From contig JBHIEG010000017.1 of NCBI GenBank assembly GCA_046760505.1, forward strand, positions 1 to 39,285: 39,285 nt of DNA. Direction: 5' to 3'. Below, piece by piece: positions 1-39,285 of the stretch. Positions within the stretch are counted from its first letter, which is position 1. Each line of letters starts with the position of its first letter. The position numbers and the translations under genes were made by a program. The notes beneath the pieces are model-generated. The model was not told the DNA's origin and ran no database searches. It saw nothing but the letters and a program-made list of their open reading frames with translations. This DNA is from CAYFZR01 sp046760505 [NCBI: Candidatus Hydrothermarchaeota archaeon] (GTDB taxonomy: Archaea; CAYFZR01).

Positions 1-3
1 AAG

Positions 4-86
4 TGCGGGGGGAGGGATTTGAACCCTCGAACTCCTATGAGACAGGACCCTGAATCCTGCGCCGTTGACCGCTTGGCTACCCCCGC
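4..86 (-). tRNA. tRNA-Leu (anticodon CAG)
   Basis: Read on the minus strand, the ends pair as a 7-bp acceptor stem (GCGGGGG with CCCCCGC), followed by an A discriminator. The anticodon arm is CAGGA-TTCAGGG-TCCTG, which places CAG at the anticodon and decodes CUG. The TTCAAAT T-loop and a short variable arm after the anticodon stem (TCTC-ATA-GGAG) mark it as a class II leucine tRNA. No CCA is encoded. It lies 17 nt downstream of metG on the same strand, so it may be co-transcribed with that operon. Confidence 0.95.
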
Positions 87-103
87 AGAGAGAGTTGAGA
101 ATT

Positions 104-2086
104 TTATCTTACCTTTGATCCCAGAGGCACTTCTTTATCAGGTACTACTATTACAGGGCCTTCTGGACTATCTACAGCCAAAATCATGCCTTGAGATTCA
201 ACATTAAATATTTTTGCAGGCTTTAAATTCTTTAGAACTATAACGTGCTTGCCCACCAAGGTCTCAGGTTCATATGTATCTCTTATACCGGTTACTATCT
301 GTCTCTTCTCTGTTCCTATGTCAACTACAAGTCTTATAAGCTTATCAGAACCCTTAATCGGCTCTGCTACTTCTATTCTGCCTGTACACAAATCAATCTT
401 GGCAAAATCCTCGATTGTTATTTCAGTCATATCAACAACATCCTTTTTTAATTTTTTCTCTAAAATTTCCCTTTCTCTATCAAATATATCGCTATCTAAT
501 TTTGGAAACAGTAACTCAGGTTTTTTTATTTCGTGGCCTCCTTCTATTTCTTCTATAGACCATTTTACTTCACCTAAATTTAACATATCCCTGATTTTCT
601 GGGATGTAAAGGGTAAATAGGGGCTTAGCAGGGTAGATAAGCACGAAACGATGTTCAAACAAATGTTAATGGTGGTCTTTGCCCTATCTTTATTTTCTTT
701 AATGTCTTCCCAAGGTTTTTTGTCGTTGAAATACTTGTTTCCAAATCTTGCCAAATTCATTATTTCCAATAGTCCATCCCTGATCTGAAAGTTTTTTATC
801 AGATCAGAAACCTTTTTTAAGGTTTCATTTTTTAAATTAATCGCTTTTTCATCTATTTTTTCTAAATATAACCTTTCTGGAGTTTTAGAATCAAAGAATC
901 TTTCTGTAAATGTGAGTGTTCTATGGACAAAATTACCTAAAACGTCTGCAAGTTCATCGTTGTACCTCCTTCCAAAATCCTTCCATGAGAAGTCTGTATC
1001 TCTCGTTAGAGGAGCGTTTACAGTCAGATAATACCTTAGAGCATCAGGTTCGAATTTATCTAAATATTCTCTAAGCCAAATAACCCATCCTCTGCTTGTA
1101 GACATCTTTTCTCCTTCAAGGGAAAGGTACTCTCCTGCAACTATATTATGAGGTAGATTAACCCCTGCTCCAATGAGCATGGCTGGCCAGAATATGGCGT
1201 GATGATATATTATATCTTTCCCTATAAAATGAACTATTCTCGCGTCATCCTTCCAGTAATCTTCCCATTCCTTTTTATTTTCTCTCGCCCACTCATCAGT
1301 AGCGGATATATAGCCTATGGGAGCATCAAACCATACATACAGGACTTTACCCTTTGCCTCCTCCAAAGGAACAGGGACTCCCCATTCCAGATCTCTGGTT
1401 ATATCCCAGTCTATGAGTCCCTCCCTTATCCACTGGATTGAGTAGTTCTTTACGTTTGGTGGCAATAATTCGTTGTCCTCTAACCATTTCAAGACTTTCT
1501 CAGAGAAGGCACTTAACTTAAAGAAATAATGCGTTGTGCTTTCTTCTTCGGGGACAGATCCGCATATTATGCAGTAGGGATCTATGAGTTCCCTAGGCTC
1601 TAAATGCCTGCCGCATACCTCACAGTGATCTCCCCTCGCCCTCGGAGCATTACATCTCGGACATGTTCCTTCAACGTACCTATCAGGCAGGAATCTCTTG
1701 CACGAAGGACAGTAAGGCTGGATTACTTCCTTTTTGTAGATGTATCCTTTCTCATATAGTTTTAAAAAGAATTTTTGCGTTAATTCAAAGTGATTTTTAG
1801 AAGAAGTCCTTGAAAATACATCAAATACAATTCCCAGGTCTTCAAATTCCTTTTTTATAATTTCATGGTACTTGTCCACAATTGCCTTTGGCGTAGTTTT
1901 TTCCTGTTCAGCCTTCACAACTATTGGAGTTCCATGTTCATCGGTAGCACAGACAAATAGTACATCATTCCCAATGATTTTGTTGAATCTGGCATATATA
2001 TCGCCAGGAAGATAAGTAGACCTTATATGCCCTATGTGAAGCGGACCATTCGCGTATGGCAACGCGCAGGTGATCAATAGTCTCAT
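104..2086 (-). CDS. metG: Methionyl-tRNA synthetase
   Basis: This class I synthetase charges tRNA-Met with methionine. The sequence shows HIGH at residues 17-20, four CxxC zinc-knuckle pairs (C126/C129, C142/C145, C155/C158, C172/C175) and KMSTS at 327-331. The last 100 or so residues form an EMAP/Trbp111-type tRNA-binding OB domain. The 660-aa length fits the archaeal/bacterial long form with the fused C-terminal domain. ATG at 2092 overlaps the upstream stop as ATGA, but GGGAG is better spaced (8 nt) for the ATG at 2086, and family proteins begin with the same MRxLxTCALPYANGP pattern. It is the last protein gene of the tyrS-aIF1A-rio1-KH-metG operon. Confidence 0.96.
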   Translation of the reverse strand: MRLLITCALPYANGPLHIGHIRSTYLPGDIYARFNKIIGNDVLFVCATDEHGTPIVVKAEQEKTTPKAIVDKYHEIIKKEFEDLGIVFDVFSRTSSKNHFELTQKFFLKLYEKGYIYKKEVIQPYCPSCKRFLPDRYVEGTCPRCNAPRARGDHCEVCGRHLEPRELIDPYCIICGSVPEEESTTHYFFKLSAFSEKVLKWLEDNELLPPNVKNYSIQWIREGLIDWDITRDLEWGVPVPLEEAKGKVLYVWFDAPIGYISATDEWARENKKEWEDYWKDDARIVHFIGKDIIYHHAIFWPAMLIGAGVNLPHNIVAGEYLSLEGEKMSTSRGWVIWLREYLDKFEPDALRYYLTVNAPLTRDTDFSWKDFGRRYNDELADVLGNFVHRTLTFTERFFDSKTPERLYLEKIDEKAINLKNETLKKVSDLIKNFQIRDGLLEIMNLARFGNKYFNDKKPWEDIKENKDRAKTTINICLNIVSCLSTLLSPYLPFTSQKIRDMLNLGEVKWSIEEIEGGHEIKKPELLFPKLDSDIFDREREILEKKLKKDVVDMTEITIEDFAKIDLCTGRIEVAEPIKGSDKLIRLVVDIGTEKRQIVTGIRDTYEPETLVGKHVIVLKNLKPAKIFNVESQGMILAVDSPEGPVIVVPDKEVPLGSKVR

Positions 2087-2088
2087 AT

Positions 2089-2649
2089 TCATCTCTCCCA
2101 GAGGTACATCTCTTCTACCTTAATTTCCTTCCTCTTCGACTCTAGGAACCTGTAAACTGTTTGATGGGGTGCTCCCTCTAAAAGCATGAGTACTGCTCTC
2201 CTCGCCACACTTACCTGGTGGGGATACCCTATTAATGATATCGTCTTTCCATAAACAGAAATATCTACGCCTGTGTATTCCTCTATTGTTTTTCTTGCCT
2301 TGCCTTCTTTACCAATAACTCTTCCCTTCAGCCTTTTCATTCCACTTTGAGATCTTCCAGAGAATTGAGTTATATCAATTACCTCCAGAATACATTCCGT
2401 ATCCAGTAATCGCTTGGCTCTTTCTGGACTGAAGCCCCTTCCTATTGCATAGATTATATCCCTCGCCTTCCAGATCATAAAGGGGTCTTCATTATCTTCT
2501 TTCAATTCTATGGTGACCTCTCCTGTCTCAGTATTTAGTATAATCCTTGTGTCAGTCTTTTCTTCAATTTCTGCTTTTGTCTTACCGTTCTTTCCTATTA
2601 CCACTCCGACTCTTTCTTTTGGTATGATCAAGTGCTGAACCGCTCGCAT
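2089..2649 (-). CDS. KH-domain ribosome-assembly protein, archaeal Dim2/Pno1 homologue
   Basis: This 186-aa protein has two KH RNA-binding domains. The first is near the N-terminus, with a VVIGKNGKTK loop. The second is around residues 105-165, with a GRVIGKEGKARKTIEE loop. The arrangement and length match archaeal homologues of Pno1/Dim2 (Krr1-like), which bind pre-16S rRNA near its 3' end during small-subunit maturation. The ATG at 2649 has GGAGAT six bases upstream and lies inside the end of rio1 (22-nt overlap). Its stop overlaps a possible metG start. The pairing with RIO1 supports a role in late 30S maturation; this is inferred from the family. Confidence 0.92.
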   Translation of the reverse strand: MRAVQHLIIPKERVGVVIGKNGKTKAEIEEKTDTRIILNTETGEVTIELKEDNEDPFMIWKARDIIYAIGRGFSPERAKRLLDTECILEVIDITQFSGRSQSGMKRLKGRVIGKEGKARKTIEEYTGVDISVYGKTISLIGYPHQVSVARRAVLMLLEGAPHQTVYRFLESKRKEIKVEEMYLWER

Positions 2650-3407
2650 TTCAAGATCTCCTTTAGTATTTCGTCCGAATCAATGACATCAACCCTGTTT
2701 TTCCTGAAAAATTTATTTAAATTCTCAATATCCTTTTTTAATAACTCATGACTCATCTTATGTCTGACGTCCAATGACTGGGACATATCTATTATTACCG
2801 GCTCATCTGTTATAAGAACGTTGTATTCACTCAAATCTCCATGGACAAGTCTCGCATCGCAGTAGAGCCTTCTCAAATAATCCAAGATTAAGTTGTATAC
2901 AATTTTAGGATTTTCAGGAGGATAATCTTTCATTCGGGGAGCAGGTGTACCGTTTACACCAATGAACTCCATGATTAGCACGTTTCTTGACTGCACAATA
3001 GGTTTTGGAACTCTAACCTTCGCATCAAAGGCTCTTTTTAAGTTTTTGAACTCTTTCTGAGCCCATGTGTATACAATTTCCTTTCTAGAGCGCTTTATAC
3101 GAGTAAATCTTGGGTCTCCCTCGATATACTTCAACATATTCCTGTAATCAGAGGTTGAGATACGGTAAATCTTTAATGCGATAAGATTTTCTTCTCGATC
3201 CTTTCCCTTGAATATGTTTGCTTCCTTTCCGGTGCTTATCACACCATTTACATAGCTGACGTAACCACGATTAGACAGTTCGTATAGCGCCATCAATGTG
3301 GGTTTATCGAAGACCTCGTCTCTGATCTTCATATCTTCAGAGTCTTTCTCTCTCTTCTCGAATTTGAGTGCTCTACCATATTTTCTCTCAAAATAATCCA
3401 GTTCCAA
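2628..3407 (-). CDS. rio1: RIO1-type serine/threonine protein kinase
   Basis: This atypical kinase/ATPase works in late 40S/30S ribosome maturation. Visible landmarks are the RIO nucleotide loop STGKEANIF (59-67), the ATP-binding Lys in ALKIY (K79), the catalytic HGDLSEYN (D191 within) and the metal-binding IIDMSQ (D207). The 259-aa length is normal for archaeal RIO1. The start is TTG at 3407, preceded by GAGGTGT, 10 nt after the aIF1A stop. The 3' end overlaps the KH gene by 22 nt, so the two are probably translationally coupled. Confidence 0.95.
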   Translation of the reverse strand: MELDYFERKYGRALKFEKREKDSEDMKIRDEVFDKPTLMALYELSNRGYVSYVNGVISTGKEANIFKGKDREENLIALKIYRISTSDYRNMLKYIEGDPRFTRIKRSRKEIVYTWAQKEFKNLKRAFDAKVRVPKPIVQSRNVLIMEFIGVNGTPAPRMKDYPPENPKIVYNLILDYLRRLYCDARLVHGDLSEYNVLITDEPVIIDMSQSLDVRHKMSHELLKKDIENLNKFFRKNRVDVIDSDEILKEILKCERFST

Positions 3408-3417
3408 TGAGACACCT

Positions 3418-3699
3418 CTAGTAATAACCTTTATTCTTTAACCAGTTTGCCTGCGGTTTTGTGTATCTCCAGATAACGTCTCCTTTTTCGTTTTGAAATT
3501 CCCAAGGCTTTATAACTACTAGATCCCCCTCTCTAATCCAGATTTTTTTCTTGAGCTTTCCGGGGATCCTACATATTCTCACCACGCCATCAACACAATC
3601 CACTTTTACCCGATTAGAACCTAGCATTTGAATAACGAATCCGAGTATTTCTCCTTCTTTTGGCAATCTTACCCTAATAACCTCTGTTTCTTCTTCCAA
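3418..3699 (-). CDS. Translation initiation factor aIF1A
   Basis: This is the S1-like OB-fold initiation factor homologous to eIF1A, acting in the ribosomal A site during start-codon selection. The 93-aa product contains the family pattern EGEILGFVIQMLGSNRVKV, then CRIPGKLKKKIWIREGDLVV and WRYT. I choose TTG at 3699 because GGGAGG ends 7 nt upstream. A TTG at 3714 would put that SD inside the gene. The start lies within the end of tyrS (26-nt overlap). The stop is TAG, so amber is a genuine terminator here. Confidence 0.94.
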   Translation of the reverse strand: MEEETEVIRVRLPKEGEILGFVIQMLGSNRVKVDCVDGVVRICRIPGKLKKKIWIREGDLVVIKPWEFQNEKGDVIWRYTKPQANWLKNKGYY

Positions 3700-4654
3700 A
3701 CTGTTGCCTCCCAAGTTTATCCCTTACATTTCCTACAATGGATTCTATGTATTCAAAGCAAGAGTTCTTAAGATCTACTGGATGGAGCTTGCCCTCTGTA
3801 TACATCCTTTCCAACTCCTCGTAACTTTTTAGTGTTAGATCTCCGCCGTACTTTTCAGGTCTTTTTATTTCAATCTCATTAAATTTCGGGAATATTTGAT
3901 ATTTAAATATCTCCATGATCGGATTGCCTGCAGATATTTTCGGAGGACAGAAGGATTTTTTTATTTTTTCCTCGATTTCATCCGGGGAATCATCAACGCT
4001 TATGAAGTTATTTTTACTTGAAGACATCTTTTCTTCTCCGTCTAAGCCATGTATTAATGGCAAGTGGATGCATACTGGAGGTTTAAACCCTAGTTTCGGG
4101 AGATTGTCTCTTGCGAGCATGTGTATCTTTCTTTGATCTATCCCTCCTACTGCTACATCTACATCTAAAACTATCATATCTACTACCTGCATTAAAGGAT
4201 AGATCACCTGAGCAACCTTTGGATCTGCTTCCTCCCTGCTTATCGTATCCATGCTCCTCCTTGCCCTTTTAATCGTAGTTTCTAATGCTAGCTTATAAAC
4301 GTATGTGGAGTAATCCTCTGAAAGTTGGATGTCAGATCCCAGCAAAAAATCCGTTTTTTTGGGATCCAGTCCCATTGCAAGAAAACAATCCTTGTTGTAA
4401 TCTGCTATTTCTCTAATCTCTTTTAATTTACCTTTTTTATTCAAATAAGCATGTAAATCTGCGAGTAAAATTATTATCTTAAAATCAGCCTTCTGTAGGT
4501 CAATCATCTTATTTATGGTAAGCATATGTCCCAAGTGAATCTTTCCACTTGGTTCGTACCCTACATAAGCAATTTTATCCTTCTTTTTGATTACTTCTTC
4601 AAGTTCTTTCTGGGTTATAATTTCTATCGTGTTCCGCCCTATTAGGTCTATCAT
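3674..4654 (-). CDS. tyrS: Tyrosyl-tRNA synthetase (archaeal type)
   Basis: This class I synthetase charges tRNA-Tyr. It shows the substrate-pocket segment YVGYEPSGKIHLGH (HLGH at 40-43), the TyrRS-type YPLMQVVD followed by GGIDQRK, and KMSSS at 210-214. The 326-aa length is typical of archaeal TyrRS, which lacks the bacterial S4 domain. It is the first gene of the minus-strand operon. A TATA-like element lies about 27 nt from its ATG, and GAAGGT abuts the ATG. The short basic C-terminus (GRRNRGY) is the part overlapping aIF1A. Confidence 0.95.
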   Translation of the reverse strand: MIDLIGRNTIEIITQKELEEVIKKKDKIAYVGYEPSGKIHLGHMLTINKMIDLQKADFKIIILLADLHAYLNKKGKLKEIREIADYNKDCFLAMGLDPKKTDFLLGSDIQLSEDYSTYVYKLALETTIKRARRSMDTISREEADPKVAQVIYPLMQVVDMIVLDVDVAVGGIDQRKIHMLARDNLPKLGFKPPVCIHLPLIHGLDGEEKMSSSKNNFISVDDSPDEIEEKIKKSFCPPKISAGNPIMEIFKYQIFPKFNEIEIKRPEKYGGDLTLKSYEELERMYTEGKLHPVDLKNSCFEYIESIVGNVRDKLGRQQFGRRNRGY

Positions 4655-4677
4655 ACCTTCAGACAGTAAACTATTCG

Positions 4678-4685
4678 TATTTAAT
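4678..4685. promoter_or_regulatory. Shared TATA-like element between tyrS and the agmatinase gene
   Basis: The element reads TATTTAAT on the plus strand and ATTAAATA on the minus strand. Its centre is about 25 nt from the agmatinase ATG (4706) and 27 nt from the tyrS ATG (4654). That is the usual archaeal TATA-to-start distance, so one AT box could drive divergent, nearly leaderless transcripts. No other good TATA box is visible in the 51-nt gap. This is inferred from spacing only. Confidence 0.5.
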
Positions 4686-4705
4686 GGTTTTTACTTAGAG
4701 ATGGT

Positions 4706-5539
4706 ATGAGGTTTAGCTACACCTTTAAAGAATGTGATGATTCAGACGTAGTCATCTTAGGATTTCCATTCGATTCAACTGAATCCTACAGATTTGGTAG
4801 CAGATTTGGACCGAATGCAATAAGGAAGGCTTCTCTTAACTTAGACAGTTACCTAGTCGATCTTGACATAGATCCCTTTGAATCACTCGTTATATCTGAC
4901 GTTGGAGACGTAGAAGTCGTTCAGGGAAACGTCTCAAGGTCATTGAAGGCACTAGAAGAAAAGTTAACAAAATTCATAGGAAAAAAATTTACATGTATTC
5001 TTGGAGGAGAACATACCCTTTCTTATGTTAGCAGACTTTACGGTTGTAAGATAATACAGTTAGATGCTCATGCAGACTTAGAAGACAGAGAGATGTGTCA
5101 TTCTTCATTTATGAGGCATCTATCTGAGGAAATAGGAGGAGAAGCAATAATTCAGGTAGGTATTAGATGCTTGGATAAAAAAGAGCTTGAATATGCTAAA
5201 AAACAAAATATTAAGCAGATTATGGCAAAGGATATTTTGGAAAAGGGCTTAGGCTTTGCATTAGATTCGCTAAATCTAATTGAAAATGAGAATGTATACC
5301 TAACCATAGACCTAGACGTCTTAGATTCTTCATGTTCTCCCGGAGTGAGTAACCCAGAGCCCTTTGGTCTTAATAATAAAGACCTTTACCTTATTTTGGG
5401 GGAAATATGCAGAAAAACAAATGTTTTAGGCTTTGATATATGCGAACTTTCTCCTCCATATGATCTCTCCGAGATAACAGCTATCACCGCTGCAAGGATA
5501 GCACTCTACATATTTGGCTTGCATGCTCTGAAAAGGTGA
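4706..5539 (+). CDS. speB: Agmatinase/ureohydrolase (arginase superfamily)
   Basis: This is a dinuclear-manganese ureohydrolase, expected to release urea from agmatine to give putrescine. All six metal ligands are visible: H103 in GGEHT, D120/H122/D124 in LDAHADLED, and D202/D204 in IDLDVLD. The rest of the signature, SPGVSNPEPFG, follows. The 277-aa length suits archaeal agmatinases. The ATG has no clear SD and lies 25 nt from a TATA box, so it is probably leaderless. The arginine decarboxylase, AdoMet decarboxylase and spermidine synthase genes about 10 kb downstream make agmatine, or N1-aminopropylagmatine, the likely substrate. Other guanidino substrates cannot be excluded by sequence. 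Confidence 0.88.
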   Translation: MRFSYTFKECDDSDVVILGFPFDSTESYRFGSRFGPNAIRKASLNLDSYLVDLDIDPFESLVISDVGDVEVVQGNVSRSLKALEEKLTKFIGKKFTCILGGEHTLSYVSRLYGCKIIQLDAHADLEDREMCHSSFMRHLSEEIGGEAIIQVGIRCLDKKELEYAKKQNIKQIMAKDILEKGLGFALDSLNLIENENVYLTIDLDVLDSSCSPGVSNPEPFGLNNKDLYLILGEICRKTNVLGFDICELSPPYDLSEITAITAARIALYIFGLHALKR

Positions 5540-5543
5540 TATT

Positions 5544-6560
5544 TTGTCTAAAAATATTATAAAGAAGAAAGATATTATAAAGGCATTACTCTTTTCTTCC
5601 ATCGGAATAGCCGTATTTCTTTATTTGACACATAGAATTGGATTTGATGAGATAAAGAGAATAGTAAAAGACCTGAACTTTGTATTATATTTCGTGGCGA
5701 TAATCATTTATTTATTAACCTTCACTCTAAGAGCATTTAGGTGGAAACTCATTTTCAAACCTGTTTCCAAATCTCCGAATTTTAAAGAATCCTTTCTATG
5801 CATATACTCTGGATATCTGCTCAATTTCGCCTTCCCAGCAAGACTTGGGGACTTCTTTAGGGCTTTCATAACCAAAAACAGACTCGGAATCAAGTTTAGA
5901 ATCGGAATTTCTACCATAATATGGGAAAGATTCTTTGACCTTCTTGCATTTGCAGTAGTGCTCTCTTTTTTGTTTCTCTTTTCAGGTTCTTTCATTGTTG
6001 CCGGGAAGTATCTCTACTTTACATACGCTCTGTTATCAATGGTGTTTTTGTCCGTTGTTTTGCTAATATTTTCCAAGAAATTCTGGTCATATCTTTCAAA
6101 AGATGAGTTTTCAGAAAAGATATCTTATGTGGTCCCCATATCGAGATTTGGAGAAGGCGTATCAGATACCATGATGGAGATACTTAAATCTAGAGAGATT
6201 ATTCTGGTTACAATATTTTTTTCACTGATAATCTGGGGGCTGGATGCTCTAAGAGTATTCATAGTTTGTAAGTCTCTCGCTTCATTTGAATTTTGGATGA
6301 AAATGGCAATAGCAAGTCTTCTAGCTGGAATGATAATGTCCTCCACCTTTAATCCTCTAGGAACTGGTGAGTTAAGTGGAATGATCTTGCTCTCAGTCCT
6401 AATGATTGTGCCCCCTGATATAGCCGCAGCAATTACGATCGTGGATAGAATAATGGTTGTTGGCTTGACAATTTCCCTAGGTATAGTTTCCACCCTTTTT
6501 TTACTACCAGACATAAGGGATTTTGGATTTTTGCATGATTTAAAAGAAAGGCATAATTAG
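5544..6560 (+). CDS. Flippase-like integral membrane protein (UPF0104/AglD-type, LPG-synthase TM fold)
   Basis: This 338-aa protein has about eight hydrophobic segments and family markers: an early LRAFRW, then PARLGDFFRAF followed by WERFFD, and a late FNPLGTGELSGM. The family (COG0392) includes lysylphosphatidylglycerol-synthase transmembrane domains and archaeal AglD-neighbourhood proteins; most are proposed lipid or lipid-linked sugar handlers. The start is TTG at 5544 with GGTGAT just upstream, only 4 nt after the agmatinase stop, so the two are co-transcribed. A paralogue at 36863 sits beside a glycosyltransferase. The link to polyamine metabolism is unexplained. The stop is TAG. Confidence 0.85.
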   Translation: MSKNIIKKKDIIKALLFSSIGIAVFLYLTHRIGFDEIKRIVKDLNFVLYFVAIIIYLLTFTLRAFRWKLIFKPVSKSPNFKESFLCIYSGYLLNFAFPARLGDFFRAFITKNRLGIKFRIGISTIIWERFFDLLAFAVVLSFLFLFSGSFIVAGKYLYFTYALLSMVFLSVVLLIFSKKFWSYLSKDEFSEKISYVVPISRFGEGVSDTMMEILKSREIILVTIFFSLIIWGLDALRVFIVCKSLASFEFWMKMAIASLLAGMIMSSTFNPLGTGELSGMILLSVLMIVPPDIAAAITIVDRIMVVGLTISLGIVSTLFLLPDIRDFGFLHDLKERHN

Positions 6561-6572
6561 ATAAAAAATCTC

Positions 6573-6788
6573 TTAGATCTTCTTATTTCTCAGTAAAAAT
6601 GGATTGCAAGAAGGTCTGAACTGATCTCTCCTTTCTATCAGCCTCATTAAAATTTCATATAGTTCGCTATCATCTGATTCTTTTAGAAGAGTACTGACCT
6701 CTTTTATTGCCTCAACTACTTCTCCATAGTCCATTTCCTCAATTTTACCTTCAATTATTTTACCTTTAAACGTTTTATCCCTAAACAT
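6573..6788 (-). CDS. Small uncharacterised protein (71 aa)
   Basis: I recognise no family. The predicted product is soluble, rich in Glu and Lys and mostly helical, with a central segment alternating acidic and hydrophobic residues and a basic C-terminus. Composition is protein-like rather than shadow-like, and nothing competes on the other strand. It converges with the flippase gene (12-nt gap) and diverges from the deacetylase-like gene. The ATG lacks an SD, and an AT-rich box about 28 nt upstream would allow a leaderless message. It is kept as a probable real gene because of composition and position. Confidence 0.5.
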   Translation of the reverse strand: MFRDKTFKGKIIEGKIEEMDYGEVVEAIKEVSTLLKESDDSELYEILMRLIERRDQFRPSCNPFLLRNKKI

Positions 6789-6892
6789 TTATATCTTGAA
6801 ATTCGGTTCTAAAAAAATTAATGTGTTTTCTATTTAAAAAATTTATTTCACGCATTCATTATTTCATACATTTAAAAAATTATCGTGATAAC

Positions 6893-7735
6893 ATGGCTAA
6901 GACCGGAGTGTTCTATCATAAAATATTCAAAAAAATCAGGAGGATAAGAAACTTCCCAGAGATTCTTGAACAGTTACTAAAGAAACCTAATGTAATTCTT
7001 TATGAGTGTGAGCCTGTTTCCACAGATTTACTATTAAGAATACACTCAAACGAAATGATAGAGAGTATAAAAAGAAAGAAAATTTATGAAAACGCCCTTT
7101 ACTCAGCCGGTGGCGCAGCAAAAGCAGCAGAAAAGGTTTTTAAGAGAGAAATCGATAATGCATTTGTCTTTGTAGGAGTAGGAGGGCATCACGCAGGGAA
7201 AAATAGTTACGGTGGTCTATGTTATTTCAACGACGTCGCCTTGGCCATAGAAAATCTGAGGATTAAATTTAATTTAAAGAGATTCGTCATATTTGATACA
7301 GATTCTCACCATGGAGACGGGACAAGAGTGATCTTTGAGCAAGATTCCAATATCTTGCATATTTGCCTATGCGATAGGGACGAGGTATCCTTGGATGGTA
7401 CAAAGGTAGACGTGAAGATTCCAGAATATTTTACATCAGACTATTTTGGTTATTCAAACGAAGAATACCTAAGAATCGTAAAAAGAGAATTCATTCCAAG
7501 AGCCTTGAGATTTGAGCCCGAAATGATCTTTTGGTATTTTGGCTATGATACTTATATTTACGATTATGGAGATATTGGACTAACCTATCCTTGTTATTTG
7601 AAGCTTACAGAGATAATTAAGAGTGTTTCAGAAAAAATATGTCACGGAAGATTGGTCGTTGTACTTGGAGGTGGATCGTCAATAGGAGTGGCAAACCTCG
7701 TTATACCCATGGTAATCGGATGTCTAGCCAGATAG
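6893..7735 (+). CDS. Histone deacetylase / acetylpolyamine amidohydrolase family protein, catalytic Tyr replaced
   Basis: This arginase-deacetylase-fold protein would be expected to hydrolyse acetyl-lysine or acetylpolyamine amides using one zinc. With the start at 6893 (280 aa), GGHH gives the His pair at 99-100, DTDSHHGDG gives zinc ligands D137 and H139, and GYDT gives the third ligand D219. The C-terminal motif that normally reads GGY is GGGSS, so the transition-state Tyr is Ser (about residue 262). The upstream in-frame ATG at 6821 would add a hydrophobic-basic stretch unlike the family. GTGAT lies just before the ATG at 6893. It may still work by another mechanism, or it may bind rather than cleave. 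Confidence 0.85.
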   Translation: MAKTGVFYHKIFKKIRRIRNFPEILEQLLKKPNVILYECEPVSTDLLLRIHSNEMIESIKRKKIYENALYSAGGAAKAAEKVFKREIDNAFVFVGVGGHHAGKNSYGGLCYFNDVALAIENLRIKFNLKRFVIFDTDSHHGDGTRVIFEQDSNILHICLCDRDEVSLDGTKVDVKIPEYFTSDYFGYSNEEYLRIVKREFIPRALRFEPEMIFWYFGYDTYIYDYGDIGLTYPCYLKLTEIIKSVSEKICHGRLVVVLGGGSSIGVANLVIPMVIGCLAR

Positions 7736-7760
7736 TGGGCATCAGAATTCTTTAACCATT

Positions 7761-8579
7761 CTATTCAATCAATCTCCTCAGAAAACCATACCAAGCAGGC
7801 TCAGGAAGGAAATCCAAGTATTCCTTAAAGGATTTGACCTTGGTTGGATGGAGTTTGTAGTCAATATTCCCGAGATACAGTTTATCTTCGGAGAAGAGTC
7901 TGCGAATAAGGTGCCTCTGGTTCTCACTGTCCATCGATGCAATCTTATCGTAGAATTCAATGTCTTCAATTCCCCTTCCTCTTTCATCTTTGAGAACTAA
8001 TTTGATACTGGGATAAGAAAATCCATTAAGACTTAAATATGGCTTTCCATACTCATTAAAACTTACATTTTTATGTATCCAAAAATCTTTCAATTGTTCT
8101 AATTCAATACAGGGAACAAATCCATAGTTTAAGCGCATCCTTGCAATAGGTGCCCAGGAATCGTTCCCCTTCATTACCTTATAGATGTAAAAGTTTGATA
8201 CATTTGAGCCATTATATTTGCCCATACAGCTCAAGCATATATCAGAAAGTAAGTATCCCCATCTCTCGCCCCTATACTTCTCAACAACTAGGGTATCTCT
8301 TAGACTCTCATCGAAAAATTTAATCTTACCCATGAATTCTTTCCTGATGTTTCCATCATAAAGCATAACAGTTGTTGCGATTTTGCCAGAGGCCTTCATG
8401 TCAAAACTCATGTAGCCCAATATTGTGTATTCTCTTTTTCCTACATTTATTTTTTGAATCACACCCTTATTTCCTATGCAAAAGGAATCGCCTAACTCAC
8501 TCAAATCAATTTCCTTGGGATCTCCTTTGTATCTATAGTCCCTTCGAAGGATATTCAGAGGATTTTCTCTTGAAATCAT
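7761..8579 (-). CDS. Uncharacterised protein (272 aa)
   Basis: I do not recognise this protein. It is soluble, has no signal peptide or membrane segment, and alternates short beta-like hydrophobic stretches with charged loops. Four Cys are scattered, with two close together in the middle (CLSCMGKYNG), too few for an obvious metal cluster. A C-terminal segment (FLPEPAWYGFLRRLIE) is aromatic-rich. The ATG at 8579 has AAGGTGA upstream, 11 nt away. It converges with the deacetylase-like gene (25-nt gap). The downstream neighbour in its own direction is that convergent pair, so it appears monocistronic. Confidence 0.72.
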   Translation of the reverse strand: MISRENPLNILRRDYRYKGDPKEIDLSELGDSFCIGNKGVIQKINVGKREYTILGYMSFDMKASGKIATTVMLYDGNIRKEFMGKIKFFDESLRDTLVVEKYRGERWGYLLSDICLSCMGKYNGSNVSNFYIYKVMKGNDSWAPIARMRLNYGFVPCIELEQLKDFWIHKNVSFNEYGKPYLSLNGFSYPSIKLVLKDERGRGIEDIEFYDKIASMDSENQRHLIRRLFSEDKLYLGNIDYKLHPTKVKSFKEYLDFLPEPAWYGFLRRLIE

Positions 8580-8673
8580 GGATAGCTTTTCACCTTCCTA
8601 ACACTCCAGAAGCAATTTTTATGAAATAAGTCTGTTATTTCTGGGTGCTCTCCTTTCGAATATTTAAAGTTTT

Positions 8674-9168
8674 CTAAAAATCAGCTGATACTAATTCAAT
8701 TATTTCTTGGATGTGGGATAGATTTTCATTTGCCAAAATGGTCTTTATGCCAGGGTATTTTCTCTTAACAGGTATTAAATTTTCTGATTCATTATCATCA
8801 ACGAATGCTATGTTTTCAGGCTCTAGACCATTTTTCAAAAGGAAATCGGACGCTAAAATCTTGTCGAACATCATGACCTTGGTTGCCCAGTCTACGATTA
8901 CTATTTCTTCAGTAAAATAATGCTGGATCCCGAAGAGATCTAATATTTCGAATACGGTATCGAAAAAATTTTGGGCTGCCAATCCTATGAAGACTTTTTT
9001 CTCATTTAAAAAATCGAGCAATTCTCGAATTCCTTCAAACAAAACTACCTCCCTGCCCCTTGGATCCTTTATCGCATTGTCTGATATCTTCTCGAATGGA
9101 GGCCTCATTATGAATGATTCACCTTTCCAAAGGGTTCCATCCGCATCAAATATTACTGCCCTGATCAT
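8674..9168 (-). CDS. HAD-superfamily phosphatase, MDP-1-like
   Basis: This 164-aa HAD protein resembles magnesium-dependent phosphatase 1. Motif I is DADGTLW (nucleophile and acid/base Asp), motif III offers a Lys in ATKVMMFDKIL, and motif IV is FVDDNESENL. Motif II, normally containing Ser or Thr, reads GLAAQN, so the phosphate-binding hydroxyl appears to be Ala. The minimal cap agrees with MDP-1 (C0 type). The ATG is unambiguous, with an AATATATATTC TATA box about 25-30 nt upstream. Physiological substrate is unknown; it may act on sugar phosphates or protein-linked phosphate. Confidence 0.82.
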   Translation of the reverse strand: MIRAVIFDADGTLWKGESFIMRPPFEKISDNAIKDPRGREVVLFEGIRELLDFLNEKKVFIGLAAQNFFDTVFEILDLFGIQHYFTEEIVIVDWATKVMMFDKILASDFLLKNGLEPENIAFVDDNESENLIPVKRKYPGIKTILANENLSHIQEIIELVSADF

Positions 9169-9273
9169 AGAATTTAAGAGGGTTTTATTGAATATATATT
9201 GTTTTTGTAATTTTTTTACAATTTTTAAGATATTCTAATTGACAAAATCAGAGCAAACATTGATTAAATCTTA

Positions 9274-9297
9274 TTGTCACCTATCAGAAGGTGATAA
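9274..9297 (+). promoter_or_regulatory. Hairpin covering the ribosome-binding site of the pilin-like gene
   Basis: TTGTCACCT (9274-9282) and AGGTGATAA (9289-9297) pair over 9 bp, with one G-T wobble and a 6-nt loop, atcaga. The right arm contains the gene's SD, GGTGAT, and ends directly before the ATG at 9299. The TATA-like tttttaaga near 9221-9229 would start transcription around 9253 and include the hairpin. The alternative gattaaatc near 9262-9270 would start too late to include the left arm. If transcribed, it could repress initiation until melted or bound. Confidence 0.5.
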
Positions 9298-9298
9298 A

Positions 9299-9484
9299 AT
9301 GATAATGAAACTGATAAGAGATGACGGAGGTCTGGATGTAAAGACCGTTATAGGTATCGTTGCCAGTATAGCGATAATGGGAATCATATTGGCTTTTGCT
9401 GACTATGTGATTGGAAAGGCAAAAAAAGGAGCCGATACCATAATCAAAGAAGGAATAAAAGCAAGTAAAAAAGCCTTGAAGTGA
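9299..9484 (+). CDS. Pilin-like protein with N-terminal class III-type segment (61 aa)
   Basis: The product has a short charged head (MIMKLIRDDGG), then a hydrophobic stretch of about 20 residues (TVIGIVASIAIMGIILAFA), then a Lys-rich helical tail. This is the layout of archaeal type IV pilins: the peptidase cuts before the hydrophobic helix, here probably after G10 or G11. The ATG at 9299 is chosen over upstream in-frame starts because GGTGAT ends 3 nt before it. A prepilin peptidase gene starts 5 nt after its stop, which strongly supports the assignment. The tail is very short, so it could be a structural minor subunit or an anchor. The QxSxE-type motif of Epd pilins is absent. Confidence 0.68.
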   Translation: MIMKLIRDDGGLDVKTVIGIVASIAIMGIILAFADYVIGKAKKGADTIIKEGIKASKKALK

Positions 9485-9488
9485 TTCA

Positions 9489-10304
9489 ATGCTAAATCTA
9501 TCTTTTGCAATTTTTATTTTAATTCTGGCCTCTTTCTTTGATGTTAGATACAATAGGATACCGAACTGGATAACTATGCCCGCGATACCAATATCCTTTA
9601 TTCTGGGTTCCTCTGATAAAAACTGGAAGATTAACGCTCTCCTTTCATTAATAACTTGCCTTTTACTCTTCAGGATAGGTATGTTTGGTGGAGACTCTAA
9701 GTTGTACCTTTCATTATCTCTTCTGAATTTTTTTCCCTTTTCCTTTTTTTACGTCCTTTTTTCCATGCTGGTGGGATACTCTTTAATTAGAATGATGAGA
9801 GATTTAAGGCATAATGACATGAATCTTCTGGCGAATTCTCTTTCTTTTTCTGTAATACTTGTATCTCTTTCAATTAACTTTGTTTTAGGTTTTATCATGG
9901 CATTTTTGTTAAAATATTCCATAAAGACGGGAAACAAACTTTTTCTTGCATTCATCTCCCTTTCTTCTGTCCTGATATTAACTCAGGAAAATCTGCTCAT
10001 AATTCCGACAATCCTCTCTTCTTTTTTCCATGAATCACTGGAATCGTGGGTCGATGTATGTGATGTAGAAGAGGGCACCATGCTTTCAAAGAGTTTTAGC
10101 AGAAGCGGTGGATGGATAGACCCGATTAAACCTTTCTCTTTCATAAAAAAGATTGATTTGAAGGCTTGCAAACCATTAAATTCTAGGGAAATTGAATTTT
10201 TGAGGAAAAATACAGATAAAGTACCTGTCTACAAACCGATTCCCCTGGCTCCATGTTTCCTTCTGGGAATTACGGTGGTTGTATGCTCGAATCCGTTCGC
10301 ATGA
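9489..10304 (+). CDS. Archaeal prepilin/preflagellin peptidase (aspartic, A24 family)
   Basis: This membrane aspartic protease removes class III signal peptides from pilins or archaellins. The two catalytic Asp residues sit in their usual contexts: D18 in FFDVRYNRIPNWIT and D69 in GMFGGDSKL. The 271-aa protein has about six to seven hydrophobic segments. A hydrophilic region at roughly 185-245 precedes a final PIPLAPCFLLGIT membrane segment, resembling the archaeal A24B C-terminal domain (IPF-like motif). It overlaps the next gene by 22 nt and follows the pilin-like gene by 4 nt, so the peptidase is likely dedicated to this operon. Confidence 0.9.
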   Translation: MLNLSFAIFILILASFFDVRYNRIPNWITMPAIPISFILGSSDKNWKINALLSLITCLLLFRIGMFGGDSKLYLSLSLLNFFPFSFFYVLFSMLVGYSLIRMMRDLRHNDMNLLANSLSFSVILVSLSINFVLGFIMAFLLKYSIKTGNKLFLAFISLSSVLILTQENLLIIPTILSSFFHESLESWVDVCDVEEGTMLSKSFSRSGGWIDPIKPFSFIKKIDLKACKPLNSREIEFLRKNTDKVPVYKPIPLAPCFLLGITVVVCSNPFA

Positions 10305-10666
10305 TCGTAAGCGGATGTACCGTAATTTTTGCATTATTTTTCGTTGGGTTATTTCTTAATGATCTTTTAATGACCTACTCAGGAATATTTTTGCTAGATT
10401 CTATTTCAGATTCGGTTGATATGGTGAGGACATCAAACATAGATTATTTGGAGGTTAATTTAGATCTTCCTGAAGATCTTAATTTTGTTCTCGTCGGAGA
10501 AAAAAACAAACTTGATCTAAAAATAAATGGATTTATCAACGAAATAGAACTAGATAAAAAATTAAAGTGTAAAATTTACAATTTTACCGTCTCTAAAGGT
10601 AGTTTATATATAATTAAAGATGAGGAGGTATGGCTAGGTGCTTCTCTCAGACGAATTAATTCATAA
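10283..10666 (+). CDS. Small single-pass membrane protein, possible minor pilin (127 aa)
   Basis: No family is recognised. With the ATG at 10283 (GGTGGT just upstream), residues 7-27 form one hydrophobic helix ending in LFLNDLL. A beta-rich extracytoplasmic domain of about 100 residues follows. An alternative ATG at 10253 would add ten residues inside the peptidase gene. The start lies 22 nt inside the peptidase gene and the end overlaps the next gene by 29 nt. The topology and operon suggest a pseudopilin-like component. The LFLNDLL junction resembles IVFNDLI in the third member of the set (10927), hinting at duplication. Confidence 0.66.
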   Translation: MLESVRMIVSGCTVIFALFFVGLFLNDLLMTYSGIFLLDSISDSVDMVRTSNIDYLEVNLDLPEDLNFVLVGEKNKLDLKINGFINEIELDKKLKCKIYNFTVSKGSLYIIKDEEVWLGASLRRINS

Positions 10667-10940
10667 ATTCTTCTCAGGAATATTCATACTAACAGTGAGT
10701 TCAGTTTTCACTCTATGTTCATTCAACTTTCTCAATCTCCTTTTATTTGAACCGTGCCAAGAATCGATAATCCTGAAAGGAGAGTATTTTGAGAAGTACT
10801 CTTTAAACTTCAATGTTTTAATGTCTAATCCTCAGAAGAATGATTCAAGCGGACTTCTTTTTAGGTATCCTGTCGTTGTCTACAAAAATTCAACCTACTC
10901 CGTAGATGAAATTCAGGTGAAAATTGATGCAGACTCTTAA
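10638..10940 (+). CDS. Small single-pass membrane protein, possible minor pilin (100 aa)
   Basis: I do not recognise a family. The start is GTG at 10638 with a strong GGAGGT 8 nt upstream, inside the end of the preceding gene. The first 15 residues are polar, followed by a hydrophobic stretch (FFSGIFILTVSSVFTLCSF and on) and an extracytoplasmic tail of about 60 residues with possible N-glycosylation sequons (NDS, NST). It overlaps the next gene by 14 nt. The layout matches the other small members of the cluster. Confidence 0.62.
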   Translation: MLLSDELIHKFFSGIFILTVSSVFTLCSFNFLNLLLFEPCQESIILKGEYFEKYSLNFNVLMSNPQKNDSSGLLFRYPVVVYKNSTYSVDEIQVKIDADS

Positions 10941-11328
10941 TATGATGTCTACGGTTCTTATCATACTCTTTTCTTTCCTTTGTATAGCTATCGTGTTCAA
11001 TGATCTAATTGAAATAAATACAGATACGGATGATATAGAGAAGTTACACTCTTTAGTCGTTATATTTAATGAACCTGTTTTATCCATTGAAAATGCTGAG
11101 TATTCATTTTTAGATCTGGTGAGTGTCTGTTATCCTAGTAGAGTAGATCTGATTGAAGAGAAGGCAAAGGAACTAAAATCCAAGGTACCTTATGAATTCA
11201 CACTTATTCTTTTAGACGGGGACAAAGAGATCTTCAGAATTGGAAAAAATAAAGAGACATCCTCAATTTTTTTCAGAGAGAAAATCAAATCCACAAGCAA
11301 TGAATTGGAGTTGATTCTAGTTGTCTGA
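10927..11328 (+). CDS. Small single-pass membrane protein, possible minor pilin (133 aa)
   Basis: No family is recognised. The ATG at 10927 is preceded by AGGTGA with 6-nt spacing; an in-frame TTG at 10924 is less likely. Residues 5-24 are a hydrophobic helix leading into IVFNDLIEINTDTD. The remaining domain of about 100 residues is mixed alpha/beta with one Cys, and a central segment predicts a helix (IEEKAKELKSK). The end overlaps the next gene by 8 nt. The membrane-exit motif resembles that of the 10283 gene, suggesting the two are paralogues. Confidence 0.64.
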   Translation: MQTLNMMSTVLIILFSFLCIAIVFNDLIEINTDTDDIEKLHSLVVIFNEPVLSIENAEYSFLDLVSVCYPSRVDLIEEKAKELKSKVPYEFTLILLDGDKEIFRIGKNKETSSIFFREKIKSTSNELELILVV

Positions 11329-12115
11329 GAGAGGCTGGACTAACTTTGGCTGGACAATTTTCTTCGTTCTCATCTTATTAGGTTCTATTTCTCTCAAGAG
11401 TATAGTTACATCATGTATCTTGGAAGAGAAAGAGGTACAAAATAAAATTGAAAAAATTCACCAGACCATCATAGTAGAAAGGGCTAAAATCTCGAATACA
11501 CTTTTTTTTAATTCTTTAATTGCCTCTAGAGACATGGCCTGGCAGGGAAAAAGACCAAGTGAACTCTACAGGAAAATAAAAGATATGTGTAATCTTACCG
11601 TTGAATTCAGGGAAATTTACTCTGGAAAGTACATGGGTGCATTTGAGGTGTCGTCATCAAAAATTTTGGAGGAAGAGAACTATAAACATAGGATTAAAGT
11701 ATCTAGAAAGATACCAGCGCGTTTCTTATTGTTATACAAATTTTCAAGTTTCTTCAATGCTCACAACCAGTTGTACAAGCTAACAGAAGGGTCTTTAATG
11801 GTAGCAGGTCCGGCAACAACTAAAAGTATTGCGCAAGAAGAGATATCTTTTGCTTTAAATGGCTATGAGAAGGTATTGGAACTGACAACACCATTTGAAT
11901 GGGAAATGAGTGGGAAAATTCTTTCATTTCATAAAGAAGTGGTAATAGTAGATGAAATTCCTGTAACGATTATTTCTGCGACTGTGAAATACAACATAGT
12001 ATTAATAGATCCGTATTTCAAGACAATACCTAGTAAAATCCCTTTCGATATGCTAAAATACAGGATAAATGGAGAAGAAGGCATAGTAAAGACAGTTACA
12101 ATAGAAACCTGGTAA
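11321..12115 (+). CDS. Single-pass membrane protein, largest member of the pilin-type operon (264 aa)
   Basis: No family is recognised. The TTG start at 11321 sits inside the stop region of the preceding gene, with GGAG 10 nt upstream. Residues 12-30 are a hydrophobic helix (TIFFVLILLGSISLKSIV), followed by a coiled-coil-like stretch (about 35-60) and a large predicted beta-rich exterior domain. Position as the last and largest single-pass protein in a prepilin-peptidase operon suggests a tip or scaffold pseudopilin. It lacks an obvious Gly-based cleavage site, so it may instead be a non-processed partner. Confidence 0.64.
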   Translation: MSERGWTNFGWTIFFVLILLGSISLKSIVTSCILEEKEVQNKIEKIHQTIIVERAKISNTLFFNSLIASRDMAWQGKRPSELYRKIKDMCNLTVEFREIYSGKYMGAFEVSSSKILEEENYKHRIKVSRKIPARFLLLYKFSSFFNAHNQLYKLTEGSLMVAGPATTKSIAQEEISFALNGYEKVLELTTPFEWEMSGKILSFHKEVVIVDEIPVTIISATVKYNIVLIDPYFKTIPSKIPFDMLKYRINGEEGIVKTVTIETW

Positions 12116-12134
12116 ACTCCTAACAAAAGAAAGC

Positions 12135-12142
12135 ATTAAATA
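12135..12142 (+). promoter_or_regulatory. Probable TATA box of pyrG
   Basis: ATTAAATA lies 20 nt after the stop of the pilin-type operon and about 47 nt before the pyrG start. Transcription from about 12164 would leave a leader of roughly 20 nt containing the GAGGAG SD (12175-12180). This implies pyrG has its own promoter rather than depending only on readthrough. Confidence 0.45.
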
Positions 12143-12185
12143 CGATTTTAAGATAAGATTTGTAAAAAGATGTTGAGGAGATAGG

Positions 12186-13802
12186 TTGTCAAAATTTGTT
12201 ATAGTAACCGGGGGAGTGCTTTCTGGTTTAGGAAAAGGTATTACCGCTGCTGCAATAGGAAAGATTCTCCAGTCCAAGGGCATATCTGTTACATCGATTA
12301 AGATAGATCCGTACATCAATGTGGATGCAGGAACCATGAATCCCCTTCAGCATGGGGAAGTCTTTGTTTTAGATGATGGCGGAGAAGTAGATTTAGACTT
12401 GGGTCACTATGAACGTTTTTTGGATATAAATCTCACTGAAAATCACAATATTACAACAGGAACTATTTACAAGAGAGTTATTGAGAAAGAAAGGCGCGGA
12501 GATTATTTAGGGGAGACAGTACAGGTTATTCCCCATGTTACGGACGAGATAAAAACTCAGATAAAAAACATTGCGAGAAATGCCGGAGCAGATGTCACGA
12601 TTGTAGAGATAGGGGGCACGGTTGGCGATATAGAGAGCATGCCTTTTTTGGAGGCAGTAAGGCAACTAAGAATCGAACAAGGGATGGAAAATGTCCTTTT
12701 CGTTCATGTAACTTTGGTACCAACTGTTGGATCTATAAAGGAACAGAAAACAAAACCCACACAGCACAGCGTAAAATCTCTTAGAGAAATAGGCATTCAA
12801 CCAGATATAATCGTTTGCAGATGCTCCGAAATGTTAACGGAGGGGACAAAATCAAAGATCAGTTTATTCTGCGATGTAGATTCTAGGGCTGTTATAAGCG
12901 CTATGGATGCAGAAAACATATACGAGGTTCCTTTGCTCTTCGAGAAAGAGGGTATCGGGGAAATAATACTTAGCAGATTAAAGCTAAGGGCTAAAAAAGA
13001 TAACTTGAATGAGTGGAAAGAAATCGTAAACAACATAAAAAACGCAAACAAAACCGTTAGAATAGGTGTAGTCGGAAAGTACACGGGTTCAGTAGACACA
13101 TACATTAGCATAAGAGAGGCTCTGGTACATGGTGGTTCTGTATTCAGATGTAGGCCAGAAATAGACTGGATAGATGCTGAAAAAATAGAAAAAGGAGAAA
13201 ACATAGATCCAAACATCCATGGAATACTGGTTCCTGGTGGATTTGGAGAAAGAGGAATAGAAGGAAAGATAAAGGCTATTACTCTTGCCAGAAAAAATAA
13301 AATTCCATATCTTGGAATATGTCTTGGTTTCCAATTAGCTGTAGTAGAATACTCTAGGAACGTTCTTGGTTTAGAAGGAGCTAACAGCACAGAGATGAAC
13401 CCCAACACGAGATATCCGGTGATAGATATATTACCAGAACAGAAAGGAGTTGTAGAAAAAGGAGGAACCATGAGACTGGGTAAATATCCTGCAAGAATAA
13501 AAAAAGGTACTTTAGCTTGGGAGATATATAAAAAGGAAGAAATCTGGGAGAGACACAGACATAGATATGAGGTAAATCCTGATTTCATTGATATCATACA
13601 AGATGGAGACTTTTTGTTCTCTGGTACTTCCCCCGATGGTAGATTAATGGAGATCTTGGAAATTAAAAGCCACCCATTCTTTTTAGGAACCCAGTTCCAT
13701 CCCGAATTTAAATCAACTCCCAGATCCCCATCACCCATATTCAGGGAGTTCATCCGAGCGTCCCTAAGGTACGCAGATAAGTTAGATGGGGCAAATAATT
13801 GA
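12186..13802 (+). CDS. pyrG: CTP synthase
   Basis: This enzyme aminates UTP to CTP with glutamine as nitrogen donor, in the cytoplasm. The N-terminal synthetase domain begins with [16 protein letters not shown] (P-loop) and [15 protein letters not shown], and ends near residue 280. The C-terminal class I glutaminase domain shows the nucleophile Cys in YLGICLGFQ, the oxyanion PGGFGERG and the His-Glu pair in TQFHPEF. The 538-aa length is normal. The start is TTG at 12186 after GAGGAG with 5-nt spacing; family N-termini match [10 protein letters not shown] exactly. Confidence 0.97.
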
Positions 13803-13914
13803 GTTAACTGATTTTTTGAGTATAATTAGTGACAATGAAGTGATAACTTAACGATAAAATAATGATTCAAAAGATTGAAAACAAAAAATCAGAAAAGATT
13901 GAATTAGAAATGAT

Positions 13915-14631
13915 TCAATGTCTTGAACCAATACTTATTCCATTTTCGTTTATCGTAAATTGATTCCTAGATGTCGGGTGATTGGTTCCTCGCATCTTTT
14001 TTATCGTGAGATGCCGCTTACCGGTTTTAGAATCAAGTTCGAGGAGAATCGTACCATGGGTTACGTATTCTTCTACGCCGAATTTACTCAGTTGTTTGCT
14101 TCCTTCCTCAATTTCGGTAACCAAAAGAGTTGTACAATTCAGGTTCTCTAACAAACTACATAAGCGGAGAATTTCTCTCCTAATTGTGAACTCGTCCTCG
14201 AACTGGAGACCTAAGGCAGTTACAGAGTCTATCGCAACCCTTCTTGCATTGTACCTGTACACCAAGTCCTGTATCCCATCCATTAGGGAGTCTAGATCGA
14301 AAGGTCTAATTTGAACATGTCTTTCATCGCTGGGCAATCCAATTCTCGTAGCAGAGGCATCAATTATCGCGAGTTTACCATCATCTTCCAACTTTTGGAA
14401 ATGCCAATTAAACCTTAATAGGTTTTGTCTGATAAAATAGGGTCTTTCCTCAAGAGTTACGAGTATCCCGGGTTCATTATACTCTGTAACTCCGTTATAT
14501 AGGAACTGAGCGGCGAGAATCGATTTGCCAGTTCCGGTAGTGCCAGTGATAAGTACAGTTCTTCCTCTAGGTATGCCTCCTTCCAGCATGTCATCCAATC
14601 CTCGGATACCGAACGGGACTCTCTCAATCAT
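13915..14631 (-). CDS. Single-domain KaiC/RadA-like ATPase (first copy)
   Basis: This 238-aa RecA-superfamily ATPase is of the archaeal KaiC-like group (COG0467). Walker A is GTTGTGKS (30-37), the paired catalytic glutamates are E61-E62 in TLEERP, and Walker B ends in VAIDS (D135). It has one KaiC domain, not the two of cyanobacterial KaiC, and no long tail. A paralogue lies at 16678; both share the GxPRGxT entry, the SLEERP/TLEERP region and the KKMRGT/RKMRGT end. It is downstream of the speH-speE operon across a 77-nt gap with a T-run. The role of these archaeal ATPases is largely unknown; a sensory or signalling role is the usual inference. Confidence 0.9.
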   Translation of the reverse strand: MIERVPFGIRGLDDMLEGGIPRGRTVLITGTTGTGKSILAAQFLYNGVTEYNEPGILVTLEERPYFIRQNLLRFNWHFQKLEDDGKLAIIDASATRIGLPSDERHVQIRPFDLDSLMDGIQDLVYRYNARRVAIDSVTALGLQFEDEFTIRREILRLCSLLENLNCTTLLVTEIEEGSKQLSKFGVEEYVTHGTILLELDSKTGKRHLTIKKMRGTNHPTSRNQFTINENGISIGSRH

Positions 14632-14643
14632 AACTATTCATAT

Positions 14644-14703
14644 AAAAAAAAGTACTCATATATTTTTGCTCAACAAAAATAGCCTCATTTAATTCATTTT
14701 TGT
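14644..14703 (-). terminator. Possible terminator of the speH-speE operon
   Basis: On the minus strand, just after the speE stop, ACAAAAAT and ATTTTTGT form an 8-bp inverted repeat with a 15-nt spacer (14673-14703). A run of eight T follows at 14651-14644. T-runs are the main terminator signal in archaea. The run lies only about 13 nt before the KaiC-like start, so the two units are probably separate. Confidence 0.4.
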
Positions 14704-14708
14704 TTATA

Positions 14709-15602
14709 TTAGCCCTTTTCTCTACGAAGCAGCAAAATTGGTGCAGTGTCTTTCAGGATTGTATGATTATTTGTGATCTTCCGCTCCAAATCTTTGGGCA
14801 GGGCGAAGATCTTTTTGTGGATTTTTTCAGTGTAGTATTCTGTCCCGATCCCATTTATCTCAGATTTTAATTGTTCTTCCGGGACTTCAACCGGATTATG
14901 CTTCTTGCTCCCTATTACATATCCCCACATCTCTCCAAATGAAGGAACATAGGCCATGTAGGAGAAAGTTATTGGAAAAACACTGCCTACCGTGTTGTAG
15001 ATTGCCCCGAATAAGTCTGTATAGAAGTATGGAGACTCCGCCTGAGTTGTTATAACACCATCAAATGCCAAACTGTTGAAGGCAAATTTGTAAAACTCTT
15101 GGGTAAAAAGCGGATACGATTGCCCTCCCTCTATTGGATCAGTGATATCAACTATTATCACGTCGTATTCCCGTTCGTTTTTCTCTAGAAATCTTCTTCC
15201 ATTACAAAATATAAGTTCTACTCTGGGATCTTCAAAGTAAGAGCTTAGTTCCGGAATGTACTTCTGGCAGTACTCTACCACCAAGTCATCTACCTCTACG
15301 TGGGTTACCAGGTCTACTGGATACTTTAACACATGCTTTAATGGTCCTCCGTCCCCCCCTCCTATGATGAGTACTCTCTTGGGATTTTTGTGAGTAAGCA
15401 TCGCAGGGTGTATTAGAGGTTCATGGTAGCAGTGCTCATCTTTGGTTGTGATCTGAATCCGTCCATCAAGGATCAACACCTTTCCCCAATCAGTACTCTC
15501 CCCAATAATGATTTCCTGATACTTTGTCTTCCCTCGAAAGAGTATTTTATCTAACTTTATTGAGTATCTGTAGTAAGGTGTCACTTCGTCATCGATCCAC
15601 AT
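14709..15602 (-). CDS. speE: Spermidine synthase (aminopropyltransferase)
   Basis: This enzyme transfers the aminopropyl group from decarboxylated AdoMet to putrescine, or to agmatine in the thermophile variant route. The 297-aa protein shows the amine-side segment YHEPLIHPAMLTH, the dcAdoMet-binding GGGDGG at 81-86 and the catalytic Asp in VDITDP (151-156). The AdoMet decarboxylase stop and this ATG overlap as TAATG, so the pair is translationally coupled. The sequence alone does not decide between putrescine and agmatine as acceptor; the agmatinase at 4706 allows either order. Confidence 0.95.
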   Translation of the reverse strand: MWIDDEVTPYYRYSIKLDKILFRGKTKYQEIIIGESTDWGKVLILDGRIQITTKDEHCYHEPLIHPAMLTHKNPKRVLIIGGGDGGPLKHVLKYPVDLVTHVEVDDLVVEYCQKYIPELSSYFEDPRVELIFCNGRRFLEKNEREYDVIIVDITDPIEGGQSYPLFTQEFYKFAFNSLAFDGVITTQAESPYFYTDLFGAIYNTVGSVFPITFSYMAYVPSFGEMWGYVIGSKKHNPVEVPEEQLKSEINGIGTEYYTEKIHKKIFALPKDLERKITNNHTILKDTAPILLLRREKG

Positions 15603-15970
15603 TAAGTAACTTCACCTCGGAGCGAAAACACTCCACGACTGATTTCAGTAACATTTATGTTCTTCGGTTTTAATTCATCTACAATTACGTCATACGCATT
15701 CCAGGGATTGACCTTATCTCCACACGTGAATATATCTACTGCTGCATACCGGAGTTCAGGCCATGTGTGGATTGATATGTGGGACTCAGCAATTATCACA
15801 ACACCTGTTATTCCGTGAGGATTGAACTTGGTAAATTTCTTTGCAACAACTGTTGCTCCTGACTTTTCTGCTGCAACGGTTAATGCAGCCTCTATTTTAT
15901 CAGAATTGTTCAGTAAATTCTGGTCTACTCCAAACAATTCTATTATAAGGTGTTTTCCCAATGTTTTCAT
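15602..15970 (-). CDS. speH: S-adenosylmethionine decarboxylase proenzyme (pyruvoyl, class 1B)
   Basis: This enzyme produces decarboxylated AdoMet for the adjacent aminopropyltransferase. Self-cleavage between Glu62 and Ser63 in AESHISIHTW generates the pyruvoyl group. With the ATG at 15970 the catalytic residues fall at S63, H68 and C83, the same numbers as in the well-studied Thermotoga enzyme, which supports this start (122 aa). GGAGGT lies 11 nt upstream. A longer in-frame ATG at 16033 (143 aa) is positioned for a leaderless mRNA from a TATA-like TTTTAAAT near 16058, so a 21-residue extension is possible. Confidence 0.95.
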   Translation of the reverse strand: MKTLGKHLIIELFGVDQNLLNNSDKIEAALTVAAEKSGATVVAKKFTKFNPHGITGVVIIAESHISIHTWPELRYAAVDIFTCGDKVNPWNAYDVIVDELKPKNINVTEISRGVFSLRGEVT

Positions 15971-16175
15971 CTGTTCTACCGACCTCCTTTCATTTTTTTT
16001 CAATGTATCGCTAAGATAATCAATTATTGACATATAAATATTTTTTGCTTTACATTTAAAATTATATTCACTCTGAAAAAAGCCTAATTCTTCCTTAATT
16101 TTATTTGTTTTAAAATAGAATCGATCTAGCAGGTTTTTTTAACTTTGCTTAGTTCATCTTCTACCCTACAAAAAT

Positions 16176-16183
16176 CTTAAATA
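16176..16183 (+). promoter_or_regulatory. Probable TATA box of the arginine decarboxylase gene
   Basis: CTTAAATA lies about 44 nt before the ATG at 16224, predicting transcription from about 16205 and a leader of roughly 19 nt (gagggaaaatcg precedes the ATG). The roughly 250-nt divergent gap from 15970 holds this promoter and the one for speH, and no visible gene. Confidence 0.45.
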
Positions 16184-16223
16184 GCTTAACTTTCGAGTTG
16201 GGTTTAGTTCTGAGGGAAAATCG

Positions 16224-16685
16224 ATGTTAAGTCTTCCAAAAAAAGCAACTTTGGTCTCTGGATCCGCTGAAGGAGCCACAAAATTAAATGCACTGGACAA
16301 CGCGTTAATAGATGCAGGTATAGGAGATTTCAATTTAATCAAGGTATCAAGCATACTCCCGAAAGGTACGGTAATCGTTGATCTGCCAAAAATAGAGGCA
16401 GGCACTTTGGTCCCATGTGTACTCGCAAAGAGAATCTCAGATACTCGAGGTCAAAAAATATCCGCATCTATAGTAGTGGCGCTATCAGAAAACGGTATGG
16501 GCGTGATAGCGGAAAATTCCGGAGCAGGCATATCAAAGGGAGAGAGTTATGAGAAGGCTCTAGAGGCTGCTAGGAATATGCTTATGAGAAGAGGCCTAAA
16601 GTTAAAAGAAATTAGGCATGTCTCAAGAGAGCACACAGTAGAAAATATAGGAGCAGTTGTAGCCGCTCTCGTCTTTTTCAGGTAA
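16224..16685 (+). CDS. pdaD: Pyruvoyl-dependent arginine decarboxylase
   Basis: This enzyme converts arginine to agmatine, the first step of archaeal putrescine synthesis. The 153-aa proenzyme has the self-processing Ser-Ser pair at 42-43 in KVSSILPKGT; the second Ser becomes the pyruvoyl group. Downstream family motifs are GTLVPCVLA, a conserved GMGVIAENSG and a C-terminal EHTVENIGAVVAA. It diverges from speH-speE, and its stop overlaps the 3' end of the second KaiC-like gene by 8 nt in convergent orientation. With agmatinase (4706) and SpeE the whole route to spermidine is encoded in this window. Confidence 0.96.
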   Translation: MLSLPKKATLVSGSAEGATKLNALDNALIDAGIGDFNLIKVSSILPKGTVIVDLPKIEAGTLVPCVLAKRISDTRGQKISASIVVALSENGMGVIAENSGAGISKGESYEKALEAARNMLMRRGLKLKEIRHVSREHTVENIGAVVAALVFFR

Positions 16686-17397
16686 CAATCTTTGCTGGTT
16701 TTACCTCCAATCCCTTGTCCCCTATATGGAGAATATACCTAGAAGTTGCGTGTCTCGTTCCTCGCATTTTCCTCACAACAATAGTTCTACCTACCTCATC
16801 ATCTAAAAAAAGATGAATTACTCCCCTGAAAACATATTCTTCCAAACCAAATTCTAGAGAATCTTTTATTTGTCTTGGCATCTCTAAGGTAATAAGAGAA
16901 GTGCAACCAAGATCGATTAAAAGGTTGTTGAGTCTTAGCATGGCCTTTCTCGTCTCAAATTCGTCTCTCATCTGTAACTTCAAAATCGTTGCAGAATCAA
17001 TCGCAACCCTTTTGGCATCGAGTTCATTGACCACCTGACCAAGTTTTCTGCACAAGATGTCCAAATTGAATCCTACATCTAATGCATATTTGTCCTTGCT
17101 AAGAACGCCCAGTCTGGAGGCGGAAGCATCTAATATTACCAGTTTTCTTTCCTCTTCAATTTTTTCAATATTCCATCCAAATTTTAGCATATCTCTCTTT
17201 ATCTCGGCTGGTCTTTCTTCCAAACTTACGAATATTCCGGGCTCGTTGAATAATTGAGCCCCATTGTAAAGAAATTGCATGCAAAATATGCTTTTTCCAG
17301 TTCCTGGTCCCCCAACAATTGCTATGGTTGAGCCTCTTGGAATGCCGCCTCCAACTATCTCGTCGAAGCCAGGAATGCCGCTTTTTACTCTAGCCAT
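16678..17397 (-). CDS. Single-domain KaiC/RadA-like ATPase (second copy)
   Basis: This 239-aa paralogue of the 13915 gene has Walker A GGPGTGKS (29-36), catalytic E60-E61 in SLEERP and Walker B VAIDS (D134). Its C-terminal IVVRKMRGTRHATSRY matches TIKKMRGTNHPTSRN in the other copy. Its 3' end overlaps the arginine decarboxylase stop by 8 nt on the opposite strand. The two ATPases thus bracket the polyamine genes. A role in sensing or regulating polyamine level is a guess from location. Confidence 0.9.
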   Translation of the reverse strand: MARVKSGIPGFDEIVGGGIPRGSTIAIVGGPGTGKSIFCMQFLYNGAQLFNEPGIFVSLEERPAEIKRDMLKFGWNIEKIEEERKLVILDASASRLGVLSKDKYALDVGFNLDILCRKLGQVVNELDAKRVAIDSATILKLQMRDEFETRKAMLRLNNLLIDLGCTSLITLEMPRQIKDSLEFGLEEYVFRGVIHLFLDDEVGRTIVVRKMRGTRHATSRYILHIGDKGLEVKPAKIVT

Positions 17398-17451
17398 ATT
17401 TTTACTTTACATGCTCATTACTAAAAATATTTTCCCTACAAATTTGCGGAA

Positions 17452-19248
17452 TCATTCGACGGTGACTGATTTCGCTAGGTTTCTGGGTTTATCAGGATCT
17501 AAACCCCTTTCTACCGCCACAAAATATGCAATAAGTTGCAATGGTACGACATATAACATTGGAGAAAGACTCTCGTCAATTTCAGGCATCAAAATTATAT
17601 GGTCTGCAAGTTTAACAATTTTTTCGTCTTTCTCGCTCGCAACAGCGATTACACTAGCACCTCTAGCCTTAACTTCCTCTATATTTCCCAACATTCTTTC
17701 GTAGCTCTCGCCTAATGGAATTACAGCCACTACAGGAACATTTTCCTCTATCAAAGCTAGCGGACCGTGTTTTAACTCTCCACCTGGGAAACCCTCTGCA
17801 TGAATGTATGAGATTTCTTTTAGTTTGAGGGCTCCTTCTAAGGATGTTGCATAACTAATTCCTCTTCCTATAAAGTAAAAATCATCTCTCTCCTTGTATA
17901 TCTTGGCTATTTTCTTTATTTCATTTTGCTTTGATAGAACATATTCTACAAGATTCGGAATATTCTCCAGCTCTTCTATGAGTTTTTTGTACTTCTCCTC
18001 ATTAATTAAGCCTCTCCTTTTACCTAGTTCTATCGCGATATAACTCAAGTATGCTAACTGGACTGCGAAGGTTTTCGTGGCAGCAACCCCTATCTCTGGA
18101 CCTGCATACGTATAGCATACCATCTCTGCTTCTCTTGTTATAGAACTCCCTATAACATTTGTCATCGCTATTACAGTAGCCTTCTTGTTTTTTGCGTGTC
18201 TAATAGCACTTAAAGTATCAGCAGTCTCCCCAGATTGGGATATTGCCATAACAATTGAATTTTCATCAACGCTTGCAAATTCCTTAAATTCTGAGGCAAT
18301 TATTACGTCCGTATTAAGGTTGGCAAGTTTTGAGAGAGCATACTTGCCTGCCATTGCTGCATGATAAGATGTTCCGCATGCAACGAGAAATATGTTTTTT
18401 TTCGTGTCTAAGACCTCTATAATCTTATCCAATTCCTTTTCTTTCATTCTTAAAGTTTCTCTTATTGCAATAGGTTGTTCATTTATTTCTTTATGCATGA
18501 AGTAGTCATATCCGCCTTTTTCAGCCATATCCGGGGTCCAATCAACCGTTAGAATCTTTTTTTCAATTTTTTCGTCTTCGATCAAGCTCTTTATGTAAAA
18601 ACCATTGTTTTTCAGTACGCCATACTCATTGTCCTCCATGATTGTTATCCTGTTTGTTTCTTTAAGTAGGGCAGGAATGTCCGATGCTACGAAGTACTCC
18701 CCATTACCGATACCTATAACAAGCGGGCTTTCTTTTCTGGCTATAACGATTCCATCGAACTCCGTGCTAATAATCGCTACGGCATACGATCCTTTTAATT
18801 TTCTAAGAGCGTTTTTCACGGCTTCTTCAAGATCCTTGACTTCTTTCATTTCCTCTTCTATTAGATGACAGATCACTTCGGTATCTGTTTCTGATACGAA
18901 AAAATGACCTTTTCTTATTAAGTGCTCCTTCAGTTCGTCATAGTTCTGAATAATACCATTGTGTACAAGTGCTATTTTTCCCTCGCAGTCAAAAAATGGG
19001 TGAGCATTTTTTTGAGATGGGATTCCATGAGTTGCCCATCTCGTGTGACCAATTCCTAGGTTACCCTCTAATTTTATATCTCTCAAAACCTCGTCGATTT
19101 TTCCCTTGTCTTTTTTTACATGAAATCTTCCTTTGTCTAGTGTAACTATTCCGCATGAGTCGTAACCTCTGTATTCCAATCTTTTGAGAGACTCATGGAG
19201 TATCGTGTAAGCCTCTCTTTCTCCAACGTAACCAACGATTCCGCACAT
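17452..19248 (-). CDS. glmS: Glutamine--fructose-6-phosphate aminotransferase (isomerizing)
   Basis: The enzyme makes glucosamine-6-phosphate for amino sugars and surface glycans. The N-terminal class II glutaminase needs Cys at position 2, and the ATG at 19248 gives MCGIVGYVG with Cys exposed after Met removal. An upstream in-frame start at 19287 would bury it, so it is rejected. Later come two SIS domains (about 280-430 and 445-590), with MAISQSGETADT and the C-terminal LAKSVTVE of the active site. The 598-aa length fits. It diverges from the coiled-coil gene across 99 nt. Confidence 0.97.
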   Translation of the reverse strand: MCGIVGYVGEREAYTILHESLKRLEYRGYDSCGIVTLDKGRFHVKKDKGKIDEVLRDIKLEGNLGIGHTRWATHGIPSQKNAHPFFDCEGKIALVHNGIIQNYDELKEHLIRKGHFFVSETDTEVICHLIEEEMKEVKDLEEAVKNALRKLKGSYAVAIISTEFDGIVIARKESPLVIGIGNGEYFVASDIPALLKETNRITIMEDNEYGVLKNNGFYIKSLIEDEKIEKKILTVDWTPDMAEKGGYDYFMHKEINEQPIAIRETLRMKEKELDKIIEVLDTKKNIFLVACGTSYHAAMAGKYALSKLANLNTDVIIASEFKEFASVDENSIVMAISQSGETADTLSAIRHAKNKKATVIAMTNVIGSSITREAEMVCYTYAGPEIGVAATKTFAVQLAYLSYIAIELGKRRGLINEEKYKKLIEELENIPNLVEYVLSKQNEIKKIAKIYKERDDFYFIGRGISYATSLEGALKLKEISYIHAEGFPGGELKHGPLALIEENVPVVAVIPLGESYERMLGNIEEVKARGASVIAVASEKDEKIVKLADHIILMPEIDESLSPMLYVVPLQLIAYFVAVERGLDPDKPRNLAKSVTVE

Positions 19249-19285
19249 GATACCATCGCTCGCCGGTAAGAAATCTGACCTTAAC

Positions 19286-19295
19286 ATATTTAAAT
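19286..19295. promoter_or_regulatory. Shared TATA-like element between glmS and the coiled-coil gene
   Basis: ATATTTAAAT reads almost the same on both strands. Its centre is about 42 nt from the glmS ATG and 57 nt from the ATG at 19348, which leaves leaders of roughly 16 and 32 nt. It is the best TATA candidate in the divergent gap. Confidence 0.4.
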
Positions 19296-19347
19296 TATGG
19301 TGATTTATAAGATCTCATGCCTATTACTGGGTAAAGGGTTAATTCCA

Positions 19348-20013
19348 ATGGATGCCATCGTTGTTTCTCTGTATCTGCTAGTAGCCATCGCAATTTTTTG
19401 CCTAGTATTCACTGCATATTTTGTATTCCAAAATAAAAGAAGGCTTGAAATTTTCATAGAAGAAAGAGAACGTCCTCTTACAATAAAATTTATTCAAAAA
19501 ATCATCCAACCATCGATAAACGATCTAACTCACTCTGAAGCTATTCCGTCGTCTCTTCTAGAAGAAAAAAGTTTGATAAATAACCTATTCTTCAGAAGAT
19601 TCCCTGATTTAAAGACCCAAATGGAAGAATATAACCGGAAAATTTCAAATTTACTGGAGGAAAGGTTTAATTTAGAAGTTGAGTTAATCGATCTTTACGA
19701 GAAAATGTGGAAAAAGGAGGCAGAGATAAAATCAATTATATCCAGCAAAGATGAAATAAGCAGCGGAAGGGTAGAACTATTAAAAAGATACGCAGAAAAC
19801 AAAATCTCAATATATCATAAACTAAGAGAATACGACGATACAGTTAAGATTATAGAAAATAAAAGAAAGGAAATAGAAGAGATAAACATGAGGATTGAGA
19901 AAGAGTCAAGGAAACTTAGAGAAAACCTTGAAAGAATAAAAGAGGAATACATGGATAAATACAAGATAAAACCGGAAGAATTAGAAATTGATTATGAAAA
20001 TGTCAAATTTTGA
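19348..20013 (+). CDS. Membrane-anchored coiled-coil protein (221 aa)
   Basis: No family is recognised. One N-terminal membrane helix (residues about 4-26, IVVSLYLLVAIAIFCLVFTA) is followed by a Lys/Arg stop-transfer and a long cytoplasmic region. That region contains coiled-coil stretches (about 100-140 and 150-205, rich in E, K, R, I). I take the ATG at 19348; the in-frame ATG at 19297 would add 17 residues within the predicted leader. The stop is followed directly by gatD, which may begin in the same stop region, so the two are probably co-transcribed. The pairing with the amidotransferase is unexplained. Confidence 0.7.
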   Translation: MDAIVVSLYLLVAIAIFCLVFTAYFVFQNKRRLEIFIEERERPLTIKFIQKIIQPSINDLTHSEAIPSSLLEEKSLINNLFFRRFPDLKTQMEEYNRKISNLLEERFNLEVELIDLYEKMWKKEAEIKSIISSKDEISSGRVELLKRYAENKISIYHKLREYDDTVKIIENKRKEIEEINMRIEKESRKLRENLERIKEEYMDKYKIKPEELEIDYENVKF

Positions 20014-20022
20014 GTGTTGTTT

Positions 20023-21393
20023 ATGAAAAACAAGGATTATGGTGGCTATCCTGAAGATATAGCCTCTCTTCTAAGAGAAAAAAACATAAAAATTGAAGAT
20101 AGAGTCAGAATTGAGAAGGAAGGAAGAGTCTACGAAGGATACTTGTTACCTAGACCTGCTTTAGTCGACCTAGGAGATCCATACTGCTTGATTATCAAAT
20201 TAGACAGCGGTTACAATATCGGGGTAAAATACGATGAATCCATGAAGATTGATAGAGTGGGTAAAAAAATAGAATTAGAGAGTTTTCCCAAGAGAAAGAT
20301 TGAAAAAAGAAAGGATCTTCCTCAGATAACTTTGCTACATACCGGAGGAACAATAGCAAGCAGGATAGACTATTTAACAGGGGGTGTTAGCGTAGAATTT
20401 ACACCAGAAGAGTTATTCTATACGGTTCCAGAACTATTTGACATAGTAGGATTCAGAGATGTAAAGTTGCTGTTCAACGTTTTTTCAGAGGACATGTTTC
20501 TAACTCAATGGAAAGAAATGGCAAAGGAAACAGCAAAACAGTTAAATTCTGGAGCTGATGGAGTCGTCATTTCCCATGGAACCGATACAATGCATTACTC
20601 CTCTGCTATTCTCTCATTCATGCTCCAAAACTTGGGAAAACCAGTCGTTTTAACAGGTGCACAAAGATCCTCAGATAGAGGAAGTTTCGATGGAGCGATA
20701 AACCTCATCTGCTCTTCATATGTAGCTGGTCATTCAGACATAGCGGAAGTCTCTGTCGTAATGCATGGGGAAACAAGTGATACTTTCTGCCTAATAAACA
20801 GGGGAACAAAGGTAAGGAAGATGCACACAAGTAGGAGAGATGCGTTTAGACCTATAAATGATCTTCCTATCGGAAAAATATGGCCAGATGGAAGTTTAGA
20901 GATTATAAACAAGAATTATAGAAAAAGAGATAAAGATAGAGAAGTAATCCCAGATACAAAGTATGAGGAAAAAGTTGCCTTAATAAAGGCATATCCGGGA
21001 TCTTTTCCCGGAATAGTAGATTTTTACGTTGATAAAAAATTCAAAGGGCTTGTAATCGAGGGCACAGGCTTGGGACACGTACCAACTTCTACTCCAGAAA
21101 AGGAGAGATCCTGGCTTGAAAATATAAAAAGAGCGATAGAAGAAGATTTAAAGATAGTAATGACCTCACAATGTCTCTATGGAAGAGTCCATCCTTTAGT
21201 GTACAGAAACTTGAGACTTTTATCAAGCGCGGGAGTTATTTATGTGGAAGATATGCTTCCAGAAGTGGCTTATGTAAAACTTTCCTGGGTACTAGGTCAT
21301 ACCGAAGATAGGGAAGAGGTAAGAAATTTGATGCTGAAGAACATAGCTGGAGAGATAAGCGAAACAAGCGATTTCAGATCTTTTCTTTACTGA
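20023..21393 (+). CDS. gatD: Glutamyl-tRNA(Gln) amidotransferase subunit D
   Basis: The archaeal-specific GatDE complex converts Glu-tRNA(Gln) to Gln-tRNA(Gln). GatD is the asparaginase-like glutaminase: the threonine motifs are HTGGTIAS (106-113) and HGTDTM (185-190), after an N-terminal SH3-like domain (about 20-90). The ATG at 20023 gives 456 aa, close to other archaeal GatD. GTG at 20014 is an alternative. No strong SD is visible, so translation may depend on the preceding stop. gatE follows, 10 nt after the stop. Confidence 0.95.
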   Translation: MKNKDYGGYPEDIASLLREKNIKIEDRVRIEKEGRVYEGYLLPRPALVDLGDPYCLIIKLDSGYNIGVKYDESMKIDRVGKKIELESFPKRKIEKRKDLPQITLLHTGGTIASRIDYLTGGVSVEFTPEELFYTVPELFDIVGFRDVKLLFNVFSEDMFLTQWKEMAKETAKQLNSGADGVVISHGTDTMHYSSAILSFMLQNLGKPVVLTGAQRSSDRGSFDGAINLICSSYVAGHSDIAEVSVVMHGETSDTFCLINRGTKVRKMHTSRRDAFRPINDLPIGKIWPDGSLEIINKNYRKRDKDREVIPDTKYEEKVALIKAYPGSFPGIVDFYVDKKFKGLVIEGTGLGHVPTSTPEKERSWLENIKRAIEEDLKIVMTSQCLYGRVHPLVYRNLRLLSSAGVIYVEDMLPEVAYVKLSWVLGHTEDREEVRNLMLKNIAGEISETSDFRSFLY

Positions 21394-21403
21394 AGGTGTG
21401 TCC

Positions 21404-23287
21404 ATGATAGATTACAGAGAGATAGATTATAGAGAAATTGGGCTAAAGGTTGGAATAGAAATACACCAAAGGCTAGATACGCATAAATTATTCTGCAGAT
21501 GCTCATCCCATATGCGAGAAGAAAGTCCAACATTTGTTTTCTCTAGAAAGCTCAGACCGGTAACAGGAGAACTTGGAGAAGTGGATCCGGCCGCTTCTTT
21601 TGAATACTATAGAGACAGGATATTCGAATACCAGAGCTTCGAGGGAGAAACCTGCTTAATAGAGGCAGATGAAGAGCCTCCTTTTCCGGTAAATGAAGAG
21701 GCGTTGGATATAGGGCTAGAGGTTGCTATGTTGCTGAATGCAGATATTCCAAACGAAATACATGTAATGAGAAAGACGGTGATAGACGGAAGCAACTGTA
21801 CTGGTTTCCAGAGAACATTGATAGTAGGAATGAACGGTTATCTAGACTCAAGTCTAGGAAGAGTAGGTATTACAAACATATGTTTAGAAGAAGAATCAGC
21901 CAGAATAGTTTATGCTGGATTTAAGGAAGCAAAATACAAGCTGAGCGGGCTTGGCATTCCACTCATAGAGATAGGTACCTCTCCTGACATAATCACGCCC
22001 GAACATGCAAGAGAAGTAGCGGAGAAGATTGGAATGTTGTTAAGGTCTACAGGAAAGGTAATGAGGGGAATTGGAACAATCAGACAAGATTTAAATGTTT
22101 CCATTGAGGGAGGAGCGAGAGTAGAAATTAAAGGGGTGCAAGAACTTAAACAACTGGCAAAATACGTTGAATACGAGGCGAGAAGACAGCTTTCGCTCTT
22201 AGAAATTCAAGATAGTTTGAAAGATAAAACTTGGAAAGAGCCTGAGATAGTAGATGTAACTGAAATATTTGAGGATACTGAGTGTAAAGTGCTTAAAAAT
22301 AAAGACAAAATACTCTCCATAAGTTTATCGGGATTTTCTGGTATTTTGAAAAAAGAATTATGTCCTGGCCATACGTTTGGAAAAGAATTGTCTTATTATG
22401 CAAGGACATATGGTGTTCCAGGAATTTTACATACCGATGAAGATTTAGAAAAGTACGGAATAACGAATGACGAAAAAATTGAATTGTACAGGTCCACAGG
22501 TTCAACGGAAAATGATTGCATAATTTTGGTAGCAGGAAAGGAGAATATCGCAAGAAGAGCCTTGGAAACAATTATAGACAGGGCGAGCAACGCCTTCTCA
22601 GGCCCATTGGAAGAGACAAGATCTGCAAATCCAGATGGAACAACCTACTATACGAGACCTTTACCCGGTGCTCAAAGAATGTATCCTGAAACAGATGTTT
22701 CTCCCATTGTAATTACAAAAGAACGTCTGGAAAAAATTGCTAGATCTTTACCAGAGTTGTTTGAAGAAAAACTGAAAAGATTTATGAAAGATTATAACCT
22801 TAATAAAGAATTAGCAAGATCTTTGATCAGATCAGATAAAACAAATCTCTTTGAGGAAATAGTTAATAAATATGGCGTAAATCCCACTTTGGTTGCTACA
22901 ACCCTCACAAATACATTAGTTACATTAAAAAGAGAGGGATTTGCGGTAGATAACTTGAATGAAAATCATTTTTTCGAGATATTCGAATCATTTTCCAAAG
23001 GCATGTTTAGCAAAGAGGTACTCCCAGAGGTTGTTGCGTATCTTTCATCTAATCCCAGCAGAAGTGTAAAAAATTGTTTAGAGGAACTTAGATTAAAGAT
23101 GCTCAGCGAAGAAGAACTGGGAAAAATCATAGAAGAGATCCTCGAAAAAGATAAAGAAACATTAAAAGAAAAAGGCGAAAAATCATTTGGGTTTTTCATG
23201 GGCAAGGTTATGGAGTTAGTAAGAGGAAGAGCAGATGGTAAGGTAGTGAGCAGGTTGCTCAAAGAGAAGATCGAGGAGAGAGTTTAG
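21404..23287 (+). CDS. gatE: Glutamyl-tRNA(Gln) amidotransferase subunit E
   Basis: GatE binds Glu-tRNA(Gln), phosphorylates the glutamate and amidates it with ammonia from GatD. The N-terminal amidotransferase domain shows GLKVGIEIHQRLDTHKLFC and HVMRKTVIDGSN. An inserted GAD domain (about 270-400, CPGHTFGKELSYYARTYGVPG) is the mark of the archaeal subunit and is shared with bacterial AspRS. A helical and YqeY-like tail follows. The start is the ATG at 21404, with GGTG upstream, giving 627 aa; a GTG at 21398 is less likely. The N-terminus repeats DYREI twice. The stop is TAG. Confidence 0.96.
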   Translation: MIDYREIDYREIGLKVGIEIHQRLDTHKLFCRCSSHMREESPTFVFSRKLRPVTGELGEVDPAASFEYYRDRIFEYQSFEGETCLIEADEEPPFPVNEEALDIGLEVAMLLNADIPNEIHVMRKTVIDGSNCTGFQRTLIVGMNGYLDSSLGRVGITNICLEEESARIVYAGFKEAKYKLSGLGIPLIEIGTSPDIITPEHAREVAEKIGMLLRSTGKVMRGIGTIRQDLNVSIEGGARVEIKGVQELKQLAKYVEYEARRQLSLLEIQDSLKDKTWKEPEIVDVTEIFEDTECKVLKNKDKILSISLSGFSGILKKELCPGHTFGKELSYYARTYGVPGILHTDEDLEKYGITNDEKIELYRSTGSTENDCIILVAGKENIARRALETIIDRASNAFSGPLEETRSANPDGTTYYTRPLPGAQRMYPETDVSPIVITKERLEKIARSLPELFEEKLKRFMKDYNLNKELARSLIRSDKTNLFEEIVNKYGVNPTLVATTLTNTLVTLKREGFAVDNLNENHFFEIFESFSKGMFSKEVLPEVVAYLSSNPSRSVKNCLEELRLKMLSEEELGKIIEEILEKDKETLKEKGEKSFGFFMGKVMELVRGRADGKVVSRLLKEKIEERV

Positions 23288-23330
23288 TTAAATCCTTTGA
23301 GATTTTCAGGAAAAATTTTATATAGTGCTT

Positions 23331-23353
23331 CCTCCCGAAACCACACGGGGAGG
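23331..23353 (+). promoter_or_regulatory. Inverted repeat containing the SD of the damaged secreted-protein gene
   Basis: CCTCCC (23331-23336) and GGGAGG (23348-23353) pair over 6 bp with an 11-nt loop. The right arm is part of GGGGAGGT, the only SD here. A TATA-like ttttatata (23317-23325) would start transcription near 23345-23350, which would leave the left arm outside the message. The hairpin may therefore be only a DNA palindrome. Confidence 0.35.
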
Positions 23354-23355
23354 TC

Positions 23356-24219
23356 ATTAAAAAATTAAGCTTTATATGTTTCTTGGCCCTAAGCGTTTTA
23401 ATCGTCCAGAGCATATTTGTGGCTACAGTTTATGCACAAAATCCAGAAAAGCCAATTGTTATTCTTTCCAGTTCTATTGATTTTGGTCTTGCTCGAGACT
23501 TCTTCAGATTTCTTAGAGGTAAGGGTGTGGAATTGATATACACCGCTGCGCCTAACTTTGATAAATACAGGGGAGAGAACTTCATCATTATTCTAGGAGG
23601 CCCGGATGCCTACGAGGGTGTTGGAGAAATAGTAAGGGAATATTTAACAATAGAAGCAAAACTGGTTAAGAAAAGAAGGCAACCGAAAGATGTTTGTTAA
23701 GAACGGGCAGGTAATTTGTATTATAGCAGGCTCAGACAGGGATATGACCAAAAAGGCAGAAGAAGAGAACAAAGAAAAAATTATAGGCATTCCAGTTAAG
23801 GCATTCCCTGATTTCGCAGATATTGTTCGAGTCACTGTTGCACCAGAGGGTCTTGAGGTTGTTGTCTTTACCATACAAACCGCAGATAAGATTCCTATTA
23901 TGCCAAGCACAGATCCTGAATTTGACTTAAGCTACACAATAGCATTTGATCTAGATAAAAACAGCGCTACAGGAAAAACAGGTCCATTGTACAACGATAT
24001 AGGCGCAGACAAAGAAATTTTCCTTGAATTTAAAGATTTGAGATGGAAATGCGGCTATCCTGGGAAATATCCGAAAATACAGTTACAATAAAGATTCCAA
24101 TCGATGATCTCTCATTGTCATTTGATTGGATAGTTCGATCTCAAAGAGGTAATTACATGGATATAGTCCCAAGTGAAGGACATAGTTCCTTCCGTTCACC
24201 AAAACTGCCCCCATGGTAA
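23356..24219 (+). pseudogene. Secreted surface protein, start lost and frameshifted twice
   Basis: A signal peptide (KKLSFICFLALSVLIVQ to VYAQ) opens in frame with ATT at 23356, where an ATG is expected after GGGGAGGT. The reading frame runs to 23699. The next segment, FVKNGQVICIIAGSDRDMTK, needs the adjacent frame from about 23653-23690 until about 24060. The end (VTIKIPIDDLSLSFDW to PPW) needs the first frame again, stopping at 24217-24219. The joined protein has an S-layer-like half with ILGGPDAYEGVG. A second half carries a DxDKNSATG motif and IGADKEIFL like archaeal cell-surface beta-sandwich domains. Two compensating frameshifts plus a lost start fit a decaying gene; sequencing error is possible. 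Confidence 0.72.
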
Positions 24220-24234
24220 AATTGGAGGTTGCCT

Positions 24235-25443
24235 ATGAGCAAAAAGAAGGTTGCAGTTGTTACGTTTGTACTGATTCTATATACAATATCAGCGGTACAT
24301 GGACATATAGCACCCAACGTAAAAATAACTGGAGGGACAAAGGCTCAAAGAGAAAAAATACAAAAAGCAGTAGAAGAAATAGCGAAAAAATCTCCTCATG
24401 CAAGAAATATCTTAAATAGAACAAAAAACCTTGGTAGAAATGTAACAATTCATAATGTGCCTAACAGCAACACAACGATAGGGGAAGCAGAGCCTGGAGG
24501 CGATGAAGTCTGGATAGATCCCGAGGATTGGGATAAGTTTAAATTGAAAGTGGGTAGGAATAAAACGGGCAAAGCGAATGAATCTTTTTCTTTAGGACTA
24601 GTAGTGCTCCACGAATTAAAGCATATCCTAGGAGACAACGAAACAGAAACTTTGAAACAGATAAACAAAGTCCGTAATGAAACTGGTCTTCCGAAAAGGC
24701 ATCATTACTATTTGGAAGGGAAGAACAACACCCTCTATTTAAAGTTTTGTGATGGGTCTACGTTAAACTTTACCGAGGTCTTTGTAGTCGTGGTAGTAGA
24801 TCCAACGGACGATCCAGTAATGGTAACAGTTGTAGAAACTCCAAAAGTAGTAGACATATCTCCAAAACCTGGCGCTACCGATGTATCCATCGAAGAGTCT
24901 ATAATGATCATTTTCTCCGTACCCATGAATAGAGAATCGGTAATGGAAGCGTTAGAAACCTATCCGGAGATGGAATTCTCTCAGGTTTCATGGCTGGATA
25001 GCAAGGCTTTGATTTTGACTCCAAGAAGGTTAGAGCCAGGCATCACCTACGTTGTAAGCATAGGAACTCAAGCAAAAGACACGAAAGGCAATCACCTGGA
25101 AACGCCTTACACATGGAAATTCAAAACTGAAGAGATTGAAGTCGAAAAAGATATCATTCCTCCTAAGGTTGAAATATTAAGCCCCAAGGCAGGAGAGATC
25201 GTAATACCTCCTTTCATAATAGAAGCTGATGCAACAGACAACGTTAAAGTTGTTCGAGTAGAGTTTTACTTGGATGGTGAGCTTATATTTGAAGACTAGA
25301 CTCCTCCTTATTCAATGGAGATCGTGCCTGAGATGATTCCTCCTGGCGCACACTTCGTGCATGCAATTGCCTATGACTCATCAGGAAACAAAGGGATCTC
25401 AGGAGAAGTAGAATTCCTCCTTGAATTGGAGATTATCGAGTAA
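24235..25443 (+). pseudogene. Secreted HELKH zincin with Ig-like domains, interrupted by an amber codon
   Basis: The ATG at 24235 follows GGAGGT with 5-nt spacing, and a signal peptide (residues 1-23) precedes the mature start. HELKH at 126-130 is a zinc-protease motif. NETE follows, then NKVRNETGLPKR, a layout that recalls M91-type (NleD-like) peptidases. A Big_5-type Ig domain (about 205-300) and a second Ig domain follow. TAG at 25297-25299 (codon 355) cuts the second Ig domain. Without it the frame runs on through TPPYSMEIVP to TAA at 25441, 402 codons in all. The protease part is intact, so a truncated product could still be secreted. The family link is my inference. Confidence 0.68.
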
Positions 25444-25473
25444 AAATACAGAATAAATATGATCCGGCAATCT

Positions 25474-26940
25474 TTACTTCAAAAGTTCTTCCACTTCTTC
25501 TTCTAATAATTTTTCAGATTCTTTCAAAGAATTAATCATATCTTCTATTATTCTTGTGTATCCAAAGATTCTTTTCTCCATTTTTTTTAATGAATCCTGC
25601 ATGACTTCCTTGCTGGGTCCTCCTATAATTTTCTTTCTCGATACACTTTTCTTAGGATCCATTATATCATCCAATTCTTCTCTGCTCAGAGAAATATTCT
25701 CTTTCTTTAGAATATCGTTTACGATCTCGATGGACATTTCTGAAGAAAAACCCTTCTCCAATGATTTTGTCACGATTTCTCCAACCAGCCTGTGAGATGT
25801 TCGAAACGGCAATCCATACTTATCCACAAGATAATCCGCTAAGTCGGTTGCGGTTGAAAAATTAGATTTAGCCAATTCTAAGGCTCTTTCTTCATTCACT
25901 TTCATTGTCTCTATCATTTCCTTAGTTAAATCTATCAAATCTTGTGTTACATAAAAGGAATCCCAAAGAAATCTGCTAACTTCCTGCAAATCTCTGTTGT
26001 AGCTCATGGGAAGAGATTTAATTATCGTTAAACTTGCGTAAAGATTGCCCAGTACTCTCCCAACTCTGGCCCTACAAATTTCTGCTACGTCAGGATTCTT
26101 CTTCTGAGGCATTATGCTGCTGGTAGATGAATATCTATCAGAGAGTTCTATCAATCCAAATTCATAGGCACTCCATAAAATCAATTCCTCAAAAATCCTG
26201 CTCAAATTAATCGAAATGGAAGCCAATATAGATAAAATCTCTGAGATGAAATCTCTTGATGCTACAGCGTCCATTGAGTTTTCCAATAAGCCATTAAATC
26301 CCAGGAGTTTGGAGGTATATTCTCTATCTATAGGAAATCCTGTTGTTGCCAGTGCACATGAACCTAGGGGAGATAGGTTTACTCTTTTATAACACTCTAA
26401 CAACCTCTCTAAGTCTCTCTCAAGCATAGAAGAATACGCATGAAGGTGATGTCCTAGAGTGGTAGGTTGTGCATGTTGTAAATGAGTATACCCTGGAATA
26501 ACTGTATCTAAGTGATTCCTCGCCTTATCATTTAATGTACTTATCAAATTCATTAAACTAAGGGATGTTTGAACTATTTTATCCCGAGCAGCCATTCTAA
26601 GATCAGTTGCAACCTGATCGTTTCTACTTCTTGCGGTATGCATCTTTTCTCCTTCTTTTCCTATTATTCCTATAAGTTCTTGCTCTATTACTATGTGTAT
26701 GTCTTCCTTTTTTACATCAAGATCAAAATCCTCGTATTTTTTTTCTTTTAATTCGAGTAAACCTTTTATAATTTTTTTAGCAGTTTCTTTATCTATTATC
26801 TTAGTTTTATTGAGCATTAAAACATGAGCTATCGATTGAAATAGATCGTACTTGAATATCTCTTCATCAATGTCCAAAGAAGACGTAAATCTTGCTACTC
26901 TTTGATTCATATCTTCTCCAAGTCTTCCTTCTCTCAACAT
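25474..26940 (-). CDS. argH: Argininosuccinate lyase
   Basis: Last step of arginine synthesis: argininosuccinate to arginine and fumarate. The 488-aa protein shows the fumarase-superfamily signature SSTSSIMPQKKNPD (catalytic Ser loop), preceded by HTARSRNDQVATD and HLQHAQPTTLGHH. The ATG at 26940 overlaps the preceding gene's stop by 7 nt (ATGTTGA), so it is translationally coupled to the HTH gene upstream. Arginine made here is also the substrate of the decarboxylase at 16224. Confidence 0.96.
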   Translation of the reverse strand: MLREGRLGEDMNQRVARFTSSLDIDEEIFKYDLFQSIAHVLMLNKTKIIDKETAKKIIKGLLELKEKKYEDFDLDVKKEDIHIVIEQELIGIIGKEGEKMHTARSRNDQVATDLRMAARDKIVQTSLSLMNLISTLNDKARNHLDTVIPGYTHLQHAQPTTLGHHLHAYSSMLERDLERLLECYKRVNLSPLGSCALATTGFPIDREYTSKLLGFNGLLENSMDAVASRDFISEILSILASISINLSRIFEELILWSAYEFGLIELSDRYSSTSSIMPQKKNPDVAEICRARVGRVLGNLYASLTIIKSLPMSYNRDLQEVSRFLWDSFYVTQDLIDLTKEMIETMKVNEERALELAKSNFSTATDLADYLVDKYGLPFRTSHRLVGEIVTKSLEKGFSSEMSIEIVNDILKKENISLSREELDDIMDPKKSVSRKKIIGGPSKEVMQDSLKKMEKRIFGYTRIIEDMINSLKESEKLLEEEVEELLK

Positions 26941-27782
26941 ATTATTCCCCTTTTCTGTATAGAAGGAAACTTTTCTAGGTTTCTCTTTAGAACTCTTTTC
27001 ATACCCTTATCTGACATATCTTTGATATAAAACCTTATGTTAACATTTTTCTTTCCTTCCTTCCATTGGGTTTTGGTTGTGGTAACGTCAGAAATCTCGA
27101 GAGTTTGCCGGAGGTCCCTAAGATAGTTTCCGGCATCATCTTTCCTGTGGGTAACAAAGTCGAATACAATCTTATTTCCTCTTTTCCTACATTTTCTCTT
27201 AAATAGAGCAAAAAGATAAGACTTGGCAAAATTTTCATCTTCCTTTATCCAATCAGGTATTCTCATGTCATAAACTCCTGCTGTCTTAAATATATGCGAA
27301 GTCACATGAGGTATTTCTACCCAACCATTAAAATCCAGATTAAACATGTTTGCCAATATATTTCCCAATTCATGAGATGTATTGCAAGAATATATTATTC
27401 TTGGAGAAAAGGAATACCCGGCTAGATAGGCGAATATCCTACACCATTTTTCATTCCTTATATCTATCGGAAAAGCAATATCCATTATCTTACCAGTTTT
27501 TCCCCACCTTATCTGTCTTATTGATTTTTGAACATCGTCTAATTTAATTTCCGAAAGATTGCACAGAACACTGAGATGAAAGCCACTCAAAAAACTCTTA
27601 TGGAATTTACCTTCTCTTTTTCTACCCCCATTTTTTAATACACTTACGGTGCTTTGTCTAATACCTAGTTTTTCCGATATAGAACGGGTATTGTTGGACG
27701 CATGATTGAACAGCATGTTTCTCGTGCTTTCTTCTAAAAAGAGATATAAATTTTGATCAAACACAGAACTCAAGGTCAACAT
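26934..27782 (-). CDS. HTH protein with a possible degenerate LAGLIDADG-like fold
   Basis: This 282-aa protein is not assigned to a named family. Residues 33-55 form a helix-turn-helix (SISEKLGIRQSTVSVLKNGGRK). The middle and end resemble two LAGLIDADG-type halves: YLAGYSFSP (119-127) and SYLFALFKRKC (188-198), the latter followed by a fold pattern ending in LRQTLEIS. The catalytic acidic residues expected at these motifs are missing, so DNA cutting is unlikely. Bacterial WhiA is a precedent for LAGLIDADG plus HTH as a regulator, with domains in the opposite order. It overlaps argH by 7 nt and follows an AT palindrome. A regulator of argH or itself is inferred. Confidence 0.65.
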   Translation of the reverse strand: MLTLSSVFDQNLYLFLEESTRNMLFNHASNNTRSISEKLGIRQSTVSVLKNGGRKREGKFHKSFLSGFHLSVLCNLSEIKLDDVQKSIRQIRWGKTGKIMDIAFPIDIRNEKWCRIFAYLAGYSFSPRIIYSCNTSHELGNILANMFNLDFNGWVEIPHVTSHIFKTAGVYDMRIPDWIKEDENFAKSYLFALFKRKCRKRGNKIVFDFVTHRKDDAGNYLRDLRQTLEISDVTTTKTQWKEGKKNVNIRFYIKDMSDKGMKRVLKRNLEKFPSIQKRGIIC

Positions 27783-27801
27783 AGATACCCAACCATTCAG
27801 T

Positions 27802-27823
27802 TATTTAATTATTAAATTAAATA
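27802..27823. promoter_or_regulatory. AT-only palindrome upstream of the HTH gene
   Basis: TATTTAATT and AATTAAATA form a perfect 9-bp inverted repeat with spacer atta. It overlaps the likely TATA box of the HTH gene (start 27782) in the 92-nt gap before it. It could be an operator for that regulator or for the winged-helix protein, but AT-rich promoters form such repeats by chance. Confidence 0.35.
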
Positions 27824-27874
27824 GTTTAGTAGTTGAATAGAATATAAATAACTTTCCTTCACTCTCATCAAAAA

Positions 27875-28195
27875 TTAAGAACTCAATCTTCTTTCTATCG
27901 TGTCACCCATTCTTTTTTCTATCACTTTAGATTCAATTTCAAGCAATTTATCCATCAATTCCTCTCTAATTGAAACAATTTGTTTTCCTTCTTCTGTAAT
28001 CTCGCATATCCTGTATAATCCCTTTTTTTCTCTTGATATTAAAGAATTCTCCTCCAGTTCTTTAAGTTGCTTCGAGGGATAGTAAGGAATTTCCAAAACG
28101 TTCTTCAATTCATCAACAGAGAGTCCGCCCTTTTCCTTAAGGGCTTTGAGTATTTTGTAGTGCAATTCAGAGGAGAGTATTTCGAACAACTTCAT
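27875..28195 (-). CDS. Winged-helix DNA-binding protein (106 aa)
   Basis: A small ArsR/MarR-like winged helix: LHYKILKALKEKGGLSVDEL, then PSKQLKELEENSLISREKKGLYRI is the recognition helix and wing, followed by a helical tail likely to dimerise. The ATG at 28195 is chosen because the family N-terminus begins close to the first helix. An ATG at 28246 would add 17 residues inside UPF0280. It overlaps the 3' end of the UPF0280 gene by 29 nt. No effector-binding residues are evident. Confidence 0.75.
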   Translation of the reverse strand: MKLFEILSSELHYKILKALKEKGGLSVDELKNVLEIPYYPSKQLKELEENSLISREKKGLYRICEITEEGKQIVSIREELMDKLLEIESKVIEKRMGDTIERRLSS

Positions 28196-28973
28196 GTTCT
28201 TTAGTATTGGGTCTTTTTTTATGAATGTTGCCCTCAGGATCATCAATATTTTGAGTCCTCACAAAAAACTCTGCTCTCTCTTCTCTTACATCTATGATTT
28301 CCGGAAGGTTTCCCCACGCTCCGAGTCTGTTCTCATGAATAATTAAAACACCCTCAATTCCTTCTATTTTTTTTGCAAAATTTAGCCCTTTCTTCAATCC
28401 CTTTTTGCCCCTTACAACATTACCAATTGCTGTTGCAGCAGCATCAGCAAGAATGGCAGATTTTGCAACCACTACAGTAGCATCAGATTCGCCAAAACTT
28501 ATTGAATGTCCTACGGTACCAGAAGAGGTACATATCCCTATAGGAAGAGATTCTTCATTTATATAAAATCCTATCCTGTTAGAAAACTTGGAATGTCCTG
28601 CATATATCCCTATTTTGAAATCTCTTTCTCCATGGATGTATATGTCTCCTCCATTTTCTACAAGAATGTTTTTTGCATGATTTAAAGCAGATTTACATGA
28701 GAACTCTGAGAATGCTCCTGCTACACACGCCATAGGGCCAACTCCTACCTTCTTGCTCGCATGAGCCATCTCTCTGACTATGTCTGGAGAATCTTCATCT
28801 ACATCAATGGGAACAAGGGATACTTTGAAGAGCGGATTTTTTTCTATGTAGTCTTCCAGTCTAATTCTGTTTTCTATTACGCTCCTCTTTATGGATTCCA
28901 GAGCCTCTTCTCTATCAAGCAATATATTCAAAGTAGTTTCTTTGTAACTCCATCTGAATTTTTTCATGGTCAT
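28167..28973 (-). CDS. UPF0280 family protein (ApbE-like fold)
   Basis: A conserved archaeal family (COG2122) of unknown function, related in fold to the ApbE flavin transferase. Visible motifs are VGVGPMACVAGAFSE, VENGGDIYI, GICTSSGTVGHS and SAILADAAATAIGN. I use the ATG at 28973 (268 aa). TTG at 28997 and ATG at 28967 are alternatives, and no SD decides. It sits between elp3 (28- to 52-nt gap) and the winged-helix gene, in the same direction as the pyrD-pyrK-FAH-elp3 genes. Confidence 0.87.
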   Translation of the reverse strand: MTMKKFRWSYKETTLNILLDREEALESIKRSVIENRIRLEDYIEKNPLFKVSLVPIDVDEDSPDIVREMAHASKKVGVGPMACVAGAFSEFSCKSALNHAKNILVENGGDIYIHGERDFKIGIYAGHSKFSNRIGFYINEESLPIGICTSSGTVGHSISFGESDATVVVAKSAILADAAATAIGNVVRGKKGLKKGLNFAKKIEGIEGVLIIHENRLGAWGNLPEIIDVREERAEFFVRTQNIDDPEGNIHKKRPNTKEHEVVRNTLL

Positions 28974-29025
28974 ATTCAATTCTTTTATCTTATCCAATTT
29001 TTTATCTCATCTAAATTCTTTTACC

Positions 29026-30588
29026 CTATCCTATTCCCTTTATCATATAGGGACCAACTAAAGAATAGCCGAGTTTTTTGAAATATTCTCTTACCCCTAT
29101 ACCGCTTGTAACAGATATTCTTTTCATACCTTCGTTTAGGGAAATTAATTCCGCCTCTCTTAATAGTTTTTTTCCAAAACCCTTGTGCTGGTAGGAATCT
29201 TCAAAAACCATTCCAACTGGAGAGAGAGGTCCATAAACGTGTATCTCTCTCACCAAGGATGTGTCTTTATCCAGTTCTTTTCTATACGGCTCGCTCGGAA
29301 TTCTAAGCCTCAAATAACCTATCAAAATATCTCTTTCTATATCTTCGGCAGATATAAAATATTCTTTCCCATCAGAGGCATTATAAGAATCTATGACGAT
29401 ATCTATATCTTTAGGTTCTATTTTTTCTTTATATGCTTTATGTCCTACCTCCCTGCATCTTATACACCTGCATCTCTCTTTATTTAATGCAAGCCTGTTG
29501 TAAACAAGTTCGCCAAGGTTTGTCTTCTTAACTCCTGCTACGATTTTATTGCTTGGAATATCTCTCTGGATTCGCATCGTCCTTATCCATTTTGGCAAGA
29601 GTTTTTTTGCTTCCAGAATCAATTTTAACGCTTCATCTTTGCCCAAAGGATTGTAATCCCCTCTCTTATACCATTCGTATATTTTTGTTCCTTTTACAAC
29701 TACGCATGGATATATCTTAAGCATATCAGGGGAAAACTCCTCTTTCAGTATAATCTTAAATGCCTTAAGATCTCGTTTGAAATCTGAAAAGGGCAATCCA
29801 GGCATTATGTGATAGCATACCTTAAGACCAGAGTCTTTCAATATCTTAGTTGCTTCTATAACATCCTCTACAGTATGACCTCTATCCAACTTTGATAGAA
29901 TATCGTCGAAGACCGTTTGCACGCCAAGTTCTACTCTTGTGGTTCCGTAAGAAAGCATTAGGTCTACATGCTTTTCCTTAGAATAATCAGGTCTCGTTTC
30001 TATGGTAATGCCTGAGACTCTTCTCTTGGATGTTTCGCAATCCTTTATTACCTGGGATAAGTTTTCTCTCCTTACTTCTGTAATCCCTTCCAGACAACCC
30101 TTTATGAAATTAATCTGATAGGAAGATGGTCTGGATGTAAATGTGCCGCCCATAACGATCAATTCTATCTTATCCACAGGGTGACCAATTCTTTCGAGTT
30201 GATCTATTCTGAATGATACTTGTTTATAAGGATCGTAATCGAGGGTTTTTCCTCTCATTGAAGCGGGTTCGCTTCCTGTATAACTTTGAGGAGTGTTTTC
30301 ATTTGGACCGCCAGGACAGTATGCGCACCTTCCATGAGGACAAGGATATGGATCTGTCATGACCGCTATAACGGTAACGCCTGATAACGTTCTAACAGGC
30401 TTTCTTCTCAACAATGGTAAGACCTTTTCGTAATCTTCCTCTCTAACATTATTCAAAATCTCAGAATTGGATGGCAATCTCTTAAGATTAAATAACTTGC
30501 AGGCATTTATCTTTGCTTTTTCTAATTCTTCCTTAGATCTAATTTCTCCTTCTACGATACCTTTTACTATGTACTCTATTGCACTCAT
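29026..30588 (-). CDS. elp3: Elp3-type tRNA uridine(34) modification enzyme
   Basis: This radical-SAM/acetyltransferase fusion forms carboxymethyl-type modifications at the tRNA wobble uridine. The [4Fe-4S] cysteines are in CPHGRCAYC (C83, C88, C91; CxxxxCxxC as in Elp3). Later segments include ITIETRPDYS, RVELGVQT and GLPFSDFKRDLK. A CRCIRCREVG cysteine region precedes a C-terminal GNAT domain (about 395-515, with PVGMVFEDSYQHKGFGKKLL). The 520-aa length is normal. The start overlaps the FAH stop as ATGA. The stop is TAG. Confidence 0.96.
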   Translation of the reverse strand: MSAIEYIVKGIVEGEIRSKEELEKAKINACKLFNLKRLPSNSEILNNVREEDYEKVLPLLRRKPVRTLSGVTVIAVMTDPYPCPHGRCAYCPGGPNENTPQSYTGSEPASMRGKTLDYDPYKQVSFRIDQLERIGHPVDKIELIVMGGTFTSRPSSYQINFIKGCLEGITEVRRENLSQVIKDCETSKRRVSGITIETRPDYSKEKHVDLMLSYGTTRVELGVQTVFDDILSKLDRGHTVEDVIEATKILKDSGLKVCYHIMPGLPFSDFKRDLKAFKIILKEEFSPDMLKIYPCVVVKGTKIYEWYKRGDYNPLGKDEALKLILEAKKLLPKWIRTMRIQRDIPSNKIVAGVKKTNLGELVYNRLALNKERCRCIRCREVGHKAYKEKIEPKDIDIVIDSYNASDGKEYFISAEDIERDILIGYLRLRIPSEPYRKELDKDTSLVREIHVYGPLSPVGMVFEDSYQHKGFGKKLLREAELISLNEGMKRISVTSGIGVREYFKKLGYSLVGPYMIKGIG

Positions 30589-31349
30589 GAAACATCATTC
30601 CAAATCGATCCAATGCCTTCTATTTCGCATTCAACAATATCTTTTCTCTTTAAAGGACCCACTCCTGCTGGAGTTCCTGTAGATATTATATCTCCGGGCC
30701 TTAGCGTCATTATGCCTGATACAAATTCAATTAACGAATAACAGTCAAATATGAGATTTTTCGTGGTTGAATCCTGTTTTATCTCGTTGTTCAATCTCAA
30801 TCTAATTTTAAGATTCTCTGGATTTAGTTCATTCTCAATGCAAGGTCCTATGGGGCAAAAAGTATCAAAACTCTTTGATCTTGTCCACTGTCCATCCTTT
30901 CTTTGTAGATCTCTCGCAGTAACATCATTTAATATGGTATATCCCGCTATTACATCTTCTGCATGCTTTCTCCTTACATCTTTGCATGTTTTTCCTATCA
31001 CAATGGCGAGTTCTACCTCATAGTCTACACGATTTGATTGTCTGGGATATATAATGGAGTCTCTGTGTCCAATTATGCTAGAAGGAGGTTTTAGAAATAA
31101 TATGGGCTCTTCAGGGATTTCTAATCCCAACTCCTCAGCATGATCCTTGTAATTTAAACCAACGCAGATTATCTTCTCCGGATAAACTGGAGGCAATATT
31201 TTAACGCTCGATACATCAAATTCATTTATTATTTGATATTCTTTTCCCTTTAACAAGTCAAAAATTTCTAGGTCTGTCTCGAGAACTTTTTCTTCCAGTA
31301 AGATGCCATTTTTTATCTTATCTCCTCTTTTGAACCTGATTACCTTCAT
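30585..31349 (-). CDS. Fumarylacetoacetate hydrolase family protein
   Basis: A metal-dependent C-C hydrolase/isomerase-fold enzyme of 254 aa. Motifs typical of the family are VGLNYKDHAEEL, PILFLKPPSS, the metal-site Glu residues in VDYEVELAIVIGK, and a late RPGDIISTGTPAGVG. The substrate is unknown; archaeal members include 2-oxo-hydroxy-acid hydrolases. A strong SD (GGAGGCG) precedes the ATG. It lies 17 nt after pyrK and overlaps elp3 by 4 nt. Nothing nearby suggests aromatic-compound degradation, so a housekeeping or repair role is equally likely. Confidence 0.9.
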   Translation of the reverse strand: MKVIRFKRGDKIKNGILLEEKVLETDLEIFDLLKGKEYQIINEFDVSSVKILPPVYPEKIICVGLNYKDHAEELGLEIPEEPILFLKPPSSIIGHRDSIIYPRQSNRVDYEVELAIVIGKTCKDVRRKHAEDVIAGYTILNDVTARDLQRKDGQWTRSKSFDTFCPIGPCIENELNPENLKIRLRLNNEIKQDSTTKNLIFDCYSLIEFVSGIMTLRPGDIISTGTPAGVGPLKRKDIVECEIEGIGSIWNDVS

Positions 31350-31366
31350 TTTTCGCCTCCTTATTC

Positions 31367-32164
31367 CTAATCCATCTTAATCTTCCTTCCATCAGGTCCT
31401 CTTCTATACCTGTTGAATTCCTTGATCAAATCAAGTTCCTTGTCCCAGAATACAGGACCTTCCTTGCAAACTCTCCAGCCGGTTGTATCAACGCAGCATT
31501 GACCGCATAAACCGATGCCACACTTTATGTATCTATGGAGACTTATTTGACATGGAATTTTGTTTTTCTTTGATATCTGAACGGATTTATACATCATTGG
31601 TTCCGGACCGCATGCAATACATAGATCATGAGTTGAGGTTTTTAAGTGAGTTTCGTACAAAGCTGTCACGTATCCTTTAAATCCAAGGCTCCCATCGTCT
31701 GTTGATACCTTAACACTTGAATTTTCTCTAAGTCTGTCTAGGAATATCAGTTCTTCTTTTTTCTTAGCGCCCAGAAGAACCGTGAATTCCTTTTCATACA
31801 ACTCAGGTAAAGGAGCTAGAGGAGCGATTCCAACTCCGCCCGCTACCAGTACAATTTTTTCTCCAGTAACTTCAAATGATCTTCCAAAAGGACCCCTTAT
31901 TCCTATTAAATCTCCCTCTTCTTTCCTATGCAAGGCTTGAGTAGCATCTCCAATTTTCTCTACCGTTATACCAAGGGGATCAAATGAAGAAATAGCCATG
32001 GGTATCTCATCTACCCCGGGAATCCATATCATGAGAAAATTCCCTGGTTTCGCATCTAAATCCATTTTATCCAAATCTATATTAAAGAGAAAGGTTTTCA
32101 CGTTAGGCGTTTCTTCAACTACTTCTTTTATTTCAACCGAAAATGGCTTGCCGATATTAATCAT
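31367..32164 (-). CDS. pyrK: Dihydroorotate dehydrogenase electron-transfer subunit
   Basis: PyrK carries FAD and a [2Fe-2S] cluster and passes electrons from type 1B dihydroorotate dehydrogenase to NAD. With the ATG at 32164 the protein has 265 aa. The ferredoxin-reductase-like domains include GPFGRSF and VLVAGGVGIAPL. The cluster ligands are C215, C220, C223 and C233 in KCGIGLCGQC and the following RVC. A longer frame from 32299 runs through pyrD and is rejected. It overlaps the pyrD stop by 8 nt. The stop is TAG. Confidence 0.95.
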   Translation of the reverse strand: MINIGKPFSVEIKEVVEETPNVKTFLFNIDLDKMDLDAKPGNFLMIWIPGVDEIPMAISSFDPLGITVEKIGDATQALHRKEEGDLIGIRGPFGRSFEVTGEKIVLVAGGVGIAPLAPLPELYEKEFTVLLGAKKKEELIFLDRLRENSSVKVSTDDGSLGFKGYVTALYETHLKTSTHDLCIACGPEPMMYKSVQISKKNKIPCQISLHRYIKCGIGLCGQCCVDTTGWRVCKEGPVFWDKELDLIKEFNRYRRGPDGRKIKMD

Positions 32165-33053
32165 GCGCGAGACCAACCATCTCTTTTGGGGATTTAAAAC
32201 CTTTTTCTTCCATATATTCTTCCAATTCTTTAGATATCTTGCTAAATATTTCAAGTCCTTTATAGTAAATTCCACTCCCAATTCCAACGCATGATGCACC
32301 TGCTAGCATAAATTCTACAACATCTCTCGCATTTAAGATTCCTCCCACTCCTATTATTGGAATCTCAACCGCTTCGTATATTTCGTAAACGCATCTTACA
32401 GCGATAGGCTTTATGCATGGACCTGAGAGACCTCCAAAGCGATTGCTCAATATGGGCTTAAGACTATCAACATCTATGGCCATTCCGGGTCCTAAAGTAT
32501 TTATGGCTACTACTCCATCTGCTCCTGCCTTTTCGCATTCTAAGGCAATTTCCACAATATCATTGACATTTGGAGTTAGTTTTACAAAAACTGGCTTGCT
32601 AATGGATTTTTTTACGGACTTTACTACTTCATTAATCATTTCAGGATCTTTTCCTATCAATCCTATTCTCTCATGGGGACAAGAGACGTTTAACTCTATA
32701 ATACTAGCATATTCTTCTAGTAGAGAAGATAATTTCCCAAATTCTTCAGGATTCTTTCCGAATATGCTTACAATGAGAGGAATATTTTTTTCCTTTAATA
32801 TTTTCAGTTCTTCAATGTACTCCTTATACCCGGGATTTGAAAGACCTATACAATTCAATAAACCACCCGATACCTCGCAGATAACAGGATTTGGATTTCC
32901 AACTTTAGGCTCAATGCTTATAGACTTTGTTGTTATTGCTCCTGCTCCGCTTTCGTATACTCTAAGTAAAGAGCTACCTGTCTCCCCGAGGATTCCGCTT
33001 GCCAGTATTAATGGATTCCTTAAAGATAAGCCACACAATTCTGTATCCAACAT
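32157..33053 (-). CDS. pyrD: Dihydroorotate dehydrogenase, type 1B catalytic subunit
   Basis: The FMN TIM-barrel subunit oxidises dihydroorotate to orotate in pyrimidine synthesis. The catalytic base is Cys125 in LNVSCPH (Cys marks class 1). Flavin motifs include NPLILASGI, GLSNPG, KLTPNVNDIVE and IIGVGGI. The ATG at 33053 follows GGTGGT with 4-nt spacing, giving 298 aa; TTG at 33065 is less likely. Together with pyrK it forms the NAD-linked enzyme. Upstream are 15-nt tandem repeats shared with the beta-RFAP synthase promoter region. Confidence 0.96.
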   Translation of the reverse strand: MLDTELCGLSLRNPLILASGILGETGSSLLRVYESGAGAITTKSISIEPKVGNPNPVICEVSGGLLNCIGLSNPGYKEYIEELKILKEKNIPLIVSIFGKNPEEFGKLSSLLEEYASIIELNVSCPHERIGLIGKDPEMINEVVKSVKKSISKPVFVKLTPNVNDIVEIALECEKAGADGVVAINTLGPGMAIDVDSLKPILSNRFGGLSGPCIKPIAVRCVYEIYEAVEIPIIGVGGILNARDVVEFMLAGASCVGIGSGIYYKGLEIFSKISKELEEYMEEKGFKSPKEMVGLAHD

Positions 33054-33064
33054 CCGAACCACCA

Positions 33065-33106
33065 AAGTTTGATATAGTAAAGTTTGATATAGTAAGATCT
33101 GATATC
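33065..33106. repeat. Tandem 15-nt repeats in the pyrD / beta-RFAP divergent promoter
   Basis: AAGTTTGATATAGTA occurs twice head to tail (33065-33079 and 33080-33094). A third, degenerate copy AGATCTGATATC follows (33095-33106). The unit contains GATATA, which read backwards gives TATATC, a TATA-like core, in each copy. The array starts 11 nt before the pyrD ATG and ends about 13 nt before the TATA box of the opposite gene. It looks like a set of operator or promoter copies. Confidence 0.6.
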
Positions 33107-33118
33107 TTTTTTAGATGC

Positions 33119-33127
33119 TTATATTTA
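33119..33127 (+). promoter_or_regulatory. Probable TATA box of the beta-RFAP synthase gene
   Basis: TTATATTTA is centred about 29 nt before the ATG at 33152, so the message would be nearly leaderless. A weak GGTATTGAT precedes the ATG. Together with the tandem repeats it defines a compact divergent promoter of about 100 nt. Confidence 0.5.
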
Positions 33128-33151
33128 GGTTGTATTATCGATGGTATTGAT

Positions 33152-34135
33152 ATGATAAGAATAACTACACCATCAAGAATACACATCTCTCTAATTGACC
33201 TAAATGGAACCATAGGAAGGGTAGATGGAGGCATCGGATTAGCATTAAAAGATCCAAAAATAATTCTCGAGGCAAAAATCTCGGATAAATTAATTCCGGA
33301 TAGATTAAGGATCAATTGCAAGGGAGAAAAAGCAGATAAAATCCTAAATTCTGCTAAAGCCGTATTAAAATACGCTAATATAGATGGAGGAGTTCATTTT
33401 AACTTAGTAGAGGATTTTCCCTCTCATTCAGGTCTGGGATCTGGAACCCAACTTTCTCTTGCGAGCGGGCTTGCGGTATGCCGTCTCTTTTCTTTGGATT
33501 TATCGGTGAGAGAAATTGCAAGAATAGTCGGCAGGGGAGGAACCTCTGGTATAGGCGTTGCAGCATTTGAATCTGGAGGTTTTATAGTAGATGGCGGTCA
33601 TACTTTCGGGAAAAATAAAGAAAAAAAGGATTTCAGACCTTCATCTGCATCAAAGGGTATTAAACCCGCGCCAGTAATATCAAGATTAGATTTTCCAGAC
33701 TGGGATATTGTGCTAGCGCTACCAAATGTAGAGAAGGGTGCCTATGCGGAAAAAGAGGTTGATATATTCAAAAAATACTGTCCTCTGGACATAAATGAGG
33801 TAAGAGAGTTGTCTCATTTGATTCTGATGAAACTGCTCCCGGCTTTGGTAGAAGAAGATTTGGATTCATTCGGAGAGGCGATAAGAAGAATACAGAACAT
33901 TGGTTTTAAGAGAATAGAGGTAGATCTCCAGCATCCAATTGTAAAAAAACTTTTAAAGGAATTGAATGAGATATCTTATGCAGGAATGAGTTCTTTTGGT
34001 CCTCTGGTATTCTCATTCACCGACAACGGGAAAGAAGTGGCAAAATACGCATCAGATATAATGGAGAAAAGCGTTAGAGGAAGGGTATGGATCACAAAGG
34101 CTAACAACACAGGTGCTAAAATAGAGGGTTTTTAA
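33152..34135 (+). CDS. Beta-ribofuranosylaminobenzene 5'-phosphate synthase
   Basis: This enzyme couples 4-hydroxybenzoate (or pABA) with PRPP in the first dedicated step of methanopterin synthesis. It belongs to the GHMP-kinase superfamily; the ATP-loop-like FPSHSGLGSGTQLSLA (89-104) and early TPSRIHISLIDLNGTIGRVDGGIG are family marks, as is a C-terminal SSFGPLVFSF. The ATG at 33152 (327 aa) is chosen over 32999, which would read through the pyrD start on the other strand. The stop TAA overlaps the next ATG as TAATG. It shows the cell makes a methanopterin-type cofactor. Confidence 0.93.
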   Translation: MIRITTPSRIHISLIDLNGTIGRVDGGIGLALKDPKIILEAKISDKLIPDRLRINCKGEKADKILNSAKAVLKYANIDGGVHFNLVEDFPSHSGLGSGTQLSLASGLAVCRLFSLDLSVREIARIVGRGGTSGIGVAAFESGGFIVDGGHTFGKNKEKKDFRPSSASKGIKPAPVISRLDFPDWDIVLALPNVEKGAYAEKEVDIFKKYCPLDINEVRELSHLILMKLLPALVEEDLDSFGEAIRRIQNIGFKRIEVDLQHPIVKKLLKELNEISYAGMSSFGPLVFSFTDNGKEVAKYASDIMEKSVRGRVWITKANNTGAKIEGF

Positions 34136-35241
34136 TGGAAGATATCTATTTGCTCCAAACTCCATTTGGCGTTTTTTTATTAAATGAAAAAAGAATGATT
34201 CTTGACAAGGTTATATTTAAGGAAAACCACGCTGAAAAATGGATGAAAATAAAAAAAGGTGAAATAATACCTGAGTTGGAAGAACTGATCAAAAAAAATC
34301 GCGTAAGTAAATTAATATTGGAGGACAAACGTTTATCTGAAAATTTAGGCATCAAAACAAAGGTAGAATTTCCCTGCGAAGTGATAAGGAAAAAAAGAGA
34401 CGAAATGTCTAAACTTGCTATTGAGGAAGGTTTTGTAAAAAACGAGAAAGATTTTCAATCTTTTATAAATAAAATAGCATTAGAAACGAGTAAACTAGAG
34501 ATAAAAGATATAATAGGAGAAGAAGACAAGTTGATAATCAATGCAATTAGAACATTGGATGATTTAGATCAAGGCATAAACATCTTAGTCCAAAGGCTGA
34601 GAGAGTGGTACTCGTTACACTTTCCGGAACTGGATAAGGAAATCGAGGATCATTCAAAATACGTCAGTTATGTAAAATTAGGAGACAGAGAGGAGATAGG
34701 AAAGTTAGATGAAAATCTTGAAAAAATTCAGACCTCTTCTATGGGAGTAGAACTGAGAGAATACGATATAGAAATTATAAAAAGGCTTGCAACCTGTTTA
34801 GATGAATTATATAGGTATAGAGAGGAACTTTTAGAATATATAGAAACTTTCATGTCATCTTTTGCTCCAAATCTCTCTAAACTCGCTGGTCCTGTCTTGG
34901 GAGCGAAATTAATAGCGCTTTCAAATGGTCTTAAAGAACTTGCTTCTTTACCTGCTAGCACCATCCAAGTATTGGGTGCAGAAAAAGCCTTGTTTAGACA
35001 TCTGAGAAAGGGAACCAAACCTCCTAAGCACGGCATCATTTTTCAGCATCCTATTGTGCATAAAGCACCGGCTTGGCAGAGAGGAAAGATATCAAGGACT
35101 TTTTCAAGCAAAATAGCTCTCTGCGCCCGTATAGATGCTTACTCTGGTGAAGATAAGTCTGAAGAAATCCTAGAGGATCTAAAAGCGAGGATTGAGCACA
35201 TAAAGAAAAAATATCCCAAGCCAAAGAAGAGAATAAGATAA
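34135..35241 (+). CDS. nop5: Nop5 / Nop56-58 family C/D box RNP protein
   Basis: Core protein of the archaeal C/D box ribonucleoprotein, linking L7Ae-bound guide RNA to fibrillarin for 2'-O-methylation. The N-terminal domain (about 1-120) contacts fibrillarin, a coiled coil follows (about 150-240), and the Nop domain (KLAGPVLGAKLIALSNGL, then GAEKALFRHL and PKHGIIFQHP) binds RNA and L7Ae. The C-terminus is Lys-rich. 368 aa is normal. It is coupled to the preceding gene (TAATG) and followed by fibrillarin 52 nt later, the usual archaeal pairing. Confidence 0.96.
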   Translation: MEDIYLLQTPFGVFLLNEKRMILDKVIFKENHAEKWMKIKKGEIIPELEELIKKNRVSKLILEDKRLSENLGIKTKVEFPCEVIRKKRDEMSKLAIEEGFVKNEKDFQSFINKIALETSKLEIKDIIGEEDKLIINAIRTLDDLDQGINILVQRLREWYSLHFPELDKEIEDHSKYVSYVKLGDREEIGKLDENLEKIQTSSMGVELREYDIEIIKRLATCLDELYRYREELLEYIETFMSSFAPNLSKLAGPVLGAKLIALSNGLKELASLPASTIQVLGAEKALFRHLRKGTKPPKHGIIFQHPIVHKAPAWQRGKISRTFSSKIALCARIDAYSGEDKSEEILEDLKARIEHIKKKYPKPKKRIR

Positions 35242-35293
35242 AAATGATGATATAAGCAGAAAACGATAGTATAAGAGTAGAGAAGATGATAAA

Positions 35294-35965
35294 ATGATAG
35301 AAGAGATATTTCCGGGCGTATTTTTAGAGCGTGAAACAGGAGAAATACTCACCCTAAATTTAGACAGAGGAAATAAGGTCTATGGAGAGAGGCTAGTGCA
35401 TTACAAGAACAATGAATACAGAATCTGGAATCCTTACAGGAGTAAACTATGCGCTATGTTTAAAAAGGGCATGCCTTCTCCCATAAAAAAAGGCATGAAT
35501 GTTCTATACCTTGGCGCTGCCACAGGAACTACTGCGAGCCATATCTCAGATATAATCGGTCCAGAAGGAAGAATATATTGCGTAGAAATATCCCCTCACG
35601 CCTTAAAAAAATTAATAGTTTTGTGCGAGAGAAGGAAGAATATGATACCCATACTTGGGGATGCGAATAAGCCGAGTTCATATTCATTTCTTATTGAAGA
35701 TGTAGATCTGATCTACCAAGACATTGCGCAGCCAAACTTAACTGATATTTTTTTAATCAATGCTGATGCCTTCTTGAAGAAAAAAGGTTTGGGAGTTTTA
35801 TGTATAAAGACAAGAAGTATAGACGTAACCAAAGATCCGGATAAAGTATTCAAAGAGGAACAGGCAAAGATAAAGGAAAGAGGTTACAAGAAACTTTATT
35901 CAAGTACCTTAGACCCCTATGACAAAGATCACGTATCTATTTTGGTTGAGAAGAGAATAAAGTAA
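35294..35965 (+). CDS. flpA: Fibrillarin-like rRNA/tRNA 2'-O-methyltransferase
   Basis: The methyltransferase of the C/D box RNP. 223 aa with the AdoMet loop LYLGAATGTTASH (GAATGTT at 74-80), the acidic YCVEISPHA, the catalytic region IYQDIAQP and a late KTRSIDVT. The gap from nop5 (52 nt) holds several GATGA-like pieces but no complete C/D guide. The ATG is preceded by a weak gagaagatgat. Partner of the Nop5 gene just upstream. Confidence 0.96.
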   Translation: MIEEIFPGVFLERETGEILTLNLDRGNKVYGERLVHYKNNEYRIWNPYRSKLCAMFKKGMPSPIKKGMNVLYLGAATGTTASHISDIIGPEGRIYCVEISPHALKKLIVLCERRKNMIPILGDANKPSSYSFLIEDVDLIYQDIAQPNLTDIFLINADAFLKKKGLGVLCIKTRSIDVTKDPDKVFKEEQAKIKERGYKKLYSSTLDPYDKDHVSILVEKRIK

Positions 35966-35980
35966 AGCAGGGATAAAGAA

Positions 35981-36832
35981 ATGCGAAACAGTTTTGATAG
36001 GAAGGAGGTACAAGAACTTTACGCAAGGATGGCTCCATTCTATAACGGAAAAGACTCCTTTCATGAGAATTTATTTTATGAAAAGGTGGAAAGTATAATC
36101 AAAGAAATCGACATGGGTGATTTTATATTAGACATAGGATGCGGAACCGGCTTTCCATCTCAATTACTCCTATCAATGGGAAAGAAAGTTATTGGAATAG
36201 ACATTTCCCCGGAATTAATATTTAAAGCGCCAAAAAACATGGATTATATACTTTCAGATGCTCAGTACCTTCCCTTTAAAGATGAATCCTTTGATTCCGT
36301 TGTATCAATAGGAGGAGTCTTAAACCACATGCCCAATTACGATCTCGCGTTTAAAGAGATAAACCGAGTATTGAAGAAAGATGGTATTTTCGTTTTTGAT
36401 GTTGAAAATAAATGGAATTTAGAATTATTATGGAGACTAATAGGTTTTTACGGAATATCACTCGCAAAAGAAGCATTTCTATCCTTAAAACCGGGTCCGA
36501 GCATAATGACATGGCAAGATTTTTCTTATAATGTAAATCATGATAAGATAAATGCGAATAAAGTAAAGAAATTTGATAAATTTGATGGAATAAAGATAAA
36601 GCAGTATTACTTTACTTATAATTCGATGCTTAAATCTTTAAAGGAAAATGGTTTTACCTTGATCAAAAAATATGGTATAAATATATTGACTCCCTTAATA
36701 CCTCCAAATAACTATGGAAATAGAAGCATAGAGAAATTAATAGGGTTCTTGGGAAGAATAGATCATTCATTCTTGGAGAAATTTCTTTATAGATTTGGGA
36801 GCAGTATACTTTTTGTATGTAGGAAAAATTAA
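35981..36832 (+). CDS. Class I SAM-dependent methyltransferase (UbiE/Methyltransf_11 type)
   Basis: A 283-aa Rossmann methyltransferase. Motif I is DIGCGTGFPSQ (51-61), motif II has VIGIDIS, and ILSDAQYLPF and VLNHMPNY match later family motifs. Substrate unknown. It begins 15 nt after fibrillarin, so it is probably co-transcribed, but its next neighbours (flippase-like protein, glycosyltransferase) suggest a lipid or glycan acceptor. Nothing specific to quinone synthesis is seen nearby. Confidence 0.88.
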   Translation: MRNSFDRKEVQELYARMAPFYNGKDSFHENLFYEKVESIIKEIDMGDFILDIGCGTGFPSQLLLSMGKKVIGIDISPELIFKAPKNMDYILSDAQYLPFKDESFDSVVSIGGVLNHMPNYDLAFKEINRVLKKDGIFVFDVENKWNLELLWRLIGFYGISLAKEAFLSLKPGPSIMTWQDFSYNVNHDKINANKVKKFDKFDGIKIKQYYFTYNSMLKSLKENGFTLIKKYGINILTPLIPPNNYGNRSIEKLIGFLGRIDHSFLEKFLYRFGSSILFVCRKN

Positions 36833-36862
36833 AATGTGGCTTTTCTTATATGGTGAAAATGC

Positions 36863-37873
36863 ATGGATGATAAAATAAGGTTTGTCATATCCGGAATCGC
36901 AGGAGTTTTGATTCTATCTATTTTTCTTTACTATTTAGGGATTGAAAGACTGATTGAATCCATAAAAAATGCATCATTAACCTCTATACTCATAGGTTTA
37001 TCCTTTTATCTCGTATTTTTTGTTGTGAGAAGTTTAAGATGGCAGATTATCCTAATTCCGATAAAAAACAGGACTAGTTTTCAAAATCTCTTTACCATAA
37101 CCATTCTTGGATGGTTTACGAACTCGATAATTCCAATAAGAATAGGGGAGTTGGTAAGAGCGGTTCTATTAAAAAACAGAGAAGACATCTTAATATCTGA
37201 AGGACTCTCTTCCATAGTTATTGAGAGGATATTTGATCTTGCCGGCTTAGTAGTAGTAGGTGGAGCCATGTTCTACTTTTTGCCAGACGATGCGAGCATT
37301 CCTAAAGAGTTTGCAAGTTTCATTCTTTTGGTTCTTGGATTCATCGCATTTAGTATTTTATTATTACTTCTACTGAATTATCGGTATGATGCTTTAATTT
37401 TTCCAGTTAGAAAATTTGTTTCGGTGGTTTTTTGGTTTTCTAAAGGAATTAAAGATCGCATTCTCGAAAATCTTACTTTAGCAATAAATGCGATGTTGAG
37501 TATTTGTAAGAGTAAATACATGGTGCCCATTTTCTTGCTCTCAATTATAACTTGGTTGTCACCTTGTTTTATGTATTTATACTTCTTCCGTGCCTTTAAT
37601 ATTAATTTTCACTGGAGCGTTATTTTTTTGGGCAGCGTTTTGGTTACTTTAACATTCTTGATTCCTAGTGCACCAGGCTATTTAGGAACATTTGAGGCTG
37701 CGTGGGTATTTGTTTATCTTGGTCTTGGAATTGCGGTTGAAAAGGCATTACCAGTTGGTTTAGCAGTTCATTTCACGACGTTGTTTTTCATCATAGTACT
37801 TGGATACATTGGGTTAGTTATATATGGTATAGGACGAAGAGATGTGTTTGGAATGATAAGTGAAAGAATATAA
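36863..37873 (+). CDS. Flippase-like integral membrane protein (second copy)
   Basis: A 336-aa paralogue of the gene at 5544. Shared marks include an early VVRSLRW, PIRIGELVRAVLLKNRE, IVIERIFDLAG and a late LIPSAPGYLGTFEAAW. About eight membrane segments. The ATG at 36863 has GGTGA 6 nt upstream. The neighbouring GT4 gene (29-nt gap) and methyltransferase make handling of lipid-linked sugars or glycolipid precursors likely, as proposed for the family near archaeal glycosylation genes. Confidence 0.87.
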   Translation: MDDKIRFVISGIAGVLILSIFLYYLGIERLIESIKNASLTSILIGLSFYLVFFVVRSLRWQIILIPIKNRTSFQNLFTITILGWFTNSIIPIRIGELVRAVLLKNREDILISEGLSSIVIERIFDLAGLVVVGGAMFYFLPDDASIPKEFASFILLVLGFIAFSILLLLLLNYRYDALIFPVRKFVSVVFWFSKGIKDRILENLTLAINAMLSICKSKYMVPIFLLSIITWLSPCFMYLYFFRAFNINFHWSVIFLGSVLVTLTFLIPSAPGYLGTFEAAWVFVYLGLGIAVEKALPVGLAVHFTTLFFIIVLGYIGLVIYGIGRRDVFGMISERI

Positions 37874-37902
37874 ATCAATAATTACTTGGCGGTGATGCCT
37901 TT

Positions 37903-39054
37903 TTGAAAGTATTGCTGGTTGCAAACGAGCCCTTCTATCCACCTACTGGCGGATGCTCAATTGGCACGTGGGAGATAGCAAGGCGTATTGCAGAGGAATA
38001 TGAGTTGCACGTTGTTTCTCCCCAACATTGGGATGGAGAGATACCTGCAAATATTGAAATGCACCCTTACAATCCTAAACTATTCAAGGTTCATAGAAAC
38101 ATGAGCTTTAAGACTACAAAATATTCAATTTACTCTGCATTGCTAACTAAAAAGGTCAAAGAAGTCATTTCCAAGGTGCATCCAGATTTAATTCTTTCAA
38201 GAAACGCAATCGCTTTATTATCTTGTGGGTTAGTTAAGGGACACATACCGCTTCTACTGAGTATGACAGATATTATCACAGCTTACAATCAAAGGTTCGC
38301 ACTAGTTAATCCAGTTTTAAACAGGATAGAAGTAGAGATCGTGAAAATGGCTGATGGTATAATGACCATAACAAACGCTATGGCCAAAGAATTGATTAAG
38401 AGAGGATTAAACCCCAGTAAGTTCTATCCTCCTCATTACGACGGTGTAGCAGTTGATCATTTTGATCCAGGAAAATATAATGATGTAGAAGTGAAAGATA
38501 AATATAATATTGAATCTCCCATAGTTGGCTCCATTGGATCTATTACTCGAAATCAAGGCTTAGATTTTTTGGTTGATGCCGGAAAATTTATAGATGAAGA
38601 CGTCAATTTTTTAATAGTAGGGGAGGGGGATTTTCTCCCTTTTTTAAAGAAAAAAATAGAAAAAACTGGACAGAGAAAGCGTTTTACACTTACTGGTTTC
38701 GTCCCCTTCAACGAAATTCCAAAATATCACATAGCAATTGATATAGGAGTTGCGACATATAGAGAGACCCCATCTAGTAGGGTATCTACTACAATAAGGG
38801 TGTTGGAATATTGGTCGATGGGCAAACCCGTAGTTGCTCATGACTTTCCTGGAATAAGAGAGATCTTCGACAAGTCTCTAGGGGAGTTATGTAAACCAGA
38901 GAATCCTAGGGACTTAGCGGAAAAAATAAACGTTTTGTTAGGAAGAAAAGATGATTTTAGCAAAAAATGTAGGAATTATGTAAAAGAAAAATTTACTTGG
39001 GATGCTTGTACCGAACGAATAAAAAGAGGAATTGAAGATCTTTATAATAAATAA
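37903..39054 (+). CDS. GT4-family glycosyltransferase
   Basis: A 383-aa GT-B retaining glycosyltransferase. The N-terminal domain opens with VLLVANEPFYPPTGGCSIGTWEIARRI; the donor domain has VGSIGSITRNQGLDFLVDA, FLIVGEGDFLPFLKK and the E-x7-E-type region LEYWSMGKPVVAHDFPGIREI. Start is TTG at 37903 with GGTGAT 6 nt upstream. It likely adds sugar to a lipid carrier or surface glycan with the flanking flippase-like protein. The donor and acceptor are not predictable. Confidence 0.92.
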   Translation: MKVLLVANEPFYPPTGGCSIGTWEIARRIAEEYELHVVSPQHWDGEIPANIEMHPYNPKLFKVHRNMSFKTTKYSIYSALLTKKVKEVISKVHPDLILSRNAIALLSCGLVKGHIPLLLSMTDIITAYNQRFALVNPVLNRIEVEIVKMADGIMTITNAMAKELIKRGLNPSKFYPPHYDGVAVDHFDPGKYNDVEVKDKYNIESPIVGSIGSITRNQGLDFLVDAGKFIDEDVNFLIVGEGDFLPFLKKKIEKTGQRKRFTLTGFVPFNEIPKYHIAIDIGVATYRETPSSRVSTTIRVLEYWSMGKPVVAHDFPGIREIFDKSLGELCKPENPRDLAEKINVLLGRKDDFSKKCRNYVKEKFTWDACTERIKRGIEDLYNK

Positions 39055-39182
39055 ATAATAAATTTCACTAGATTTACTGACTAGAAATGTAATATTGTTC
39101 CCTCTTTACCTTTGAAAAAAGTCCTCTTTAATGACTCTAATTACATCTTTTTTAGCAACATTTTTATTTGGCTAGTCCATTG

Positions 39183-39285
39183 ATGAAATTTATGAAATAC
39201 GATTCTTTCTTTATTACAGGAGGAGCAGGCTTTATAGGCTCCCATATAGCTGAAGAATTAATAAAAAATGATAAAGAAGTAACAG
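39183..39285 (+). CDS. NAD-dependent sugar epimerase/dehydratase, 3' end cut by the window
   Basis: Only the first 34 residues are present. They show the extended-SDR nucleotide loop FITGGAGFIGSHIAEEL. The start is ATG at 39183 or the in-frame ATG at 39192; no SD is visible. UDP-glucose epimerase or dTDP-glucose dehydratase are the usual family roles. The upstream gap of 128 nt contains T-runs (near 39147-39153 and 39162-39168) and no other gene. Context suggests it supplies activated sugars to the glycosyltransferase upstream. Confidence 0.8.
   Translation, partial: MKFMKYDSFFITGGAGFIGSHIAEELIKNDKEVT

Follow-up and report, generated by a model that had tools for sequence, protein, structure and literature searches.

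Two neighbouring genes in the 39,285 nt stretch of archaeal DNA analysed here (hereafter the window) are interrupted by a faulty start codon, by a pair of frame changes and by a premature stop codon. Together these defects are most simply read as the marks of recently inactivated genes, and we put the probability that both genes were inactivated recently and are now decaying neutrally at roughly 0.6. The first (gene 1, 23356-24219) appears to encode an S-layer-like secreted protein, and the second (gene 2, 24235-25443) a protein that would likewise be secreted and that combines an HExxH motif with Ig-like domains. The main rival to decay is a local error of sequence or assembly, and programmed recoding, separate small genes and phase variation are weighed after it.

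Structure of gene 1

Gene 1 consists of three overlapping open pieces on the + strand, A (23356-23697), B (23654-24088) and C (24034-24219), where B is read one base on from A and C lies again in the frame of A. The initial annotation of this DNA had proposed two frame changes that cancel each other, and its intervals agree to within about 30 nt with the two stretches in which the open frames overlap, 44 nt for A and B (23654-23697, +) and 55 nt for B and C (24034-24088, +). Piece A holds a signal-peptide-like N-terminus and the first part of an S-layer-like domain, and its frame ends at a TAA (23698). Piece B holds the rest of that domain (VICIIAGSDRDMTKKAEEE) and, judged by eye, perhaps the start of a second one; its frame ends at a TAA at 24089. 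Piece C contributes 61 codons and a final TAA (24217) and is weakly coding.

Codon statistics follow the same succession of frames. Over 23356-23650 the frame of piece A has a log-odds score of +23.3 (98 codons) against -24.9 and -32.2 for the other two, and over 23698-24030 the frame of piece B reaches +36.1 (110 codons) against -49.2 and -27.9. Between 24091 and 24216 the frame of piece C is weakly favoured, at +1.1 (42 codons) against -5.7 and -15.7. A segmentation by codon usage, for which 17 of the window's genes served as the training set, places the two switches of frame at 23694 and 24063 and then continues past the TAG of gene 2 at 25297. The open frame of piece C is by itself modest evidence, because 61 codons read in a wrong frame of the training genes are free of stops in 71 of 11,730 placements; the second junction rests on this open frame together with weak codon statistics.

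The start of gene 1 is defective as well. A Shine-Dalgarno-like GGGGAGGT (23347-23354, +) is followed by ATT (23356-23358, +) where a start codon is expected, at what appears by eye to be the onset of the signal-peptide-like stretch. This ATT had already been remarked upon, and we confirm that piece A has no in-frame ATG, GTG or TTG from the stop at 23323 up to a TTG at 23383. The spacing between GGAGGT and the ATT is 1 nt, whereas in gene 2 the distance to the ATG is 5 nt. A single altered base may therefore not account for the whole start defect. Beside the start, at 23359, lies a run of six A. Further 5', a TATA-like box read from the sequence (TTTTATATA, 23316-23324, +) is centred about 27 nt from the ribosome-binding site, which suggests that gene 1 may have its own promoter after gatE.

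Homologues of gene 1

At locus L095 an ORF (300-965) aligns with piece A at 38% over 98 columns (E 2e-10) and with piece B at 32% over 63 (E 9e-6), both E-values being those of single comparisons. The A-like and B-like parts of this protein lie in one single frame, which argues that the first frame change cuts what is one protein. Homology thus supports the first junction, and it likewise supports the TAG of gene 2, which is spanned by a Big_7 match. A second ORF, at L094, matches a short motif of piece B (65% over 20, E 7e-6), again in a single frame, and gave no BLAST match to piece A. Both are distant relatives, and the comparison reaches as far as the first junction. Piece A matched in 2 of 156 genomes (L113 and L114); the ILGGPDAYDGIGEIVES motif of piece A is present in L113, whose contig ends there, and the motif ILGGPDAYEG(V/I)GEI of piece A is common to L095 and L113.

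Gene 1 also has a likeness to S-layer proteins in piece B, where the stretch IIAGSDR..TKKA aligns with the end of PF05124 (S_layer_C), a match that lies below the family cut-off (13.6 against 23.9 bits). We take PF05123 to be a second S-layer-like family to which gene 1 may be likened. The main S-layer proteins are longer than gene 1.

Broader searches with the pieces returned little else. Piece B had no homologue in 294 genomes at E 0.001 or in 398 genomes at E 0.01, and its match in 1 of 28 genomes at E 0.01 reads by eye as a PRPP synthetase and is ascribed to chance. At E 1 it matched in 4 of 29 genomes. The matches at L094 and L095 look real, and those at L096, which reads as an IMP dehydrogenase, and L097, an unrelated sequence, were set aside by eye. 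No homologue of piece C was found: at E 2 five of 29 genomes matched, one with what looks like ribosomal protein L6 (L099), one with an unrelated ORF (L101) and three with sequences containing internal stops. Viral contigs gave no confirmed match for piece B or gene 2.

Gene 2 and its in-frame stop codon

Gene 2 (+ strand) is preceded by a conventional arrangement of GGAGGT, 5 nt and ATG (24224-24234, +), and it would encode an N-terminus that looks by eye like a signal peptide, a metallopeptidase-like region with the motif HELKH, and two Ig-like domains, Big_5 (residues 201-298) and Big_7 (residues 310-375). Codon 355, within Big_7, is a TAG (25297-25299, +), after which 47 further codons lead to a TAA at 25441-25443. 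This tail (25300-25443, +), pointed out in the initial annotation as continuing coding sequence, does score like intact genes, with a codon log-odds of +12.1 over its 47 codons; a wrong-frame stretch of that length is open in 207 of 12,206 placements within the training genes.

Domain matches lead to the same conclusion about the tail. The match to Big_7 (PF17957) spans the TAG, covering profile positions 1-68 of 70 (E 1.3e-14), and stops at profile position 47 when the tail is left out. A solved module, 3pdd_A, likewise aligns across codon 355 (residues 305-385, E 2.1e-9). In its domains gene 2 resembles secreted proteins that combine Big_5 and Big_7, both of which it carries well above the Pfam cut-offs (60.7 against 23.6 bits for Big_5, PF13205; 55 against 24.1 bits for Big_7). 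Its N-terminal region, with HELKH, stays below the cut-off for Peptidase_M91 (PF14891; 22.1 against 25 bits), and no NCBIfam model matched near any cut-off.

When the read-through sequence of gene 2 was used as query, a threshold of E 10 gave matches in 8 of 30 genomes and one of E 0.01 in 1 of 29, and among the matches listed all fall within residues 197-398, the Ig-like part. The N-terminal region gave weak matches at E 0.01 in 2 of 398 and 1 of 294 genomes, none of them a convincing homologue; L105 (helicase-like by eye) and L106 look like chance, and L104 contains internal stops. An intact orthologue of gene 2 is accordingly unproven, the relatives found appearing to share only its Ig-like domains.

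Clustering of the lesions

The four lesions (the start, the two frame changes and the TAG) span 1,941 nt. Under uniform scatter over 37,065 coding nt the chance of such closeness is 0.0006, or 0.006 for three lesions when the start is left aside. No comparable lesion was detected by codon-usage segmentation or Pfam in the other ~35 kb of coding sequence, and the claim that the rest of the window is free of such lesions is thereby supported, short of proof.

Elsewhere in the window the segmentation departs from the ORF frame only at gene ends or within open ORFs. Four such departures (9489-9974, 10664-10831, 11323-11421 and 37316-37870) fall in membrane-protein-like or small ORFs, all of them open, and are read as putative effects of composition. 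In the Pfam scan, which covered 30 of the 38 other listed ORFs, 27 matched and none required a frame change. A histone-deacetylase-like ORF matches its profile only from position 73, and the first 117 residues of a PyrK-like ORF are without a Pfam match.

Recent decay

The initial annotation had left decay, phase-like switching and programmed recoding side by side. Decay fits best among these. The repeats expected of switching were not found at the frame changes or the TAG, and for recoding there is no in-phase -1 slippery site and TAG serves as an ordinary stop. Selection on the pair may have lapsed for both genes together, after which disabling changes would have piled up in each while the flanking housekeeping genes stayed intact. 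Decay would also account for the lesion-bearing genes being neighbours and both secreted-looking. As the genes now stand, the product of gene 1 would be poorly initiated and end after piece A. That of gene 2 would have 354 residues and lack the end of the last Ig-like domain; it might still be made and partly work.

A pseudogene is expected to carry several changes that disable it when compared with an intact homologue, and changes of this kind are found at the first junction of gene 1 (relative to L095) and at the TAG within the Big_7 domain of gene 2. Any decay must be very young, or else the lesions are absent from the organism, because coding character is undiminished: the score per codon is 0.328 in piece B and 0.258 in the tail of gene 2, compared with a mean of 0.225 for the 17 training genes, scored in-sample.

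There is a partial precedent in the chitinase of Pyrococcus furiosus (PF1233/PF1234), which is presumably secreted. There too an archaeal gene, one for a polymer-degrading enzyme, is broken up by a change of frame, and another genus has a relative of it in one piece; the cause is a one-nucleotide insertion, which is likely why the wild type fails to grow on chitin (PMC3575233). The authors leave open whether the mutation is very recent or the frameshifted product has been selected for (PMC3575233). That case involves one insertion and was tested by genetics (PMC3575233), whereas the present one comprises two putative frame changes, a faulty start and a stop in the neighbouring gene. If the lesions are real, they offer an ordinary but clean snapshot of how two surface-protein genes that lie side by side are lost together, in an archaeal lineage that is poorly sampled, while their coding signal is still fresh. 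If they are not, they caution against resting claims of recoding on one assembled contig.

Alternative readings

The same lesions would be produced if the genes were intact in the organism and wrong bases had entered a poorly covered or strain-mixed stretch of metagenome sequence. We regard such a local error as doubtful, though still a serious contender. Fresh coding bias fits decay and error alike, and all the pieces except C have it in full. Moreover, the window may be a metagenome record, and strains that differ at variable surface genes could concentrate mixed-strain error at just such loci. One study expects a frameshift gene that lacks frameshifted relatives, yet passes validation by BLASTp, to reflect a sequencing error and not a genuine indel (PMC3711429), and it is on this account that we do not rate error lower. 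That said, four lesions within so short an interval, with none detected in the remaining coding sequence, are not what error scattered at random would leave; since the tests applied to the rest of the coding sequence showed no break in it, the error would have to be local. The initial annotation had gone further and held that random error should not cluster in this way. The clustering itself stands, but the argument against error was too strong, because errors limited to one thinly covered or strain-mixed stretch would cluster as well. Against error, neither frame change lies at a homopolymer longer than four, of the nine longest homopolymers listed (runs of 8 A or T and of 7 C) eight sit within other, open ORFs, and the lesions mix substitution-like and indel-like types.

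Programmed recoding would require two ribosomal frameshifts in gene 1 and readthrough of the UAG in gene 2, by pyrrolysine or otherwise, and we consider it improbable. The open frames do overlap at both changes, coding sequence does persist past the TAG, and recoding is known in archaea (PMC8211752). According to the same text, which also mentions viral cases, frameshifting has rarely been demonstrated in archaea (PMC8211752), and because of this rarity each archaeal candidate deserves such a check. In that text the -1 programmed frameshifting of fucA1 of Saccharolobus solfataricus joins two overlapping frames, the overlap being 40 nt (PMC8211752), against 44 and 55 nt in gene 1. The resemblance goes little further: fucA1 is described there with an in-phase A-AAA-AAT slippery site and a putative stem-loop, whereas gene 1 has no in-phase heptamer, and the fucA1 shift is -1 whereas the first shift of gene 1 is in the + direction (PMC8211752).

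A scan for -1 sites found no XXXYYYZ heptamer in the first overlap (23654-23697), where the change is of + sense. The second overlap contains a single one, GGGAAAT at 24062, whose phase does not suit a -1 shift from B. Nor does the first junction show conservation of the kind expected of programmed frameshifting, as L095 (for A and B) and L094 (for the B motif only), both distant relatives, are single-frame. Readthrough, by pyrrolysine or as a general property of UAG, is equally hard to reconcile with the use of TAG as an ordinary stop. It ends 8 of the 38 other listed ORFs, and the TAG of gatE (23285-23287) follows residue 629, while the alignments to two solved GatE chains (1zq1_C and 2d6f_C) extend to residues 627 and 628, in each case close to the end of the solved chain itself. 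By these two observations UAG is a working stop here. Recoding would thus need two opposite shifts and a readthrough event in two adjacent genes. Its fullest form, in which both proteins are made through initiation at ATT, a + and then a compensating - shift and UAG readthrough, as joint control of a surface-protein pair, strikes us as extremely far-fetched.

It is very unlikely that A, B and C are separate small genes encoding individual polypeptides, with B translationally coupled from an ATG at 23690 that overlaps the end of A near its stop (23698). The initial annotation had allowed that the pieces might be separate intact genes in relatives, and this is not so for A and B in L095, where a single ORF joins them. 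Piece C, for its part, begins inside B and has no listed ORF, being shorter than the listing limit of 100 aa.

Finally, phase-variable switching, in which surface genes are switched by reversible indels, is highly improbable: surface proteins are its usual targets (PMC3711429), and a six-A run lies beside the start of gene 1, but no homopolymer longer than four or short tandem repeat occurs at either frame change, nor such a homopolymer at the TAG, which is in any case no slippage product. Between 23200 and 25500 there are no tandem or inverted repeats, the repeats found being four two-copy families of 15-18 nt whose copies lie far apart, and no second copy that might act as a donor was found in the window.

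Genomic setting

Translations and Pfam domains identify the window as archaeal housekeeping DNA. Its genes include those for MetRS, KH and RIO proteins, TyrRS, CTP synthase, SpeE/SpeD-type enzymes, GlmS, GatD, GatE, ArgH, Elp3, PyrD/PyrK, Nop5 and fibrillarin. Genes 1 and 2 lie, both on the + strand, between gatE (ending at 23287) and argH (opposite strand, ending at 25474). They are probably co-transcribed, given that the gap between the gene 1 stop (24217-24219) and the gene 2 ATG is no more than 15 nt.

The lineage of the window was approached through GatE and GatD. GatE reaches at most 49% identity among the matches listed (at least 80 loci) and at most 52% among 156 genomes of one phylum. 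Among 29 genomes of another phylum its full-length matches reach at most 50%, with partial matches at 53 and 55%. As a single query against genome contigs it retrieved no relative. GatD shows 57% identity with L034; for L065, where the match is shorter, the figure is 58%. In trees of both proteins the window forms a long branch without a firm phylum; it groups with L034 and L071 in the GatE tree, or within a mixed set of 10 rows when more loci are included, and with L034 in the GatD tree. By either protein, no close relative of the window lineage was found among the genomes searched.

Several other features of the window were observed. Upstream of argH, and like it on the - strand, a 282-aa ORF (26934-27782) is without a Pfam match at E 0.001. 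Between the genes for TyrRS and the RIO kinase lies a small ORF (about 3418-3720, -; VIRVRLPKEGEILGFVIQMLG...CRIPGKLKKKIWIREGD) whose product we take to resemble the archaeal initiation factor aIF1A. A prepilin-peptidase-like gene (Peptidase_A24 by Pfam) followed by four short ORFs (9489-12115, +) is perhaps a pilus-like or secretion cluster. Finally, two KaiC-like ATPase genes (13915-14631 and 16678-17397, -), the first assigned by Pfam and the second by resemblance only, stand on either side of the genes for spermidine synthase, AdoMet decarboxylase and arginine decarboxylase.
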